From: Embleya scabrispora DSM 41855
Lineage (GTDB): Bacteria; Actinomycetota; Actinomycetes; Streptomycetales; Streptomycetaceae
Length of the DNA: 64,000 nt
NCBI RefSeq assembly: GCF_000372745.1
Contig: NZ_KB889561.1
Location: 811 to 64,810 of the forward strand
Direction of reading: 5' to 3'
Part shown: one piece after another, positions 1 to 64,000 of the stretch
Numbering within the stretch: position 1 is the first letter of the stretch
Layout of the letters: every line of letters begins with the position of its first letter
Notes under the pieces: generated by a model
Database searches by the model: none
What the model was told of the DNA's origin: nothing
What the model saw: the letters and a program-made list of their open reading frames with translations, nothing else
Position numbers and translations under genes: made by a program

Positions 1-780
1 CTGCGGCACGACGTGCTGTTCGCGTTCCTGTCCACCGTCGCCATCGCGGTGGCGATCTACATCTGGTCCTGGACCGGCTGGTTCATGACCGACGGCGGCT
101 ACTTCCGGCACTGGGCCGACGACCGCTCCGGGCTGTCCCCGGACGAGGTGTTCGGCATCCCACTGCCCCAATTCGGCATGTCGTGGGTGCCGGCGCCGCT
201 GCGCAGCCTGTGGCACTACCACGCGGAGATGTGGTCGTTCCACACTCACCTGGACGACCCACACCAGTACCAGTCGAACCCGTGGAGCTGGCCGGTGCTC
301 GGCCGGCCGGTGCTCTACTCCAACGAAATCGTGCACCGGGGCGCGGCCGGGTGCACCGAGCAGGACTGCTACCAGACCGTACTGGCCATCGGGACACCGC
401 TGCTGTGGTGGACCGGCGTGATCGCGGCCGGCTACCTGCTGTTCCGCTGGGCCGGCCGCCGCGACTGGCGCGCGGGCGCGATCCTGTGCGGCCTGGGCGC
501 GGCGTACCTGCCCTGGCTGGCCTTCCAAGAGCGCACGATCTTCCTGTTCTATGCCGTCGCCTTCGTACCGTTCCTGTGCCTGGCGGTGACCATGATGCTC
601 GGCGCACTGCTCGGCCCACCCGGGGCCACCGAGCGGCGACGCGCGTGGGGCACCGCCGGAGTGGTCGCGATCATCGCGCTGATCGCCTGGAACTTCCTCT
701 ACTTCTACCCGATCCTCGCCGGTGAGACGATCGGTCGAAGTGCGTGGCTGGATCGCATGTGGTTCAGCACCTGGATCTGA
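1..780 (+). CDS. pmt: Protein O-mannosyltransferase (PMT), C-terminal part
   Basis: The gene is cut by the left window edge; the frame is open from base 1. About 260 residues remain and look like the C-terminal multi-TM domain of dolichyl-phosphate-mannose--protein mannosyltransferases, which move mannose from polyprenyl-phosphate-mannose to Ser/Thr of secreted proteins at the membrane. Visible are the block NPWSWPVLGRPVLYSN, at least four hydrophobic helices, and the tail RMWFSTWI ending in TGA. The catalytic N-terminal loop with its acidic residues lies outside the window, so activity cannot be judged. It converges on the minus-strand gene that stops at 816, leaving a 35-base gap. Confidence 0.85.
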   Translation: MRHDVLFAFLSTVAIAVAIYIWSWTGWFMTDGGYFRHWADDRSGLSPDEVFGIPLPQFGMSWVPAPLRSLWHYHAEMWSFHTHLDDPHQYQSNPWSWPVLGRPVLYSNEIVHRGAAGCTEQDCYQTVLAIGTPLLWWTGVIAAGYLLFRWAGRRDWRAGAILCGLGAAYLPWLAFQERTIFLFYAVAFVPFLCLAVTMMLGALLGPPGATERRRAWGTAGVVAIIALIAWNFLYFYPILAGETIGRSAWLDRMWFSTWI

Positions 781-815
781 GCCGGAAGGTGGCCGCACGC
801 CGGCGCGGTCTCGGG

Positions 816-1334
816 TCAGGCGGTGTCGAAGCGCCACCGGGTCTGGGTGAAGGTGCCCTTGCCGAATCCGAAGACGGTCGTCGGCGCGACGCGGTAGACC
901 GCCGCCCGGTTGCCGTCCTTGCCCTGAAAGGCCCCGTCACGCACGTCGAAGTGCCACTCCGGGCCGTACTTGCCCTGGTACGCGTCGGCCAGCCGGCTCA
1001 GCCGCGCGTGGTCGGTCAGCAGCGCCGCCTCGCCCTCGACGACCAGGTCCAGGCCCTCGTGCAGGGCGTTGTCGCCGGTGGTCAGGACGCAGTTCGCGTT
1101 GGCGGCGAGGTTGCGCGCCTTGCGCTCCTCGGCGCCTGTACAGAAGTGCAACGCGTCGTCGAGCCAGACACCCAACAACGGGGTGACGTGCGGCCGCCCC
1201 TCGGGCCGCACCGTGGTCAGCCAGTACACCGGTGCGGTCGCGAGCCGAGTGACGGCCTCCGACCACGGGGTGGCGACCGCCGCGGGGTCGCTGTAGCGCG
1301 CGTCGAGATCGGTACGGGGTTCGTGCTTCGACAT
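816..1334 (-). CDS. Pyridoxamine 5'-phosphate oxidase (PPOX)-fold protein
   Basis: 172-residue cytosolic protein of the PPOX / F420- or FMN-dependent split-barrel family. It shows the typical start of the barrel (VYWLTTVRPEGRPHVTPLLG), the GAEERKARNLAANANCVLTTG block, and a C-terminal FGFGKGTFTQTRWRF strand. Members bind FMN, F420 or heme and often act as general stress or detoxification reductases; the substrate cannot be told. The start at 1334 is chosen because GAAGGA lies about six bases upstream; the frame is open to 1403 but the extra 23 residues look non-coding. It stands alone, convergent with the PMT gene. Confidence 0.8.
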   Translation of the reverse strand: MSKHEPRTDLDARYSDPAAVATPWSEAVTRLATAPVYWLTTVRPEGRPHVTPLLGVWLDDALHFCTGAEERKARNLAANANCVLTTGDNALHEGLDLVVEGEAALLTDHARLSRLADAYQGKYGPEWHFDVRDGAFQGKDGNRAAVYRVAPTTVFGFGKGTFTQTRWRFDTA

Positions 1335-1606
1335 CAAGGTGTCCTTCGGTGAGTCGATCGGTGGTCTGCACATGATGAGACCGCGCTTCGCCGTGAAACT
1401 CATCGGCGGGCGGGCGTTGTTCGCCCGAAGGAAGCAGTCGTTGGGCGATATGCCGGCCGAGCGTCACCCGCGCCACGAGGGTGCGTGGACAGTCCGGATC
1501 AGTCCGGGCAGTGCGGGCGGCCGGAGCCGGAGCGGAAGACCGCGTCCGTCCGGGCGCCGGTGGGCCCGTCGAGGCGGGCCGCCGGTCGTGCGGCGTGCCA
1601 CACACG

Positions 1607-2260
1607 TCACGGGCATATTCGGCGTTCGGCCTTCACGTTCCGGTCGAAGCGCACACGCACCGGCGGCCCCTGCGGCGGGTCGTACTCCAGGGCACGGTTG
1701 CCGATGAACCGCGTGTTGGCAATCGTGCCCCGATCCCTGTGGCATCCGTCCAGAATCCGCGTACTGCGATCGAGTCCCTTCTCCATGCGAATCTCCAGGC
1801 CGTACCTCGCGTGGCGCACGTCGCCGTCGTCGTAATCCAGCCGTACCGCCCGGATCCGACCGTCCGGCGACACCGCCACGACCTCTTCGGTCGACCTGCC
1901 GGAGGGAACCAAGGACGCGAGGACGGCGTATGCGACCAGGATGAAGCCCACCATCACTCCACTCAGGATCGCGAGAGCCAGAGCGCAGACGCGGAGCAGG
2001 AAGCTACGGGAGGTCGCCACGATCTCGGTCGCGATCAGGCACCAGCCGAGGGTGGCCAAGACGGGCCTACTGGAGAGGATTCCCTCGTCGAGGACGTCCA
2101 GGTTCCACGGGTTGGGCTCGACGAGCCGCCAGACGGCGAACGCCGCGCCGGCCGACCCCAGCAGCAGCACCCTGCGGACGATCACCGCCATCCGGATCAT
2201 GCGCGCGAGTTCGGGATCGTCATCGCTCGATCGCGCGTCGGGCGTCGTTCCCCATGTCAT
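1607..2260 (-). CDS. Hypothetical membrane protein
   Basis: 217 residues, family not recognised. The N-terminal half has three or four hydrophobic segments (around residues 22-42, 67-82 and 88-115). The C-terminal half is hydrophilic and probably exported, with the strand-like text VVAVSPDGRIRAVRLDYDD and a single Cys pair (GCHRDRG and RRICP near the end). The ATG at 2260 follows a G-rich stretch that could serve as a weak ribosome site. It is flanked by about 200 bases without a gene on its downstream side and 415 on the other. A membrane-tethered sensor or lipoprotein-like role would be speculation. Confidence 0.6.
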   Translation of the reverse strand: MTWGTTPDARSSDDDPELARMIRMAVIVRRVLLLGSAGAAFAVWRLVEPNPWNLDVLDEGILSSRPVLATLGWCLIATEIVATSRSFLLRVCALALAILSGVMVGFILVAYAVLASLVPSGRSTEEVVAVSPDGRIRAVRLDYDDGDVRHARYGLEIRMEKGLDRSTRILDGCHRDRGTIANTRFIGNRALEYDPPQGPPVRVRFDRNVKAERRICP

Positions 2261-2675
2261 CGCCCACCCCCGAACCCCCGTGGCGGGGAGCGTGGGTGCT
2301 ACGCCCCCAACCGATATGGGCGGAACGTACCCACCACCACGCGCCCTACTCCCCGCGGCGGGGCCGAAGCCGGGGTGTAGGTCCTCCCGCGGATGAAGTG
2401 CCGTACCGGTGCGTGTCGGACGCGGGGGAGCTCGTGTCCGTCAGGTGGAGCGGCGTGGTGGTCCGGTTGGTGACCTCGGTGGACGACGAGTTGCCGGTGA
2501 CCGCCTGGACGATCATTCCGGCGGGGACGGTCATCCCTTCCGCCGCGGCATGATGCATCGTCATAAAGGCCCCCGCCGACCGCAGTTCATGAATCCGGGC
2601 GGCCGAGCGAGCTACGTCGGCCGAACCGCCGGGAAGCCTGGACGCAAATTACCGAACTCGACTAGCTTTTCGGAC
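2261..2675. other. Intergenic stretch, no convincing gene
   Basis: A plus frame is open over 2254-2553 and ends in a fairly protein-like tail (LVTSVDDELPVTAWTIIPAG), but it lacks a ribosome site and a recognisable family. It may be a gene remnant. The last 100 bases should hold the promoter of the TetR gene starting at 2676. Confidence 0.4.
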
Positions 2676-3338
2676 ATGGAACCTGAGGAACGCCGCGCGA
2701 ACATCCGCAAGCCGCGCGGCCGTTACGCCAAGGGGGTCGCGCGCCGCAACCAGATCCTCGAAGTGGCACTCGACGTCTTCGCCACCCTGGGCGAGAAGGG
2801 CGCGCTGATCAAGGAGATCGCCGACCGCATGGGCATGTCCCAGGCCGGCGTCCTGCACTACTTCGGATCACGCGAGGGCCTGCTGATCTGGGTCCTGGCC
2901 GAACGCGACCGCGTCGCCGCCGAGAAGATCTCCCGGGATCGGTTCGACGATCCGCTCACCCCGATGGCCGACACCCTGCGCCGCAACGGCGACGTCCCCG
3001 GGCTGATCCGCCTGTACGTGAGCCTCGCCGCCGCGGCCGGCTTCCCGGAACACCCCGCCCGCGAATTCTTCGAGATCCGCTCCGCCGACATCGTCGCGGG
3101 CCTGCGCGACGGCCTCGCCGACCTGCAACGCCAGGGCCGCGTCCGCCCCGACATCGACTCGGCCGCCGTCGCCCGCCTGGCCCTCGCCGCCGCCGACGGC
3201 ATCCAGTACCAGTGGCTGATCGACCCCACGGTGGACATGGGCGGCGTCATCGACACGATCCTCGCCCTGGTCGTGAACGTCCCCCAGCCCTCCGCCACCT
3301 CGACCGGCGGGGCCGGCGAGGCCGCTCAACACCGATGA
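2676..3338 (+). CDS. TetR/AcrR family transcriptional regulator
   Basis: 220-residue DNA-binding repressor. The HTH covers roughly residues 22-68 (ILEVALDVFATLGEKG...IADRMGMSQAGVLHYF, then the GSREGLL turn typical of the family). The C-terminal ligand domain includes LIRLYVSLAAAAGFPEHPAREFF and a final helix before a Pro/Gly/Ala tail. The start at ATG 2676 is chosen because it puts the usual 20-25 residues before the HTH; the frame itself is open from 2409. No adjacent target operon is evident, since the next genes are remnants, so the controlled gene may be lost or distant. Confidence 0.85.
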   Translation: MEPEERRANIRKPRGRYAKGVARRNQILEVALDVFATLGEKGALIKEIADRMGMSQAGVLHYFGSREGLLIWVLAERDRVAAEKISRDRFDDPLTPMADTLRRNGDVPGLIRLYVSLAAAAGFPEHPAREFFEIRSADIVAGLRDGLADLQRQGRVRPDIDSAAVARLALAAADGIQYQWLIDPTVDMGGVIDTILALVVNVPQPSATSTGGAGEAAQHR

Positions 3339-3344
3339 CATCGA

Positions 3345-3624
3345 CAACCGGGGGGTCCGTGCCGGTGATCGTCACGACGGTAGTGCCCGCGGTCGGGCCG
3401 CTGTTCGGCGTGAGGCCGGTGGCCTCGGGCGTGGGAACGGTGTGCAGGGACAGTTGCCTGGGACTGTTCACCCCGGTGGCGGCGGTGGTGACGGTGTTGG
3501 TGGCGTAGATGGACCCGGGCACGTTCCCGCTGGGGCGGTCGGTGACGTAGGCAGTGGTACGACCGGGCTGAACCGCGTGCGCGGCCGACGCGGCCAAGGC
3601 GACCAGGCCGGTCGCGGTGAGCAC
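3345..3624 (-). pseudogene. Collapsed YVTN-propeller / IPT-TIG secreted protein remnant
   Basis: The minus frame reads as a signal peptide (VLTATGLVALAASAAHA), then a single YVTN-type propeller repeat (TTAYVTDRPSGNVP, TNTVTT), and after a short linker the hallmark start of an IPT/TIG domain (LTPNSGPTAGTTVVTITGT). Intact relatives have many propeller repeats and complete IPT domains, several hundred residues in all. Here one repeat is joined almost directly to half an IPT domain, then the frame runs into low-quality sequence up to a stop at 3247. This looks like internal deletion plus truncation of a cell-surface protein. Confidence 0.6.
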
Positions 3625-3782
3625 GGCAACTTCGAGTGGACAGTACTCACCACCCGCCGAGTCTGCGCGAGCGCCCCACCCACGCCGCACACGCCCACCT
3701 CCTCGATGAGGAACTCCCGTGAGTGGCACGGGAGTTGAGCCTGCTACCGCTGCCCTGGCACACGCCGCCGCGTACATGATCA

Positions 3783-3983
3783 ACGAGGACGCCCCCTGCG
3801 CACCCCGACACGCTGAGGGCGCGGGCGAACCTGGCCGCCTCGTACCGCCGGCCGGGGCGGCGGACCGACGAAGCCATCGCCCTGGAGGAGCGAGTGCCGG
3901 CCGACCGCGAGCGGCTGCTGGGCGAAGAACACCCCGACACGGTGGCGGTAGCGGATGCCGTGCGCAGGTGGATGAGTGAGTAG
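3783..3983 (+). pseudogene. Tetratricopeptide-repeat protein, 3' remnant
   Basis: The frame ending in TAG at 3981-3983 encodes HPDTLRARANLAASYRRPG, then EAIALEERVPADRERLLG, then EEHPDTVAVADAVRRW. These are one and a half copies of the kinesin-light-chain type TPR unit found at the C-terminus of actinobacterial NB-ARC/TPR proteins. There is no start codon or upstream domain; sequence before about 3783 is unrelated. It is therefore the last scrap of a larger signalling or defence-type ATPase. Confidence 0.7.
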
Positions 3984-4341
3984 GAATCCACAGTTGTGTG
4001 CAAATCGCGACCCCACCGGACGACACCGTCCGGCGGAGCGCAGTTCGGCGACCCTGCGCCCGGGGTACTCGGTCTGCCAGGCCACTGGACGTTGGACCAT
4101 GCCGCGGCTGCTCCCGGGACCCGTCGTTGACGGTACCCAAGTCCGGAACGGACTTCCGAGGCCGGTCGTACCCTCACTCACTCTCGGAGGACGCGCCGAG
4201 AATTCGCGACGCGGGGTGTCTCCGAGGAGACGCCCCGATCCGGCTCCGGGGCATCACGACGTGCTCCGCAGGATCCACCGGAACGCTTCCATCACCGACT
4301 CGTGACAGCACATCGTCCCTGCACATCCTCGACAGGCACCC
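3984..4341. other. Intergenic stretch, nothing recognised
   Basis: 358 bases between two remnants. Frames are open on both strands, as expected at this GC content, but none has a ribosome site, family motif or protein-like composition. No clear hairpin or promoter was seen. Confidence 0.4.
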
Positions 4342-4680
4342 ATGCAGAACCCTCCCGTCACCATGTTCGGCCCCCCGATCACCTTCCTCGGGGTTCCGGC
4401 GTGCGACCTCGACGCCCCGGCCACCTACGCCGACGCCGACATCGTGGTCCTCGGGCCCCGCTCGACGGCGGCACCTCCTACCGCTCCGGCGCACGGTTCG
4501 GCCCGTCCGCCATCCGCCAGGCGTGTTACCTGCCACAGGCCGGATCGAGGCCGAGCCTGGCACTTCGGGTCGACGCCCTGCAGGACCTGAAGGTCTACGA
4601 CGCCGGCGACGTGGCCCTGTACAGCGATGACATGGCGGAGTCGGTCAAGCACATCGAAGCGGCCGTCTTCAAGATCGCCT
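4342..4680 (+). pseudogene. Agmatinase / guanidinobutyrase family, frameshifted N-terminal remnant
   Basis: The first frame (from ATG 4342) gives ITFLGVPACDL...ADADIVVLG. The text continues one frame over as APLDGGTSYRSGARFGPSAI, followed by RVDALQDLKVYDAGDVAL. Together they match the N-terminal third of ureohydrolases that cleave guanidino compounds to urea. The switch falls at about 4456-4460, where one base is missing inside a G/C run. Similarity stops near 4680 (HIEAAVFKIAS), before any of the manganese-binding motifs, so the product would be inactive. Confidence 0.75.
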
Positions 4681-4880
4681 CCACCTGGGACCGCCGCGAA
4701 CCACTGCTGCACGGTCGAGACTCCGACGAACAACTTCAGCAAATCGACAACGGCCGGATCCACGGCCACCCGCACACCCGGGATCGTCGCGGTCGTTGAC
4801 GCCGGTGAGGAGGAGGCCGAGGCGGCGGAGCCCTTCGGGAAACCCGTGTGCGGCGAGGCGTTCCCGTCGGCGTCGGTCCG

Positions 4881-5009
4881 TCAGTTGCGCTTTCTGTTCT
4901 TGCTCCACAACCCGAAGGCGAACATCCCGAGGATGAAGACGAGAATGGCAACTCCGAACACCGTTCCGGGCGTTCCGTCGGGTATCCATTCTCCGCGCGC
5001 GAGCGTCAT
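4881..5009 (-). CDS. Small single-pass membrane protein (42 aa)
   Basis: A short frame with a good ribosome site (AGGAGAG, about six bases before ATG 5009). It encodes a short leader, one hydrophobic helix (VFGVAILVFILGMFAFGLW) and a basic tail SKNRKRN, predicting N-out/C-in topology. The family was not recognised. It lies directly downstream, on the opposite strand, of the agmatinase remnant, and about 170 bases beyond the stop of the minus-strand MFS gene. Length and composition are typical of small actinobacterial membrane peptides. Confidence 0.6.
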   Translation of the reverse strand: MTLARGEWIPDGTPGTVFGVAILVFILGMFAFGLWSKNRKRN

Positions 5010-5176
5010 CGAAGCTCTCCTGTCTCGACCGAACGAACGAGCCACGGCCGCTCGAACAGCCGATTCGGTCTCGGCCCATCCGACCTCGAGTGACCGGCAT
5101 GGTGTCCTCGAAGTGTTGCCCCGATGTCGCCGATCATGCCGCCCGACCACCACTGTCGACGGGCGACATCTCGGAC

Positions 5177-6727
5177 TCACCGTGCCGGCACGCGCGTCGT
5201 CTCACCCGGTTGCGGCAGGCGCGCGGGGCGGAAGAGGGTGAGGGCAGCGGCGGCGGCGAGCCCCGCGCTGATCGCGGCGGCGCCGAACGCGGTCGCGATG
5301 CCGTGCGTGAGGACGTGCTCGGCGCTCTGCGTGGGGGACGCCCCGCGGGTCGCGGCGCCGAACACGGTCACCCACACCGCCAGCCCCAGCGTGCCGCCCA
5401 TCCACTGGGTGGTCTGCAACAGGCCCGACGCCGCGCCTGATTCGTGCGCCGCGACGCCCGACAGGCCGTAGATGTTCAGCGGCGTCATGGCGATTCCGGC
5501 GCCCGCTCCGATGAGTATCACCGGTCCGAGGATGCCCGTCGGGTACCCGGTGGCGTCCCCGAGGCGGGCAAGCCACACGAGCCCGGTGGTGCAGGCGACC
5601 GCGCCGACCGCCACCGGCCACGCGGTGCCCACCCGCCGGGTCACCGCGGGCGCGAGCCTGGCCATCGTGAACTGCGCGGCCATCAGGGGCAGGAAGGCCA
5701 GGCCGCTCTTGATCGGGCTGAAGCCCCGCCCTTCCTGGAAGTATTGGCCGAGCAGGAAGAGCACGCTGAACATCGCGGCCGCATAGAGCCCGACGATGGG
5801 CAGTACCCGGGCAAGGGTGCCGGACACGGCCAGGCGCAGCGGCAGGACGGGCTCGGCGGCGCGCCGCTCGACCAGCCGGAACGCGGGCAGGAGAACGGCT
5901 GCGGCGACGAGGCCCGCGACGGTGCGGCCGTCGTGCCAGCCGTCGGACGCCGCGCGGATGAAGGCGTACACCAGGGCGGTGATTCCGGCGGTGCCGGCCA
6001 GCGCGCCGGCGAGGTCGAAACGTGGGCGGACGGTCGGGGCGGACCGCTTCGGCTCGCGGACGACGCGCATGGCGAGTGCGGCGAGCAGCGCGCCGAGTGG
6101 CACGTTGATCAGAAAGACCCAGCGCCACGAGACGAGTTCGGTAAGCACGCCGCCGAGGATGAGGCCGACGGACGCGCCGCCGCCGAGTACCGCCGAGTAC
6201 CACGACAGGGCGCGCGCCCGTGCGGGTCCTTCGAAGGTGCTGACGATGAGGGCCATCGTGCTGGGGCCGACGAGCGCGCCGCCGACGCCTTGCAGGACAC
6301 GGGCGCCGATCAGCCACCAGGCCCACGGTGCGAGGCCCGCGAGCAGCGAGGCGGTGGTGAACAGGAGGACACCGGCGATGAACGTCCGGCGGCGCCCGAA
6401 CGCGTCCCCGAGCCGCCCGCCGAGCAGGAGCAGGCCGCCGAAGGCGAGCGTGTACGCGTTGAGCACCCACGATGACGCGGTCGGCGAGAGGTCGAGTGCG
6501 GAGCCCATGTCGGGCAGCGCGAGGTTCACCACGGTGACGTCGATGCCGATGAGCAGCATCGAACCGGTGATGACCGCGAGTACGAGGCCGGCCCCCCGGA
6601 TTCCGGGTCCGGAGGGGCCGCCGGAAGCTCCGACGGCCGACGTCGGAGGCGAAGACCCGGGCAAGGACCCGGTCGGCTCCTCGGATGAGGACGCCTGGGG
6701 TGCGCCGGCCGCGGCGGAAGAAGGCAT
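5177..6727 (-). CDS. MFS drug exporter, DHA2 (14-TM, EmrB/QacA) family
   Basis: 516-residue inner-membrane proton antiporter for drugs. After a disordered Ser/Pro/Ala leader of about 40 residues come motifs of the family: IDVTVVNLALPDM in TM1, the A-like motif GGRLGDAFGRRR after TM2, GVGGALVGPSTMALI, and LGGGASVGLILGGVL in TM5. The remaining hydrophobic segments fit 14 helices. ATG 6727 has GGAGG about eight bases upstream. It is divergent from a TetR gene with two matching operators between them, so drug-inducible derepression is the likely control. Confidence 0.9.
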   Translation of the reverse strand: MPSSAAAGAPQASSSEEPTGSLPGSSPPTSAVGASGGPSGPGIRGAGLVLAVITGSMLLIGIDVTVVNLALPDMGSALDLSPTASSWVLNAYTLAFGGLLLLGGRLGDAFGRRRTFIAGVLLFTTASLLAGLAPWAWWLIGARVLQGVGGALVGPSTMALIVSTFEGPARARALSWYSAVLGGGASVGLILGGVLTELVSWRWVFLINVPLGALLAALAMRVVREPKRSAPTVRPRFDLAGALAGTAGITALVYAFIRAASDGWHDGRTVAGLVAAAVLLPAFRLVERRAAEPVLPLRLAVSGTLARVLPIVGLYAAAMFSVLFLLGQYFQEGRGFSPIKSGLAFLPLMAAQFTMARLAPAVTRRVGTAWPVAVGAVACTTGLVWLARLGDATGYPTGILGPVILIGAGAGIAMTPLNIYGLSGVAAHESGAASGLLQTTQWMGGTLGLAVWVTVFGAATRGASPTQSAEHVLTHGIATAFGAAAISAGLAAAAALTLFRPARLPQPGETTRVPAR

Positions 6728-6759
6728 GGCTGACCTCCAAAGGTCAGGACAAGGGAATT

Positions 6760-6781
6760 TAAGAGACCCACTGGTCTCCTA
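6760..6781. promoter_or_regulatory. TetR operator candidate 1
   Basis: Dyad TAAGAGACC-CACT-GGTCTCCTA: arms of nine bases with one mismatch. It sits 32 bases before the exporter start and shares its half-site (A[AG]GAGAC) with a second dyad exactly 31 bases further on, centre to centre. Confidence 0.7.
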
Positions 6782-6790
6782 AATTCACTC

Positions 6791-6812
6791 TAGGAGACTC
6801 GACAGTCTCTTA
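6791..6812. promoter_or_regulatory. TetR operator candidate 2
   Basis: Dyad TAGGAGACT-CGAC-AGTCTCTTA, with the same arm pattern and spacing as the dyad at 6760-6781. Two equal 22-base operators between divergent repressor and exporter genes are the usual arrangement for TetR autoregulation plus exporter control. Confidence 0.7.
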
Positions 6813-6850
6813 CAAGCCGTTGGGGATACTGGAGTCCGCAGACGAGAAAG

Positions 6851-7465
6851 GTGACCGCGTTGGAATCCCGCACCGGAGAACCGCGCCACGCCGCCGCACC
6901 GCCCACCCGACGGCGCGGCCGCGAACTCCAACAGGCCATCTACCAGGCGACCTTCGAGCAGCTGCGCGAGGTCGGCTACGCGGGCCTGACGATGGACGGC
7001 GTCGCCGCCGCCGCGCGGACCGGCAAGGCCCCGCTGTACCGGCGCTGGCCCGACAAGGACGCCTTGCTCGTCGACGCGCTGCGCGACCGACTCCCGTCCG
7101 CCGACGACATCCCGCTCGCCGGTGACCTGCGATCCGACCTGATCGCGATCCTGCGCTTCCTGCGCGGTGCCTGCGCGATCACCGCCGACACGGCACTGCA
7201 GACGGTCAAGCAGCAGTCAGAGGGCGTACACGCGATGATGCGCGAACGCATCTCCGAGCCGACCCGGCGCCTGATCCTGGAGACCCTGCGCGCGGCGGAA
7301 GAACGCGGCGACACCCGCCCCGGATCCGCGACCCCCCTCACCGCGCGCGTCGGTCCCGCCATGATCGCCTATCAAAACCTGAGCGCCCCGACGGAACTCA
7401 CCGACGAATTCGTGGTGTCGGTCGTCGACGAGGTCCTGCTCCCCATGCTGCGCGGCCCGGCCTGA
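6851..7465 (+). CDS. TetR family repressor of the adjacent MFS exporter
   Basis: 204 residues. The HTH is at about residues 30-75 (AIYQATFEQLREVGYAGLTM, VAAAARTGKAPLYRRWPDKDALL). The C-terminal part contains the TetR_C_11-like helices ILRFLRGACAI and MMRERISEPTRRLILETLR. GTG 6851 is the first start in frame, but AAAGG at 6847-6851 sits better for TTG 6860, which would give 201 residues. The gene is divergent from the DHA2 exporter, with twin operators between, so it almost surely represses that exporter and itself. Confidence 0.88.
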   Translation: MTALESRTGEPRHAAAPPTRRRGRELQQAIYQATFEQLREVGYAGLTMDGVAAAARTGKAPLYRRWPDKDALLVDALRDRLPSADDIPLAGDLRSDLIAILRFLRGACAITADTALQTVKQQSEGVHAMMRERISEPTRRLILETLRAAEERGDTRPGSATPLTARVGPAMIAYQNLSAPTELTDEFVVSVVDEVLLPMLRGPA

Positions 7466-7524
7466 CCCCGGCGACCACTGCCCCCGGGCCGCCTTCGCCG
7501 GCGCCCCGTGATGGCGTTCGGTAC

Positions 7525-8361
7525 TCAGGCACGGCGGAACACGCCGGGCGTGACGCCGTACACACGCTGGAACCAGCGGCCGAAGTGCGCCTGGTCGGCG
7601 AAGCCGGTGACCGCCGCGGCGTCGGCGGGCGCGGCGCCGGCCTCGAGCAGGGAACGCGCGTGACGCAGGCGCAGTTGTCGCTGGTAGTCGCTCGGCGCGA
7701 AGCCGAATTCGGCGCGGAAGCAACGGTAGAGGGCGAACCGGCTGCATCCGGCGGCCTCCGCCAGTTGCTCGGCGGGTATCGGTTCGAGGTAGCCATCGTC
7801 CAGGAGTGACCGGGCTCGGTGGGCCGCTTGGCGGCGCGCTCGGTCGGTCGGTGTCCGGGCGCGCACAGGAGGTGCCGTGGAGGACGCGCCACGGCGGGTC
7901 ATGGCGGTGACAGCCGCGGTCAGGCGTTCATCGCGTACCAACGGATCCGCGGTGCCGACCAGCGCGGCGTGCAGACGGGCGAGGGCGTCGGCGAGCGCGT
8001 GGTCGCTCAACACGGGGCGTGGGAACAGGGGCAGGGCGCTGGAGCGTCCGTCGGTGACGTCGGTGATCACTTCGCGCACGACGGATGGCCCGATGTGGAC
8101 GATGCGGTACTGATACCCCGACTCGGCCGCGGCTCGGCCGTCGTGGACGTCATCCGGATTGAAGGCCATCACCATCCCGGCACCGCTGGTGTGGGCGGCG
8201 CCCCGGCAGCGAAACCGCTGGGCGCCGGCGTCGGTGATGCCGAACGAGTACGTGTCGTGGCTGTGTGGCGGGTAGACGTGATCGAGGAAGTGCGCGTGCA
8301 TGGCTTCCACGGGGCGTGCGCCGTCGCGCCAGTAGCGAACCCAGCTGTCGGCCGTTGTCAT
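7525..8361 (-). CDS. AraC family transcriptional regulator
   Basis: 278 residues. The N-terminal cupin-like sensor domain shows HVYPPHSHDTYSFGI and GMVMAFNPDDVHDG, as in AraC regulators with an arabinose-binding-like fold. The C-terminal double HTH spans roughly the last 100 residues (LAEAAGCSRFALYRCFRAEF; AAAVTGFADQAHFGRWFQRV; GVTPGVFR). ATG 8361 is chosen because it gives the usual short lead-in; an ATG eight codons upstream is also in frame. The gene is divergent from an EamA exporter starting at 8430, only 68 bases away, and this exporter is the likely target. Confidence 0.88.
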   Translation of the reverse strand: MTTADSWVRYWRDGARPVEAMHAHFLDHVYPPHSHDTYSFGITDAGAQRFRCRGAAHTSGAGMVMAFNPDDVHDGRAAAESGYQYRIVHIGPSVVREVITDVTDGRSSALPLFPRPVLSDHALADALARLHAALVGTADPLVRDERLTAAVTAMTRRGASSTAPPVRARTPTDRARRQAAHRARSLLDDGYLEPIPAEQLAEAAGCSRFALYRCFRAEFGFAPSDYQRQLRLRHARSLLEAGAAPADAAAVTGFADQAHFGRWFQRVYGVTPGVFRRA

Positions 8362-8429
8362 GGACGCATTATGAGCGCGGCGCACCAGCGTTCAAGACCC
8401 CCACGGGCCACAACCGTCAGAGTCGGCCC

Positions 8430-9386
8430 ATGTCACGGAAGAGGGGCTTGCACAGCCCGTACCTTTTGCTGTCGATCACCATGGTGCTGTGGGGAGGCGC
8501 CTTCTCCGGCTCCAAGTCGGTGGTGGAACACGTACCGCACTCGGTGGCCGCCCTGCTGCGGTTCGGGGGCGCCGCTCTGGCCCTCCTGGTGGCGGTGGTG
8601 CTCTTCGGCGACCGGCAGGCGAAGACATCACCGCACACCGGCCGGCGCGCCGCCATGGCGGGCGTCCTGGGGGTCTTCGCCTACAACGGCTTCTTTTTCT
8701 GGGGGCTCTCGCTCGCGCCCTCTCTGGACGCGGGCATCCTCATTCCCGTGATGAGTCCTGTGATCACCAGTTTCCTTCTGCTGGTCACCGGGCGGGAGCG
8801 GGCGTCGAGGGCACGGCTGGGCGGCCTCGCGCTGGGTCTGGCCGGGGCCGTGGTGTTCTTTCTCGGGGCAAGCGGCAGTGCGCACGGGAACCCGTCGCGC
8901 CTTGCCGGAGACGCGCTGTTCCTCCTCAGCGCGGTGTGCTGGGCTGCCTATACGCTTGCCGGCCCTCGGGTGTTGGCCGGCATCGATCCGCTGCGCGCCA
9001 CCACCTACGCGACGTGCGCGGGGGCGCTGCTGCTGGGCGTGATCGCCGCGCCCGAAATCCCGAGCGTGGAGTGGAGCGAGTTGCCGCCGGGCGTCTGGCT
9101 GGACGCGGTCTACCTGGCACTGGGCGCGGCCGCCGTCGCCAATCTCCTCTACTACCGGGGGGTGGGAGCCGTGGGGCCCGCCTCCGCCTCGTTGATGATG
9201 TTCACCGTCCCGGTGGTCAACATCGTGTGCGGCACACTGTTTCTGGGGGAATCCTTCGACGCCGTACAGACCGCGGGGGCCCTGGTGCTTTCGGCGGGTG
9301 CGGTCCTTGCCGCGCTGGAAGGGCGGCTGTCCCGGCGCGCCGCCGTGGCACCGGTCCCCGAGCAGGAGGACTCGGCCAAGGCGTGA
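8430..9386 (+). CDS. EamA/DMT family exporter (RhaT/YdcZ type)
   Basis: 318-residue membrane protein with ten hydrophobic segments arranged as two EamA repeats. Repeat 1 starts LSITMVLWGGAFSGSK with RFGGAALALLV following; repeat 2 starts DALFLLSAVCWAAYTLAGP. The family exports amino acids, metabolites or drugs. The loop after TM3 (YNGFFFWGLSLAPSLDAGIL) is typical. The short hydrophilic tail ends EQEDSAKA. Transcribed away from the AraC gene, it probably forms a sensor-exporter pair with it. No strong ribosome site precedes ATG 8430. Confidence 0.88.
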   Translation: MSRKRGLHSPYLLLSITMVLWGGAFSGSKSVVEHVPHSVAALLRFGGAALALLVAVVLFGDRQAKTSPHTGRRAAMAGVLGVFAYNGFFFWGLSLAPSLDAGILIPVMSPVITSFLLLVTGRERASRARLGGLALGLAGAVVFFLGASGSAHGNPSRLAGDALFLLSAVCWAAYTLAGPRVLAGIDPLRATTYATCAGALLLGVIAAPEIPSVEWSELPPGVWLDAVYLALGAAAVANLLYYRGVGAVGPASASLMMFTVPVVNIVCGTLFLGESFDAVQTAGALVLSAGAVLAALEGRLSRRAAVAPVPEQEDSAKA

Positions 9387-9540
9387 CTTCGCCGGCCGGT
9401 GTGGTCCGAGACCATGCCCGGGCGACATCGCATGAGGCCCGGCACCATGGACGGGGTCGGGTACCGCCATACCGTCGTGCGGATACACGACGCCCCGGGA
9501 CGGTGCGGGCGTATCTCACCGGTCTCGGAACGAGCCGCCC
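9387..9540. other. Intergenic stretch before a decayed gene
   Basis: No gene is supported. It leads into the tannase-family remnant. Confidence 0.35.
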
Positions 9541-9935
9541 ATGGCGGACACCACGGAAGGCGGCGCATCGCGCGCTGTGGGCGTCGAAGCCGGCGCACCG
9601 GTCCGCGTGCCGGAAGCCGAACACCAACGTGCCGTGTGGCTGGATGACCTGACCACCGTCGGCACCGCCGTCACAGGGCACACCGTCCTCGCGGACTGGG
9701 AGCACCTGCACGCGTCCGGAACCCCCGGCCGGAGCCGGTGTCGGGGCTGTGGATCGACGGCTACTTCCCCGCCGAGACGCACCTGAACCCGCACCACGGC
9801 CGGAACCACGACGCGCAGTTCGTGCTGCGCCTCCCCGACGACTGGAACGGCAAGCTCGTCGTCACCGCCGCTCCGGGAATCCGACGGCAGTACGCCGCCG
9901 ACCACATCATCGCCGACGGCTGCCCCGACTGGCAT
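9541..9935 (+). pseudogene. Tannase/feruloyl-esterase-like alpha/beta hydrolase, frameshifted remnant
   Basis: From ATG 9541 the frame gives VWLDDLTTVGTAVTGHTV and ADWEHLHASGT. The text then continues in another frame as GLWIDGYFPAET, QFVLRLPDDWNGKLVVTAAP and GIRRQYAADHIIADG. That series matches the N-terminal part of actinobacterial tannase/feruloyl esterase or 3-hydroxybutyrate-oligomer-hydrolase-like enzymes. The frame switch is near 9725-9740. The similarity ends near 9935, well before the catalytic Ser and His, so the gene is inactive. Confidence 0.65.
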
Positions 9936-10139
9936 CCGGCTGCCGGGAACCCTGGGCGCGCCGCCGGCACGGCAACATGTGACCGGACACCCCATCGCCG
10001 AGCCGGACCATGGCATCGCACACCACCCTCCGAAGCTCCGACCGTCGCCCGGCGAAACACGTCACTGTGCGGCCCCGTACCGACGGCCCGGCGCCGCGCA
10101 CCCCGCGCCCGGCTGTGTGGTACTACGGCCCGGAGATCG

Positions 10140-10480
10140 CCGGCAGACGAGAACGGACGCGACAGGTACAGCTGACCGCCCCGGCGACTCTGGCGTCGTT
10201 GGCCCGGTTGATCACGGCCACAGAGACCACGCCCGAGCGAGCGCTTGCCTGGCTGGAGGAGCAACTGGGCGTCAGGGTCGCGCTGTTCGACGGCGCGGGC
10301 GTCGCCCCCGCGACCGATCCGCCGCACGCGGCGTCGGCCCGGTCCCTCCGGCGCAGCGCCCGCTTCCGCGTCGACGGCGATCCCGTGGTCGAGTCCGCGT
10401 GCGGAGGGGCACCGCTTCCCACACGATCGACATCGTGCCGCACGACGACATCGCGGCGGACGGACCGCGCGGCCAGGAGA
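10140..10480 (+). pseudogene. Possible regulator remnant (PucR-like), uncertain
   Basis: The frame over 10010-11074 contains a protein-like patch, LASLARLITATETTPERAL then WLEEQLGVRVALFDGAGV. This resembles the sensor part of PucR/CdaR-type regulators, but it soon degrades to low-quality sequence and shifts frame near 10400 (PHDDIAADG..., VTVPVRTDGTPVDRWGL). No HTH is left. The rest of 9936-10501 holds nothing else recognisable. Confidence 0.3.
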
Positions 10481-10501
10481 CGCGGGTGCCGAGCACCCTG
10501 G

Positions 10502-11473
10502 TCACCGTGCCGGTGCGGACCGACGGAACTCCGGTGGACAGGTGGGGCCTCCGGGAAGACGAACCCTCCCGGGAGGCCCCGCGTGTGTCCGCGGCCGCGC
10601 GCCGAAAACGTGGGTCCTGGCCGGGAGTTCCCTGATCGGCCAAGCGACGTCGTCAACCGTCAGAAACGGCTCGCCGACCACGGCCGCCGGGGTCAGTCCG
10701 GTGTACGCCGTGACATCCCGATGCAGGTGGGACTGGTCGGTGTAGCCGCTGTCGGCCGCGACTCGGGCTGTGGCGTCACCCGCGACCAGGCGGTGCACCG
10801 CATGGTCGAAGCGGACCAGTTTCGCGGCGCGCTTGGGAGGCATGCCGATCTGCGACCGGAACCGGGCCCACAGGCGCTTGCGGCTCCATCCGAGTTCGGC
10901 CGCCAGTCGATCGATCCGGACCAGGCCACGCTCGACCACGATCCGGTGCCAGGCCCAGGCCACCTCCGGATCCACCGGCGATCGCACCTCGGATCGGCGG
11001 GCGAGCAACTGCTCCGTGAACGCGAAGCGGCCCTCCCACGAGCGGACTTCGGCCAGTTGCCCGCGAATTCGTGACGCCTCTCGGCCCCACAGGTCCTCCA
11101 GGGTCACCAGGGCGCCGTCCAGATCGGCCGGGCCGACGCCCAGGACCGTGCGCGCCACCACCGGCGACAGGCGGACCTGCACGCACTCGACGTGTTCGCC
11201 CCACGCCCGGACCGCGCCTCCGCGCCCGAACCCGGGCCCGGCGACGACACTTCCCCGATGCCGCCGCCCGGCGCCGTCCTCGACGACGGACGGTGTCGCC
11301 CCGAACTCCAGGACCAGCATCACGGCCGGATGCGGAACCACCCGCAAGCCGCCCACGAGCGGGCCGGGAACACTGAACCCGGCCATGTCCACACCGGCCG
11401 TCCGGCCGGCCCGGCGTGGACGTGCCACGTCCCACGCAGCCGGATCCTCGCCCGCACCCGCAGTCGACCGCAT
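10502..11473 (-). CDS. AraC family transcriptional regulator
   Basis: 323 residues. The N-terminal domain resembles the DUF6597-type sensor of AraC regulators (FSVPGPLVGGLRVVPHP, GEHVECVQVRLSPVVARTVLG). The C-terminal HTH pair reads IDRLAAELGWSRKRLWARFR and ARVAADSGYTDQSHLHRDV, ending AYTGLTPAAVVGEP. The last 45 or so residues are Pro/Arg-rich and unlike the family, so an original stop may have been lost. ATG 11473 is chosen over the first in-frame start at 11551, which would run into the promoter region of the divergent hydrolase. Control of that hydrolase is inferred from the 76-base divergent spacing. Confidence 0.85.
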   Translation of the reverse strand: MRSTAGAGEDPAAWDVARPRRAGRTAGVDMAGFSVPGPLVGGLRVVPHPAVMLVLEFGATPSVVEDGAGRRHRGSVVAGPGFGRGGAVRAWGEHVECVQVRLSPVVARTVLGVGPADLDGALVTLEDLWGREASRIRGQLAEVRSWEGRFAFTEQLLARRSEVRSPVDPEVAWAWHRIVVERGLVRIDRLAAELGWSRKRLWARFRSQIGMPPKRAAKLVRFDHAVHRLVAGDATARVAADSGYTDQSHLHRDVTAYTGLTPAAVVGEPFLTVDDVAWPIRELPARTHVFGARPRTHAGPPGRVRLPGGPTCPPEFRRSAPAR

Positions 11474-11549
11474 CGTCACATGGTATGCGGGGGCGGGGAC
11501 GGAACATTTGTGCAATCCACCGGCACGCCCCGGCGGCGACAGTGAGCCC

Positions 11550-12413
11550 ATGACTCTCCCCGACGATCAACCGCAGGTCGGCGGCGGCGCCGCGACCACC
11601 GAAGACTCGCTCCTGCACCTGGGGAACGGCGACATGTACGTCCGCCGGGACGGCTCCCGAAACGCCCCCGCGCTGGTCCTCATCCACGGGTCGGCCTCCT
11701 CGACCCGCTCGTGGGACCAGCTCGTTCCGCTGCTGACCGCGGCCCATCACATCATCCGGATCGATCTGCTCGGCCACGGCCGGTCGTCCGAACCGGCCGA
11801 CCGCCGCTATGAGACCACCGAGCAGGGCCGCACGGTCGGCGCGGCACTGGACCGGCTCGGCGTCGAGCACGCCGTCGTCGTCGGCCATTCCAGCGGTGGC
11901 TATGCCGCCACCGCCCTCGCCGAACAACGCCCCGACCTGGTGACCGCGCTCTCGCTCGTCGACACCGGTCCCGGCCTGGACGCCTTCGTCGCACCGGAAT
12001 CCGCCGCCATCGGCCCCGCGCAGTGGCCGCCGACCGATGAGCAGGTCCGGCTATTCGCCGGCACGGGCTTTCGTCCGGGCTTCCGGATCCCGCAAGAGCT
12101 CGTCGACGACGTGCGCGACATGACCCATCACGCGTTCACCGCGTCCATGCAGGCGTCCCGCGCCTATCTGGAGCAACAGACGCTCCCCGATCGACTGAAG
12201 ACCCTCGGCAAGCCGCTCCAGGTGATCTTCGGCGACCAAGACCGCCGATGGCGCCCCGCGTCGGCCGCCGACTACCACGCCGTCCCGGGCGCGATCGTCG
12301 AACTGCTGCCCGGGTCCGGACACACCCCCATCCTGGAGGATCCCCCGCGGACCGCCGCATTGCTCCTGGCCTTCACCACGACCCACGCCGCGCGGGCCCG
12401 GAAGGGCACCTGA
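11550..12413 (+). CDS. Alpha/beta-fold hydrolase
   Basis: 287-residue cytosolic hydrolase. The oxyanion-loop motif HGSASS is near residue 51, the nucleophile elbow GHSSGG gives the Ser near residue 110, an acid lies in VIFGDQDRRW and the His in GSGHTPILEDP. The sequence between Ser and acid (DEQVRLFAGTGFRPGF...) is a cap domain. The family includes esterases, epoxide hydrolases and C-C hydrolases; the substrate is unknown. ATG 11550 is preceded by a poor ribosome site. Divergent from an AraC regulator, it is likely its target. The next gene is convergent. Confidence 0.88.
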   Translation: MTLPDDQPQVGGGAATTEDSLLHLGNGDMYVRRDGSRNAPALVLIHGSASSTRSWDQLVPLLTAAHHIIRIDLLGHGRSSEPADRRYETTEQGRTVGAALDRLGVEHAVVVGHSSGGYAATALAEQRPDLVTALSLVDTGPGLDAFVAPESAAIGPAQWPPTDEQVRLFAGTGFRPGFRIPQELVDDVRDMTHHAFTASMQASRAYLEQQTLPDRLKTLGKPLQVIFGDQDRRWRPASAADYHAVPGAIVELLPGSGHTPILEDPPRTAALLLAFTTTHAARARKGT

Positions 12414-12567
12414 CGCGCGCCATCGGGCGCCCCGCGAACGGAGCAACGTCCCGGCCCACGCCGAGGGCACAGCGCCGACGAGCGGGTCGCCCGCCTCCTC
12501 AGGGTGGAGGGGAAGGGCCATGCCGGGAGGGTGGCCTACATCCGCACCGTGGCCTGCCGCCCGCGGC

Positions 12568-13068
12568 CTACCGGTGGGGCGGTGGGTCGGGAGGCGGCGG
12601 TGGGATGCCGGCGAGGCCGGGTGCGGCCTCGGGCCAGACCAGCAGGACGGGGCAGGGGGCGTGGTCGACGACGAACCGGCTGCCGGGACCGAGGCTCTTC
12701 GGTCCGAGGTGGGTGCGGTCGCCGTCGCGCGCCAGGATGAGCAGGTCGGCGCCTTCGGCGGCGGCGACGACCTCCCGCTCGATCCGCCCGGATCTCTCCG
12801 ACTGCGTACAGGGACGGCCCAGATGCTCGGCGGCGGCTCGAAGGAGTTGCCGGGCGGAGGCGGCCCCCAGATGCTCCAGGCGGGTGCCGGGGTCGCGGTC
12901 GCGGTGGCCGCGGCCGAGCAGCCCGGCGTATGCCCCGTGCGCGGCACCCGGGACGTCATGGCCGGTGACGTGGAGCAACGTGATGTCGGCACCCTCGGGC
13001 ACGTGTTCGCGTGCGGCGTCCACGCAGGCGGGCCAGGTGCCTTCGACGATCCAGGCGATCACGGTCAC
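12568..13068 (-). CDS. Universal stress protein (UspA-like), coupled to ArsB-like gene
   Basis: 166-residue cytosolic protein. The Usp fold is visible in ITLLHVTGHDVPGAA, the central helix VVAAAEGADLLILARDGD, the nucleotide-loop-like GPKSLGPGSRFVVDHAPCPV and the final strand LLVWPE. The loop differs from the strict ATP-binding G-2x-G-9x-G-S/T form. A Pro-rich tail follows. The start is GTG 13068, four bases after the stop of the upstream ArsB-like gene, with GGAGG lying over that stop. This tight spacing suggests the protein senses the state of, or protects, the same transport process. Confidence 0.8.
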   Translation of the reverse strand: MTVIAWIVEGTWPACVDAAREHVPEGADITLLHVTGHDVPGAAHGAYAGLLGRGHRDRDPGTRLEHLGAASARQLLRAAAEHLGRPCTQSERSGRIEREVVAAAEGADLLILARDGDRTHLGPKSLGPGSRFVVDHAPCPVLLVWPEAAPGLAGIPPPPPDPPPHR

Positions 13069-13072
13069 GGGG

Positions 13073-14353
13073 TCAGCCTCCCAGGGCGAGCAGCGAGACC
13101 CACAGTGCCGTCACCGCCCCGACGAGGGCGGCAGGCACGGTGAGCAGTCCGAGCCGGGTGAACTCCTTGATGTCCACGTCAGTGTCGTGCTCGCGCACGA
13201 TCCGGCGCCACAGCAGGGTGGCCAGCGACCCGGCGTAGGTGAGGTTGGGCCCGATGTTCACCCCGAGCAGTACGGCGAGCACGGCGCCGGGGCCGGCGGG
13301 CGCGGTCAGTGGCAGCAGCACCAGGACGGCGGGCAGGTTGTTGATGACGTTCGCGAGCACTGCGGCCAGCGCGGCGACGGCGAGAAGGGCGGGCAGCGCG
13401 GTGCCCGCGGGGACCAAGTGGCCGAGCACGTCGGCGAGGCCGTTGTCGACCACCGCGCGGACCACGATGCCCAGGGCGAGGACGAAGGCGAGAAAGGGGA
13501 CGCTCGCGGCACGGACGATCGCGGTGGGGGTGGTGCGGCCCTGGGCCAAGGCACGGCCGGCGAGGACCGCCGCGCCGGCCAGGGCCGCCCAGGCCGGGTT
13601 CATCCCGAGCGCGGAGGTCAGGACGAAGCCGGCCAGCGTGCAGGCGACCACCACCAGGACGAACGCCGGCAGCTCGGGTGCCTCGGCGGCGGGCGGCGCC
13701 TGCGCGCCGGCATCCAGGTCGGTGGCGAAGAACCGCCGGAAGACCATGTACTCGACCGTGATCGCAACCAGCCACGGCAGCGTCATCAGCGCGACGAAGC
13801 GGGTGAAGCCGAGCCCGCTTGCCGCGAACGCCAGCAGGTTGGTCAGGTTGGACACCGGCAATAGCAGTGAGGCCGTGTTCGACAGATGGGTGCAGGCGTA
13901 CACGTGCGGCTTGGGGCGGGTCCCCAGCCGCGCGGCGGTGGCGAACACCACGGGGGTGAGCAGCACCACCGTGGCGTCCAGGCTCAGTACCGCTGTGATC
14001 GCCGACGCGACGGCGAAGACCTGCACCAGCAGCCGTCGCGGCCGCCCCGTCGCGGTGCGGGCCATCCACACCCCGCAGGCTCGGAACAGCCCCTCGTCGT
14101 CGCACAGTTGGGCAAGCACGAGCACGGCGGCCAGGAACCCGATCACCGGCCCCAGCCGCTCCGCCTCGGCGCGGGCGTGCTCCAGTGAGATCGCCCCGGT
14201 GCCGATCACCACGGCGGCGGCCGGCAGCGCCACGACCGCCTCCGACCGGCCCCACGGGCGCACCACCGCACAGGCCAGGACTGCCGACAGCAAGACGACG
14301 GACAGGGCCTCCGCGAGCGACGTGTTCAGGATCAGGCACCCCCGGACGGGCAA
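13073..14353 (-). CDS. ArsB / ion-transporter superfamily membrane protein
   Basis: About 426 residues, 10-12 TM helices. Conserved stretches of the ArsB/NhaD/SLC13-like fold include VLSLDATVVLLTPVVFATA, THLSNTASLLLPVSNLTNLL and, in the second half, VINNLPAVLVLLPL with VNIGPNLTYAGSLATLLW. These asparagine-rich half-helices form the substrate site. ArsB members export arsenite; related ones move Na+ or dicarboxylates, so the substrate is only inferred. The start is uncertain: TTG 14353, with AGGG upstream, gives the usual length; the frame is open further to 14695. It shares a transcript with the Usp gene downstream. Confidence 0.8.
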   Translation of the reverse strand: MPVRGCLILNTSLAEALSVVLLSAVLACAVVRPWGRSEAVVALPAAAVVIGTGAISLEHARAEAERLGPVIGFLAAVLVLAQLCDDEGLFRACGVWMARTATGRPRRLLVQVFAVASAITAVLSLDATVVLLTPVVFATAARLGTRPKPHVYACTHLSNTASLLLPVSNLTNLLAFAASGLGFTRFVALMTLPWLVAITVEYMVFRRFFATDLDAGAQAPPAAEAPELPAFVLVVVACTLAGFVLTSALGMNPAWAALAGAAVLAGRALAQGRTTPTAIVRAASVPFLAFVLALGIVVRAVVDNGLADVLGHLVPAGTALPALLAVAALAAVLANVINNLPAVLVLLPLTAPAGPGAVLAVLLGVNIGPNLTYAGSLATLLWRRIVREHDTDVDIKEFTRLGLLTVPAALVGAVTALWVSLLALGG

Positions 14354-14573
14354 CGGAATCGGCCCTACATCGAACCAGACCCCTTCCCGGTCGACGCCAG
14401 GGGCCGCCGGTAGTGATCTCCCGGACCTCACGGGCGGCGCAGCGCTCGACACAACGTCGGCAATGCACGCAGGTCGGGACGGCCTGTGGCAGGTGGTACG
14501 GCAGGCGTGGGGCGGTCCGCGGCAGGGGCCCGGAGCAGGACGGGCTTCCGGTGCGACCTGACAGCATGGGCTC

Positions 14574-15053
14574 ATGGACGTCGCAGTGAACCTCGGCGAG
14601 ATCGGTGTGCGCCGCGCGAGTGAGTCGGAGTCGGACGCGCTGGTCGGGATCGACACGGTCGCGGCCGAAGGTGACATCGAGCGGCAGGCGAGCATCCGAA
14701 AGTGGTGCCGGCAGGGTCTGGTGGTCGTAGCGGAGGACGCGTCCGGCCTGCTTGGCTATTGCGTGGTCGAGCACACGTTCTTCGAACAGGGCTTCGTCAC
14801 GATGCTGATGGTGGCCCCGGCGGCCCGCGGCAGAGGAGTCGGCCATCGGTTGCTGGACGCCGTGGCCGCCTCGTGCACAACCCCGAAGCTCTTCACCTCG
14901 ACCAACGTCTCCAACCAGCCGATGCAGCGACTGCTCCGACGCGCCGGATGGAGTCCGGTCGGCCTTGTGCACGGCCTCGACGAGGGCGACCCCGAGCTGT
15001 TCTACCTCTGCCGACCGCGGACCGCGGAGCGCGGGGATGCACCTGTGACCTGA
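14574..15053 (+). CDS. GNAT family N-acetyltransferase
   Basis: 159-residue cytosolic acetyltransferase. The acetyl-CoA site is visible as VTMLMVAPAARGRGVGHRLL (motif A, R-x-x-G-x-G/A); LLGYCVVEHTFFEQ forms the preceding strands and NQPMQRLLRRAGWSPVG motif B. The closest types are general GNAT or RimI-like proteins; the acceptor is unknown. ATG 14574 puts the family's first strand in place. Divergent from the ArsB-like gene across about 220 bases. Confidence 0.82.
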   Translation: MDVAVNLGEIGVRRASESESDALVGIDTVAAEGDIERQASIRKWCRQGLVVVAEDASGLLGYCVVEHTFFEQGFVTMLMVAPAARGRGVGHRLLDAVAASCTTPKLFTSTNVSNQPMQRLLRRAGWSPVGLVHGLDEGDPELFYLCRPRTAERGDAPVT

Positions 15054-15219
15054 AGCGGACCGCACGAGTTCGTCGCGCCGGCGCATCTGCGCACCGGGCT
15101 CCCGTCGTTGACGAGAACGTTCGCGCGGGGTCTGGCGACACTCACTCTACGCGAGTAGCGTTTCGGCATTCGTTCGTCCACCCGGCCGCCCGACGGGCCG
15201 TCGAGGAGGTTGTACGCCT

Positions 15220-16677
15220 GTGGACCGTCGTCGTTTCCTGTCCCGTGGCGCCGTGATCGCGGCCGGCGCCGCCGCCGTCGGCGGACCCTTCCAGGGCCTC
15301 GTCGCGAGCGCCGCGCACGCCACCCCGGGAGCCGCCGGCCCGAGCACCGACCGCGGACGTCCCGGAAGCGGCGGATACGGCCCGCTCCTGCCGGTCCCCG
15401 ACGAACGCGACGGCGCGGTACGGCTGCACCTGCCCGAGGGCTTTCGCTACCGTTCCTTCACCCCGGCCGGCTCCCCGCTCACCGACGGCAGCCCGACCCC
15501 CGGCAAGCACGACGGCATGGCCGCCTTCCGCGGGCGCCGCGGCACGACCGTTCTCGTCCGCAATCACGAAGTGAACGGTCCGGTGGGCGCCTTCGGCGAC
15601 GTGGCGCACGCCTACGACCCGGCGACGGGCGGCGGCACCACCACCGTCGTGGTCGACCGGTACGGCACCGTGCAGTCGTCGCGTGTCAGCCTCAACGGCA
15701 CCCAGATGAACTGCTCGGGCGGTCCCATGCCGTGGGGGTCGTGGCTCACCTGCGAGGAGACCGTCAACGGTCCCGATGTCGGCAACGACTTCACCGGTGC
15801 CGACAACAAGAAGCTCACGCGCAAGCACGGCTACCTGTTCGAGGTGCCGACCGACGGCGTCTCGACGCGGGTGCCGATCCGCAGCGCCGGCCGATTCGCC
15901 CACGAGTCGGCGGCGTTCGATCCGATCAGCGGCGCGGTGTACCTGACCGAGGACAACTTCGGCTTCGCGTCCGGCTTCTACCGATACCTGCCACCCGTCA
16001 GCCCCTGGGTCGGCGGTCGGTTGCGCGACGGCGGCCGACTCCAGATGCTCGCGGTGCGAGGACGTCCCGGGATCGACCTGTCGGCGGCGCAGCGTCCCGG
16101 TGCGGCGTACGACGTGACCTGGGTCGACATCGACGAACCCGACCCCACGTTCGCCCCGGGCACCACCAACGACCAGGCCGTTCAGGCCGTCGGGAACCAG
16201 GGTCGGGCCCAGGGCGCTGCGCTTTTCTCGCGACTGGAAGGCGCGTACCACCAGCGTGGCGTCGTCTATTTCGTCTCCACGCAGGGCGGCGCGACCGCGC
16301 CCGGCGAAGCGGCGCCCGACGGGTTCGGCGACGGGCGTGGACAGGTGTGGGCGTACAACACCGTCACACGGCGCCTTCGGCTCGTGTACGAATCGCCGAC
16401 CGCGACGAAGCTCGACCTTCCGGACAACGTCACCGTCAGCCCGCGTGGCACGCTCGTGCTGTGCGAGGACGGCGACGGGGACAACTTCCTGCGCGGCCTG
16501 ACCGCGGACGGCCGCGTCTTCGACCTGTCGAGGATGGAACCGGTCACCGGCGACCCGGGCGCCGAGTTCGCGGGCGCGACCTTCGGCCCGGACGGGCACA
16601 CCCTGTACGTCAACATCCAGTCCAAGTCGGGCATGAGTATCGCCATCTGGGGGCCCTGGCACCGGGCGGGCTTCTGA
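15220..16677 (+). CDS. phoX: PhoX-type alkaline phosphatase (DUF839), Tat-exported
   Basis: 485 residues. The N-terminus MDRRRFLSRGAVIAAG is a twin-arginine signal (RRRFL), with cleavage expected near SAAHA. The mature part has the PhoX blocks VLVRNHEVNGPVGAFGD, MNCSGGPMPWGSWLTCEET, ESAAFDPISGAVYLTEDNFG and GPDGHTLYVNIQ. PhoX enzymes are calcium/iron-dependent phosphomonoesterases that fold as beta-propellers and release phosphate outside the cell. The start is GTG 15220 with GAGGAGG about ten bases upstream. No Pho box was identified. A hairpin terminator follows at 16698. Confidence 0.9.
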   Translation: MDRRRFLSRGAVIAAGAAAVGGPFQGLVASAAHATPGAAGPSTDRGRPGSGGYGPLLPVPDERDGAVRLHLPEGFRYRSFTPAGSPLTDGSPTPGKHDGMAAFRGRRGTTVLVRNHEVNGPVGAFGDVAHAYDPATGGGTTTVVVDRYGTVQSSRVSLNGTQMNCSGGPMPWGSWLTCEETVNGPDVGNDFTGADNKKLTRKHGYLFEVPTDGVSTRVPIRSAGRFAHESAAFDPISGAVYLTEDNFGFASGFYRYLPPVSPWVGGRLRDGGRLQMLAVRGRPGIDLSAAQRPGAAYDVTWVDIDEPDPTFAPGTTNDQAVQAVGNQGRAQGAALFSRLEGAYHQRGVVYFVSTQGGATAPGEAAPDGFGDGRGQVWAYNTVTRRLRLVYESPTATKLDLPDNVTVSPRGTLVLCEDGDGDNFLRGLTADGRVFDLSRMEPVTGDPGAEFAGATFGPDGHTLYVNIQSKSGMSIAIWGPWHRAGF

Positions 16678-16697
16678 CGGGTCCCCACGGCGTGGAA

Positions 16698-16733
16698 CCG
16701 GACCCGGCGAGACGGGGAGGAAGCCGGGTCCGG
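16698..16733. terminator. Hairpin terminator after phoX
   Basis: Perfect 11-bp stem CCGGACCCGGC / GCCGGGTCCGG with a 14-base loop, 21 bases after the phoX stop. No T-run follows, as is usual in this GC range. Confidence 0.65.
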
Positions 16734-16740
16734 GCACGGC

Positions 16741-17190
16741 TCAGGCAACGTGGCTTGCCTGCCCGGCACCCGAGGCCGGGCGGAACACGGCGGGGCGAAC
16801 GGCCGTTCCGGCGAATCTTCCTGTCGGAACCGGCCGTTCGCCCCTTCGAAGTCTCAGGCCGCCGACGACCGGCCGCGAGACGCCGTATCGAACCGACCGC
16901 GAACGGCTCGAACGAGGGCCGGGACCGGCCGAGTCGTCGATCCCGACCACCGAACGCACCGACGAACCTCGCCGCCCCGCACACCCTGCCGTCCGACCCG
17001 CCTTGAACTCGGTGGCATTGCGAAGCAGGTCCGAACCGGCACCACCGAAACCACGCACCCGACCCGGGTGACCCCAGGTGACCGGCCGGGAAGTCCGAAG
17101 ACAGGGAAGCTGCTCGACCAGCTGTTCCTCCAACTCGCCCGGCTCGGCGCGGCGCACGACGATCTTCCTCGGCACATCGGGATCCACCAT
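16741..17190 (-). other. Questionable ORF within a gene-poor stretch
   Basis: 16734-17387 holds no recognised gene. The most protein-like frame is this one, starting MVDPDVPRKIVVRRAEPGE followed by a Leu/Glu-rich helix (ELEEQLVEQLP). After residue 36 the composition becomes Arg/Gly/Ser-rich and shadow-like. There is no ribosome site before ATG 17190. It could be a true small protein or a remnant. Confidence 0.25.
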
Positions 17191-17387
17191 GAGCCGGAGC
17201 GCAGGAGCGAGACAGACAGCGACAGAGCGGAATCCGCAAAGACCTCACCGCCGGACGATCCACACGCCGGACTGCCGCCCGCCGCCGGCACGAGCCCCCG
17301 ATAGCCCGCCAGGCCAGTCGTCTCTGACCAGCACGTTCGAAGATGGCGAAGCCTCAGGGATGACGATACGGATGACGACGACGTCGG

Positions 17388-17912
17388 TCAGGAAGCCGTG
17401 TCCGGTTGTTGCGCCTGTTTCGGTGCCCGCCATGCGGGATTCCTCCGGACGCCGACCTGTTCCAGGTCGAGCACGTCTCCGGCTTCGCTGCGCAGTTCGA
17501 CGTGGACCGGGACACCGGTTTCGTGGTCGACGTAGTGCAGCGGCGCCGTGCCGTCCTGCAGGTGCTTGTCGCCCCACTGCATCAGGGCCACGATCACCGG
17601 GAACAGGTCGCGGCCCATGTCGGTGAGCACGTACTCGTCGCGGGTGCGACCGCCGTCCTCCCGGTAGGGACGCTTGGCGAGCAGGCCGGCCTCGGTCAGG
17701 CGCCGCAGCTGCTGGGCGGCGGCGCGGTCGGTGATGCCGATACGGCCGGCGAAGCCGCTGAACCGGGTCGTGCCGTAGCAGGCCTCGCGCAGGATCAGCA
17801 GCGCGGAGCGGGTTCCGACCACCTCCAGCGCCTTGACCAGCGAGCAGTGGTCGGTCTTCCACGCGCCGAGATCGGCAAGCGCACCTTCCATGACAACCGG
17901 CATGGAGTCCAT
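17388..17912 (-). CDS. HxlR family transcriptional regulator
   Basis: 174 residues with a winged HTH of the HxlR/DUF24 type: CSLVKALEVVGTRSALLILR, RFSGFAGRIGITDRAAAQQL, RLTEAGLLAKRPY and the wing REDGGRTRDEYVLTDMGRDL. HxlR proteins respond to quinones, aldehydes or drugs, often through the N-terminal Cys (here within DHCSLV). ATG 17912 is the first start; ATGs 3 and 7 codons later are possible. Divergent from an MFS exporter starting at 18056, with a palindrome between, so it most likely regulates that exporter. Confidence 0.88.
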   Translation of the reverse strand: MDSMPVVMEGALADLGAWKTDHCSLVKALEVVGTRSALLILREACYGTTRFSGFAGRIGITDRAAAQQLRRLTEAGLLAKRPYREDGGRTRDEYVLTDMGRDLFPVIVALMQWGDKHLQDGTAPLHYVDHETGVPVHVELRSEAGDVLDLEQVGVRRNPAWRAPKQAQQPDTAS

Positions 17913-17934
17913 GGTACCCGCCGCAACTTGATCC

Positions 17935-17964
17935 TTGTATAGCCAGACCCTGGCTACCTATACT
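17935..17964 (+). promoter_or_regulatory. Promoter with embedded HxlR operator
   Basis: TTGTAT (17935-17940) and TATACT (17959-17964) are 18 bases apart, a good sigma-70 type match upstream of the MFS gene. The perfect dyad TAGCCAG-ACC-CTGGCTA (17940-17956) fills the spacer. A regulator bound there would block the polymerase directly. Confidence 0.6.
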
Positions 17965-18055
17965 CACGGATAGTCAGCCAGCTTCCCGATCCCGGAGTGG
18001 GAGGCGGAGCGCTGCCTTCGACCGGACATCCGGTACAGATCGCAAGGGGATTCCC

Positions 18056-19459
18056 ATGGCCACGCAGACCACACCATCCACCGAGGGCGTGCGACCGGAC
18101 CCCGGCAGACCGTCGGTGATCACGTTCGTCGTGTGCTCCGCGGCGTTCGTGGCGATGCTCGACGTGTTCGTGGTCAACGTCGCCTTCAACGACATCGGCG
18201 CCGATTTCGACGCGCCGCTCGCGGACCTCAGCTGGGTCCTCAACGCCTATGCCATCGTCTACGCGGCGCTGCTGGTCCCGGCCGGACGCCTCGCCGACCG
18301 GTACGGCCGCAAACCGGCGTTCCTCGCCGGACTGGCCTTGTTCACCGTTGCGAGCGCCGCCTGTTCCTTGGCGCCCCAGCTGTGGTGGCTGGTGTTCTTC
18401 CGCGGGGTACAGGCGGTCGGCGCGGCCATGCTCACCCCGGCGAGCCTCGGGCTGCTGCTCACCGTGCTGCCGACCGAACGCCGGGCCGGAGCGGTCAGGA
18501 TCTGGGCCACCACCAGTTCGTTCGCGGCCGCGGTCGGCCCGGTGGTCGGCGGCGGCCTGGTGGAGCTGTCCTGGCGCTGGGTGTTCCTGATCAACATCCC
18601 GGTCGGCGTGGCGGCGTTCGCGGTCGCCCACCATGTGCTCCCCGACCTGCGTGACGCCTCGGCCGTGCGCATGCCGGACCCGCTCGGCACCGCGGCGCTG
18701 GTCGTCGCCTTCGGCGCGGTCTCGCTGGGCCTGGTCAAGGGCCAGGAGTGGACATGGACCGGGGCGGCGACTGTCGGCACCTTCGCCGTCGCCGCCGTCG
18801 GCATCGCGGTGTTCGTCGTTCGAATACTCAGCCACCCGGCACCGGTCGTGGATCCGGCCCTGTTCCGAACACCGACGTTCGTCTGGGCCAACATCACGGT
18901 ACTGATGTTCTGCACCGCCTTCGGCGCGGTCTTCCCGTCCGTGGTGCTGTGGCTGCAAGGCCCCGGCGGCTACTCCACCCTGGTCACCGGCTTGGCCATT
19001 GCCCCGGGCCCGCTGATGGTGCCGCTGTTCGCGGCCGTCGGCCGGCGCTTGGCCACACGGCTTTCGGCCGGAGCCCTGGTGGCGGCGGGGAACCTGCTGT
19101 TCGCCTGCGGTGCCCTGCTGCTGGCCGCCGGCGCGTCCCCCGATACCCGGTACGCGACGCAGATCCTGCCGGGCTGGCTCGTCATCGGCGTCGGCATCGG
19201 CCTGGCCATGCCCGTCATGCTCTCCCAGGCCACCGTCCAACTGCCCGCCGCCCAGGCCGCCACCGGCAGCGCCGTGGTCAACACCAGCCGCCAGCTCGGC
19301 TACGTCCTCGGCGTCGCCATCCTGGTCGCCGTCCTGGGCACGGCCGGCACCGCGCACGATCCGGCGCACACCTTCCAACACGCCTGGTGGTTCATCGCCG
19401 CCACCGCCGCCGGGTCAGCCGCCACGGCCTACGGCATCACCGGCCGCACCCGGAGCTGA
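18056..19459 (+). CDS. MFS drug exporter, DHA2 family
   Basis: 467 residues, about 14 helices. Family marks are VAMLDVFVVNVAFNDI in TM1, the motif A-like AGRLADRYGRK, GVQAVGAAMLTPASLGLL in TM4 and AAAVGPVVGGGL in TM5 (motif C). It probably exports a drug or toxic metabolite by proton antiport. ATG 18056 follows AAGGGGA by about six bases. The regulator is the divergent HxlR protein; a GNAT gene follows five bases after its stop, so the two form a two-gene resistance-like transcript. Confidence 0.9.
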   Translation: MATQTTPSTEGVRPDPGRPSVITFVVCSAAFVAMLDVFVVNVAFNDIGADFDAPLADLSWVLNAYAIVYAALLVPAGRLADRYGRKPAFLAGLALFTVASAACSLAPQLWWLVFFRGVQAVGAAMLTPASLGLLLTVLPTERRAGAVRIWATTSSFAAAVGPVVGGGLVELSWRWVFLINIPVGVAAFAVAHHVLPDLRDASAVRMPDPLGTAALVVAFGAVSLGLVKGQEWTWTGAATVGTFAVAAVGIAVFVVRILSHPAPVVDPALFRTPTFVWANITVLMFCTAFGAVFPSVVLWLQGPGGYSTLVTGLAIAPGPLMVPLFAAVGRRLATRLSAGALVAAGNLLFACGALLLAAGASPDTRYATQILPGWLVIGVGIGLAMPVMLSQATVQLPAAQAATGSAVVNTSRQLGYVLGVAILVAVLGTAGTAHDPAHTFQHAWWFIAATAAGSAATAYGITGRTRS

Positions 19460-19464
19460 TCACC

Positions 19465-19968
19465 GTGACCACCGTGGTCGCGTCCGACACCGTGCACCTG
19501 CGCTCGTGGCGCGCGGACGATATCGACAAGCTCGGCCGGGCCGTCTCCGGCATCTCGCAGAACGCACTCGCCCGGCGATTCGGCGTGCCGTGCAGCACAA
19601 TCCCCGACTGGTACCCGGCCGGGATCGCCGAAGGCTGGGCGCGAAGCACTTGGAACGCGTACGTGGCCGAGAGCAGGGGCCGCATCGTGGGCTGGGCGGA
19701 GTACGGACTGAACAGCGATCCCCACCACGCCGACCTCGCCGCCCTGGTCTGCGACCGGTATCAGGGAAACGGTCTCGGCACGCGGTTGGTCAAGGAAGTC
19801 GCGTCGCTGGCCCAGGCGGCCACGGTGCGTGTGTTGCACGCCCAGATCCAGGTCGGAAACCAGGCCGCGCGCAAGGCGCTGTACGCGGCGTTGCCGGACC
19901 TGCGGTACACCGGACTGCAGGACGGACAGTGGCACTACGTCATGCACCTCCCCGAGACATCAAGCTGA
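19465..19968 (+). CDS. GNAT family N-acetyltransferase, co-transcribed with MFS exporter
   Basis: 167 residues. Acetyl-CoA site: ADLAALVCDRYQGNGLGTRL (motif A form Q-x-x-G-x-G), preceded by VAESRGRIVGWAEYGL and followed by QVGNQAARKALYAALPDL. GTG 19465 lies five bases after the MFS stop; translation is probably coupled, since no separate ribosome site is visible. Pairing an exporter with an acetyltransferase suggests that both act on the same small molecule, but that is inference. Confidence 0.82.
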   Translation: MTTVVASDTVHLRSWRADDIDKLGRAVSGISQNALARRFGVPCSTIPDWYPAGIAEGWARSTWNAYVAESRGRIVGWAEYGLNSDPHHADLAALVCDRYQGNGLGTRLVKEVASLAQAATVRVLHAQIQVGNQAARKALYAALPDLRYTGLQDGQWHYVMHLPETSS

Positions 19969-20121
19969 ACGAAGCCCGGGTCACCCGCCACCGACTCAGG
20001 CTCTTCGGTGGCGCCGCGCCGCGATTCGGGCTGCCGGCGGTGTACCTCGACCCGCCGCCGGTCCGGCGAGCCGGTCCGGCGCACCCGACACGGGTGGCGG
20101 CACGAATACGCCTGCTGCCCT

Positions 20122-21207
20122 TCAGCCGATCGACGAGCCGAACATCCCACCGATCCGACGGATCTCCTCCAGCGGATACGCGGTCTCCCTGCTCTCGTGC
20201 CGGAGTTCGCGAAAGAAGTCCGCCATCACTGCGGTGAGCGGCGCGTGGCGGGCGATGATCGCCGCGGCCGCCTCCGGGATTCCCGTGGGGCGCTCGCCTC
20301 GGGCATACGCTCGAACCCGCGCCTCCCGGTCGTCTCTCCCATGCCCGTAAAGGGCCGTGACCAGCCAGTTCACCAGGTAGGTGATCGAGTAGCAACGGTC
20401 ATAGGTCCGATGCCGGTCGAAGAAGCCGGCCTCCTCCCACGAGAGCTCGAATCGGGAGGAGACAGCAAGGCCGTAGTCCGCGAAGTAGAGGCGCTTGCCG
20501 TCGGTCAGGATGTTCTCGAAGTGGGCGTCGAAGTGCAGAAGGCCGCGGCCGTTCATGAACGTCGTTCCCGCTGCCAGGTCTCTCCGCACCATGCCGCAGG
20601 CCCGGTCGGCGGCCTCGTCGCCGGCGTGCATCTGCCGGCCCAGCCACTGATGCAGGTTCTGCGGTATGTACTCCAGAAACAGTGCGACGCTCGCGGAGGA
20701 CTGCTCGAGAGCCTCGATCCGGCGGCGCACCGCTGATCCGCCGCCCCAGTAGGCGACGGCCCGTTCGACGTCGGCCAGTTCCTCGGGCAGAGGCGTCGAA
20801 TCCGGCAGCACTCGCCAGTGATACATCAGCGGAAAGCCCTCGTACTCGCCTGCGAGCACCCAGTTCGTCGTCATGGTGTGCACGGCGAGTTCCCGCCAGG
20901 CCCCGAAGCTCGGCCCGCCGATGCCGTACTGGCAAAACACGGGCAGCGCGAACAAGTTCGCCGTGGACCGCACGCTCTCCGGTCGCATCTCCACATCGGT
21001 GAGGGGCACACGCTTCACGAAGACCGGGGTTCCGGCGACTTCCAACAGAGCCGACTTCCCGCCGATACCGGAACCGATCGGCTCCGCCTTGTCCAGCAGT
21101 TCGCGCAGCGCGCCGTCACTGCACCGGGCCAGCGATGTGGAAACGGCGCCATGCGTGGCGAAACGCGCACCGCGCGACATGTCAGGGCACTTCACTGCTG
21201 CCTCCAT
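20122..21207 (-). CDS. Protein-kinase-like phosphotransferase
   Basis: 361 residues with a divergent kinase or aminoglycoside-phosphotransferase fold. A glycine-rich beginning (IGSGIGGKSALLEV), the Lys of TPVFVKRV, the catalytic loop HFDAHFENIL (H-x-D-x4-N) and the metal-binding FADYGLA in place of DFG are all present, so it should be active. It fits the actinobacterial 'protein kinase family protein' group of unknown targets. The region GPSFGAWRELAVHTMTTNWV is conserved in that group. ATG 21207 is first in frame. Neighbours give no partner; it is convergent with the GNAT gene. Confidence 0.78.
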   Translation of the reverse strand: MEAAVKCPDMSRGARFATHGAVSTSLARCSDGALRELLDKAEPIGSGIGGKSALLEVAGTPVFVKRVPLTDVEMRPESVRSTANLFALPVFCQYGIGGPSFGAWRELAVHTMTTNWVLAGEYEGFPLMYHWRVLPDSTPLPEELADVERAVAYWGGGSAVRRRIEALEQSSASVALFLEYIPQNLHQWLGRQMHAGDEAADRACGMVRRDLAAGTTFMNGRGLLHFDAHFENILTDGKRLYFADYGLAVSSRFELSWEEAGFFDRHRTYDRCYSITYLVNWLVTALYGHGRDDREARVRAYARGERPTGIPEAAAAIIARHAPLTAVMADFFRELRHESRETAYPLEEIRRIGGMFGSSIG

Positions 21208-21240
21208 CCGGGCACCGACCTCGATCCTTTGTCGCCTTCA

Positions 21241-21420
21241 TCATGGCTTGGGCGAGGCCGACGTGGAGTCCTCGACCTCGCCGAACCGGCCTTCCTGGTG
21301 GGCCTCGACGACGCCTGCGCCGAGATTGCGGCGGATGTCGACGAGCCGTGCCCGTTGGGCCGGGTCCGGTCTCGTAGTGGGTATCCAGCACAGGTTTCGC
21401 TGCACCGGACCATCGCTCCG
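21241..21420 (-). pseudogene. Possible tyrosine-integrase C-terminal remnant
   Basis: A minus frame ending at 21241 reads PVQRNLCWIPTTRPDPAQRA, RLVDIRRNLGAGVVEAHQEG, RFGEVEDSTSASPKP. The part DIRRNL...EAxxEGxxGEVE resembles the coiled C-terminal segment (RxNLxxRIAEAxREGWLGEVEGL) of actinobacterial site-specific recombinases. No catalytic residues remain. The remaining 21208-21521 stretch has no other gene. Confidence 0.35.
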
Positions 21421-21521
21421 GCTTGCCGGAGTCGCCCCGGATCGGTGCTTGGCGTTCGGCTGTTGCTGCCGTGAGTGAGGCTCTTGACCCTCACGTGGCG
21501 TCAGGCCGCATAGTCGGTGCC

Positions 21522-22637
21522 GTGGAGAATCACTGGACCGTGGGACGTGTGGCAGAGCTGGCCGGCGTGAGCGTCCGCACGCTGCATCACTATGACGAGA
21601 TCGGACTCGTTCGGCCGTCGGCGCGGACCGTGGCCGGCTACCGGGCCTATTCGGCAGGCGACGTCGAGCGGCTGCGGGAGGTGCTGGCCTACCGACGGTT
21701 GGGCTTCGGGCTGCGGGAGGTCGCCGAACTGGTCGGCGACCCGTCCACCGACGCAATCGCGCACCTGCGCCGACTGCGCGGCCTGCTGCTGGAGCGGCGT
21801 GATCGCGCCGACGCCATGGTGACGGCCATCGACCGGGAACTCGAGGCACGAGCGAAGGGATTGAAGGTGACACCGGAGGAACAACTGGAGATGCTCGGTG
21901 CACGGCTGTACGACACGATCGGCGGCGCCTACACCGCGACACGGCGTACCGAGCCGCAGATCGCCGCGCAGATCTGGGACGCGCTCGGGGACGCGCAGAC
22001 GGTGCTGAACGTCGGGGCCGGCACCGGCTCCTACGAGCCTGCCGATCGCGACGTGATCGCGGTGGAGCCATCGGCGGTCATGCGGGCGCAGCGGCCCGCC
22101 GGCTCGGCGCCGTGCGTGGCCGCCGCCGCGGAGAGCCTGCCGTTCGAGGACGACTCCTTCGACGTCGCGATGGCCGTCTCCACCGTTCACCACTGGGGAG
22201 ACCCGATGGCGGGGCTGCGCGAGATGCGGCGCGTGGCCCGCCGCGTGGTGGTGCTCACGTTCGACACCGACGAGCCCGGATGGCCGGACCGGTTCTGGCT
22301 TACCCGCGACTACCTGCCCGAGTTCGCCGCCGTCCTCGCGGAATTTCCCTCGCTTGCCGGGATGGCCGACGCGATCGGCGCCCGCGCGGAACCGGTGCTC
22401 ATCCCGTGGGACTGCGCTGACGGCCTGTTCGAGGCGTACTGGCGCCGACCGGGGGCGTATCTGGAGGATCACGTGCGCCGTGCGATGTCGGTGTGGACGA
22501 GGGTCGGGCCGGAGGCCGAGCAGCGGGCGGTACGAAGCCTCGGCGACGACCTCGAATCCGGCCGGTGGGCCGAGCACAACAGCGACCTCGCCGACCTCGA
22601 CGCGGCAGATCTCGGCCTCCGATTGCTCATGGCCTGA
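21522..22637 (+). CDS. MerR-type DNA-binding domain fused to a SAM methyltransferase
   Basis: 371 residues in one frame. Residues 1-75 are a MerR winged helix (VGRVAELAGVSVRTLHHYDE, IGLVRPSARTVAGYRAYS). A dimerisation helix follows (HLRRLRGLLLERRDRADAMV), then VTPEEQLEMLG as in TipA-like proteins. Instead of the TipAS ligand domain there is a class I methyltransferase: ARLYDTIGGAYTATRRTEP, the SAM motif VLNVGAGTGSYEP, acidic AVEPSAVM, and LPFEDDSFDVAMAVSTVHHW. GTG 21522 is chosen because the MerR domain begins there. It could be a methyltransferase under direct autoregulation, or a regulator whose effector domain binds SAM. Confidence 0.85.
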   Translation: MENHWTVGRVAELAGVSVRTLHHYDEIGLVRPSARTVAGYRAYSAGDVERLREVLAYRRLGFGLREVAELVGDPSTDAIAHLRRLRGLLLERRDRADAMVTAIDRELEARAKGLKVTPEEQLEMLGARLYDTIGGAYTATRRTEPQIAAQIWDALGDAQTVLNVGAGTGSYEPADRDVIAVEPSAVMRAQRPAGSAPCVAAAAESLPFEDDSFDVAMAVSTVHHWGDPMAGLREMRRVARRVVVLTFDTDEPGWPDRFWLTRDYLPEFAAVLAEFPSLAGMADAIGARAEPVLIPWDCADGLFEAYWRRPGAYLEDHVRRAMSVWTRVGPEAEQRAVRSLGDDLESGRWAEHNSDLADLDAADLGLRLLMA

Positions 22638-22689
22638 ACCGCGTCGCAGCATCGGTGTCATCGCTGTTCCCGGCCGGCCCGCCGGCCAC

Positions 22690-23004
22690 ATGCCGGGCCT
22701 GGCAGCCACCGTGTCCGCCAACATCGTCGGCGACGGTTACGACTATCGGACCACCATCTCCCCCTGGTTCCGGTCGATCTTCCACCTGCGGCCCGACCCC
22801 GCGCCGATGACCGGCGTGCCCCTGCTGTTCCGGCTCCACGCGCTCAGCGCACTGGCGCTGTTCGCCGTCCGGCCCTGCACCCGGCTGGTCCACATGCTCA
22901 CCGCTCCGCTGGGGTACGTCACTCGCCCGTACATCGTCCACCGCAGCCGCGACACGCAGCTGGGCTCGCGGGCTCCCCGGCGAGGATGGGAACGCGCCCG
23001 CTGA
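22690..23004 (+). pseudogene. narI: Respiratory nitrate reductase gamma subunit (narI), 3' fragment
   Basis: About 104 residues: TVSANIVGDGYDYRTTISPW, FRSIFHLRPDPAPM, PLLFRLHALSALALFAVRPC, TRLVHMLTAPLGYVTRPYIV, then HRSRD. This matches the C-terminal third of NarI, the heme-b subunit that feeds quinol electrons to NarGH, including one heme-ligand His helix and the RPYIVYRSR end. The usual Trp-Pro (ALWPFTRL) reads AVRPCTRL, showing drift. No narG, H or J nearby. It lies 50 bases after the MerR-methyltransferase stop, with no transcription signal of its own. Confidence 0.85.
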
Positions 23005-23157
23005 ACGACCACCACGACCTCGTCCGTGCGACGTCATCGAGGAAGGTCGTGAGGCGGTCGTCACCGTCCACGCAGACCGGGCGGCTCGGTTCCCGACATC
23101 CGGCCTCGCCACCAGGCGCATCGAGCCGGTCGACCGGAGGAACCCGACCGGGCGGGC

Positions 23158-23370
23158 TCAGCCCTCCGCGAAGACCTCGTCCGCCTGCATGCCCTTCTGA
23201 CCCTGCACCGCGACGAAGCTCACCTGCTGACCTTCCTTGAGGCTCTTGAAACCGTCCCCCTGGATCGCCCTGAAGTGCACGAAGAGGTCCGGACCGCTTT
23301 CGGGGGTGATGAAACCGTATCCCTTCTCGTCGTTGAACCACTTCACGGTGCCGGACTGCCGATCCGCCAT
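23158..23370 (-). CDS. Cold-shock protein (CspA family)
   Basis: 70-residue nucleic-acid chaperone of the single cold-shock-domain type. RNP1 is KGYGFITPE and RNP2 LFVHFRAI, with the usual start [15 protein letters not shown]; it binds single-stranded RNA/DNA and melts structure. The RNP2 form VHFRAIQ (rather than VHYSEIQ) is a known actinobacterial variation. ATG 23370 has GGGAG about seven bases upstream. No long 5' UTR hairpin was recognised. It is convergent with the narI fragment. Confidence 0.93.
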
Positions 23371-23539
23371 GTCCACTCCCTCGAATCCGTGCTCGGGTCG
23401 GGCTTGCAGGACGCCCGACAAGCCGATCATCCACGGTGGGGGGACGAAAGTTGCGGAATTCAAGACGTCCGGCGGACAAGTGTCGGACCGGGCGCAGCGC
23501 TCCGGCCGCAACGTCGCCCCCCTCGGCGAGCTCGCGCCG

Positions 23540-23740
23540 CTACGTCCCGGTGCCGCGGGCACGGGCACGGGCACGGGCACGGGCACGGGCACGGGCACGG
23601 GCACGGGAGGCTGCCGGTGTCTCGCCCGCGCGATGGCGGAAGAACTTGGTGAAGACCGAGGAGTCCGGGAAGCCCAGCCGGTCTCCAATGGCGCCGGCGG
23701 GCAACTCGGTGTGCAAGAGCAGCCGTTTGGCCTCCGGTAC
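23540..23740 (-). pseudogene. AraC family regulator, C-terminal HTH remnant with Ala-Arg repeat tail
   Basis: The minus frame gives [40 protein letters not shown] and TPAASRARA, which is the second helix-turn-helix of AraC regulators with the usual TP-x-xFR ending. No sensor domain precedes it; upstream residues are unrelated. After the HTH the frame enters a GGGCAC microsatellite and becomes about nine Ala-Arg dipeptides before stopping at 23540. It is a decayed 3' end. Confidence 0.65.
23557..23604. repeat. (GGGCAC)8 microsatellite
   Basis: Eight perfect hexamers, 48 bases, flanked by near-copies. On the minus strand they extend the AraC remnant by Ala-Arg dipeptides. Perfect unit identity suggests recent slippage expansion. 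Confidence 0.95.
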
Positions 23741-23956
23741 GACGCGCACCCTGACCCGCGCCACCGCCGTCGCCGTCGGACTGGGCGCCAAGGCCTTCAT
23801 CGACGACCCGGTCGACTGCTTCCGGAACAGTTCCACGGCACCGGTACCGACAATTGGGCCGACTACGGCTGTCGGTGATCCCGCCTCGGCGCAGCCGCCG
23901 TGACCTACCGATCACTCCACGTAGTGTGTCATAAGTCTCATCAGAGGATGAATGCA

Positions 23957-23984
23957 TTGTTCAACGGACCAAAGACGACATAAC
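23957..23984 (+). promoter_or_regulatory. Possible promoter of the amino-acid permease
   Basis: TTGTTC and CATAAC separated by 16 bases within the locally AT-richer 23930-23990 stretch, about 115 bases before the permease start. The match is fair only. Confidence 0.3.
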
Positions 23985-24097
23985 TTCCTCCGGGCTGGTG
24001 ACGTCGCGCACATCGCCGTCGGCCGTCGGGATCCGTATCGCGCATCCCGTTCTCGCATTCGCGAACCACAAACGCCCCCCAGGCGAGGAGCTACCGC

Positions 24098-25573
24098 ATG
24101 TCAACGCAGGTCCCCGAACATCGGAAGACCGCACCCCCGAACGTGATCGAGGCGTCGTCTCCCGCTGGGCAGGGCCTCAGCGGCGGACTGAAGAACCGCC
24201 ACCTGTCGATGATCGCCATCGGCGGCGTGATCGGGGCCGGCCTCTTCGTGGGCTCGGGGTCGGGCGTCAACAAGGTCGGTCCGGGCATCCTGATCTCCTA
24301 CGCCCTCACCGGCCTGATGATCGTCTTCGTCATGCGGATGCTCGGCGAGATGTCGGCGGCCAACCCGACGAGCGGCTCCTTCTCCTCGTACGCCGACCGA
24401 GCCTTCGGCCGCTGGGCGGGGTTCACGGTCGGCTGGCTGTACTGGTTCTTCTGGGTCGTCGTACTCGCGGTGGAGGCCACCGCCGGCGGCGCGATCCTGC
24501 ACGGTTGGGTGGGCGCCGTGCCGCAGTGGGCCTTCACCCTCGCGGTGATGGTGCTGCTGACCGGGACCAACCTGATCTCGGTGGGCTCGTACGGCGAGTT
24601 CGAGTTCTGGTTCGCGGGCATCAAGGTCGTCGCGATCGCGGCGTTCCTGGTGATCGGCGGGCTGGCGATCTTCGGCGTGCTGCCGGACACCGACCCGGTC
24701 GGCCTGACCAACCTCACCGGCCACGGCGGTTTCCTGCCGAACGGATGGGGCCAGATTCTCTCCGGCATGCTGCTCGTCGCGTTCTCCTTCATGGGCAGCG
24801 AGATCGTCACCCTCGCGGCGGGCGAGTCCAAGGACCCGCGACGCGCGGTCACCCGCGCCACCAACAGCGTGATCTGGCGGATCGCGCTGTTCTACCTGGG
24901 CTCCATCCTCATCGTGGTCACCCTGATGCCGTGGGATTCCAGCGCCGTCGGCGCGAGCTCGTACGTGGCGGTCCTGGACCACCTGAACATCCCGGCCGCC
25001 GGCCAGATCATGAACGTCATCGTGCTCACCGCGGTGCTCTCGTGCTTCAACTCGGGCCTGTACAGCGCGTCGCGCATGGCGTTCTCGCTGGCCAAGCGCG
25101 GCGACGCGCCGCGGGCCTTCGGCGCCGTCAGCCGTAGTGGTGTCCCGCGCAATGCCGTCCTGGCCTCGGTGGTCTTCGGCTTCGTCGCGGTGATCTTCAA
25201 CTACACCTCGCCGGACACCGTCTTCGACTTCCTGCTGAACTCGTCCGGCGCCATCGCCCTGTTCATCTGGCTGTCGATCTGCCTCACCCAGCTGCGCATG
25301 CGCCGCATCCTGGAGCGCGAGGCGCCCGAGAAGTTGACCGTGAAGATGTGGGGCTTCCCGTACGTGACCTACGGCACCGCGGCATTCCTGCTCTTCGTGA
25401 TCGGCTACATGCTGTACGACGACGCCGGCCGCAAGCAGATGCTGCTCTCCCTGCTGGCCGCCGCCGTCGTCCTGATCACCTCCCTCGTTCGCCGGCGCCG
25501 CGCCCCGGGTGCGGAGCCGAGCGTCGCGGCCGGGACCCCGACAGGCGCCGTCGCACCGTCGTCCGCCTCCTGA
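24098..25573 (+). CDS. Amino-acid permease, APC superfamily (GabP/AAT type)
   Basis: 491 residues, 12 helices. TM1 carries IAIGGVIGAGLFVGSGSGVN, the unwound GxG substrate segment of the family; further marks are the TM3 region RMLGEMSAANPTSGSFSSYA, MGSEIVTLAAGESKDPRRAV and CFNSGLYSASRMAFSLAKRG. This is the AAT family of proton-coupled amino-acid/GABA importers; GabP-like specificity is a guess. ATG 24098 has GAGGAG about ten bases upstream. It is monocistronic, ended by a strong hairpin at 25601. Confidence 0.92.
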   Translation: MSTQVPEHRKTAPPNVIEASSPAGQGLSGGLKNRHLSMIAIGGVIGAGLFVGSGSGVNKVGPGILISYALTGLMIVFVMRMLGEMSAANPTSGSFSSYADRAFGRWAGFTVGWLYWFFWVVVLAVEATAGGAILHGWVGAVPQWAFTLAVMVLLTGTNLISVGSYGEFEFWFAGIKVVAIAAFLVIGGLAIFGVLPDTDPVGLTNLTGHGGFLPNGWGQILSGMLLVAFSFMGSEIVTLAAGESKDPRRAVTRATNSVIWRIALFYLGSILIVVTLMPWDSSAVGASSYVAVLDHLNIPAAGQIMNVIVLTAVLSCFNSGLYSASRMAFSLAKRGDAPRAFGAVSRSGVPRNAVLASVVFGFVAVIFNYTSPDTVFDFLLNSSGAIALFIWLSICLTQLRMRRILEREAPEKLTVKMWGFPYVTYGTAAFLLFVIGYMLYDDAGRKQMLLSLLAAAVVLITSLVRRRRAPGAEPSVAAGTPTGAVAPSSAS

Positions 25574-25600
25574 CCCCGGGAACCTCCCGATCAGGGCGTA

Positions 25601-25647
25601 CAAGCGCGGGAGGCCCGTCCGGACCCCGGACGGGCCTCCCGCGCTTG
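25601..25647. terminator. Strong hairpin terminator after the permease
   Basis: Perfect 22-bp stem (25601-25622 with 25626-25647) closing a three-base ACC loop, 27 bases after the permease stop. It has no T-run, but is one of the most stable structures in the window and symmetrical, so it would also block antisense transcripts. Confidence 0.85.
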
Positions 25648-25807
25648 CGTCCGCCTGCCGGCCACGCCGTCGGCAGGCAGGCGGCGAGCGGCAAGGGCGC
25701 GCACCGAGAGACACCGGTGGTACGACCACGTCGACTGCGAACCGGAAGCGTGCCCCGCCGGTTGTCGACGCGGGGAACCGGACATCGGGCCCCGACGTCA
25801 CATCACC

Positions 25808-26509
25808 ATGGCCGAGTCGAACGCACGACCACCCGCCACACGGACGATCCGCGTCGTCACCGCCGCACTGATCGCCGCCGTCTGCATCGCGGTCGGACTG
25901 TGGCTCCTGCTCACCCGCGGTGACGACGACAAGCCCGCGGCAGGAGGACCGATCCGAACGGCATCCGACATACCGGTCACCGCACCGGTCACCGCTTCGC
26001 TCACCTCACCCGCCGCCCCCGCAGGAACACCGGTCACCCCGGGCGCCACCCCATCGAGCACCACACCCCCGGGCACCCGGTCCCCCACCATCCCCGCCGA
26101 CGGCCGCCTCGACACCCGAACCATCTCGTTCACCGACGCCCGCGGCCTCCCCAAGGTCTTCGCCGTCGCCGAATCGGCAGCCCAGGACGCGAACGTCCTG
26201 GCAGGCGTGTTCGCCGGCAACCCGAGCAAACGCCCGCCGGAGCCCACCCCCGCGACCGACTTCGCCCACAACGTCGTGGTCTCCGTGACCGTCGAGGCAG
26301 GCTGCCTCGACCCCGAGGGCGCCCGGCTGTACGCGGACCGGAACCGCCTCAGGCTCGACGTGCGCCTCCCCGATCGCAAGGCCCCGCCGGAATGCCTCGC
26401 CCCGTACATCCGGCTCGCGCGCTTCGAAGTGCCGCGCACCTCGATGCCGAACCGACCGGTCCTGGACGGCAGAACGCCGGGAATGCCGACCGCGGACACC
26501 CGCCCCTGA
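25808..26509 (+). CDS. Membrane-anchored secreted protein, unknown function
   Basis: 233 residues. A short basic N-terminus, one TM helix at about residues 16-36 (VVTAALIAAVCIAVGLWLLL), then an extracellular Pro/Thr/Ala linker of about 60 residues and a C-terminal domain with two Cys (VEAGCLDPEGARLY, PPECLAPYIRLARF) that probably pair outside the cell. The start is ATG 25808. No family was recognised. It is separated from the permease by its terminator. Confidence 0.65.
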   Translation: MAESNARPPATRTIRVVTAALIAAVCIAVGLWLLLTRGDDDKPAAGGPIRTASDIPVTAPVTASLTSPAAPAGTPVTPGATPSSTTPPGTRSPTIPADGRLDTRTISFTDARGLPKVFAVAESAAQDANVLAGVFAGNPSKRPPEPTPATDFAHNVVVSVTVEAGCLDPEGARLYADRNRLRLDVRLPDRKAPPECLAPYIRLARFEVPRTSMPNRPVLDGRTPGMPTADTRP

Positions 26510-26763
26510 CCGGAACACGGATCCGTGGTCGAGGGTGCGCCGCCCACTGGGTCGAGCAGGTGCGCGCGGTGCTCGGGGCCACGGCCGATCCGAAGGCACC
26601 CAACGAGGTCGAGGTCTCACGGCCCTCGGACGCGTTGGCCGCCAAGCAGGCGGCGGCCGAGGCCCTGACTGCCGGGTTCCACGTCCCCGGCGCTCGCCGC
26701 CACGGACGACCCCGATCGGCTCTTCCGGCAGGGCCGGTTCGAACGGGCGTGGGCGCACGGCGA
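26510..26763. other. Intergenic, possible short remnant
   Basis: A plus frame contains the protein-like HWVEQVRAVLGATADPKAPN and ALAAKQAAAEALTAGFHVPG without start or family. It may be the scrap of a lost gene; otherwise nothing is seen. Confidence 0.3.
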
Positions 26764-28098
26764 TCACGCCGGCAGGAGTTGCGATTCCGAGTGCTCCGCC
26801 GGCGCCGCCTTGGGGTCCCACAGTCTGGTGGTCCGCACGTAGCAGGCGATGACCGAGGTCATCGCCAGAATGAGCAGTGGTCCGAACACCCACGGATGTC
26901 CGGCCATCTCCGTCGGCAGATAGCGGTACGACACCAGGAGCACCGCGAAAACCGTCGCGCCGTAGATGACCAGTCGGACTCCCGGCCGGTCCCAGCCACG
27001 GCCGAACGAGCGCATCGCCGCCTCGATGGTGAGCGCGAACACCACACCGGCCACGAGATCAACGCCGTAGTGGTAGCCGAATCCCAGGGTGGCCGTGAGC
27101 GTGCCGATCAACCAGAAGGTTCCCGCGAATCGGAAGAACCACGAGCCCCTGCGGGAATGGATGAAGAGCGTGGTGGCCCACGCCGTGTGCAGGCTGGGCA
27201 TGCAGTTGCGGGGGGTGATCTCGTCGAACCGTATGGGGTGCGGGGTGCCGATCGGCGGCAGGGTGTCCGGCCACAGGTTGCCCACCGCCCATTGCCCGCC
27301 GTCGGTGCCGTAGGCGAAGACCGGTCCGACCACGGGGAAGATCATGTAGATGCTTGGTCCGAGCAGACCGATGACCAGGAAGGTGCGCACCAGGTGATGG
27401 CTCGGGAAGCGGCGCTCGACCGCCACGTTGCGTAGTTGGTACAGCGCGATGATGGCCGCCGCCAGCGGCAGCTGACCGTAGACGCCGCCGAGGACGTGGG
27501 CGCCGGTCGGGCCGGTGGCCTCCACCATTCGGCCGACCATCCACGACGGGTCACCCAGCGCGTGATCGGCGGTTGCCACGTACTGGTCGAGCACAGCCGG
27601 GCGGGTGAGCGACGTGATGTGCAGCCAGGTGTCGCCTGTCTTGTGGCCTGCCACCAGCAGCAGTCCCAGCCCGACGCCCTTCAACAGCAGAACACGTTCC
27701 CGGCCGGTGCGGCGCGTGACGGCGATGACCGCACAGCCCAGGATCACCCACAACGCGCCGTTGCCGAAGTTCATCCGGGCGTCGACCATCCACCGCACCG
27801 GCCAGATGGCGACGTCGATGGCGATCGCGGCGCCGGCCGCGATGAACCGCTGCCGCCAGGTGAGCACCACCATCGTCAACGCCAGGCCGGCGTACAACAG
27901 CGGCCCCGAGCTGGGAGCGAATATCACCTCTCGCGCCTGATTGGTGATCGGCCCCGGCAGGCCGTGGCGACGTGCGACGATCTCCAAGGTGACGAGAAAT
28001 CCGAGGGCCGCCACACCCCCTGCGGCCCACAGGATCACCCGCGACCGACACCGCACGGCGGTCGTGGTTCTACGACTTGTTCGCGAAAAAGTCCGCAC
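26764..28098 (-). CDS. PAP2-superfamily membrane enzyme (inositolphosphotransferase/Aur1-like)
   Basis: About 444 residues with 10 or more hydrophobic segments. The PAP2 signatures lie in the C-terminal half: RNCMPSLHTAWATTLF (motif S-L-H) and GFGYHYGVDLVAGVVFALTI (G-Y-H-Y-x-x-D). Upstream GPSIYMIFPVVGPVFAYG is typical of the PAP2_3/Aur1 branch that transfers phosphoinositol or phospho-sugar head groups, or dephosphorylates lipids, at the outer membrane face. The start is uncertain: GTG 28098 is chosen; TTG 28113 and GTG 28056 are also in frame and none has a clear ribosome site. Confidence 0.82.
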   Translation of the reverse strand: MRTFSRTSRRTTTAVRCRSRVILWAAGGVAALGFLVTLEIVARRHGLPGPITNQAREVIFAPSSGPLLYAGLALTMVVLTWRQRFIAAGAAIAIDVAIWPVRWMVDARMNFGNGALWVILGCAVIAVTRRTGRERVLLLKGVGLGLLLVAGHKTGDTWLHITSLTRPAVLDQYVATADHALGDPSWMVGRMVEATGPTGAHVLGGVYGQLPLAAAIIALYQLRNVAVERRFPSHHLVRTFLVIGLLGPSIYMIFPVVGPVFAYGTDGGQWAVGNLWPDTLPPIGTPHPIRFDEITPRNCMPSLHTAWATTLFIHSRRGSWFFRFAGTFWLIGTLTATLGFGYHYGVDLVAGVVFALTIEAAMRSFGRGWDRPGVRLVIYGATVFAVLLVSYRYLPTEMAGHPWVFGPLLILAMTSVIACYVRTTRLWDPKAAPAEHSESQLLPA

Positions 28099-28418
28099 TA
28101 TTATGGATATCAATTACTTGGCCGCTTTGTTGGATTTCAGTAAATGATCACCCTTCGCGCCGGTTTGCATGGATTTCTGGTGAAGGAGGGCGCTCGGGTG
28201 ATCGTCGTGAGTCGGATGATGTTATCGGAGCGGCGCGGATGAGCTTCGCCGGTCCGGCGTTCCCGGGATCATGATCCGGAGTCTCGGACCCTCCCACCGG
28301 ACGCCGCAGCCCGCCCGGGCTGCTCGAACCGAGGTCCGCGGTACGAACACGGTCCTGGTCACAGGGGGCCGGCCAACCCCCCGTCGGGTCGAACAGCCCG
28401 GGTACGGGCGGCGCCGGG
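28099..28418. other. Gene-free stretch with an AT-rich island
   Basis: 28082-28148 is strikingly AT-rich for this genome (ATTATGGATATCAATTACTT within it) and likely holds the promoter of the PAP2-type gene. 28149-28418 shows no gene on either strand. Confidence 0.45.
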
Positions 28419-28820
28419 TCAGGGTCGGGCGGCGAGGGCCTCGACCTCGAACAACACGTCGGGCGCGGCCAGACTCGCGACACCGATGAGGGTTTGCGTG
28501 GGGGGTTTCGTACCCCAGCCCTTCTGCACGGCCTCGGCGATCGGTCCCAGCTTGGTGACGTCGTGGTCGACCACGTACGTCCTGAGTTGGGCGACGTGGC
28601 TGAGGTCGAGTCCATGGGCGGCCAGAGCGACTTCGATGTTGCGGAACGTCTGCTTCACCTGTTCGGTGAAGTCGGCCGAGACGACCGCGCCGTCCGGGCC
28701 CGACGCGTACTGGCCCGCGACGAGCACCAGTTCCGTGCCCGCGGGGACGGTGGCGGTGTGGCTGTAGCCGAACGGGGTCGGGTCGTGCAGACCGTCCGGG
28801 TTGACGATGGCGTGTGCCAT
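28419..28820 (-). CDS. RidA family protein
   Basis: 133-residue trimeric-barrel protein. RidA members hydrolyse reactive enamine/imine intermediates from PLP enzymes. Visible are VLVAGQYASGPDGAVVSADF, QVKQTFRNIEVALAAHGLDL, VAQLRTYVVDHDVTKL and PTQTLIGVASLAAPDVLFEV. The active-site Arg of true RidA (in R-T-x-V) sits in LRTYVVD; the terminal E of FEVEA is kept. ATG 28820 has GAGAGGTGA upstream. Divergent from a WYL regulator with a dyad in between, it is probably that regulator's target. Confidence 0.9.
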   Translation of the reverse strand: MAHAIVNPDGLHDPTPFGYSHTATVPAGTELVLVAGQYASGPDGAVVSADFTEQVKQTFRNIEVALAAHGLDLSHVAQLRTYVVDHDVTKLGPIAEAVQKGWGTKPPTQTLIGVASLAAPDVLFEVEALAARP

Positions 28821-28880
28821 GGCGGGTCACCTCTCGTGTGTGGTGGGGTTTTGTGGTGCCTGGTAAGCCTGTCAACGAAT

Positions 28881-28899
28881 CACGACATCCTGTGTCGTG
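28881..28899. promoter_or_regulatory. Operator candidate between RidA and WYL genes
   Basis: Perfect dyad CACGACA-TCCTG-TGTCGTG, 21 bases before the WYL start and 61 before the RidA start; well placed for autoregulation and control of ridA. Confidence 0.55.
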
Positions 28900-28919
28900 T
28901 ATTCCCGTAGAGTTTTCGT

Positions 28920-29894
28920 GTGCGCGCGGATCGGTTGGTATCGCTGGTGTTGCTGCTGCGGCAGCACGGTCGGTTGTCCGCGGGCGCGCTGGCGCGCGAG
29001 TTGGAGGTGTCCACTCGCACCGTGCTGCGTGACATCGAGGCGCTGTCCGCGGCCGGCGTCCCGGTCTACGCCGAACGCGGGCGGCACGGCGGTTTCGTGT
29101 TGCTGCCGGGTTTCCAGACCGAGCTCACCGGGTTGAACCACGACGAGGCACTCGCCCTGCTGGTCGCCGGATCGCGGCGCGGCGCGCAGGCGTTCGGTCT
29201 GGGCTCGGCGCTCGCTTCGGCCATGCGCAAGGTGGTCGACGCGCTCCCGGAGAGCGATCGGGCCACGGCGGCCGGCGCGGTGCGGCGATTGCTCATCGAC
29301 CCGGAGATCGACCTCCTCTCACGTCGGTCGGCCGCCGATGAGGTGCCCGACGCCGTCGTGGCCGAGGTCCGGCGCGCGGTGCTCGCCGGACACAGGTTGC
29401 GCATCCGCTACGCGGCCGCGGACCAGAGCGCGAAGTGGCGCACGGTGGACCCGATCGGCCTGGTCACCGTGCGCGACCAGGGCTACCTGCTGGCCACCAG
29501 GGCCGGCGCGGACCGCACCTACCGGCTGTCCCGGGTGTCGGCCGCCGAGGAACTCGCCGAACCGGCACAGCGACCGGAGCGGGTCGATCTGGACCGGGCC
29601 TGGCAGGAACGCAGCACGCGGTTCCGCACCGGCGGCGAGCAGGTCGTTGTGCTGGTACGGGTGAACCCGGCACGACGCGAGGAGTTGGTGGGCACCGCGC
29701 TGGCCGTCCGCGCCGAAGAAGCCGACGCGGACGGCTGGTTGCGGCTGGAGGTGACCTTCCAGGATCCCAGACACGCCGAATGGGCGCTGTGGCAGCTCGC
29801 CACGAACGCGGAGGCCCTGGCCCCGCAGTGGTTGCGCACCTCCCTGCGCAATCGCGCCGCCGCGACCGCCACCTGCTACGAAGCGTCGCCCTGA
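28920..29894 (+). CDS. WYL-domain (YafY/DeoR-type HTH) transcriptional regulator
   Basis: 324 residues. The HTH_11 domain at residues 1-55 reads RLVSLVLLLRQHGRLSAGAL, ARELEVSTRTVLRDIEALSA, and the wing GVPVYAERGRHGG. The WYL domain follows from about residue 145 (HRLRIRYAAADQSAKWRTVD, PIGLVTVRDQGYLLATRAGA, RTYRLSRVSAAEEL); here the name-giving WYL reads GYL. A WCX C-terminal part follows. WYL domains sense nucleic-acid or nucleotide ligands. GTG 28920 is the start. Convergent with the Sua5/YciO-type gene, sharing a terminator. Confidence 0.9.
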   Translation: MRADRLVSLVLLLRQHGRLSAGALARELEVSTRTVLRDIEALSAAGVPVYAERGRHGGFVLLPGFQTELTGLNHDEALALLVAGSRRGAQAFGLGSALASAMRKVVDALPESDRATAAGAVRRLLIDPEIDLLSRRSAADEVPDAVVAEVRRAVLAGHRLRIRYAAADQSAKWRTVDPIGLVTVRDQGYLLATRAGADRTYRLSRVSAAEELAEPAQRPERVDLDRAWQERSTRFRTGGEQVVVLVRVNPARREELVGTALAVRAEEADADGWLRLEVTFQDPRHAEWALWQLATNAEALAPQWLRTSLRNRAAATATCYEASP

Positions 29895-30017
29895 GACGCC
29901 TTCCTGCCCGCCACGGCCTTCCCGCCGACCCCGGGGGTTGCAACCGATGTTGCAGGCATGCGCCGCCGATGGGGCGGCGATCGCGGTGCACGGCGGTGGG
30001 CGGGCCTCGAACGGCCG

Positions 30018-30049
30018 GGCGCCCGGGTCGGCGGCTCGACCCGGGCGCC
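30018..30049. terminator. Shared bidirectional terminator
   Basis: Perfect 13-bp stem GGCGCCCGGGTCG / CGACCCGGGCGCC with a six-base loop, between the convergent WYL (stop 29894) and YciO-type (stop 30076) genes. Confidence 0.75.
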
Positions 30050-30075
30050 GGCGTCTTCGCCCCCTGACCAGTCCG

Positions 30076-30696
30076 CTACTCGAACCGCGCGGTGTCGCCC
30101 GCTCCACGGCGTACGATCTCGGCCTCGTCGCCGGAGAAGTCGATGACCGTGGTCGGCCGGGTGCCGCAGTCGCCCGAGTCCACCACGGCGTCCACCACGT
30201 GGTCGAGCCGTTCCTTGATCTCCCAGCCCTGTGTCAGCGGCTCGTCCTCGCCGGGCAGGAGCAGCGTGCTGGACAGGATCGGCTCACCGAGTTCGGCGAG
30301 CAGGGCCCGGGTGACGACGTGGTCGGGAATCCGGACGCCGACCGTCTTCTTCTTCGGGTGCAACAGTTGCTTCGGCACCTCGGACGTGGCGCGGAGGATG
30401 AAGGTGTAGGGACCGGGTGTCGATGCCTTGATGGCACGGAACACGTCGTTGTCCAGGTATACGAACCGGCCCAGTTGAGCGAAGCTCTCGCACACCAGGG
30501 TGAAGTGGTGCCGGTCGTCGAGGTTGCGGATCGTCCGGATCCGGCCGATGCCGTCACGGTTGCCCAATCGGCATCCCAGCGCGAAACAGGAATCCGTCGG
30601 GTACGCGACGAGCGATCCGGAGCGGATCAGGTCGACCACACTGCCAATGGTGCGCGGCTGGGGGTTCTCGGGGTGCACATCGAAATACTTCGCCAT
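30076..30696 (-). CDS. Sua5/YciO family protein (threonylcarbamoyl-AMP synthase-like)
   Basis: 206 residues of the YrdC fold. The typical start is VVDLIRSGSLVAYPTDSCFA, LGCRLGNRDGIGRIRTIRNL, then KASTPGPYTFILRATSEVPK and KKTVGVRIPDH. The family makes threonylcarbamoyl-adenylate for the t6A37 tRNA modification, or has an unknown YciO role. The sequence DDRHHFTLVCESFAQLGRFV is YciO-like rather than TsaC-like, and the Sua5 C-terminal domain is missing. ATG 30696 is the natural start. It stands alone on the minus strand. Confidence 0.88.
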   Translation of the reverse strand: MAKYFDVHPENPQPRTIGSVVDLIRSGSLVAYPTDSCFALGCRLGNRDGIGRIRTIRNLDDRHHFTLVCESFAQLGRFVYLDNDVFRAIKASTPGPYTFILRATSEVPKQLLHPKKKTVGVRIPDHVVTRALLAELGEPILSSTLLLPGEDEPLTQGWEIKERLDHVVDAVVDSGDCGTRPTTVIDFSGDEAEIVRRGAGDTARFE

Positions 30697-30910
30697 CCGC
30701 CGACCCTACGGGGACGAACCCCGCTCCCGGCCAACGGATGTCCCCAAGCCTGCTCCGGAAGACACGACGGGGCCACGCTCGGCGCTGGTGCTGTCGGCGT
30801 GGACGTCGGTGACTCTCCCGGTGCCCGCCTCGCGCTTCGCTGTGCCGATGCCGGCGTTCGGTCCGGAACGCTTCCCGGTGGGCAGGTATCGGGCGCGCTC
30901 CCTGCCCCGC

Positions 30911-30949
30911 GGGCCCGCCCTCCGTCCATACGAGGCGGAGGGCGGGCCC
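30911..30949. terminator. Terminator of the ricin-lectin exoprotein gene
   Basis: Perfect 14-bp stem GGGCCCGCCCTCCG / CGGAGGGCGGGCCC with an 11-base loop, 62 bases beyond the stop (minus strand) of the exoprotein gene. The rest of 30697-31011 holds no gene. Confidence 0.8.
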
Positions 30950-31011
30950 GTGCGGGCTTCCCGATCACCCATCGGCGTGCCGACGCGGGCGCGTCAGGAG
31001 TCGACGGAGGA

Positions 31012-33261
31012 TCAGCCGATGGTCCAGTGCTGGAGTGCCGAGCCCGTGTCCGGCTGCTGGGTGACCATGGCCCCGTCCGTACCGGCGGCGGTGGTCAGCA
31101 GCAGACCGCTGAGTTGGGACTTGATCGTGTAACTCCCGTCGGAGCGGCGGGTGAACAGCCACCGCTGGTTGCTGCCGCTGCCACAGGCCCACTGGATGAC
31201 CTTGCCGCCGGGTGCGGTGGAGTGGTCGGCGACGTCCGCGCACAGCTGCGAGTGGCCGTTCGCGATCCGATAGCTGCCGTCGGACTGGCGGGTGAGGATC
31301 CAGTTCTGGTTGGTACCGCCGTTGGGGGCCCAGGTGATGAGCTGGGTGCCCTCGGCGGTGGAGCCGTTCGGGTCGTCGAGGGCCTTGCCCGAGGCCACCA
31401 GGGTGTGGGTGCCCTCCACCGGATCCCCCGGAGCCGACCCGCTCGCGGTCAGGGTCAGGGTCTGTTCACCCGCGCCGCGAAGACCTCCGGCCGGGCTGTT
31501 GGTGGTGTCGCTCCAACTGCGGGTCGGGGTCGTCTCGGCGAGCCGCCCGGACTCGCCGGACAGGCCGATGACCAGGCCGCTGTAGCGGTTGACCAGGCGG
31601 AAGGTGCCGGTGGCCGTGTTGTCGGAATTCTTGGTCGCGACGACGAACCACTGCTGTCCGACGGTGGGCCCGCCCGAACCGGCCGCGACGGCGGTGGGCT
31701 TGGCGCCCCAAGCGCGCCCGGCCTTCGTGGTCGAGTCGACGCCCAGGAGGTGGCCGGTGGCGGCGTTGGCGATCCGGTAGGAACCGTCACCGTTGGCGGT
31801 GAACACCCAGGATTCCAAGGCGTTCGCGGTGGTGGAGGCCACCGAGGTGGTCGCCGACGTGCCGGAGATCTGGGCCAGCGCCCGGCCGCCCGCGCCGCTG
31901 ATCCGGTACGCCTTGCTGACGTCCACCGGCGGCGCGGCGGGCTTGGAGGAGGCAATGGTGAGGTCGACGTATTCGCCGGAGGCGTTGTTCTGGCACTCGA
32001 ACGCGCAGTAGGAGCGGAACGTCCGGCCGACGATCGTCGAGTTGGTCCGGTTCGCGCCGTCGAGGAACCACCGGTACCAGGACCGGTTGGCGTAGCTGCC
32101 GGTGTCGCCGATCAGATGCCACTTCTGGGTGGCCAGGTCGTCGGTGACGTACAGCTGCTGCGGGGCAGCGGGGCCGACGGCCTCGGGGGTGCCGAGATAG
32201 AGCCCGAGGTAGGCGTTATAGGTGATGTTCATGACGAACAGCGGCGATTTCGACGGGAGTTTCCCGGCCGCGATCTGCCGGCTCACCGAGCCGCTGTTGG
32301 CAGGATTGTAGTCGTTGGCGATGGGCGTCCAGCCGCTCTGGCCGGCGCTGTCCACCGGCACCGTGTTGCTCTCCCGGCCGCCCACGCCCGGCTGCGACCA
32401 GGCACCGCCGTACCACTTCTGCCACGAACCGGGCGCCATCTTCTGTGCGATCGGCGCGCGCGCCACGTGCGCGAGACTGTCCTCCCAGTTACCACCCTTC
32501 GCCACGATCCGCGAACCGTAGTAGACGTAGAAGTAGCCGGAGGCGGTGTCGACGAACAGCCGCTGGTCGCCGTTGCCGTAGTTGTACGTCTGGTTCGGGA
32601 ACTGGGCGGTGTCACCGCGCTTGGTGCTCCACGGTGAGGTGATCACATGGTCCTTGATGGTCCACGTCCGGCCCTGATCCTTGGAGACCGCGTAGTCGAT
32701 CGCGTCGTAGTGGATGCCGTCGCCGAACGGCTGGGGCGTGAACTCGTTGTGCACCAGGCCGTACCAGTCACCGGTGTCCGGGTCGACCCAAACCCCGGAC
32801 AGATCACAGTAGTTGCGCTGCGAGTAGCCCGATCCGGAAGGCGCGTACGTCGCCTCGACACCGGTCGGACTGTTGTTGCAGCGCGAGGTGGTGTCGTTGT
32901 TGCGGTCCCGGGAGTCGGCGGGGTTCACGGCGTCGCTGATCGCGCTCGACCTGGTGGCGGTGTCGAAGTCGGTGCCGGTGAAGAAGTCCCAGTAGCGCAC
33001 GTCGTCGGCGCCGTACAGCGCGGCGGACTGTTGGAAGTAGAAGGTGCCGTCCTTGTCGACGAACGTCGAGGCCGGGGTGTCCGTCGGATGCGTGTACCGC
33101 ACCGGGGAGCCCACGGTGACGGTGTACGTGGCGGCCGGCGGCGGCGCCGAGGCCGGAACCGGTGCGATGCCGGTCAGCGCGAGCACGAGCGCGGACACCA
33201 GTGCGGCGGAGGCGGAAACCGCTCCCGGTTTCCGCCTCGGTCGTGGGTAGGGCAGGGGCAT
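31012..33261 (-). CDS. Secreted beta-propeller protein with ricin-type lectin repeats
   Basis: 749 residues. Signal peptide at residues 1-40 (VSALVLALTGIAPVPASA). Residues about 45-410 are propeller-like with Asp/Trp/Tyr-rich blades (SAALYGADDVRYWDFFTG, DPDTGDWYGLVHNEF, DQGRTWTIKDHVIT), resembling GH43/DUF4185 glycoside-binding or hydrolysing folds. The C-terminal part has at least two RICIN segments with the QxW marks NQNWILTRQSDGSYRI and NQRWLFTRRSDGSYTI, ending LQHWTIG. It probably binds or degrades plant or fungal polysaccharide. ATG 33261 has AAGGAG upstream. The catalytic residues could not be assigned. Confidence 0.8.
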   Translation of the reverse strand: MPLPYPRPRRKPGAVSASAALVSALVLALTGIAPVPASAPPPAATYTVTVGSPVRYTHPTDTPASTFVDKDGTFYFQQSAALYGADDVRYWDFFTGTDFDTATRSSAISDAVNPADSRDRNNDTTSRCNNSPTGVEATYAPSGSGYSQRNYCDLSGVWVDPDTGDWYGLVHNEFTPQPFGDGIHYDAIDYAVSKDQGRTWTIKDHVITSPWSTKRGDTAQFPNQTYNYGNGDQRLFVDTASGYFYVYYGSRIVAKGGNWEDSLAHVARAPIAQKMAPGSWQKWYGGAWSQPGVGGRESNTVPVDSAGQSGWTPIANDYNPANSGSVSRQIAAGKLPSKSPLFVMNITYNAYLGLYLGTPEAVGPAAPQQLYVTDDLATQKWHLIGDTGSYANRSWYRWFLDGANRTNSTIVGRTFRSYCAFECQNNASGEYVDLTIASSKPAAPPVDVSKAYRISGAGGRALAQISGTSATTSVASTTANALESWVFTANGDGSYRIANAATGHLLGVDSTTKAGRAWGAKPTAVAAGSGGPTVGQQWFVVATKNSDNTATGTFRLVNRYSGLVIGLSGESGRLAETTPTRSWSDTTNSPAGGLRGAGEQTLTLTASGSAPGDPVEGTHTLVASGKALDDPNGSTAEGTQLITWAPNGGTNQNWILTRQSDGSYRIANGHSQLCADVADHSTAPGGKVIQWACGSGSNQRWLFTRRSDGSYTIKSQLSGLLLTTAAGTDGAMVTQQPDTGSALQHWTIG

Positions 33262-34521
33262 GGGCACTCCTTCTGCGACAACGCACAGTCGTGGGGGTGG
33301 TGGGGCGCGGACACATTCCCTGCCCTCCGCCGGCACGGAGCCAGGCCCTGGGAGCGGTCCGGGAGTGCGGGAGCACGGGACACCCGCAAGGAGGGGCGTG
33401 CCGCCACGGTGCACATCGGGCCGCACTTCATTGCGGGTATCGCTCTTCGCTCTTGACCCCGAGTGTGCCCACCCGCCTCCCGGCGGGTCCACGGACAAAG
33501 CATCGGCCGGACTTGGACTTTTGTACCGCGCCGAGCACCTCGCCGGGCGCCGGCCTCGCGGCAATCCGCGCGCGGCAGGCCGGCGGAGATTCGGTGGGCC
33601 CGGCCAGGCCCGGCCCCGCCCCGTGCACCGGTCCGGTCGGGGTGAGGTATGGGTACGCGACATCCAGGTCTGGAAGTGCGGGGCCCGCGCGCTGAGTTCG
33701 CCGTGCTCCAGCGCGTCGGAGTGCGCAAGCTCCCGGCCGGGGTGGCCCACACCGAGGCGACCGACACCCACGCCGCCGAAATGCGGCTGACGTACGGCTA
33801 CCGCAGGAGTGCGCCGCGCAGGGCCGGTCCGTCGTATCGGCGCAGGCCTCGGGCCTCGTAGAACGACACGATCGGCACCGACACCGGCGCGCCACCGCGT
33901 CCTGCACGCGACCCGGGCGGGAGGGGCGAAAGACCCGCTTGGCGACCGCGATCGGGCCGATCCTGCGGTTCAGGCGCTGCAACCGGGCCGTGGCGGGCCC
34001 GGCGAAGTTGGCCGCGCCGGCGGGTAGCCCCAGTGCGGGGCCGGCGCAGGCGGCTCGCCCCGGCCCGAGGGCGAGCCCCAAGCCCGCCGCCGGGGTGGGT
34101 CGTTCCACTCGTCGTCGCGCCCCCGTACTCCCTCATCGTTCCCCGCCCATATTTCGCTGTTACGGCCGTTTCGGGTCGCATCGCCTCCGGCGACGACCGG
34201 AAGCCTCCCTACCGGTCCACCTGTGCGCTCCCCTTCCTCCCACCGGCCGGCAATCGGCCCCCGGCCGAACAAGTCGATCCATGCCGGGAGATGCGGCTGT
34301 CGGCGCGCCGCCAACCGCCGCGCGCACGAACAGCCGTGTGGCCTCCTGCTCTTGTGGTGCTATAGGCAGATGTGATTACCCCGGGAACGGGACCACCGGC
34401 TACTTTGATGCCGTCCGACCGGAGCTGTACGAGAACGTCCCGCTCGACGGTGGTTGGTTCGGATCCCGCGGCGGCGCCCGTCCTCCGGTTCCACGCCACC
34501 TCCGCCCACCCGAGGAGACAC
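33262..34521. other. 1.26-kb stretch without a supported gene
   Basis: Frames are open on both strands, but all read as Arg/Gly/Pro-rich shadows. Short protein-like patches on the minus strand (RLQRLNRRIGPIAVAKRVFR at about 34000, VPIVSFYEARGLRRYDGPAL at about 33850) in different frames suggest an old, unrecognisable gene. The part before 34522 should carry the promoter of the next gene; the locally AT-richer 34350-34380 is a candidate. Confidence 0.45.
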
Positions 34522-35514
34522 ATGTCCCGCCGCGCCCGTAAACATCGCCGCCCCTTACCCATCGGCCTGATAACCGCCTGGGTCGCCACTCTCGTCGCCC
34601 TCGTCGCACTGGGACCTGCCGGCCCCGCCGGCGCGACGGGCGCGCAGCGGTCCGACGCCGTCCCCTCGCCCACCGCGCCACATCGGGGGATCGTTTCGCA
34701 GAACGCGTCCGACGCACCGACTCCCGGGCGTGACGCGGCCGTTCATGCCTTCGTCGAGCAGCGTGCCAAGCTGCGCGCGACGCTTTCCGGCGACTCCGCC
34801 GGCACGCCGAGCGACGCCGCGGCGACCGGCGCGGACGCGAGCCTCGCGCCGACACACAACTTCTGGGGCGTCTTCCCGCAGCCGGGCACCCATGACGGCA
34901 TCACCGCGACGCACAGCGTGGATCCGTCGTACCGGGTCACCAACTCGCAGAACTTCACCTACGCCCCGACCACCAAGGCGCAGAACTCGTGCATGGAGGT
35001 GGTCACCGCGTACTGGAGCCAGGGCGCCGAGATATGGGCGTGGGACTGGTGCGGCACGAGCGGCCCCGCCAAGACCCTCAAGGTGAATGCCGACTTCCTG
35101 GCGAAGTACACCACCACCGCCAACGGAGTCACGTCCTACAGCGTGCAGTTGACCAAGGACGCCACCTCGGGCAACTCCTGGTCGTCCTATCTGTACAACC
35201 ACCGCACGCAGGTCTGGGAGTTGCTGTTCCGCTCGTCCGGCACCGACCAGAGCTCACTCGACCACGGCTGGGACATCTTCGAGATCTACGCGACGGTCAA
35301 CCCCGCCACCGGCAAGGGCTATTTCTGCACCGAGGCGCGCAGTACAGCCTTCGACAGCGCCGACATCAAGCTCCGCAGGGGCGGCGCGTGGCAGCTCGCG
35401 ACCTCCACCGACTCGCCCTGGACCAGTACCAACCCGCGCGGCAGCGACTTCCTGTGCCCGTCGCTTGCCTTCACCCGAGCCGCGCAGAACCACCACTGGA
35501 CGGTGCACCCCTGA
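34522..35514 (+). CDS. Secreted protein of unknown function
   Basis: 330 residues. The N-terminus has a basic run and a hydrophobic helix (LITAWVATLVALVALGPAGP) with cleavage likely near GATGA, followed by a disordered Thr/Ala/Pro region to about residue 110. The mature domain is rich in Trp, Tyr, Asn and Ser (HNFWGVFPQPGTHDG, YWSQGAEIWAWDWCGTSGP, HGWDIFEIYATVNPATGKGY) with four Cys that could form two disulfides, typical of extracellular beta-sandwich proteins. ATG 34522 is preceded by GAGGAG at a good distance. No family was recognised. Confidence 0.7.
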   Translation: MSRRARKHRRPLPIGLITAWVATLVALVALGPAGPAGATGAQRSDAVPSPTAPHRGIVSQNASDAPTPGRDAAVHAFVEQRAKLRATLSGDSAGTPSDAAATGADASLAPTHNFWGVFPQPGTHDGITATHSVDPSYRVTNSQNFTYAPTTKAQNSCMEVVTAYWSQGAEIWAWDWCGTSGPAKTLKVNADFLAKYTTTANGVTSYSVQLTKDATSGNSWSSYLYNHRTQVWELLFRSSGTDQSSLDHGWDIFEIYATVNPATGKGYFCTEARSTAFDSADIKLRRGGAWQLATSTDSPWTSTNPRGSDFLCPSLAFTRAAQNHHWTVHP

Positions 35515-35530
35515 TCGTCCCCGCCACCGA

Positions 35531-35563
35531 GCGCCGGACGGGCGGCTCGCCCCCGTCCGGCGC
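35531..35563. terminator. Hairpin terminator after the secreted-protein gene
   Basis: Perfect 12-bp stem GCGCCGGACGGG / CCCGTCCGGCGC with a nine-base loop, 16 bases after the stop. Confidence 0.75.
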
Positions 35564-35723
35564 ATCACCACGATCCTCCGCAACGCCGGCCACCGCCGCA
35601 TCCACTTCGACGACCTCCGTCACTCTCGCGGCTCACCCCACCGAGGTCGACGCCGTCGAACGCCCGTGACAACGCGGGCGAGCGTCGCCGGCGGCGAGTC
35701 GGTCTCATCGGTCTCGGCACCTT

Positions 35724-36551
35724 TCAAGGCGTCAGTAGTACGGCGCGGGCGTCGACGTTGAGGACGTGTCCATCCATGGATGCGCAGACAGGGGCGTTCC
35801 AGTGCACGTGTCCGCAGACGGTCAGGGCGGGTGGCCGGAGCCGGAGCCGGACGCCGATTTCGGCCCGGCCCGGCCGGTCGTCGGCGTCCGGGCCGGCGGG
35901 TCCCTCGTGCAGGATCAGCACCGAAGGGTCCTCTCCCAGCACGCGGCCGAGGAGGTCGATCTGGGCGCGCTCGGCGCGGCGGCCGGGTCGGGCCGGGTCG
36001 CCGATGATCCGGCCCACCCCACCGAAGCGGACTCCGCCCAGGTCCACGCAGTCTCCGTCGAGCAGCCTCACGTGCCCACCGGCCTCGGCCAATTCCGCCG
36101 CCGACACCAGGTCGTGATTGCCGGCCACGCCGACCACGAACGGACAGCCGGCCGCCGCGAACGCCCACCACACGTCCCGGACCGCGCCGCCGACCCCGCG
36201 TCGATCCGCCGCCGGCGCCGCGTACAGGTCACCGGCCAACACCACGCCCACCCGCTCCGGCGGCGGCGCCGACCCCTCCTCGGCCCATACCGTCAGATAG
36301 TCGGCCAACGCGACGCCCAACAACACCGGCGGCCCACCCCACGGCGAGGGCGCAACCCCCTGGAGGTCACCGACGACCAACACCGCATCGCACCCGGACG
36401 GCACCCGATCCACCCGCAGCCGCCCCACCGGCAGCCGCGCCCCCTCGCTCCCACCCCCGGCCCGCGCCCGCCGATAGCCGACCTCGGTCAGCCCCACCAA
36501 CTCCCCCGCCACCACGCGCATCCCCGCACGATAGATCCCCCATCTCCTCAC
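35724..36551 (-). CDS. Calcineurin-like metallophosphoesterase
   Basis: 275 residues. Motifs in order: AVLVVGDLQG, VVLAGDLYAAP (G-D), VVGVAGNHDLVSA (GNHD), LILHEGPAG (H) and TVCGHVHWNAPV (GHxH). The usual first D-x-H is not clear; VGDLQG may stand in for it, so metal site 1 may be altered. The family cleaves phosphomonoesters or diesters, often in nucleotide or nucleic-acid metabolism. ATG 36551 is first; ATG 36521 would drop ten residues. It is a single gene with no operon partner, and divergent from the FUSC-like gene. Confidence 0.82.
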   Translation of the reverse strand: MRRWGIYRAGMRVVAGELVGLTEVGYRRARAGGGSEGARLPVGRLRVDRVPSGCDAVLVVGDLQGVAPSPWGGPPVLLGVALADYLTVWAEEGSAPPPERVGVVLAGDLYAAPAADRRGVGGAVRDVWWAFAAAGCPFVVGVAGNHDLVSAAELAEAGGHVRLLDGDCVDLGGVRFGGVGRIIGDPARPGRRAERAQIDLLGRVLGEDPSVLILHEGPAGPDADDRPGRAEIGVRLRLRPPALTVCGHVHWNAPVCASMDGHVLNVDARAVLLTP

Positions 36552-36855
36552 CTACAGCCCATTTCCCCGCAGCCGGCCCTCCCGGCACGAACTCGGGGCC
36601 CGAGGAAGGCGCAGGCCGCGGCACCCGGTCGGCAGACAAGCGCCGGTTCGGCCCCGGGCGCGGCGACGGCCGGGCATACTCCTTCAACGGACCGCCAACA
36701 CGTCTCGATGTCGGCTGTTGTCGAGGCCGAGCCAACGGCTCCGCAGCACGCCGTGCCGTACACGCCGCCTGTTTCGCCGGTCGGCCGTTGCCATCACCGG
36801 TGCGCGTCACGCCGGCTCGGCGTGTGTACACGGCTCGGCCGGACAGGCTCGTCCC

Positions 36856-38109
36856 ATGTCTGAAGATTCTTGGATCGGGCGAATTCGTGGTGTCCCGAGG
36901 TTGGTCGGGACCGAGTTTCGAGGCATCGGGCGCTCCGCGTCACGGGCCTGGAAGAGCCCCGGGCGTGAGCGTGATCTCGTCGTGCAGTCCGCCAAGGCGG
37001 CGCTCGCCGCCATGCTCAGCTGGGCGGTGGCAGGGTGGTGGCTGCAGGCGCCGATGGCGATCATGGCACCGTGGGTGGCGATCCTGCTCGTCCAGGCGAC
37101 GGTGTATCGCTCGGTGGCGCAGGCGCCGCAGATCATGGTCTCGATGGCCTTCGGAACGCTGATCGCCGCGTTGGCGTGGGTCGCCCTCGGAAGCACGATC
37201 GGGGCCATGGCCGCCGTGTTGCCGATCACGATGCTGCTGGGGAACTGGCGGCGGTTCGGCGAGCAGGGCATGTACAGCTCGACCAGCGCGCTGTTCGTAC
37301 TGTCGTACGGGCCGGTCACCACCGCGACCGTGGGGCATCGGCTGGGCGAGGCGCTGCTCGGCGCGGCGATCGGGCTCGGGGTGAACTTCCTGCTCTGGCC
37401 GCCGGTACACCTGCGGGACAGTCGACGGGCCGCACTGGCCGTCGCGGACGAGATCGCCGAGATCCTGGCGGACGCCGCCGACGGGCTGCGCGACGGATGG
37501 GACACGGCGGCGGCGGAAGCCCGATACCGCAGGGCGCTGCGGGCGTTTCGCCGATGGGAGGATTTGCGCTCCGCCACCGAACACGCGCGGGAGAGCGTCC
37601 GGATGAACCCGCGCATCCGCCGGCACGGTCCGGTACCCGAGCTCGATCACGGCTGCATCCCGGCTCTGGAGGCCCTGGTGACACGCACGATCGCGATCAC
37701 CAGGACGATCCGCGACGCCGCGCGCCGGGATGGAGCCGACCTGACCCCCGACGGCGAAACCCTCGCACCCTACGCGGAGTTCCTCGATGTGCTCGGGCGT
37801 GCCGTGCGGGAGTACGGACGCGCGGTCGCGGCTGGCACCGGCGGCCTGCCGGTGCCGGCCGACGAGGCGGACGCGCACGGCGCCCGAGTACGACACCTTC
37901 GCAGGGAACTGGCCCGCGCGGGGGAACTGCACGCGGTACTCGCCGAGCGCCTTCCCCGCGCGGCCAAATCCGGGCCCGTCATGACGGCCCTGACCGGCTC
38001 CCTCCTCGCCGAGGCGGGCCGCATCCCGGACGACCTGGCAGCCACCTCCGAGCCGGGCGACGACCGTCGTCCGACTCCGGAGGGAAAGGCCGACCTCTCG
38101 CGTCAGTGA
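36856..38109 (+). CDS. FUSC-like / aromatic-acid exporter family membrane protein
   Basis: 417 residues. The N-terminal half has six hydrophobic segments (AALAAMLSWAVAGWWLQAPM, IMAPWVAILLVQATVYRSVA, ALIAALAWVALG...), as in FUSC/ArAE proteins that export aromatic acids or act in membrane stress. The C-terminal 220 residues are cytosolic, helical and charge-rich (RYRRALRAFRRWEDLRSATE), probably coiled-coil. The ATG 36856 start gives a 40-residue basic lead before TM1. No cognate LysR regulator is adjacent. Divergent from the metallophosphoesterase. Confidence 0.82.
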   Translation: MSEDSWIGRIRGVPRLVGTEFRGIGRSASRAWKSPGRERDLVVQSAKAALAAMLSWAVAGWWLQAPMAIMAPWVAILLVQATVYRSVAQAPQIMVSMAFGTLIAALAWVALGSTIGAMAAVLPITMLLGNWRRFGEQGMYSSTSALFVLSYGPVTTATVGHRLGEALLGAAIGLGVNFLLWPPVHLRDSRRAALAVADEIAEILADAADGLRDGWDTAAAEARYRRALRAFRRWEDLRSATEHARESVRMNPRIRRHGPVPELDHGCIPALEALVTRTIAITRTIRDAARRDGADLTPDGETLAPYAEFLDVLGRAVREYGRAVAAGTGGLPVPADEADAHGARVRHLRRELARAGELHAVLAERLPRAAKSGPVMTALTGSLLAEAGRIPDDLAATSEPGDDRRPTPEGKADLSRQ

Positions 38110-38666
38110 TCCGGCCCTCTTCGGCTCCCACCACCACACGCGTGAGGCGGGCCGTGGCCTCCTGGGCGCCCGTGGTCCGAGCGTGCGTCGACCGCCCTCG
38201 CCCCATCCGGCCGACCGGCATCCCCTGGTCGGCAAGTCGCGGCGAGGAGGGAGTTTTCGGGCGCGGGTATGGAGATGGGTGACAACGGCGGTTGCGGTGG
38301 TCCCGTCCGGAAGCGGGGATCCGCGCTCACCGTCGTGCAACTGTGCTTCACACTCGGGCGGTTCGACGCCGTACGGCTTCACGGCGGGTGGCTCGTCCCA
38401 CACCCGTCCGCACGCCGACCACCGCCCCCCGACGGGGAGTTCGGGCGGCGACCGCAACCGGTGACACCGGTGGGTTCCCGCCTTGGAAAGCCGGCCACCT
38501 CGCGGGTGCCGCCGGTCATGGGGCGGCCGGGGATGTTCGTGTCGGTGGCGGCGGCGTCCCCGCACACCCGCGATGACACCCTGCGTAATCTTCCGATTGC
38601 GCAAAGTCATGCGTCGGGTGACGGTGGTAGGGCACCCCCGTTCATTCGATGGAAGGCCTGTTTGTC
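38110..38666. other. 557-base stretch without a supported gene
   Basis: No frame here shows family features or a ribosome site. The final 80 bases (around CTGCGTAATCTTCCGATTGC) are relatively AT-rich and probably carry the promoter of the secreted protein at 38667. Confidence 0.4.
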
Positions 38667-39257
38667 ATGCGCAAGACTCGGATTGTCGCCATTCTGACCA
38701 GCGCCGCGCTCGCGGCCGGAGCCGGCACTGCGGTCGCCATCGGGGAGGTCGGCGGATCCCCGACGGTTGCCGGCGTTCGCGTCGCGTCTCCGGCACAGCC
38801 CGCCGCGCCCTCGATGGAGGCCGCGACGAGGCAGATCGAACAGCTCGGATCGATGGGAACGCTGGCCAAGGCGTCCGCCGACCTGCTGGCGGTGGCGCAA
38901 CCGCGTGAGGGAGCCACCGCGGACACCTCCAAGGTCAGGGAGCGGCTGGCGGCCGTACAGACCGCGGGCAAGGACCTGCTTGCCAAGGCTCCGGCGGACA
39001 AGACCTCCACTTCCACCACCTCGGCGGCGCCTTCGGTCACCCTGAGCCAGGCGGTGTCCACGGTCGTCTCGAACGCCGAGGCACTGGCCGCGGCGATCAC
39101 CAACCCGGACACCAAGCCGGTCACCCCGACGGCCGACAGGACCGGCAGCGACGTCGCCGACGTCCCGACCCTGGTGAACTCGCTCGCCAAGAGCCTGCTC
39201 GACCTGGTCGGCTCCCTCGTCGGCACCATCACGGCCGCCGGCGGTTCGGCGACCTGA
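38667..39257 (+). CDS. Small secreted Ala/Thr-rich protein
   Basis: 196 residues with a clear Sec signal (MRKTRIVAILTSAALAAGAG, AVAIGEV). The mature part is helical and Ala/Thr/Val-rich without Cys or Trp (TRQIEQLGSMGTLAKASADL, KVRERLAAVQTAGKDLLAKA, VPTLVNSLAKSLLDLVGSLV). It is not recognised; it could be a cell-wall-associated or developmental protein. The start at ATG 38667 is preferred because the signal begins there, though GGAAGG is 12 bases away; ATG 38649 is the alternative. It is followed by a terminator and tandem hairpins. Confidence 0.7.
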   Translation: MRKTRIVAILTSAALAAGAGTAVAIGEVGGSPTVAGVRVASPAQPAAPSMEAATRQIEQLGSMGTLAKASADLLAVAQPREGATADTSKVRERLAAVQTAGKDLLAKAPADKTSTSTTSAAPSVTLSQAVSTVVSNAEALAAAITNPDTKPVTPTADRTGSDVADVPTLVNSLAKSLLDLVGSLVGTITAAGGSAT

Positions 39258-39269
39258 GCCGGCCACCAC

Positions 39270-39297
39270 CCCGGGTCGGTGCACATGCCGACCCGGG
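39270..39297. terminator. Terminator hairpin after the small secreted protein
   Basis: Perfect 10-bp stem CCCGGGTCGG / CCGACCCGGG with an eight-base loop, 12 bases after the stop. Confidence 0.7.
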
Positions 39298-39301
39298 CAG
39301 G

Positions 39302-39319
39302 CGTGCCACCGGTGGCACG
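39302..39319. repeat. Perfect 18-bp palindrome
   Basis: CGTGCCACCGGTGGCACG has no spacer, so it suits a dimeric DNA-binding protein better than an RNA hairpin. It lies between the terminator and the tandem repeat. Confidence 0.6.
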
Positions 39320-39336
39320 TCACACACAGTCACACC

Positions 39337-39510
39337 GTGCCGCCGTCTCGGCCGGACGCGGTACGGCGGGCGGGCCGCCTCCTCGACCATGAGGAGGCGG
39401 TCCGCCTCACGTACGCGCACAGCGTGCCGCCCTCGCGGCAAGGCGCGGTGCAACGGGCGGGCCATCTCCTCGACGACGAGATGGCCCGCTTCGCGTATCC
39501 GTGTACACGC
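39337..39510. repeat. Two 87-bp tandem repeats, each with a long hairpin
   Basis: Units start at 39337 and 39424 (GTGCCGCC...), 87 bases apart. Unit 1 has a 16-bp stem (39369-39384 with 39391-39406, one mismatch, six-base loop). Unit 2 has a perfect 12-bp stem (39457-39468 with 39478-39489, nine-base loop). The stems differ between units, yet the arms changed together. A plus frame over both (39337-39615) reads VPPSRPDAVRRAGRLLD / VPPSRQGAVQRAGHLLD but has no ribosome site. The rest of 39258-39710 has no gene. Confidence 0.7.
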
Positions 39511-39710
39511 GCGAGGCGGTCCCCTGCGGAACGCCCCGCGCCCCGCACGCTTCTCGACAGGCGAAGACCATCGGGGTCGTGCGGAATGTCGGGGTGGCGA
39601 TCCCGGTGCGTCTGAACGGTCGTCGGTGCGGGTATACGCCGTCGTCCGGCGGCCGGGGCGTGTCAAGTACGGGCGCGATCCGGCCGTGTTCCACATTTAG
39701 GGAGACTGTC

Positions 39711-40316
39711 GTGGCCCTCACATCCGATCCCTCACCGCCGACGCCGACGCAGCACGAACCCGCGGCGCCGGCGCATCACGAGTTTGCGACGCCGACACAT
39801 CACGAGACCGCGGCGCCGGCGCATCACGAGCCCGCCGCTCCGACCGCACGTCTCGAAACGTGGGCGACCCCGCCGGGGGCACCCACCCATCCCCCGCGAG
39901 CCGCCTCGCCCGCGGCCCGCCCGAAATGGGATCCGGCGCCTTCGCTGCTCACCTCGGCGTCGCCCGCCTCCCGTTCCGCGCCCCGCGCGCACCCGGCACC
40001 GGACACACCTGTGTCACCGGCGGCGGGCACGTCGGACAACCCGGTCGGGGAACCCTCCGACGACACCGCACAGACGCCGGCGGAAGACGCGGCGGAAAGC
40101 TTGTTGCGTCTGGCGGCGGCACATCGGCCGATCCCGGACGTCGCCCGGATCTTCGCACTCCTGCGGGACTGTTCGAAAACGGCCGCCGACGACGTATTGC
40201 GGGAGGTGGCCATGACGCGACCCGTGGGCGACCTCGTGCTGTTGGCCGAACTGTTGAAAGATCCCACCCAACCCGCACGAGGCAAGCGCCCCGCCGCGGA
40301 GCCCACATCACCGTAA
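39711..40316 (+). CDS. Hypothetical protein with His/Glu/Pro-rich repeats
   Basis: 201 residues. The first 40 residues hold four imperfect repeats of the form [AT]P[AT]HHE[PFT]A (QHEPAAPAHHEFATPTHHET...), then a Pro/Ala-rich disordered stretch to about residue 120. A compact helical C-terminal domain follows (ESLLRLAAAHRPIPDVARIF, ALLRDCSKTAADDVLREVAM, VGDLVLLAELLK). HHE pairs could bind metal. GTG 39711 has AGGGAG about seven bases upstream. No family was recognised, but the helical domain looks like an actinobacterial regulatory-type module. Confidence 0.62.
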   Translation: MALTSDPSPPTPTQHEPAAPAHHEFATPTHHETAAPAHHEPAAPTARLETWATPPGAPTHPPRAASPAARPKWDPAPSLLTSASPASRSAPRAHPAPDTPVSPAAGTSDNPVGEPSDDTAQTPAEDAAESLLRLAAAHRPIPDVARIFALLRDCSKTAADDVLREVAMTRPVGDLVLLAELLKDPTQPARGKRPAAEPTSP

Positions 40317-40826
40317 ACCGACCGACCCGGCAGGCTCGCCGCCGCCCGCGAGAACCCGTCAACCACCCCGGATACGGGGGCGGGCCTGCCATTGGCCACG
40401 TGGCCACGGCGGTGAGCCTGGCCCGGCCGGGTCGGGAATGGCATGGGGCAGTGCCCTTCCCGACCCGGCGCCGACCGTCGGTCCTACCGTCCATTGGGTC
40501 GTCGAGTCCCAGTGCCGGCCTCGTAGCGGAGGGGCGTGCGGGGACGGCGTGCGGGGACGGCGTGCGGGGACGGCGGGCGCTCAGGCCGTGGGCGTCGGAG
40601 AATCGAAGGGAGGGGAGAGGCGGATTCGGCTGACGGCTCTCCGCTGCTTCGGCAGTCGGTCCCCCGCCGCCCGCCCGTTCGGGGCCGGGCGGTTACGCCG
40701 ATGGGAGCCGGTGTGCGCGGCGGCCGAATTCCGTGGCCCGCCCGTATCGTGGCCCGCCCGTTCCCGGGTCGGTCGGTGTCCCGGGCGGCCGGATGAGACA
40801 GGTCGCGCCCGGAAGGGGAAGAAGTC
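40317..40826. other. 510-base stretch without a supported gene
   Basis: It contains only the 13-bp tandem repeat at 40533-40571 and open shadow frames. The promoter of the phosphoribosyltransferase-hydrolase gene should lie in the last 100 bases. Confidence 0.4.
40533..40571. repeat. 13-bp tandem repeat, three copies
   Basis: GGCGTGCGGGGAC three times in a row, perfect, followed by a partial copy GGCGGGC. Confidence 0.9.
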
Positions 40827-42212
40827 GTGCTCTTCACCGATCGTGTCGACGCGGGACAAAAGCTGGCCGAGCGCCTGGCGCCCTTGGAGGGCCAAGACGT
40901 GATCGTGCTCGGCCTGGCCCGAGGAGGAGTTCCGGTGGCCGCCGAGGTGGCCGACGCGCTCCGCGCCCCGCTGGACGTGTGCCTGGTGCGGAAACTGGGC
41001 GTTCCGTTCCAACCGGAACTGGGAATGGGCGCCGTCGCCGAAGAGGGAGTCATCGTCCTCAACGACCACGTGGTGCAAGCCTCGGGTGTCTCCCAAGCCG
41101 AATTGGCGGAGATCGAACGGCGGGAACGGGAGCTGTTGGAACGCCGTGCCCGCCGCTACCGGGGCGAACGACCACCGTTGGAACTCGGCGGCCGGACCGT
41201 CGTGGTCGTCGACGACGGCATCGCGACCGGATCAACCGCCCGCGCGGCCTGCCGTGCCGTCCGAGATCGAGGTGCGGCGCGCGTGGTGCTGGCCGTACCG
41301 GTGGCGCCGGCCGGCTGGGGTGAGGGAGTGGATCCGGACGCCGACGAGGTGGTCTGCCTGCACAAGCCCGTCGGTTTCATGGCGGTGGGGCAGTTCTACG
41401 CGGACTTCTCCCAGACCACCGACGAGGAGGTCGTCGAGCGCCTCGACCGAGCCCTCGCTCGCCGATCGGAGTCGTCGCCGGAGGCGCAAACGAGGGCGGA
41501 ACCGGGCGCGGGCGCGGGCAACGGATCGACGCGGTCTGCGGGATCCGTGCCCACGCACACGGACATCGAGCTGCCGGCCGGAACCGTGCGGCTTCCGGGA
41601 CACCTGATCGTGCCCGCGGGAGCCGAACGCATCGTCGTCTTCGCGCACGGCAGCGGCAGCAGTCGCCACAGCCCGCGCAACCGCTTCGTGGCGACCGCGC
41701 TGAATCGAGCCGGCCTGGGCACGTTGTTGTTCGATCTCCTCACCGAGAGCGAGGGAGACGCCCGATCCAACGTCTTCGACATCGAACTGTTGGCCCGGCG
41801 CCTGATCGACGTCACACACGGGCTCCGGGAGCGCCCCGAGACCCGGGGGCGGGCGGTGGACTACTTCGGAGCGAGCACCGGCGCCGCCGCCGCGCTGTGG
41901 GCGGCGGCCGAACTCGGTGACGACGTGGGAGCGGTCGTCTCCCGAGGCGGCAGGCCCGACCTGGCGGAAGGCCGGCTGCCCGCCGTCACGGCCCGGACCC
42001 TGCTCATCGTCGGCGGCAACGACCACGTGGTACTGGAACTCAACAACCGCGCGCGTACCTTCCTCCGCTGCGAGAGCCGCCTCGAGGTCGTCCCCGGCGC
42101 GAGCCACCTGTTCGAGGAACCGGGCACCCTCGACGCGGTGGCCGACCTGGCCCGCGACTGGTTCCTCGGCCGACCGACCTCCGGCGCGGACGGACCTGCG
42201 CACGGACATTGA
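40827..42212 (+). CDS. Phosphoribosyltransferase - alpha/beta hydrolase fusion protein
   Basis: 461 residues. Residues 1-215 are a type I phosphoribosyltransferase (VIVLGLARGGVPVAAEVADA, FQPELGMGAVAEEGVIVLND) with the PRPP loop VVVVDDGIATGSTARAA. A linker of about 35 Ser/Gly/Ala residues leads to a dienelactone-hydrolase-like domain: VVFAHGSGSSRHSPRNRFVA, nucleophile elbow YFGASTGAAAAL (Ser), acid LIVGGNDHVV and His GASHLFEEPG. Such fusions exist in actinobacteria and often sit in dormancy or stress regions. The start is GTG 40827 with AAGGGGAAG upstream. The next gene begins seven bases after its stop, giving a probable operon with the sulfite-oxidase-like gene. Confidence 0.88.
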   Translation: MLFTDRVDAGQKLAERLAPLEGQDVIVLGLARGGVPVAAEVADALRAPLDVCLVRKLGVPFQPELGMGAVAEEGVIVLNDHVVQASGVSQAELAEIERRERELLERRARRYRGERPPLELGGRTVVVVDDGIATGSTARAACRAVRDRGAARVVLAVPVAPAGWGEGVDPDADEVVCLHKPVGFMAVGQFYADFSQTTDEEVVERLDRALARRSESSPEAQTRAEPGAGAGNGSTRSAGSVPTHTDIELPAGTVRLPGHLIVPAGAERIVVFAHGSGSSRHSPRNRFVATALNRAGLGTLLFDLLTESEGDARSNVFDIELLARRLIDVTHGLRERPETRGRAVDYFGASTGAAAALWAAAELGDDVGAVVSRGGRPDLAEGRLPAVTARTLLIVGGNDHVVLELNNRARTFLRCESRLEVVPGASHLFEEPGTLDAVADLARDWFLGRPTSGADGPAHGH

Positions 42213-42218
42213 GCGCGG

Positions 42219-44861
42219 GTGTCGATGTTGTCGCGAGCTCACGGGTCGGCCGGTGCCGCCCGGGGCCGATCCCCCGGCCGCGTCGACCGGCTCTTCCGGC
42301 CCTTCCGACTCACCGCGGATCCGCCCGCCGATCCGCGAGTCGCGCGGTTTCGCAGCGGATGCCCGGACTCGGGCCGGAGCGCGCCATGGATCAATGAGCC
42401 ATGGCATGGGCGACATCAGCCCCCCGGGACGCTCGCCGGTCCCGACGAGGGCATCAGTCCGGAGGAATTGGCGCTCGCGACGCGTAACCACGGCCTGCCG
42501 TTGGAGGCTCTGCGCCACGATGTGACCCCGCCCGGACTGCATTACCTGCTCATCCACTACGACATCCCCACCGCCCGGATCAACGACTGGCGCCTCGTGG
42601 TGGGTGGTCGGGTACGGACACCGCTGACCCTGGACATACGGACGCTGCGGTCCTTCCCGGCCGTCACCCATCGCGTGACGATGGAGTACGCGGGCAACGG
42701 CCGGGCGCGACTGACGCCTCGGCCGATCAGTCAGCCGTGGCTGGTCGAGGCGGTGGGCACCGCCGAGTGGACCGGGGTGCCGCTGCGCCCGCTGCTTGCC
42801 GAGGCCGGAGTGGAACCCGATGCCGTCGAGGCGGTCTTCGGCGGGGCCGACCACGGCGTGGAGCGCGGCGTCGAGCAGGACTACCGGCGCAGTCCGCCGA
42901 CGGCGGTATGCACCGCGAGCGATCCGGAGCCGGAGGTGTCGGTGGCGTACGACATGAACGGGGCGCCGCTGCCCCCGCAACACGGCTGCCCGCTGCGCTT
43001 GGTGGTGCCGGGGTGGTACGGGATGGCGCAGGTGAAATGGCTGCGGGAGATCACGCTGGTCGCCGAGCCGTTCGCGGGCTTCCGGCAGGCGGTGGCATAT
43101 CGGTATCGCCGGGAGCGGGACGAGCCGGGTGAGCCGGTGACGCGGATGGCCCCGAGGGCGTTGATGATTCCGCCCGGGTTTCCGGACTTCATGTCGAGGG
43201 CTCGGGTGGTGCGGCCCGGCCCGGTGCTGTTGGAGGGGAGGGCATGGTCCGGGTTCGGAACGGTTGCCCGGGTCGAGGTGAGCGCGGATGACGGGGGTAC
43301 CTGGAGTGCGGCGGACCTCGCCCCGGAAGACGAACATCGGTGGGCCTGGCGGGGTTGGAGTGCGAGCCGGCCGGCCACCGTCGGCGCCCATGTACTGACT
43401 GTGCGGGCGATCGACGCGGTGGGTGACGCGCAGCCGCTCACCCAGTCCTGGAACTGCGGCGGATTCGGGAACAACGCGGTGCAGTCGGGCGGCGTCGTTT
43501 CGGCGATGACGGATTCGGGGGCAACGTGGCGCGAATGGTGTCCCGGTGCTCGCATCAGGCCCGGGAGGCGGCGACTTCCGACGGGTCGGGGTCGGCGGGC
43601 GCGTTCAGTTGCCGGAGGGGAACAGCGCGTCCTGGGCGGCCTGTTGGGCGGCGAAGAGGGCGCCTTGGAGGACGGCGGAGCCGCCGAGGGTGGTCGCGCG
43701 GACGACGGTGTCGACCGGGGAGAGCGCGGCAACCTTGGCCTGGACGCGTTCGGCGAGGTCGTCGCCGCCGGCGTGGCCGAGTTCGCCGGCGAGGACGACG
43801 CAGCCGGGGTCCAGGACGGCGGTGACGGCGCAGACGCCGAGGGCGAGGCGTCCGGCGAACTCGTCGAGGAATGCGGAGCCCGCGGGGCCGGCGTCGTGGG
43901 CGGCGCGGACGACGGTGGCGCCGAGCGGCTCGATCGGCTCGCCGTGCGGGGTGTGGATGGTCGGGATGAGGTGGCCGAGCCCGTGCCGTTCGGCGAGTTC
44001 GCATACCGCGGGGTTGCCGACCAGCGAGTGGAAGCCTCCGTCGCAGCCGTCGCGCGAGGGCAGGCCGTCGGTGCCGGGGACCGGCAGGAAGCCGAGCTCG
44101 CCGGCGCCACCGGATGCGCCGCGGCGCAGTTTTCCGTCGAGGATGACGGCCGCGCCGATGCCGTTGGCGAGCCACATGAGCACGAACGTCTCGTACTCGC
44201 GGGCGACGCCGAGACGGCGTTCGGCCAGGGCGGCGAGGTTGGTCTCGTTCTCCACGTGGACGGTGGCGCGCAGGCGGTCCTCGAGGGCGCCGGCGAGGCT
44301 GCGGTGCCAGGCGGGGAGGCTCGGTGCCTGGCGCAGTTCGCCGGTGCCGGGGTCGATCAGGCCCGGCGCGCCGATGCCGATGCTGTGCAGGCGGGTGGCA
44401 CCGGCGTCGCGTGCGGCGCGTTCGACGAGGGCGGTGGTCTGGTCGACGGCCGCCTGGATGCCGCCGCTGATGTCGATGGGCGCGACGGCGTCGCCGAGGC
44501 GGGTGCCGAGGAGGTCGGCGATCACGACGCTGACGGTCTCGGTACGGACGTCGAGCGCGGCCAGGTGTGCCATGTCGGCGACGATCCCGTACAGCCGTGC
44601 GTTGGGGCCCCGCCGGCCGGTCGCGGACTCGCCGACGTCGTGGATGAGACCCGAACCCTGCAGACGTTCGACGAGGTCGGCGACGGTCGGGCGGGACAGT
44701 CCGGTGAGCGCCTTGAGCTGCCCCGCCGTCAGCGGGCCCTGCTGCTGGAGAAGCCGCAGGGCGAGCCGGTCGTTGTGGGCTCGGGCGGTGCTGGGAGAGG
44801 CAGGAGGCATGGGGTCGATCCTCGCAGATATTTCTTTCAGGAAGGCTCCCTGATAGTTTAG
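42219..44861 (+). CDS. Sulfite-oxidase-like molybdopterin oxidoreductase, stop lost (family part ends about 43490)
   Basis: Residues 1-425 (to about 43490) match the Mo-cofactor family: ISPEELALATRNHGLPLEAL, LHYLLIHYDIPTARINDWRL, VTMEYAGNGRARLTPRPISQ, GAPLPPQHGCPLRLVVPGWY, VKWLREITLV, then the dimerisation domain (ARVEVSADDGGTWSAADL, LTQSWNCGGFGNNAVQ). Where most relatives have Cys (ECAGNGR), the molybdenum ligand, it has Tyr at 42687-42689. After NNAVQ no stop occurs in this frame for another 1.35 kb, antisense to the ROK gene. A TGA one frame over at 43507 suggests a one-base indel. The start is GTG 42219. A periplasmic or cytosolic role is unclear, and the gene is probably decaying. Confidence 0.65.
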   Translation: MSMLSRAHGSAGAARGRSPGRVDRLFRPFRLTADPPADPRVARFRSGCPDSGRSAPWINEPWHGRHQPPGTLAGPDEGISPEELALATRNHGLPLEALRHDVTPPGLHYLLIHYDIPTARINDWRLVVGGRVRTPLTLDIRTLRSFPAVTHRVTMEYAGNGRARLTPRPISQPWLVEAVGTAEWTGVPLRPLLAEAGVEPDAVEAVFGGADHGVERGVEQDYRRSPPTAVCTASDPEPEVSVAYDMNGAPLPPQHGCPLRLVVPGWYGMAQVKWLREITLVAEPFAGFRQAVAYRYRRERDEPGEPVTRMAPRALMIPPGFPDFMSRARVVRPGPVLLEGRAWSGFGTVARVEVSADDGGTWSAADLAPEDEHRWAWRGWSASRPATVGAHVLTVRAIDAVGDAQPLTQSWNCGGFGNNAVQSGGVVSAMTDSGATWREWCPGARIRPGRRRLPTGRGRRARSVAGGEQRVLGGLLGGEEGALEDGGAAEGGRADDGVDRGERGNLGLDAFGEVVAAGVAEFAGEDDAAGVQDGGDGADAEGEASGELVEECGARGAGVVGGADDGGAERLDRLAVRGVDGRDEVAEPVPFGEFAYRGVADQRVEASVAAVARGQAVGAGDRQEAELAGATGCAAAQFSVEDDGRADAVGEPHEHERLVLAGDAETAFGQGGEVGLVLHVDGGAQAVLEGAGEAAVPGGEARCLAQFAGAGVDQARRADADAVQAGGTGVACGAFDEGGGLVDGRLDAAADVDGRDGVAEAGAEEVGDHDADGLGTDVERGQVCHVGDDPVQPCVGAPPAGRGLADVVDETRTLQTFDEVGDGRAGQSGERLELPRRQRALLLEKPQGEPVVVGSGGAGRGRRHGVDPRRYFFQEGSLIV
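43605..44810 (-). CDS. ROK family transcriptional regulator (NagC/XylR type)
   Basis: 401 residues. The N-terminal HTH reads RLALRLLQQQGPLTAGQLKA, LTGLSRPTVADLVERLQGSG. The ROK sugar-kinase fold then shows LAALDVRTETVSVVIADLLG, IGIGAPGLIDPGTGELRQAP, VENETNLAALAERRLGVARE and GASGGAGELGFLPVPGTDGL. The zinc motif of ROK proteins (CxCGxxGC) is replaced by SRDGCDGGFHSL, so metal binding is reduced. The ligand is probably a sugar or amino sugar. ATG 44810. A ROK-type operator lies 27 bases upstream. The divergent downstream genes (small ORF and YbjJ-type MFS) are plausible targets. Confidence 0.9.
   Translation of the reverse strand: MPPASPSTARAHNDRLALRLLQQQGPLTAGQLKALTGLSRPTVADLVERLQGSGLIHDVGESATGRRGPNARLYGIVADMAHLAALDVRTETVSVVIADLLGTRLGDAVAPIDISGGIQAAVDQTTALVERAARDAGATRLHSIGIGAPGLIDPGTGELRQAPSLPAWHRSLAGALEDRLRATVHVENETNLAALAERRLGVAREYETFVLMWLANGIGAAVILDGKLRRGASGGAGELGFLPVPGTDGLPSRDGCDGGFHSLVGNPAVCELAERHGLGHLIPTIHTPHGEPIEPLGATVVRAAHDAGPAGSAFLDEFAGRLALGVCAVTAVLDPGCVVLAGELGHAGGDDLAERVQAKVAALSPVDTVVRATTLGGSAVLQGALFAAQQAAQDALFPSGN
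44837..44853. promoter_or_regulatory. ROK operator candidate
   Basis: TCAGGAAGGCTCCCTGA is an inexact palindrome close to the TTAGGAAA-TTTCCTAA type used by actinobacterial ROK repressors. It lies 27 bases before the ROK start and 54 before the divergent ORF, in an AT-richer promoter zone (AGATATTTCTTT, ATAGTTTAG). Confidence 0.6.
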
Positions 44862-44906
44862 CGTCGGCCGGCGGGGAGGCGGAGCCGGCGACCCAGGGAG
44901 GGTTTC

Positions 44907-45182
44907 ATGTCTTTTGAAGCGATTCAGGCGGCCGGCATCGTCGGTGCCATTCAGGCGGTCCGCTGTGGCCCGGGGCGGGAAATGGGCATCGGCGGTCCCA
45001 CCGGCGTCACCGCCGTCACCCCGAGGCCCGGCATCACGGATGCCTTCGATCCGCGCGCGCGGGCGGCCCGGCGGCGCCGGGGGCCGCGCTACAGGGGCGA
45101 TGTCGTCTGGCAGGCCACCGAGCGTGCCGCCGCGAACAACCGTGATGCGGACGGCGCTCGCGGTACGGAGGGGCGACGGTGA
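44907..45182 (+). CDS. Small protein coupled to MFS transporter
   Basis: 91 residues: MSFEAIQAAGIVGAIQAVRC, then Gly/Arg-rich text (GPTGVTAVTPRPGITDAFDP, RRRGPRYRGDVVWQATERAA). The family was not recognised. A good ribosome site (GGGAGG) precedes ATG 44907, and its TGA overlaps the GTG of the MFS gene (GTGA), so translation is probably coupled. It could be a true small accessory protein or a leader ORF used to couple translation. Confidence 0.45.
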   Translation: MSFEAIQAAGIVGAIQAVRCGPGREMGIGGPTGVTAVTPRPGITDAFDPRARAARRRRGPRYRGDVVWQATERAAANNRDADGARGTEGRR

Positions 45183-46414
45183 CGGACGGCGGAACGGCCG
45201 GGGCCGTCCCCGCGCCGGCCCCGGCCGCCGCGCCCGGGACCGACCCCGGCGACGTCGAGGGTCTCGCGGAGCGGGCGCGTGTCATCCGCGCGCGCTGGGC
45301 CATCGCGGCGGTGTTCGCCGTGCACGGCGCGGTGATCGGCAACTTCGCCACCCGCGTGCCGTGGATCCGGGACCACGCGGGCATCGGCCCGGGGCAGTTG
45401 GGCATCGCGCTGGCATTCCCGGCGATCGGCGCGTCACTCGCGATGCCGCTCGCCGCGGCGATCAGCCACCGGCTCGGCGCGCGCTTCGCGCTGCGGATCC
45501 TGCTGTCGCTGTGGACACTGGCGCTCGCGTTGCCGTCGTCGGCGCCGAACCTGGTCGTGCTGTGCGTGACGCTGTTCGTGTTCGGCGCGTCGGCCGGAAT
45601 GCCGGACGTCGCGATGAACGCGCTCGGCGTGGAGACCGAGAACCGGCTGGGTCGGTCGATCATGTCGGGCCTGCACGGCATGTGGAGCCTGGGGGTGCTG
45701 ATCGGCTCCGCCGTCGGCACCCTCGCCGCGCACTTGGACCTCGACGCGCGGCTCCACCACCTGGGCGCCGCCCTGGTGTTGCTGCTGCTCGGCCTGTCGG
45801 CCACGCGCGGTGTGCTGGACGTGTCGCCGGATCCGGACCAGGAAGCCCCGCCGCGCTTCGCGCTGCCGCCGAAGTCGGCGCTGCTGATCGGCATCGTCGG
45901 CTTCTGCGCGGTGTTCGGGGAGGGTGCGAGCCTGGACTGGTCGGCGGTCTACCTGAAGGACGAACTCGGCACGTCGGCGGGCCTGGCGGCGGCGACCACC
46001 ACGGCGTTCGCGCTGATGATGGCGGTGGCGCGGTTCGCGGGCGACGCGGTCGTGGACCGGTTCGGCCCGGTCGGCACGGTGCGCGCCGGGGGCGTACTGG
46101 CCACGGCGGGCGGCCTGTTGGTGGTCACCGCGCCGGCCCCGGCGTTCGCGATGGCGGGCTTCGGCCTGCTCGGCCTGGGCATCGCGGTCGTCGTCCCGCT
46201 GGCCTTCGCGGCGGCGGCGCGCAGCGGCCCCAACGCGAGCCAGGCCATCGCGGGCGTCGCGACGGTCACCTACACCTCGGGCCTGATCGCTCCGTCGCTG
46301 ATCGGCGGGTTGGCACACGCGACGTCGCTGGTGGCCTCGTTCGGCGTGGTGACGGCGCTGTCCTTCGGCCTGATCGCGGGCGCGAACGTGCTGCGGGTGA
46401 AGGCGAAGACCTAG
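45179..46414 (+). CDS. MFS transporter, YbjJ-like (FHS-related) family
   Basis: 411 residues, 12 helices, after a disordered Ala/Pro leader of about 25 residues. Typical stretches are FAVHGAVIGNFATRVPWIRD, AISHRLGARFALRILLSL (motif A variant), VFGASAGMPDVAMNALGVET, IMSGLHGMWSLGVLIGSAVG and, in the second half, FGEGASLDWSAVYLKDELGT. The family is implicated in sugar or drug transport; the role is unproven. GTG 45179 overlaps the preceding ORF by four bases. Divergent from the ROK regulator, which may control it in response to a sugar. Confidence 0.9.
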   Translation: MTDGGTAGAVPAPAPAAAPGTDPGDVEGLAERARVIRARWAIAAVFAVHGAVIGNFATRVPWIRDHAGIGPGQLGIALAFPAIGASLAMPLAAAISHRLGARFALRILLSLWTLALALPSSAPNLVVLCVTLFVFGASAGMPDVAMNALGVETENRLGRSIMSGLHGMWSLGVLIGSAVGTLAAHLDLDARLHHLGAALVLLLLGLSATRGVLDVSPDPDQEAPPRFALPPKSALLIGIVGFCAVFGEGASLDWSAVYLKDELGTSAGLAAATTTAFALMMAVARFAGDAVVDRFGPVGTVRAGGVLATAGGLLVVTAPAPAFAMAGFGLLGLGIAVVVPLAFAAAARSGPNASQAIAGVATVTYTSGLIAPSLIGGLAHATSLVASFGVVTALSFGLIAGANVLRVKAKT

Positions 46415-46437
46415 GGGGTGCCTTCGTCGGCGACGTG

Positions 46438-46683
46438 GCATTCGCATGGGCCCGACCGGCCCGAGCCGGACCGTCCCGATCCGCCCGGGCCGGGCCGAGC
46501 GGATCGGGAAGATGCGGCTCGGGAGAGTTCGGGCCGGGTGCGGTCGGCTCGGAACCGCCCGAGCCGGGAGCGAGCGGGTCGGAACCAGGCGGGTCGGGAC
46601 CGAGCCGGGCGAATCGGTCCCGAGCGAATCCGTCCCGGGCGGATCGAGTCCGGGCCGACCACCCGGGCCGGGACCAGGCGACG
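46438..46683. repeat. Low-complexity G/C repeat tract between convergent genes
   Basis: About 240 bases built from imperfect units of the kind CGGGTCGGAACC and CGAGCCGGGA. No gene is supported. It separates the convergent MFS and response-regulator genes and may fold into several alternative hairpins, acting as a transcription barrier. Confidence 0.55.
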
Positions 46684-47343
46684 CTATGCCGGCCCCTCCC
46701 CCAGACCCGCGTCCCGGGCCAGTGCGACCGCCTCGGCGCGGGTGCGGGCGCGGAGTTTGGCGAGGACGTCGGCGACGCGGTTGCGAATCGTCTTCTCGGA
46801 CAGCACCAACCGGGTCGCGATCGCGGAGTTGGGCAGGCCGCGGGCCAGCAGATCGAGGATCTCCCGTTCCCGGTCGGTGAGTTGGGGAAAGGGGCCGGCG
46901 CCGCGCGCGGTGCTCGACGTGCCGGCGAAGAAGGACAGGACGCGTTGCGCGATCCGCGGACCGAACACCGCCTCGCCGCGGGCCACGCCCAGCAGGGCGC
47001 GGCGGATGTCGTCTCCGTCGGCCTCCTTCAGGAGATACCCGCGAGCCCCGGCACGCAGTGCGGCGAACACCGTGTCGTCGTCCTCGTCCATGGTCAGCAC
47101 GATCACCGCCGTGCGCGGAAACCCGGTACCGATACGGGCCGTCGCCTCCAGACCGCCGACGCCGGGCATCCGCAGGTCCATCAGGACGACGTCCGGATCG
47201 AGCGCGGCGACCCGCTCCAACGCCTCGGCGCCGTCCCGGGCCTGACCGATCGTCAGGATGTCGTCGAAGTCCTCCAGGATCGCCGCCATGCCGGCGCGGA
47301 ACACCGGGTGGTCGTCCACGATCAGCACCCGTACCGCGCTCAC
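46684..47343 (-). CDS. NarL/FixJ-type response regulator
   Basis: 219 residues. The receiver domain has VRVLIVDDHPVFRAGM (acidic pocket DD), the phospho-acceptor Asp in DPDVVLMDLRMPGVGG, the Thr in VIVLTMDEDDD and the Lys in GYLLKEAD. The LuxR-type HTH at the C-terminus reads LTDREREILDLLARGLPNSA, IATRLVLSEKTIRNRVADVL. The start is GTG 47343, overlapping the kinase stop by four bases (GTGA), so the pair is translated together. The kinase upstream is its partner. Convergent with the YbjJ-type MFS gene. Confidence 0.93.
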   Translation of the reverse strand: MSAVRVLIVDDHPVFRAGMAAILEDFDDILTIGQARDGAEALERVAALDPDVVLMDLRMPGVGGLEATARIGTGFPRTAVIVLTMDEDDDTVFAALRAGARGYLLKEADGDDIRRALLGVARGEAVFGPRIAQRVLSFFAGTSSTARGAGPFPQLTDREREILDLLARGLPNSAIATRLVLSEKTIRNRVADVLAKLRARTRAEAVALARDAGLGEGPA

Positions 47344-49379
47344 GCCGGCAGCTCCGCCCGCACGATGGTGCCGCCGCCCTTGGCCGGGCGGATGTCCAGC
47401 CTGCCACCGACCTCGACCGCTCGTTCGCCCATGCTCCGCAGGCCCACCCCCGCGTGCGGTCGCGCGGGCACCCCGCATCCGTTGTCCCTGATCTCCACCA
47501 CCAATGTCCCATCCGGGCGAATTCCCGCGCCCAATCGCAGTTCCCCGGCCGCACTGTGCCGGATCGCATTGGAGATCGCCTCGGCGGCTATCGCGTAGGC
47601 GGCGACCTCCACCGCGGCGGGCAACCCCTCCAGCCCGGACCCGATCGAGGCGGCGCAGTGCGGCGTCTCGTAGCCCGCGACCAGGTCGCGCAACGCCCCG
47701 GCCAGGCCGAGCTGATCGAGGATGGGCGGACGCAGCCCGTGCACGACGTTGCGCACGTCGGCCACCGCCTGGCGCAGCCGATCCCGCACCGCGCGGGCGC
47801 GCTCGGCCAGATCCTCGTCCCCACGCGCCGCCAACCTGCGGGCCAGGGCGTCGAGTTGGTGCGCGGTGCCGGCGAGTACGGGCCCGACACCGTCGTGCAG
47901 GTCGGCCCGGATCCGGCGACGCTCCTCCTCGCGCGCGGTGACGATGCGCGCCCGGCTGTCCGCGACGTCGGCGACCAGCCCCGCGGCGTAGGCGAGGGTC
48001 GCCGCGCGCGCCGCGACCTCCTCGACGGCGGACTGTTCCTCGGGCGTCCACCGCTCGTCCGGTCGCCGCAGCCCCACGCGCAGTTCGCCCAGCCGCTGCC
48101 CGAGCGCGTACGCGGGCACCGTCCGCCACCCCGCGACGGGCGCGCCGGCGGAGGCGGACACGTCGCCGTGGAAGGCCACGTACGGCAACCGCAGCGCCCG
48201 GGCGAGCGCGTCCACGAGGCGCTGCAACGCCTCGGCCGGTTCGGACGCCGGTGCCACGTGCCGACCGACCCGCGCGACCACGGCGTACGGGTCGTGCCGA
48301 TGGCCGAACAACCAATGATCCACCGCGGCCTGCACCGCTCCGCGTCCGGACGCGGCGACCAGCGCGAGCACCGCCACCGCGAGCACGCCGGTCGGCGAAC
48401 CCGGCGCGACGCTACCGATGCCGAGCACGATCGCCGCGTACAGACCGGCCGTGAGCGCGCTCAGCACGACGTAGACGATCGTGCGGTTGAGCACGAACTC
48501 CACGTCGAACATGCGGTGTCGCAACATCGCGATGGCGATGCCGAGGGCGGGCGCGGACAGCGCGACGCCCATCACCACGTCGCTGAGCACACTGTCGTGC
48601 ACCGTGAGCGGCGCCAGACACAGCCCGGCGGCCAGGACCACGCTGCCGAGCAGCAGCCACTGCAACTGGGTGCGGCGCACGCCCACCACCCGCCGGCTGC
48701 GCACGAGTACGGCGCAGGCGCCGACCACCGTGCCCGGCAACAGCGTGGTGAACGCGCCCACCAGCACGACGTAGCGGATCCACTCGCCTCCCGGGATCCC
48801 GAGCGGGTTGTCGACGTGGTCCGAGACGTCGAGGCGCCCGGGGCGCACCATGGCCGCGAGCATGGTCACCGTCGCGATCGTGACCAGCGTGTACGCGATC
48901 GGCCGCCACCGCGTCGACGGCAGGCGGCCGTCGGGGAACAGCAGCAGGAGCAGCGGCACGACGAAGAAGTACAGGCAGAACCCCCACGAGCCGACCCACG
49001 CGGCGGCCCGAGCCCCCGGAAGGGGATCGACGGCGCCCAGAGCGGAGGCGGCACCGTACAGGGCGAGCAGCAGGTACGGCCCGATCGTCACGGGCGCGAC
49101 CAAGAGCCAGCCGACCGGATTGCGCGGCCGCCCCCGCACGACGAACGCGCCGAGCACCGGCCAGACGGCGCCCAGGACCAGGTCGGACCAGTAGAGCGGC
49201 GTGACGTCGGCGCGCGCCGACACCCAGGCGTGCGTGGGCGGCACGGCGGCGCAGCAGGCCACCGCGATCCCGGCGAGGGCGCAGGCGATGCGTACGAGCG
49301 TCCGGTCGGGCAGGTTCCGCACCCAGGCGGGTGCGTGCCCGAGGAAGGCGACTTCGGACGTTGTGGTCACGGGCGTCAT
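47340..49379 (-). CDS. Membrane sensor histidine kinase (HisKA_3 / NarL-partner type)
   Basis: 679 residues. The N-terminal half has about ten hydrophobic segments (ALAGIAVACCAAVPPTHAWV, WGFCLYFFVVPLLLLLFPDG, VVLSALTAGLYAAIVLGIGS), followed by a GAF-like region (LQRLVDALARALRLPYVAFH). The dimerisation helix holds the phospho-His in EEERRRIRADLHDGVGPVLA. The ATPase domain shows AEAISNAIRHSAAGELRL (N-box), EIRDNGCGVPARPHAGVGL (G1) and GLRSMGERAVEVGGRL (G2). The start at ATG 49379 is chosen because it lies just before the membrane part. The stimulus is unknown; many TMs suggest a lipid or membrane cue. Confidence 0.9.
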   Translation of the reverse strand: MTPVTTTSEVAFLGHAPAWVRNLPDRTLVRIACALAGIAVACCAAVPPTHAWVSARADVTPLYWSDLVLGAVWPVLGAFVVRGRPRNPVGWLLVAPVTIGPYLLLALYGAASALGAVDPLPGARAAAWVGSWGFCLYFFVVPLLLLLFPDGRLPSTRWRPIAYTLVTIATVTMLAAMVRPGRLDVSDHVDNPLGIPGGEWIRYVVLVGAFTTLLPGTVVGACAVLVRSRRVVGVRRTQLQWLLLGSVVLAAGLCLAPLTVHDSVLSDVVMGVALSAPALGIAIAMLRHRMFDVEFVLNRTIVYVVLSALTAGLYAAIVLGIGSVAPGSPTGVLAVAVLALVAASGRGAVQAAVDHWLFGHRHDPYAVVARVGRHVAPASEPAEALQRLVDALARALRLPYVAFHGDVSASAGAPVAGWRTVPAYALGQRLGELRVGLRRPDERWTPEEQSAVEEVAARAATLAYAAGLVADVADSRARIVTAREEERRRIRADLHDGVGPVLAGTAHQLDALARRLAARGDEDLAERARAVRDRLRQAVADVRNVVHGLRPPILDQLGLAGALRDLVAGYETPHCAASIGSGLEGLPAAVEVAAYAIAAEAISNAIRHSAAGELRLGAGIRPDGTLVVEIRDNGCGVPARPHAGVGLRSMGERAVEVGGRLDIRPAKGGGTIVRAELPA

Positions 49380-49504
49380 GCTCTCGCACCGGCCGCGGCG
49401 CCCGAAACCGGTGCCCGGCAACCGGGGGCGGCCGTCCCTCGTGCCCGGGACGCCGGGCGCGGGACGGTGTTCCTCGTCAGCGCACGACGATTCGGGGGGA
49501 ACCG

Positions 49505-50203
49505 ATGACATACACCGATCCACTGCCGCCCACCACGAGCGAATCCGTGGCCGAGGACATCCCGCACCGGCGCGCCCTGTGGCCTTTGGTCGGCGCTGCG
49601 GCGGGAGCGCTGGGCATCGTCGCGACCCTGGTCACCGACCTGCACGTGGCCGAGGACAAGGAGACGATGACGGCCGCGATGATCGCCGAGGTGGACCCGA
49701 CGAAGGCGCGGATCGGCTTCTACGCCGGGTATCTGACGGTGGGTCTGCTCCTGTTGTTGGCCGCCTCGTGGCGTCGGCGCGTCGAGCCGAGGGTGCCGGG
49801 CAGTACGGCGGCGCGTGTGGTGAGCGGGGGGCTCACCGCCGCGGCCGGCGCGCTGGCCCTGGGATACGGCTGGAAGGGCGCGTTCGCGATCTACGGCCAC
49901 GGCGCTTCCGAATCGTCCTCGTTCGACGACCAGGGCAGGCTCGTCTACTTCGTGCTCAACGACTTCGGCGGCTATATCGGCTGGCTGGGCGTGCTCGTCG
50001 CGGCGTGCGCCGTGGCGTGGATGGCGTTGCGCGAACGCACCGTCTCGCGCTGGATCGGTTGGGTGAGCGTGCTGTTCGCCGCGCCGCCGATCGTGGCGAT
50101 GGTCGCCATGGCGGTACCCGGACTGCCGGCGTTGACGATGCCGGCGTGGCTGATCGTGACGTGCCTGGGCCTGACCCTGGGACGGAGCACGATCACGCGC
50201 TGA
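49505..50203 (+). CDS. Hypothetical multi-pass membrane protein
   Basis: 232 residues, six or so hydrophobic helices (WPLVGAAAGALGIVATLVTD, IGFYAGYLTVGLLLLLAASW, GGLTAAAGALALGYGWKGAF, YIGWLGVLVAACAVAWMALR and more). Conserved-looking loops contain FDDQGRLVYFVLNDFGGYIG. It resembles DUF4386-like or similar actinobacterial membrane proteins, without a firm match. ATG 49505 has GGGGGAA upstream. Divergent from the sensor kinase across 125 bases, so it may be a target or accessory of that two-component system. Confidence 0.7.
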   Translation: MTYTDPLPPTTSESVAEDIPHRRALWPLVGAAAGALGIVATLVTDLHVAEDKETMTAAMIAEVDPTKARIGFYAGYLTVGLLLLLAASWRRRVEPRVPGSTAARVVSGGLTAAAGALALGYGWKGAFAIYGHGASESSSFDDQGRLVYFVLNDFGGYIGWLGVLVAACAVAWMALRERTVSRWIGWVSVLFAAPPIVAMVAMAVPGLPALTMPAWLIVTCLGLTLGRSTITR

Positions 50204-50517
50204 CCTCCGGTGGGGGAGCCGGATGGGGGGCAGGGCGCCGCGGACCTTCGGGTTTGCGGCGCCTTGGGCGTGGGGGTTGGGATTGCGGTGGCCCGGGGGC
50301 GGGGTGGCTCGGGTGCGCAGCCGCCGACCGGGCGCCCGGCAACGGTGGTGTGTGGGCGGCCGACCGGCCCTGCGAGCCCGATGGCGGCCGGCAGCCATGG
50401 CGGTGTGACCAAGCGCAGGCCCAGCCGCGCCCCGTGGTCGTGCCCTGGCGAGGGTGGGCGGCCCGCGTCGCGTAGTCGGGAGTTTCCGTTGTTTCCTGTC
50501 GGCGACTGCCCCGGCGG
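50204..50517. other. Gene-free stretch between membrane protein and sigma remnant
   Basis: Only open shadow frames; no ribosome site, hairpin or family. It may be the decayed 3' end of the sigma gene (minus strand). Confidence 0.35.
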
Positions 50518-50750
50518 TGCGAACAGATCGTGCAGCACGAACGCCGGCCGTCCGTTGGGCCCAAGCGATTCGAGGACGACGAGGAGCGCGATTCCGACCG
50601 ATTCGGCGAGCACCGCCTCGTCCTCCGGCGCGGGGCCGTTGTCGGCCGTCACGACGAACTCGGGCAGTTGGTCGTTGTAGGACGCCTCGGGGCGGCCCTG
50701 CCGCGATCGCAGGACGTCGGATCCGGCCGACCACCGTGGTCAGCCGGCCG
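50518..50750 (-). pseudogene. ECF sigma factor (SigJ-like) internal remnant
   Basis: In one minus frame: DVLRSRQGRPEASYNDQLPE, FVVTADNGPAPEDEAVLAES, VGIALLVVLESLGPNGRPAF, VLHDLFA. Just upstream in another frame is GRLTTVVGRI. This is the stretch from the end of sigma region 2 through the start of region 4 (usual forms WLTTVVGRICLDVLRSR and ERAVFVLHDVFA) of an ECF41/SigJ-type factor. Region 2 proper, the region-4 HTH and the SnoaL-like tail are gone, and the frame shifts near 50716. Confidence 0.75.
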
Positions 50751-50827
50751 GGGAGGATCGCCGGTCGGGGCGCCGGAGTGGGACGGTTGGGTGCGACGCA
50801 TCGCCGGTCTCGTGAGGAGGAGCAACC

Positions 50828-51433
50828 GTGGGGAGAGGCGCGAGCCCAGGCCACGCCGACGGGTATGTCGACCTCGCCCGATTGTCCGCCGATTGGCGGA
50901 CACACTGGGGCGGGTGCCCGCCACTCGGTCACCTGTTGAAAAGGGCGTTCCCCGACAGGTGGGTGCGCTTTCACAGCCTGCCCGACTCCCGGCGCTACGC
51001 GCGAAACGACAGCGAGTACCGGGTGTTGCTCGAACGGCAACACACGGTACTCGCCGACCTGGGCGCGCCGCCGCGCCTGGTGGTCGCCACCTGCGCGTGG
51101 GACGACCGCGTCGAACCGGCGGATCAGTCACGGGAGTTGGCGACACTTGCCCCGGGCACGTACTGGCGGAGCGTGCGCTCGGGCGATCCAGCCGATGCCG
51201 ATGCGCACCTGTACGCGGGCAGCATGCCCAACACACCGGCCGCTCTCGATCCGCTGCTGCGCTCCGTCGCCGACGACGAGACGTCGGGCGTCATCCTCGC
51301 TCCGATCGGGCTCGACTGGCTGGTGCATCCGTACGACGGCGGCTTCGACGTGATCGCCCGAAGCCCGACGGAACGCGACGCGCTCGAGGCCACACACCCC
51401 CAATGGCTTTCCCGTCATCCGGAAGGCTTGTGA
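50828..51433 (+). CDS. DUF3885-like hypothetical protein
   Basis: 201 residues, cytosolic. The N-terminal half carries WRTHWGGCPPLGHLLKRAFP, DRWVRFHSLPDSRRYARNDS and EYRVLLERQHTVLADLGAP; the form RWxRFHSLPxSxRY...EY..LL.RH...L is the one I recall for DUF3885 proteins. The C-terminal half (GVILAPIGLDWLVHPYDGGF, DVIARSPTERDALEATHPQW) looks like an immunity-protein-style sandwich. GTG 50828 has GAGGAG nearby. Function is unknown; relatives may be contact-toxin immunity or regulatory proteins. Confidence 0.65.
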   Translation: MGRGASPGHADGYVDLARLSADWRTHWGGCPPLGHLLKRAFPDRWVRFHSLPDSRRYARNDSEYRVLLERQHTVLADLGAPPRLVVATCAWDDRVEPADQSRELATLAPGTYWRSVRSGDPADADAHLYAGSMPNTPAALDPLLRSVADDETSGVILAPIGLDWLVHPYDGGFDVIARSPTERDALEATHPQWLSRHPEGL

Positions 51434-51594
51434 ACGGCCACGAATGCCTCCCCGCCCGCCACCCCCGACGCCGCCTTCGATCTTCGCCTCGGTAGGGAAG
51501 TGACGAGGCGGCTTCGGCGGGCCGCGCCCGGCTCTCGCTGCTCCCGTCTCCCGGATTTTCGCGCCGGCTCATTCGACGTGAGGGCCGCCGGCGG

Positions 51595-51903
51595 TCACCG
51601 GTCCCATGCCGGATCGATCCCGCCTCCGCGAGCCTCGCGCCGGCCCGCGTAGCGTTCCTTGCGGTTGGCCGCCTTGGCCATCTGCTGCCGCTCCTTGACG
51701 CAGGAGCGCACGGTGCAACCCGCACAGCACGTGCGGCCGGACAGCAGCATGCCGGGGTCTTCCCATCGGCAGCGGGTGTCCGGGTCCTCCTCCGTCGGGT
51801 GCGGCGGCAGGTCACAGGCGCCGTAGCGGTGATCGTGGACCGGCCGGGGGTGGTGCGCCGCATGGCGTACCCACAGCGGCTTCGTCCTGTCCGTACGGGA
51901 CAT
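51595..51903 (-). CDS. Small Cys-rich conserved protein
   Basis: 102 residues: MSRTDRTKPLWVRHAAHHPR, a set of Cys in ACDLPPHP, TRCRWEDPGMLL and GRTCCAGCTVRSCVKERQQM, then a basic helix (KAANRKERYAGRREARG). The Cys spacing could hold zinc or an Fe-S cluster. The start resembles short proteins common in Streptomyces, of unknown function. It is not a WhiB protein, since the WhiB Cys pattern and G-[VI]-W-G-G turn are missing. ATG 51903 has GGAAGGAACGAG before it. Convergent with the DUF3885-like gene. Confidence 0.65.
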   Translation of the reverse strand: MSRTDRTKPLWVRHAAHHPRPVHDHRYGACDLPPHPTEEDPDTRCRWEDPGMLLSGRTCCAGCTVRSCVKERQQMAKAANRKERYAGRREARGGGIDPAWDR

Positions 51904-52539
51904 CTCGTTCCTTCCGGAACCGCCGCCCGGGCTCCCGGACTTTCCGGGCGGGCGGCTGGATTCGCCATTTCACGGCGACACGCTCCTTCCTTCGTCCTTA
52001 CGTCCGCGGCTTCCGCGGTTGGCATCCACCGGCCGACGGGTGAGAGGTTCCCAGCGGGTCCGGCGGGCACACCGGCAGCCACATCGTGCTCGTTCCCGGC
52101 GCGGACGGCAATCCGAGCGACGCCCGGTATCCCGCAGCGGCCGGCCACCGCCGACTCCGGCTCGGGTCGAGGGTGTGGCGAATCGCTTCTCCGATCCGCT
52201 TTCCTCGCCCACTTCATCGCGGTTCCACCCCGCGGGCGCGCGGGCGCCGCCTCGCGCGCCGACGCCCCCACGACGGCCTTTTGGTGACAGCGCACTGACG
52301 CGCCGGCGGGTGCGGAGCGCTCCGTCCGCCTCGCGGGCGAAAGCGGGACCGGTCGGGGACAGCGGACTCAGGCGCCCGGGACAACGAGGGGCCGATCGTG
52401 AGTGGCAGGCGTCGTGGTCGGCCCGGTTCCGAGGCCGAGGCCGAACCCCGCACCGCATATCGGGAGGCGCATGGCCGCCGGCCATCTCGCATCCGTCACC
52501 CCACCGCCACTTTCCTCCACGCACAGCAAGGCACCCGCA
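51904..52539. other. 636-base stretch without a supported gene
   Basis: Divergent region between the Cys-rich gene and the glycosyltransferase remnant. All frames are Arg/Gly/Ser-rich shadows. An inverted repeat around 51925-51955 (CCGCCCGGG...CCGGGCGGGCGG) is the only structure noted. Confidence 0.4.
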
Positions 52540-53742
52540 ATGAACCACACCGGATACCCGCACGGGCCGCCCCATTCCGGCTCCGGCGGCCGTCGCACAA
52601 AGGTCGTCACACCGAGGACCCACCGGACTCCGGCCCCGATCCCGGCCCCGACCCCGACCCCGACTCCGAGCCGGCCTCGCGGCCAAGCCTCACCCACGCC
52701 GCCGCCCGGACCGACCTCTCCGCTCCCGGAGGTGCTGCTGCCGGCGACACCCCTGTCCTGCCTCGAACACCTCGTCGGAGCAACCCGGTTGGCCGAAGTA
52801 CGCGACGCGCTGCGCGAGGCCCGCACGCGCCTCGGCGGGCGTGAGGTGTGGCACGTCAGTGACAATCCGACGCGCGGTGGGGTCGCCGAACTGCTCCGCA
52901 CCACCCTGCCCCACCTGCGCGGTGAGGGTATCGACACCCGATGGGCCACGATCGAGGGCAACCGAGCGTTCCGCGCCTTCACCAAGGCGCTCTACTACCG
53001 GTTGTGCGGGGTGACCGCCAACGAACACGAGGACCCGCCGGACCCGGAGAACGGACGCGCCCTGTACCAACAGGTGACCCGCGCCGCCGCGCAGCGGCTG
53101 CTCGGCGCCATGGGTCGGCGCAGCGTGGTCGTCCTGCACGATCACCAGACGGCCGGCCTGATCCCGTACCTGCGTGAAGCCGGGTGCGTGGTGTTGTGGC
53201 AGTGTCACATCGGCACGCCTCTGCACACCGAACCCGCGGGCCCCGCATGGCACTTCCTGCGTCGATACCTGTCCGCCGCGCACGGTTTCATCGCGTCGTA
53301 CGACGGAGCGTTGCCCGCGGGGCTGCCCGACGTGGCGATCCGCGTCCTGCCGCCGTCCATCAATCCGCCGGCACCGAAGAATCTGCCGCTGCATCCCGCC
53401 GTGGACGCGTCGCGCTTGATGGCACGCATCGGCGTCTTCCGGCAGCCGAGTCCCGCCGGCACCGAGCCGGACGCCGGCGATGCCTTCCCCGAGTTGCTCC
53501 CTCGCCCTCCGGCTCGGATCGATCGCGGCGCCGAGCCGTTGCCGGTGGGTACACCGCTGGTGACGCAGGTGAGTCGTTGGGACCGGGTCAAGGACATCCC
53601 GGGCGTGATCGAGGCGTTCACCGACCACGTCGATCCGGACTTCGGCGCGCACCTGCTGCTGGTGGGCCCCGGGCGGCGGGCGATCCGCAGGCCGAACGGG
53701 TATTCGCGGTCGGGCTGTCCGTGCTGCTCATCGAGGGTGTGA
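52540..53742 (+). pseudogene. Glycosyltransferase (trehalose synthase TreT-like), truncated at chimeric junction
   Basis: About 400 residues. After a disordered leader with Pro-Ala/Thr repeats come DALREARTRLGGREVWHVSD, TRGGVAELLRTTLPHLRGEG, IDTRWATIEGNRAFRAFTKA, LYYRLCG, VVVLHDHQTAGLIPYLREAG, LWQCHIGTP and VTQVSRWDRVKDIPGVIEAF, a GT4-type retaining glycosyltransferase resembling TreT. At about 53670 (HLLLVGPG) the family sequence stops, in the middle of the second Rossmann domain. The frame then runs through unrelated DNA to a stop at 53742. The acidic nucleotide-sugar motif E-x7-E is missing, so it is inactive. ATG 52540 is chosen over 52471 and 52402. Confidence 0.8.
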
Positions 53743-54281
53743 TCACCGGCTGGGGCACGGTGTACCTCGCGGATGCGGTGCACGCGCAGCCCGGGGTGTC
53801 GGGCGCGGGCTACGTGGTGTTCGCACTGGCCATGATGGTCGGGCGGCTCACCGGTGACCGCGCGGCCGCGCGTTTCGGCCCCGTTTCCATGGTGCGCTTC
53901 GGCGCGCTGGTGAGCGGGGCCGCCGCCGCGGTCGCGATCGCGGCGCCCATCCCATGGCTGGTGGTACCGGCGTTCGCAGCCGTCGGTCTGGGCATCGCGT
54001 GCTCGTTCCCGCTCGTGGTCGGCGGCGTCGGCCGGCAGTTTCCCGGCGCCCCGGGTCCGGCGGTCGCCACCGTCTCCACCACCGGCTACCTGGCCTTCCT
54101 CGCCGGGCCGCCGCTCATCGGCTTCCTGGCCACCCACGTCACCCTTCGCCTGGCCCTGCTCCTGGTCCTCCTACTCGCGCTCGTCACCGCGTCCCTGGCC
54201 GGGCTCTTGTCCACCGACCGCACACGCGGTCCGCGCCCGGACACCGCCTCCGTCGTGCCAAGCGTGGACAACCGCGCCTGA
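53685..54281 (+). pseudogene. MFS transporter (YbjJ-like), C-terminal half only
   Basis: In the frame ending at 54281: ERVFAVGLSVLLIEGVITGW, GTVYLADAVHAQPGVSGAGY, VVFALAMMVGRLTGDRAAAR and six hydrophobic helices to VTASLAGLL, then a hydrophilic tail. This is helices 7-12 of a YbjJ-type MFS carrier; helices 1-6 are absent. It overlaps the end of the truncated glycosyltransferase in another frame, so a deletion fused two genes. No start or ribosome site is present. Confidence 0.8.
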
Positions 54282-54492
54282 GCGAGACCGGCGACCCCCG
54301 AACCCGAGCCGAGCCCGACCTGCGACGCGCCGCGCTCACCTGCCACGCCGACATGACACAGGCCGAGGACGCCATCGCCGCCGACCCGCCGGCCGAACAA
54401 GGTCGCGAGAGCCGCCTGGCGGACTCGTACCCGAGGGACACGCATCCGACGGGCAGCGCACAAGGTTCGAGTGTGGTGGTGGTCGATCGAAG

Positions 54493-55440
54493 TCAGGCGA
54501 GGTGTGCCGCGACAAGGGCGGCCGCCTCGGCGAGGAGGGGTTCGTCGGCGGGTGCGTGGGCGTCGGATGTGGTGGAGAGTACGGCCAGGACGAGCGGGCC
54601 GCGGCCGGGTGGGCGGGTGATGGCCACGTCGTTCGTGGTGCCGTAGGCGCCGGTGCCGGTCTTGTCGGCGACGCTCCAGTCGGAGGGCAGGCCCGCGCGG
54701 ATGCGGTTGCCGCCGGTGGTGTTGGCCAGCAGCCATCCGCCGAGGCGGGCACGATCCGCGGGGGCCAGGGCGGTGCCGAGAGTGAGTCGGGCGTAGGTAC
54801 CGGCGATGGCCCGGGCACTGGTGGTGTCGGTGTCACGCCCGGGTTCGGCCGAGTTCAGGTCCGGTTCCACACGGTCCAGGCGGGTCACCGGGTCGCCGAC
54901 GGAGCGGCAGAACCGGGTGACCGCATGCGGGCCGGCGGCCTCGCCCGCCGGGCCGCCGAGCGCACGGAGCAGCAGGTTGGCCGCGGTGTTGTCGCTGTGG
55001 GTGATGGCCGCCGCACACAGGTCGGCCACCGTCATGCCGTGTGCGCGGTTCTCGGGTCGGCCGGTGATCGGCGCGTAGCCGGAACGCGTGACGTCCTGCT
55101 CGGTGTAGTGGATACGCTCGGCGAGAAATTCGCCGTTCCGATCCAGGTCCCGCAGGACGGCCGCGACGAGCACGGTCTTGAACACCGAACAGATCGGGAA
55201 ACGCTCCTGCTCCCGGTAACCCACGTACCGCCCGGTGGCCGGATCGAAGCCGAACACCCCGAGCCGCGCGCCGTGTTGCTCCTCTAGTCGGCCCAGCCGC
55301 CGAAGGATCCCCTCCTCGCGCGCCGCCGCGAAGGCACTCGCACCCGCGCTCGTGCTCGCCGGAAGTACGAGGCCCAGTGCCGTCGCAGCCCCGACGGTGA
55401 GCAAGTTGCGACGGGCGAGGCGAGTTCGTGGCGAGGCCAA
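54493..55440 (-). CDS. Class A beta-lactamase
   Basis: 315 residues. The export signal begins LARRNLLTVGAATALGLVLP (RRNLL, Tat-like), with cleavage expected near SAGASA. The catalytic set is complete: CSVFKT (Ser70-x-x-Lys73), HSDNTAANLLL (SDN loop), EPDLNSAEPG (Glu166-x-x-Leu-Asn170, omega loop) and DKTGTGAYG (KTG). It should hydrolyse penicillin-type beta-lactams in the extracellular space. TTG 55440 is chosen because GGGAG is upstream and the signal begins there. It stands alone; no BlaI/BlaR or AmpR-type regulator is adjacent. Confidence 0.94.
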   Translation of the reverse strand: MASPRTRLARRNLLTVGAATALGLVLPASTSAGASAFAAAREEGILRRLGRLEEQHGARLGVFGFDPATGRYVGYREQERFPICSVFKTVLVAAVLRDLDRNGEFLAERIHYTEQDVTRSGYAPITGRPENRAHGMTVADLCAAAITHSDNTAANLLLRALGGPAGEAAGPHAVTRFCRSVGDPVTRLDRVEPDLNSAEPGRDTDTTSARAIAGTYARLTLGTALAPADRARLGGWLLANTTGGNRIRAGLPSDWSVADKTGTGAYGTTNDVAITRPPGRGPLVLAVLSTTSDAHAPADEPLLAEAAALVAAHLA

Positions 55441-55707
55441 CAGGCGCTCCCTTCGGCTGATCCGGACACGTGGGTCTCATCCAACCGCACGAGCGCGCCG
55501 GGCGTAAGGGCATCCGGTCGGGTCATCCGTCATCGGCTCTCGCGCGAAGCGGCGGCCCGAACCGGGCGCTGCCAAGGAAGGGGAAGGTCCGCGAACTGCT
55601 TTCGCGAGCACGACCATCCGGGTGACGAACCCTCGCCGCCGCCGCCGGCGAGTCGATCACGGGCGAGGAGCGCGGCCACCATGCCTGCCCGGGGAAGCCG
55701 TCGCCGG
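55441..55707. other. Intergenic between beta-lactamase and the coupled pair
   Basis: 267 bases, no gene. A TTG-start promoter for the beta-lactamase should be here; no convincing -35/-10 was found. Confidence 0.35.
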
Positions 55708-56340
55708 CTATGCCTGCCCAGGCGGTGCCTGTGGCGGAGTCGGGTCCTGCGCCGCGGGGAGGAGGGCGATGCCGGACCTGAGTTGCATGGCGCCGGGCAG
55801 GTCCAAAGAGCAGCGGCGGCTGGCCACCACTGCCTGCTGCATTGCCAGAGTGCCGGTGGTCGTGCAGGTGCCGCACCGCAGCGACGTCAAGTGGGCCCGG
55901 CGGATGACGGCGAGCATCCCCTCGATGTCGAAGGCGACGGTGAGGCAGATCTCCAGGCTCCCGACCCGGGCGCCGTCAACCGTCAGATCGACGCAGGGAC
56001 GGTGGGTGGACGTGATCCGGTGGGTCGCCAGAGCGACGACCTCCTCGGTCTCCGGAGCCGCACGGGTACGCCGCGCGGCCTCGACCATCGCGGCGTGTTT
56101 CGCCCATCCGGCCGCCGCCAGATCGAGCAGATCCAGGCTCAGGAAGTTGTTGACCATCGAGGCGACCTCACGCTCGACGGTCTGACCCGCGGCGCCGGTC
56201 AGGCTCCGGGACCCACGCCCGAGCATCGCGGCCACCTCGTGCTCACGAGCCGCGTCCACGAGACTTGCCGCGGCCACCTCACTGTCGTCACCGAACAACA
56301 ATTCGCGTACGGACGCGGGCTGCGCCACATCGGCAGTCAC
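55708..56340 (-). CDS. Cytosolic protein of unknown function, coupled to an anchored exoprotein
   Basis: 210 residues, no signal or TM. Protein-like throughout: PASVRELLFGDDSEVAAASL, VEREVASMVNNFLSLDLLDL, AAAGWAKHAAMVEAARRTRA, ATHRITSTHRPCVDLTVDGA, RVGSLEICLTVAFDIEGMLA, and a Cys pair in LRCGTCTTTGTL that could bind zinc. The VDL...VGSLEICLTVAFDI strand pattern suggests an alpha/beta sandwich. GTG 56340 overlaps the upstream stop by four bases (GTGA) and has GAGGAGG before it. Function unknown; translational coupling implies a stoichiometric partner of the membrane protein upstream. Confidence 0.7.
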   Translation of the reverse strand: MTADVAQPASVRELLFGDDSEVAAASLVDAAREHEVAAMLGRGSRSLTGAAGQTVEREVASMVNNFLSLDLLDLAAAGWAKHAAMVEAARRTRAAPETEEVVALATHRITSTHRPCVDLTVDGARVGSLEICLTVAFDIEGMLAVIRRAHLTSLRCGTCTTTGTLAMQQAVVASRRCSLDLPGAMQLRSGIALLPAAQDPTPPQAPPGQA

Positions 56341-57200
56341 GGGTCCACCTCCTCGATGGTCTGTCGACCGGGGTCGGAACGAGGTTCCAGGCGCACCGTC
56401 GGGCTCGGCCCGCGCATCTGCTCGACGTCCTGCACCCCCTCCGTCGCGAGGCCCCGCATGACGGCGCGAACATGTCGGCGGGTCCAACGGGGCCCCCGCT
56501 GCCGGTGGCGGAAGAAGCCCACGTAGCCGGCCAGCGCGACCGCCAGGAAGCCGCCGACCGCCAGCATCCCGATCACCCATCCCGTGCCTGCCCCGGCGCC
56601 GGTTCCGGTGTCGACCACCGCGGCGGACGACGACGGGGATCGGGTCCCGGTAGGTCGCGACGGAGACCCGGGCACCGGTGGTGATCCCGGTCGGGCCCCG
56701 GCCGACACCTCGAAGGAGGCGTCGGCACGATCGGCCGTGCCGCATCGCGCCGAAACCTCGTGGCTTCCCTTCGACACACCCTTCGGGACCACCAGTCGGG
56801 CACTGAATCCGCCATTCGGGGCGACGGGCACGGTAAAGGGCGCGATGCCGGCACCGTCCCAGTAGATGTCGACGCGGTAGCCGCGAGCACAGGCCACGAA
56901 GCCCGAGCCGACGACCGTCACCGTCGTGCCGGCGCCTCCCCCGGCGGGCGTCAGCACGAGAACCGGACGCGCCCCGGGGACGGGGGTGCGCGACGGGCCT
57001 CGGGAAGGGGGTGGGCTGCTACGGGGAGGAGGAGTCGACGACTCGGGGGGCGTGGTCGGCGGCGCCGTGCAGCAACTGTAGGAGGGCGGGGGCGGCGGGG
57101 GCGGGGGTGGGGGCACGGCCCGAGCCTGTGCGCCACACGACGGCATCGAGATGCCCAACCCCACCAGGACCAGGGCGCCCACAATCCCCGAGATTTGCAC
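56337..57200 (-). CDS. Membrane-anchored exoprotein with IPT/TIG-like domain
   Basis: 287 residues. Sec signal (VGALVLVGLGISMPSCGAQA), then a Pro/Ser-rich stalk with a run of ten Pro. An Ig-like IPT/TIG domain follows (VLTPAGGGAGTTVTVVGSGF, GGFSARLVVPKGVSKGSHEV). A second Ser/Pro/Thr linker leads to one C-terminal TM (WVIGMLAVGGFLAVALAGYV), a positive stop RHRQRGPRW and a cytosolic tail of about 50 residues. The Ig domain would project from the cell surface and the tail could contact the downstream-encoded cytosolic partner. GTG 57200 has AAAGGA upstream. It forms a two-gene unit with 55708-56340. Confidence 0.75.
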   Translation of the reverse strand: MQISGIVGALVLVGLGISMPSCGAQARAVPPPPPPPPPPSYSCCTAPPTTPPESSTPPPRSSPPPSRGPSRTPVPGARPVLVLTPAGGGAGTTVTVVGSGFVACARGYRVDIYWDGAGIAPFTVPVAPNGGFSARLVVPKGVSKGSHEVSARCGTADRADASFEVSAGARPGSPPVPGSPSRPTGTRSPSSSAAVVDTGTGAGAGTGWVIGMLAVGGFLAVALAGYVGFFRHRQRGPRWTRRHVRAVMRGLATEGVQDVEQMRGPSPTVRLEPRSDPGRQTIEEVDP

Positions 57201-57699
57201 CGTCGGTCCTTTCTCGAGACCTCGACGCGAGAACGGGCCACGGACCCGCGACGCCCGGACGGGCGAGGGGCCCGCGACTCGAACGACGGGCCGCGACCAC
57301 GCACATCCCGCGCGTCCCCGCGCACGACAGACCCGGACACTTCTGATCAGCGAAACACGACACGACACCCACCGCATCCGGATGGTTGGCGAATGGCCGT
57401 GTCGAGCGTGCGATCACCGAGGACCGAAAGGGCGTGTACCAGTGCCGGCCAGGCCGGACGAATCGGTCCGCGGCGGCCGATCGGGACCCGGACTCGCCAC
57501 GGAACGCCGAGCACAACCCGCGACGAACCCGGCCCCGCCCAGGGGACCACCGGGAAGCCGGGTCCGTGATCGCTTCGATCAGGGCGTGGCGATCGACGCG
57601 GGGCGTCACCCGAAGGAGCGGCCGGCGCCGGGGCGTTCCGTGCGAAAACCGGTATTCCTCAGGGGTCCGCTCCCACAGGGGGCTCCGGTATCGGTGTTG
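57201..57699. other. Gene-free stretch
   Basis: 500 bases with only shadow frames on both strands. It separates the minus-strand exoprotein unit from a plus-strand remnant. Confidence 0.4.
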
Positions 57700-57779
57700 C
57701 AGAGCAGGGCGCCGTGTTCCCTAAGCCCGTGGACACCGAGGATCTGCTCGCCGTCCTGCACCGCCACCTCGCGCCGTGA
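57700..57779 (+). pseudogene. Response-regulator receiver domain, last 23 codons
   Basis: The frame ending TGA at 57777-57779 reads VFPKPVDTEDLLAVLHRHLA, the alpha-5 end of a receiver domain (usual form F-x-K-P-[VF]-D-x-x-x-L), including the conserved Lys-Pro. Nothing upstream matches, so it is the 3' scrap of a regulator. It sits 55 bases before the PAS protein, consistent with a former signalling operon. Confidence 0.6.
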
Positions 57780-57834
57780 GACGGTTTCGCCCGGCTGACA
57801 CGGTGACATCCGCCCACGACGAGCCGAGCCCACG

Positions 57835-59085
57835 ATGAGCACCGACCCGCACCGCGCGGCATCCGACGCGCCGGAGCCTTCCGTGCCTGCCCCGCTCGAA
57901 GCCGAGCCACAGGAGCCGGACGGCGCCACACCGACCCGATACCGGCTGTGGCAATCGATCTCCGCGACGGGCCGGTTGGCCGCGACCGTCGAGCGACTGC
58001 GCATGGCGTCACGTCCCGCCCGGCGTCGCGACCGTGGCCCGCCAGGCCCTGGCCGACCTGGACTGGGTCTGGATCCCCGCGCTGTGCGAGGCCGGCATCC
58101 CCTCCATCGGCCGCCACCACCTCGCGGGCGCTCGCGCCGCCACGCCGGCCGGCACCGGGGCCGCGTCCACGGCGTCCTGGAGATCTGTTGGCCGCACGCC
58201 CTCCCGGCACAACCCGCGTGCGTGCGACGCCAGATCGAAACCCTCGCGGAACTGAGCGCCCACACGATGGAGATCCATACCCCGGCCCGCGCGGCCACCG
58301 ACTCCGGGCCCGTCGAACCGGTGGACATCGCCGACTGCCTCCGCGACTCCGCCCTGGTCCTGGTCCCCCATCTCGACGAGCAGGGACGGCTCGCCGACTT
58401 CCGCATCCACCACGTCAACCGACGCTTCGTCGACCCCGCCGGACGCCCCCAAGGGCTCGTCACGAATTCGCTCTTCCTGGAGGCGTACCCGCCGGCCGCC
58501 GGCGCCGGCGGCCTCTACGACATCGTCGAACGCGTCTACGCCACCGGGGAGCCCTATCGCGCCGAACGCGCGACCTTGACCGCGCTCGTCGACCAGGTAC
58601 CGCTGGACGCGACCGCCGACGTGGCCGCGAGCCGGCAAGGCGACGCCGTCCTGCTCATCTGGCGCGTCGAAGACGAGAGCACACGCCTGGCGAAACTCCT
58701 GCACCACGCCCAACGCCTGGGCCGCATAGGGGGATTCGAGGAAAACGCGCTCACCGGCCGAATCACCTGGAGCGAATCCCTGTTCGCTTTGCACGGACTC
58801 CCCCACACCGCCGCCCCCGTCCCCCTGCGGGACCTGCCGCAGCACGCCCACTCCGACGACGGCGCCGCCCTCGACCGCTTCCTGCGCACCCTGCTCCACC
58901 ACCACCGCAACGCCACCGTCGCCTTCCGTCTGGAGCGTTCCGACGGCGTGATCAGACGCATCCGGGTCATCGCCGAACCCGTCCTGGACAGCCGCGGTCA
59001 ACTACTGACGGTGCGCGGGGTCTATCAGGACGTATCCGCGCAGCACTGGACGGAGGTCGCGCTTGCCGTCACCCGCGACCGCTGA
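57835..59085 (+). CDS. PAS-domain signalling protein, internally frameshifted and C-terminally truncated
   Basis: 416 residues. ATG 57835; residues 1-59 look native (RYRLWQSISATGRLAATVER). From about residue 60 to 105 the frame is Arg/Gly-rich shadow, while the neighbouring frame reads VATVARQALADLDWVWIPAL. The native frame resumes at VLEICWPHALPAQPACVRRQ. Two PAS-like units follow (LADFRIHHVNRRFVDPAGRP; HAQRLGRIGGFEENALTGRI and WSESLFALHGLPHT, RVIAEPVLDSRGQLLTVRGV, YQDVSAQHWTE). Relatives go on into a SpoIIE/PP2C phosphatase; here a stop follows ALAVTRDR. It is probably non-functional or a bare sensor. Confidence 0.6.
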   Translation: MSTDPHRAASDAPEPSVPAPLEAEPQEPDGATPTRYRLWQSISATGRLAATVERLRMASRPARRRDRGPPGPGRPGLGLDPRAVRGRHPLHRPPPPRGRSRRHAGRHRGRVHGVLEICWPHALPAQPACVRRQIETLAELSAHTMEIHTPARAATDSGPVEPVDIADCLRDSALVLVPHLDEQGRLADFRIHHVNRRFVDPAGRPQGLVTNSLFLEAYPPAAGAGGLYDIVERVYATGEPYRAERATLTALVDQVPLDATADVAASRQGDAVLLIWRVEDESTRLAKLLHHAQRLGRIGGFEENALTGRITWSESLFALHGLPHTAAPVPLRDLPQHAHSDDGAALDRFLRTLLHHHRNATVAFRLERSDGVIRRIRVIAEPVLDSRGQLLTVRGVYQDVSAQHWTEVALAVTRDR

Positions 59086-59118
59086 CACGAAGTCGCCGGC
59101 CGCGAGGGCGGATGTCGA

Positions 59119-60150
59119 TCACCGCTCGCGGTCGGCCGCCGTGTGCGGTGCGGGGTGGGACTCCGCGCCGGGATGGGAACCCCGGCCGTGGGCCTCGTTC
59201 GGATGGGAGCCCCGGCCGTGGGCCTCGCCGGCCAGTGGCGTGGGCGACAGGTCCTGGTCGTCCTCGCCGACCTCGAGGAGCGTTTGGGCAGCGCCCACGA
59301 TCAGCGGGTCGGGAACACCGACGACGTCGGGATCCTTGCCGGAGTAGTCGTGCCGGGCGAGTACGGAGCGGATGGCCTCCAACCGGCCGCGGCGTTTGTC
59401 GTTGGTCTTGACCACCGTCCACGGTGCCTGCTCGGTGTCCGTCGCGCGGAACATGGCGACCTTGGCCTCGGTGTAGGCGTCCCACTGATCGAGAGACGCC
59501 AGGTCCGTGGCGGAGAGTTTCCATTGCCGCACCGGATCGATCCGGCGGATCGCGAAGCGGGTGCGCTGCTCGGTGCGGGAGACGGAGAACCAGAACTTGG
59601 TCAGGTGAATACCGTCGTCCACGAGCATGCGTTCGAACGCCGGAGCCTGGCGTAGGAAACGTCGGTACTCGTCGTCGGTACAAAAGCCCAGCACACGCTC
59701 CACACCGGCCCGGTTGTACCAGGACCGGTCGAACAAAACGATCTCGCCGGCCGCCGGCAGTTGCGCCGCGTAACGCTGGAAATACCACTGGGTCTGCTCT
59801 CGCTCGGTCGGCTTGTCCAGCGCGACCACGCGGGCGCCGCGCGGATTGAGGAACTCGGTGAACCGCTTGATGGTGCCGCCTTTGCCCGCGGCGTCGCGAC
59901 CCTCGAAGACGACGACCAGACGCTGCCCCGTTTCCTTGACCCACCGCTGCAGCTTGAGCAACTCGATCTGCAGCAACCGCTTCTCGCGGTCGTAGGCGGA
60001 CCGGCCCAGTTTGCGGTCGTAGGGGTAGTTCTCCCGCCACGTGGCGATCGGCCGGCCCGAACCGTCCAACAGCACGGGCGCCTCCGCCCGGCTCCGGTCG
60101 ACGGTCAGGCCGTGCAGGAGTTCCTGTCGAGGATCCGTCGTTCCTGCCAC
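59119..60150 (-). CDS. ppk2: Polyphosphate kinase 2 (PPK2)
   Basis: 343-residue cytosolic kinase that uses polyphosphate and nucleoside mono- or diphosphates. Walker A is VVFEGRDAAGKGGTIKRF, Walker B IVLFDRSWYNRAGVERV; the lid is SVSRTEQRTRF, with PVRQWKLSATDLASLDQWDA and DTEQAPWTVVKTNDKRRGRL typical of the family. About 300 residues match; the last 40 are a disordered His/Gly/Arg/Ser tail containing two copies of EAHGRGSHP. GTG 60150 has AAGGGG upstream. It ends 33 bases from the convergent PAS gene. Function in GTP/ATP balance or polyP use under stress is from the family. Confidence 0.93.
   Translation of the reverse strand: MAGTTDPRQELLHGLTVDRSRAEAPVLLDGSGRPIATWRENYPYDRKLGRSAYDREKRLLQIELLKLQRWVKETGQRLVVVFEGRDAAGKGGTIKRFTEFLNPRGARVVALDKPTEREQTQWYFQRYAAQLPAAGEIVLFDRSWYNRAGVERVLGFCTDDEYRRFLRQAPAFERMLVDDGIHLTKFWFSVSRTEQRTRFAIRRIDPVRQWKLSATDLASLDQWDAYTEAKVAMFRATDTEQAPWTVVKTNDKRRGRLEAIRSVLARHDYSGKDPDVVGVPDPLIVGAAQTLLEVGEDDQDLSPTPLAGEAHGRGSHPNEAHGRGSHPGAESHPAPHTAADRER
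59171..59230. repeat. 30-bp direct repeat in the ppk2 tail
   Basis: Units 59171-59200 and 59201-59230 differ at a few bases only (GGATGGGAAC / GGATGGGAGC...). They encode the duplicated tail peptide of PPK2, in frame (10 codons). Confidence 0.9.
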
Positions 60151-60512
60151 GGGGTGCCCCTTTTTTTCTCGGTCCTTCGTCGCGCCCGGACCTCGCGCGG
60201 GCTCCGTGTGGTTGTCCTTCTGCCCTCGGGCGCCCGACCCACACCGACCGGCGCCGGCGACCCACCGCCAACCGATATCTCTCCGCGAAGCGGTAAACGA
60301 TCTCGTCGCGGTTCGACCACCGACCCATCAATTCATCGATACCCGGACGAATCCAGAATCGGGCGGCGTTTTGTGGGCGGATACTCGCGCCTCCGGCAAG
60401 CGGTGGACACGGAATCCTCAAATTAAGCGCAGATCCAACGGACTCGTCGCGCGGCGTAGTTATCGTTCGCGGTCCGAGCCGACACATCGGGGGGAAGCGA
60501 GAGGCCAAGGCC
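60151..60512. other. Divergent promoter region, no gene
   Basis: 362 bases between the divergent ppk2 and ECF sigma genes. 60260-60440 is less GC-rich (CGATATCTCTCCGCG, CAATTCATCGATACC, CTCAAATTAAGCG) and should contain both promoters; no specific box was assigned. Confidence 0.4.
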
Positions 60513-61085
60513 GTGACGTCCTTCTGTACCCGTGATCATGATACCGGCAATCAGACACGCTCGACATACGACACCAAACTCGCGGAACTCGCGAAACTCA
60601 CCGAATTGGTTTATCGGCGCTATTCCGCGCCTCTGTTGTCCTTTTGCCTCAAGCTCACCGGCGGGGATCGACCGTGGGCCGAGGACGTCGTCCAGGAGAC
60701 CATGCTGCGCGCGTGGCGCCACGGGGGCAGCATCGCCGCGGACACGTCCGATCTCATGCCGTGGCTGGCGACGGTGGCGCGCCGGATCGTCATGGACGAC
60801 CGTCGCGCGCGCCGTGCCCGGCCGCAGGAGTGCGGCCCCGAACCGCTGGAGTTCTTACCGGCCGAGGATCCCTGGGAGCCTCTGCTCTGGAAGATGGCCG
60901 TGGCCGACGCGCTGCCCGCACTGACCCGGGCACATCGCGAAATACTGGCCGAGACGGTGCTGCGCGACCGCGACCTCAAGCAGGCCGCCGAGATCCTGGG
61001 TATACCGGTCGGAACGGTGAAGTCCCGTACCCACTACGCGATCCGCGCCCTGCGCCAGGCTCTGGAGGAGCGCAGTGCGGAATGA
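60513..61085 (+). CDS. ECF-subfamily RNA polymerase sigma factor
   Basis: 190 residues. Region 2: LVYRRYSAPLLSFCLKLTGG, WAEDVVQETMLRAWRHG (the D-x-V-Q-E-T -10 reading helix), MPWLATVARRIVMDDRRARR. Region 4: ALPALTRAHREILAETVLRD, LKQAAEILGIPVGTVKSRTH (HTH for -35). It resembles SigK/SigL-type factors; no anti-sigma zinc-finger protein follows, although the next gene is a membrane protein. GTG 60513 is chosen; GTG/ATG codons shortly after are alternatives. It probably directs its own cluster. Confidence 0.9.
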   Translation: MTSFCTRDHDTGNQTRSTYDTKLAELAKLTELVYRRYSAPLLSFCLKLTGGDRPWAEDVVQETMLRAWRHGGSIAADTSDLMPWLATVARRIVMDDRRARRARPQECGPEPLEFLPAEDPWEPLLWKMAVADALPALTRAHREILAETVLRDRDLKQAAEILGIPVGTVKSRTHYAIRALRQALEERSAE

Positions 61086-61181
61086 TCACCCGGGACCTCG
61101 TTCCCGGTGTGTCGCGTCGAGGGCGCGGCACCGCGACCGGGTGCTCCCGATGGGCGTTCGATGGAGAGGGTTGCCCGGCAC

Positions 61182-62678
61182 ATGAGGAACACCGATCCGC
61201 TCGACTTCTTCGCGAACCATCGCGACGCGATTCTCCGCTGGGGCGGCATCGCGGCCGCCGCCCTGGTGTTCTTCCTGATCATCCGCTTCGTCGCGATGCG
61301 ACTCGGCGGGTGGAAAGCCGCCTGGCGCCGGCTGTGTCGGGAAATCGCCCTGACCGTGTACGCGTTCACCGCTCCGGTACGGGCCTGGCTGCGGTATCGG
61401 CGCTCGGTGCGGCTTCTGGCCCGGCGGTTGGGCGCGAGCGTGACCTGGCGGGACGCGGAACGTGCCCTGGTCGCCGCGAAGTTCGCCGCGGCTCCCGGTC
61501 AGCCGTATGCCGCCCTGGTCGGCGACCACACGGTGACCGTGCTGTTCGCCGCCGCCGACATGCCGCCGCCTTCGGGCCCTTGGCGGCCGGTGCCGGACGA
61601 TGCTTGGGCGTGGACCGCCGCCAGGGCGGAGTTGCCGTCGGTCACGCCGGACGCCGACGGGACCAGACCGGTCGTGGTGGCCCTGGGCGAGCGCGACCGG
61701 GACTGCGTATTCCTCGACCTCGTGGTCGGCCCGCCGATGGTGTGCGTACAGGGCGATCCGCGGTCGGGGCCGGCCCTGTTCCAGGCCGTCGCGGCGCAGT
61801 TGGACGCCCGGTTGCCGGGTGGGCAGGTCGTGGTCGCGGACGGCGTGCACCGCGACGTACCGGGATTGCCGGTACGGGACGCGTACCGAAACGCCCGCGC
61901 CAAGCCGCCTCGACTGGGCCTGCCCACGTTCCTGGTCACCCCGGAACCACCGGACCCGCTGCCCCCCGAACTCGCCGAGCCACCGGGTGATTCGCCCTCG
62001 CTGCGCCTGGTGCTCGGCGGCCCGGGGCGCGGCCATGTACGGACGCTGCTGACCGACGTGCACGGTCGGGTCGCCGTACCGGGCACTCCCTTGGTGGTCT
62101 GGTGCAACGCGCTCGGTGCGGCGCTCGCCGACGTGCTGCCCACCATTCCGCCGGTGCTCCCGCCTGTGCCCGCGCCGGTTTCCCGGCCCGGGGCGGGCGA
62201 CGCCGAGTGGTTCGCCGAGGAGAAGCACACGACCGCGGCTCCGGAGCCGCGAGCGGCGCGGACGCAGGCGGGAACGGCGGAACCGGCGGCGACGCCGGAA
62301 CCGGCGGGAACCACGGCGCCGGCGGTCTCGGCTCGTTCTGCGGTCGCCGACCCGCCGGCGCGGTCGTCGGGCCGGTCGGCCGCTCCGGGCGCGTCCGGAC
62401 CGTCGGCGCGTACCGCGCGCACCGGGTCGCGTGCCGTCGACGCGGACCGCGAGCCGGTTCCGTCCGACGGCGAACCGGTGCCCCGGCCCTCCTCCCGGAC
62501 GTCGAGCGCGGCGACGGCGTCGGAACACCACGAGCCCCGCGCACCCGCCGTGTCGGCCCGACGCGGACCGACCTCGGACCCGGAGCCGATCGACGGCTCG
62601 GGGCCCGCGGCCGGCACCGGGCCCGCGGCCGATCCGCCCCCCGGCCCCGAGCCGTCGTCGCCGGGTTCGCGGTCGTAG
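61182..62678 (+). CDS. Membrane protein with long Pro/Ala-rich tail (secretion-locus type)
   Basis: 498 residues. A short N-terminus, a TM helix at about residues 22-40 (WGGIAAAALVFFLIIRFVAM), then a cytosolic basic stretch (PVRAWLRYRRSVRLLARRLG) and a folded domain (HTVTVLFAAADMPPPSGPWR, VVVALGERDRDCVFLDLVVG). The last 165 residues are Pro/Ala/Ser/Glu-rich and disordered. The family was not recognised. It lies between an ECF sigma gene and an FHA-FtsK gene and is likely part of the same export or cell-envelope locus. ATG 61182 is preferred; ATG 61161 is in frame as well. Confidence 0.65.
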   Translation: MRNTDPLDFFANHRDAILRWGGIAAAALVFFLIIRFVAMRLGGWKAAWRRLCREIALTVYAFTAPVRAWLRYRRSVRLLARRLGASVTWRDAERALVAAKFAAAPGQPYAALVGDHTVTVLFAAADMPPPSGPWRPVPDDAWAWTAARAELPSVTPDADGTRPVVVALGERDRDCVFLDLVVGPPMVCVQGDPRSGPALFQAVAAQLDARLPGGQVVVADGVHRDVPGLPVRDAYRNARAKPPRLGLPTFLVTPEPPDPLPPELAEPPGDSPSLRLVLGGPGRGHVRTLLTDVHGRVAVPGTPLVVWCNALGAALADVLPTIPPVLPPVPAPVSRPGAGDAEWFAEEKHTTAAPEPRAARTQAGTAEPAATPEPAGTTAPAVSARSAVADPPARSSGRSAAPGASGPSARTARTGSRAVDADREPVPSDGEPVPRPSSRTSSAATASEHHEPRAPAVSARRGPTSDPEPIDGSGPAAGTGPAADPPPGPEPSSPGSRS

Positions 62679-62802
62679 GCCCGGCCCCGAGTGGCTTGCC
62701 GACCGTCCCCGCCCGATGCCCCGACCCGGTTCTCCCGACCCGCCCCACGCTCCTTCCCCGCCTTCGTCGTCTCGCCGCCTCCCCTCCCCGCGAGAGAGTT
62801 GC

Positions 62803-64000
62803 ATGCCCGTGAATCTCGCCGTCACCACCGTCGATCCGCAGAGCCGCCGCGCCGATCACCTGCTCGACATCCCCGAGTCGGCGACCGTCGCCGATCTCGG
62901 CTCAGTGCTGGGTGCCGCCGATCTGTTCCTGGGGGATCGACGGCTCAATCCCGACGTGCGCGTGGGCGCGAGCGGCATCCGCGCCGGGGCGTTGATCGGG
63001 CTTGACCGCCCCGCGCCGACCGAGACCGCGACGCGCGCGTGGCGACCACCCGGGGTCGATCCGGTGCTCGTGACCGTGCGGCACGTATCGGGCCCCGGGG
63101 CGGGCCGGGTGTGGCGGCTCGGCCCGGGGCGTCACGAGGTCGGCACGGACCGCGCGTGCGCGTTGCGTCTGGACGGCGGCGACGCACCCGCGCAGGGCAC
63201 GTGGATCACCGTCGGCACGAACGCGTCGGTCACGGTCGGCCTTCCGGAGGACGCGGACGCGGACCGATGCGGACTGCGCAGCCTCACACCGCCGCCGCCC
63301 GTCGATCCGATCACGGGTACGCCGCTCACCGCCGAGGAGCCGGCCGGGGCGCAGGAGGGCGGCCCCGGCGGGCATTCCACCGCACCCCCGCCGCCGGGTC
63401 CGGACGGACTGCCCGTCGCACCGCCATTGCCGCCGATCGGCTACCTCCCGCCGCCCGACGACGGCTCACTGCCCTGGCCGACGTACGCCGACCTCTCGCT
63501 CGGTGAGCATCTCCTGCGCCTGGGCCCGCCGGACGAACCCGAGGCGGCGGTACGCCCGGCGGCGGACGGGCTGGGCGTCGAGTACAACCGGCCGCCGCGC
63601 ATCGCGCCGCACCTGGACGGCGAAACGATCCGGATGATGGGTCCGCCGACGGACAACAGCAAGCGGCCGTTCCCCTTCCTGATGATGATCGCCCCGCTGC
63701 TGATGGGCCTGGCGATGATGTTCCTGTTCCGGAGTCTGTTCTTCGTCGTCTTCGTGCTCTTCACGCCGCTGATGGCGATCGGCAACTGGGTTTCCGGCAA
63801 ACGCACCGGGCGCCGGGAATACCAGGAGGCGAAGCGGGTCTACCGCATCCGCCGGTCGGCGTTGGAAGCGGAGATGCGCCGCGCGACCGTGGACGAACGC
63901 GGGCTGCGCAACACGACGTTCCCGGATCCGGCGGCGGTGTTGCTGACCGCGACCGGACCGGGCCTGGGGCTGTGGCAGCGCCGCCGGCGCGACTCCGACC
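62803..64000 (+). CDS. FHA-domain FtsK/SpoIIIE (EccC-like) protein, N-terminal part
   Basis: The frame starts at ATG 62803 (GAGAGAG upstream) and runs off the right edge after 399 codons. Residues 1-70 are a ubiquitin-like start (VNLAVTTVDPQSRRADHLLD, DLGSVLGAADLFLGDRRLNP). An FHA-type fold follows (VWRLGPGRHEVGTDRACALR). Two TM helices at about 285-325 (FPFLMMIAPLLMGLAMMFLF, LFFVVFVLFTPLMAIGNWVS) precede a basic coil (GRREYQEAKRVYRIRRSALE). This is the usual layout of type VII secretion ATPases; the motor domains with Walker boxes lie beyond the window. Confidence 0.82.
   Translation, partial: MPVNLAVTTVDPQSRRADHLLDIPESATVADLGSVLGAADLFLGDRRLNPDVRVGASGIRAGALIGLDRPAPTETATRAWRPPGVDPVLVTVRHVSGPGAGRVWRLGPGRHEVGTDRACALRLDGGDAPAQGTWITVGTNASVTVGLPEDADADRCGLRSLTPPPPVDPITGTPLTAEEPAGAQEGGPGGHSTAPPPPGPDGLPVAPPLPPIGYLPPPDDGSLPWPTYADLSLGEHLLRLGPPDEPEAAVRPAADGLGVEYNRPPRIAPHLDGETIRMMGPPTDNSKRPFPFLMMIAPLLMGLAMMFLFRSLFFVVFVLFTPLMAIGNWVSGKRTGRREYQEAKRVYRIRRSALEAEMRRATVDERGLRNTTFPDPAAVLLTATGPGLGLWQRRRRDSD

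Follow-up and report, generated by a model that had tools for sequence, protein, structure and literature searches.

A gene in the 64,000-nucleotide stretch of Embleya scabrispora DSM 41855 DNA analysed here (the window) raises two questions: whether a TipA-type MerR domain and a SAM-dependent methyltransferase truly share one polypeptide chain, and what such a chain would do. The initial annotation, which pointed out the arrangement, offered a SAM-level switch, a drug-methylating enzyme that represses itself, or a recent fusion across a lost stop as explanations.

One open frame encodes a MerR domain and a methyltransferase

The frame runs from GTG to TGA over 371 codons without interruption (Table 1), as had been noted, and the domain search proposed in the initial annotation finds both halves. 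Specifically, matches above the Pfam cut-offs cover residues 6-43 (MerR, E = 3.1e-14), 6-70 (MerR_1, E = 5.1e-14) and 162-241 (Methyltransf_11, E = 1.4e-13). Two of the best relatives among PDB sequences divide the chain cleanly into two: TipAL-N (2vz4) matches residues 5-111 (E = 6.1e-29), bearing out the TipA-like assignment, and the methyltransferase 3ege matches residues 126-369 (E = 5.5e-23). The N-terminal winged helix-turn-helix with its dimer helix places the protein in the MerR family, and the Rossmann-like fold, with motif I exactly as first quoted and an acidic residue after strand 2, places the C-terminal half among class I SAM-dependent methyltransferases. The closest solved relative of this half, and the nearest in fold, is 3ege, labelled by its depositors as a methyltransferase 'from antibiotic biosynthesis pathway'; natural-product methyltransferases are among the lower fold matches. 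The sole PADLOC match, mad1 at residues 4-52, is the MerR match.

PF07739 (TipAS) is absent from the fusion protein in the Pfam search (11 families at E up to 0.1), whereas it is present in the two closest TipA-type relatives scanned (E = 6.4e-38 and 4.1e-40); the methyltransferase stands in place of the drug-binding domain of TipA, as the initial annotation had recognized. Much of the SAM motif, together with E182, H223 and W225, is conserved in at least 90% of the fusions and of the stand-alone enzymes. The AlphaFold2 model of the fusion protein reached a pLDDT of 86.9 with a 62-row alignment and 61.7 with 26 rows, and its dimer helix was equated by position with alpha5 of TipA-class proteins.

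The start codon is probably the GTG at 21522: TTGACC lies 38 nt before the GTG or ATG used in 88 of the 96 full-span loci described below, 37 nt before it in 5 and at other distances in 3. In the plasmid annotation of NZ_CP108498.1 the fusion protein starts 18 nt further in, probably because the predicted leaderless start comes without a ribosome site. Codons 116 (GTG in 81 and ACG in 5 of 86 distinct genes) and 124 (ATG in 63 of 86) are candidate internal starts. The window's 11.39-Mb genome holds 13 matches and no second full-length copy.

Table 1. Coordinates of the fusion gene, its parts and its promoter in the window
Feature	Position	Strand	Basis
-35 element TTGACC	21484..21489	+	At most 95 nt upstream in 96/96 full-span loci and 22/22 family-sample fusions
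19-bp spacer CTCACGTGGCGTCAGGCCG, imperfect dyad, predicted MerR operator	21490..21508	+	16/19 positions at least 92% identical
-10 element CATAGT	21509..21514	+	Each base 85-99% conserved
7 nt from -10 to start codon; predicted leaderless mRNA	21515..21521	+	TTGACC spacing
Fusion gene, TipA-type MerR/methyltransferase, 371 aa	21522..22637	+	Frame, Pfam, PDB, dN/dS
MerR winged helix-turn-helix domain, residues 5-72	21534..21737	+	
Long helix, residues 78-111, predicted dimer helix	21753..21854	+	AlphaFold2 model
Retained first TipAS-type helix PEEQLEM, residues 118-124, alpha6 equivalent	21873..21893	+	Alignment with 10 TipA-type proteins, model
Fusion junction, residues 125-128	21894..21905	+	pLDDT < 50 at 124-127; stand-alone relatives begin here
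Class I SAM-dependent methyltransferase domain, residues 129-371	21906..22634	+	
SAM-binding motif I VLNVGAGTGSYEP, residues 161-173	22002..22040	+	Nearly all conserved in fusions and stand-alone enzymes

The fusion is widespread and under purifying selection

The tblastn search gave hits at 112 loci, of which 16 were left out as not full-span (the damaged or partial L114, L028, L115 and L029, ten stand-alone enzymes, L002 and L003). The 96 full-span loci represent 86 distinct genes, the other ten being DNA duplicates, mostly one genome under two handles. The fusion is uninterrupted at 370-372 aa in 95 of them (371 aa in 91 loci, 370 in two, 372 in two); the remaining one, L105, has 433 aa and was trimmed to 380 residues for alignment. 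Median dN/dS, calculated from 246-250 of 250 randomly drawn pairs of distinct genes, amounts to 0.20 in the MerR half and to 0.21 in both the linker and the methyltransferase half. Both halves and the linker are under similar purifying selection.

In the class sample, 65 of 394 genomes have hits at E <= 1e-40, with 18 full-length fusions (the window's own included), and most of the other genomes with hits have one half only. In the family sample, a MerR half at least 76% identical is present in 22 of 61 genomes (6 of these 22 already counted among the loci above), and each of these 22 halves continues into the methyltransferase within a 371-aa frame. In the own-phylum profile search, 7 of 396 genomes had full fusions; in that sample these 7 all belong to the window's family, and outside that family only halves turned up. 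A frame from outside the class (L184, genome G501), which starts at a contig end and may lack its N-terminus, was counted as stand-alone.

Beyond the phylum, the search for the fusion covered a species-genome scan and plasmid and phage collections. The scan (84,980 genomes, close relatives only) retained 80 of the 95 confirmed loci. Of these 80, 78 span the protein, and their hosts are Streptomyces, Kitasatospora, Nonomuraea, Planomonospora, Planobispora, Sphaerisporangium, Streptosporangium, Kribbella, Catellatospora and one Isoptericola MAG. The plasmid collection has 599 matching records, of which 17 reach a coverage of at least 80% of the protein; Streptomyces accounts for 13 of the 17 (the match is split into several pieces in some of the 17, and one record is 11.9 Mb long). 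None of the 27 matching records in the phage collection covers 80% of the fusion protein; the best, MT838446.1, encodes a MerR-TipAS regulator and no methyltransferase. Named 'Bacteriophage sp.', that record also carries thymidylate kinase, DNA polymerase III delta-type and TAP-like hydrolase genes, and resembles a bacterial contig more than a phage.

The fusion layout is real and widespread. The initial annotation knew of no fused design of this type; the fusion is not unique, and 10 of the 17 plasmid records already annotate it, as 'MerR family transcriptional regulator'. We found no description of a MerR-methyltransferase fusion in the open-licence literature. MerR/methyltransferase architectures presumably exist in InterPro.

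Separately, the Catellatospora tritici genome has two fusion copies on different scaffolds (L094 and L095), with identical coding DNA and 95 identical bases upstream.

The junction points to one fusion event

Ten TipA-type proteins from class genomes are 58-67% identical to the fusion over the MerR part, and the six closest stand-alone enzymes are 66-78% identical to its C-terminal half. A typical TipA-type protein reads ...ARAMGMRLTPEEQLEVFG-TDKVGGEW..., running into its own C-terminal part; the closest stand-alone methyltransferases start MSGAQLYDTIG or similar; and the fusion junction reads ...TPEEQLEMLG-ARLYDTIG.... Diverged fusions are likewise worded half like TipA and half like a stand-alone enzyme at the junction, as in ARAMGMNTTPEEQLKVFG-AQLYD (L025), with L023, L026, L027 and L113 similar. 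Judged from these alignments, a TipA N-terminus is joined to a methyltransferase at the point where TipAS begins.

In a protein tree built from 25 fusions and 39 stand-alone enzymes (the stand-alone rows L037, L176, L169 and L179, and also L039, left out), all fusions lie on one side of one branch (98/95), nested in the stand-alone enzymes, which are themselves widespread in Actinomycetota. The tree is most simply read as the outcome of a single fusion event.

We considered whether the frame could be due to chance, to recent read-through of two separate genes, to a lost stop or to an assembly error, and rejected this explanation. The annotated plasmid records do name the fusion just a MerR regulator, as would suit it; the 95 of 96 intact loci, the single clade, the selection on the linker and the diverged junction wording contradict it so firmly that we give it practically no weight. 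A recent fusion across a lost stop, in particular, is at odds with one clade that spans many genera under purifying selection, and the intact fusions contradict the picture, also raised in the initial annotation, of two halves that are always separate with a stop at the junction.

Damaged copies were seen as well. L028 (genome G016) and L115 (Microbispora amethystogenes) have lost most of the MerR domain and have extra bases in the promoter spacer; their methyltransferase frame stays open, making each a natural enzyme-only remnant. In L120 (G151:C4:253500-259500), a second fusion copy, the promoter and MerR half are kept (88% identical) and the frame departs from the fusion right at the junction; a transposase-type protein (Pfam rve, E = 7.6e-23) is encoded on the opposite strand of the DNA next to it.

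A conserved promoter with an overlong spacer precedes the gene

The gene is preceded by a promoter with the consensus TTGACC-CTCACGTGGCGTCAGGCTG-CATAGT-CGGTGCC-GTG, and in the window this promoter and predicted operator (21484-21514) fall inside the stretch 21424-21521 that the initial annotation had named. Over 86 distinct upstream sequences, 16 of 19 spacer positions are at least 92% conserved, and conservation falls off upstream of the -35 element. The 7 nt between the -10 element and the start codon suggest that the mRNA is probably leaderless. Spacers of 19-20 bp are typical of the targets of MerR regulators, which activate promoters via DNA distortion (PMC9909328, partial text), and the conserved TTGACC-N19-CATAGT has such an overlong spacer, with a predicted operator in it. 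Because this spacing is typical of MerR-activated promoters (PMC9909328, partial text), the self-repression first suggested is less likely than self-activation upon ligand binding.

Among the ten closest TipA-type genes, TTGACC occurs within 150 nt in nine and is lacking in L133; in seven of the nine, a -10-like hexamer follows after 19 bp. The fusions have kept a TipA-style promoter. This likeness of promoter and N-terminus, together with the TipA precedent (PMC7762955, partial text), favours a TipA-like trap, a protein that would bind and sequester a drug stoichiometrically and would have lost methyl transfer. We consider such a trap improbable: the SAM core, H223 and W225 are retained as in stand-alone enzymes, and selection is equally strong on the methyltransferase and MerR halves, although a trap that still binds SAM would be expected to retain the SAM core and remain under selection too.

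The operator was searched for, allowing at most 3 mismatches, in 16 of 18 class-sample carriers (G217 and G011 left out) and in 8 non-carriers, all of the window's family. It is present at the fusion gene in 16 of 16 carriers and absent from all 8 non-carriers, and the window's own genome has no site beyond the one at the gene. Of the 19 sites in the 16 carriers, 17 lie at fusion copies (including the damaged second copy in G151), and the remaining two (G340 and G089) precede a glyoxalase-like gene. Since a MerR-TipAS gene follows the glyoxalase-like gene in G089, the two extra sites probably belong to another regulator.

These two genes (L188 and L189) are glyoxalase/bleomycin-resistance-like (PF00903, weak in L189), and have promoters of the same 19-bp-spacer kind, apparently leaderless. 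They may represent another TipA-type resistance unit.

The site counts bear on a switch set by the level of SAM, or of SAM and SAH, in which the methyltransferase fold would serve as the SAM receptor of a MerR switch and catalysis would be secondary or lost. The strongly conserved SAM motif and the ability of ligands to make MerR proteins change promoter shape (PMC9909328, partial text) are consistent with such a switch. Control of SAM or methionine genes would be expected of a SAM sensor, whereas fusion copies account for 17 of the 19 sites and the window's genome has the gene's own site alone; furthermore, residues beyond the SAM motif are conserved with stand-alone enzymes as well. This early suggestion is thus weakened, as the operator, in the carriers covered by the search, hardly occurs away from the gene itself, and we now rate it a long shot. 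Among the rival explanations, the scarcity of other operator sites weighs most against this one.

The gene has spread across actinomycete families

The count of homologs and their neighbours proposed in the initial annotation revealed no conserved neighbour: among 75 loci with at least 9 kb of sequence, the commonest neighbouring gene family occurs in 6, and no neighbour family occurs in more than 2 of 19 diverged loci. The gene caller recovered the fusion itself in 66 of the 75 and 16 of the 19 loci, so it can miss genes, but it did detect synteny between L230 and L236. Upstream of the gene, 4173 of 4560 pairs (ten duplicates included) have in common a stretch that adjoins the gene and extends for a median of 42 nt, which corresponds to the promoter; downstream, just 81 of 4560 pairs share any stretch. 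Some close relatives share more than the promoter (276 nt upstream for L001 and L014). Inspection by eye of 29 aligned loci revealed ragged flanks and no shared mobile-element ends. The lack of a conserved neighbour fits a unit that needs no partner.

In the window itself, there is no tRNA. A 361-aa frame upstream of the fusion gene (20122-21207, - strand) has a weak protein-kinase match (PF00069, 19.3 bits, below the cut-off), and a perfect tandem repeat of CGGGCA (23556-23607, 8.7 copies) lies in overlapping open frames reading GTGTGT, HGHGHG or PVPVPV.

In the tree of fusion genes, host families are intermingled, and many forks are weakly supported. In comparisons with recA (G039, which has no recA match, and G011 left out), fusion DNA identity exceeds that of recA in 38 of 65 cross-family pairs, with a median dS of 0.25 versus 0.45 (Nei-Gojobori on GC-rich genes, hence rough), and in 14 of 55 within-family pairs. 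The window's fusion is 92-94% identical in DNA to those of five genomes of one other family, for which recA is ~84% identical; this control is rough because recA from the window's genome resembles that of another family at least as closely as that of its own. The gene has spread between actinomycete families, in part at an earlier time or vertically, given that recA is at least as similar as the fusion in 27 of the 65 cross-family pairs and in the comparison with G217 from a third family (0.846 for recA, 0.827 for the fusion).

The distribution and the neighbourhood also bear on a metabolic sensor, in which the enzyme would act on an endogenous metabolite and the MerR part would match the enzyme level to the substrate, as autoregulated housekeeping. 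That stand-alone relatives are widespread in Actinomycetota, like an ordinary metabolic enzyme, and that no gene family, resistance or other, travels with the fusion agree with this explanation. The patchy presence (18 of 394 class genomes, 22 of 61 family genomes), the cross-family spread and the damaged copies suit an optional trait better, and we regard a metabolic sensor as unlikely, if the least unlikely of the rivals.

A proposed self-activating sense-and-methylate gene

In TipA, the unliganded drug domain blocks DNA binding via alpha6-alpha7, drug binding releases the block, and the released protein activates genes including its own; TipA is described as a minimal autoregulated drug-resistance system (PMC7762955, partial text). 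Our preferred reading, to which we assign a probability of roughly 0.55, is that the fusion may be a solo, self-activating sense-and-methylate gene, derived from the TipA class by replacement of the drug trap with an enzyme. A dimer would occupy the spacer in the gene's own promoter; the methyltransferase pocket would be filled, with or without SAM, by a small molecule that is probably a toxic natural product; the retained alpha6 helix would then move, and the dimer would be released or reshaped. The DNA-binding domains would kink the 19-bp spacer, allowing RNA polymerase to start a leaderless mRNA, and the extra enzyme would methylate the inducer, the product would leave and the gene would switch off. 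With the same domain as sensor and remedy, turnover would reset the switch.

Genomic evidence of several kinds speaks for the sense-and-methylate reading: the intact fusions, the selection on them, the gene's own promoter and operator, the lack of a partner, the cross-family spread, the plasmid copies and the kept SAM core. Against it counts the promoter type, which is less pronounced among more distant TipA-type genes, 3 of 8 having TTGACC within 150 nt together with the dyad. Furthermore, the alpha7 part of the TipA switch is gone, so the coupling must work differently; the neighbours look random and provide no supporting link to biosynthetic or resistance genes; and the open methyltransferase frames of L028 and L115, like the common stand-alone enzymes, imply that the enzyme can be useful without the switch.

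A bolder version, to which we would give slightly less than an even chance, is a mobile one-gene resistance circuit, in which the ligand pocket of a transcription factor is a working enzyme, substrate turns the gene on, methylation turns it off, and the promoter and gene (~1.15 kb) travel between actinomycete families without a partner gene. If the proposal is true, sensor, activator and detoxifying enzyme would be one chain from one gene, a catalytic counterpart of TipA's trap. The fusion would also be a ready-made biosensor for its small molecule, and a promoter-reporter screen could reveal the ligand directly. Many actinomycetes are antibiotic producers, and names such as 'MerR family transcriptional regulator' would hide a class of small-molecule-modifying enzymes among them.

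Comparison with known systems

BmrR, EcmrR and other MerR multidrug regulators have MerR domains homologous to that of the fusion; to our knowledge, their ligand domains are other binding folds and not SAM-dependent enzymes. Regulators of the BmrR/EcmrR type act at 19-bp-spacer promoters activated by DNA distortion (PMC9909328, partial text), a spacer like that of the fusion. Stand-alone 3ege-type methyltransferases (Methyltransf_11; L030-L036, L121-L124 and others) belong to the same family as the C-terminal half and have the same SAM core, and, unlike the fusion, have no MerR domain in the frames examined.

The TipA class (TipAL/TipAS, Mta, SkgA and AlbA; MerR with PF07739) resembles the fusion in the MerR part, the dimer helix and the first TipAS-type helix (TPEEQLEVFG in TipA-type relatives, TPEEQLEMLG in the fusion), and most of the ten TipA-type genes have a 19-bp-spacer promoter with a related dyad. 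The one-gene autoregulated layout is described for TipA (PMC7762955, partial text) and predicted for the fusion from the position of the operator. In contrast to the class, the fusion has a methyltransferase of ~240 residues instead of TipAS, has lost alpha7 of the switch, and mostly lacks the methionine (ATG) that the TipA relatives have near the TipAS start. The fusion belongs to the MerR family yet lacks PF07739, the domain that defines the TipA class, and we infer, by analogy, that it works like TipA.
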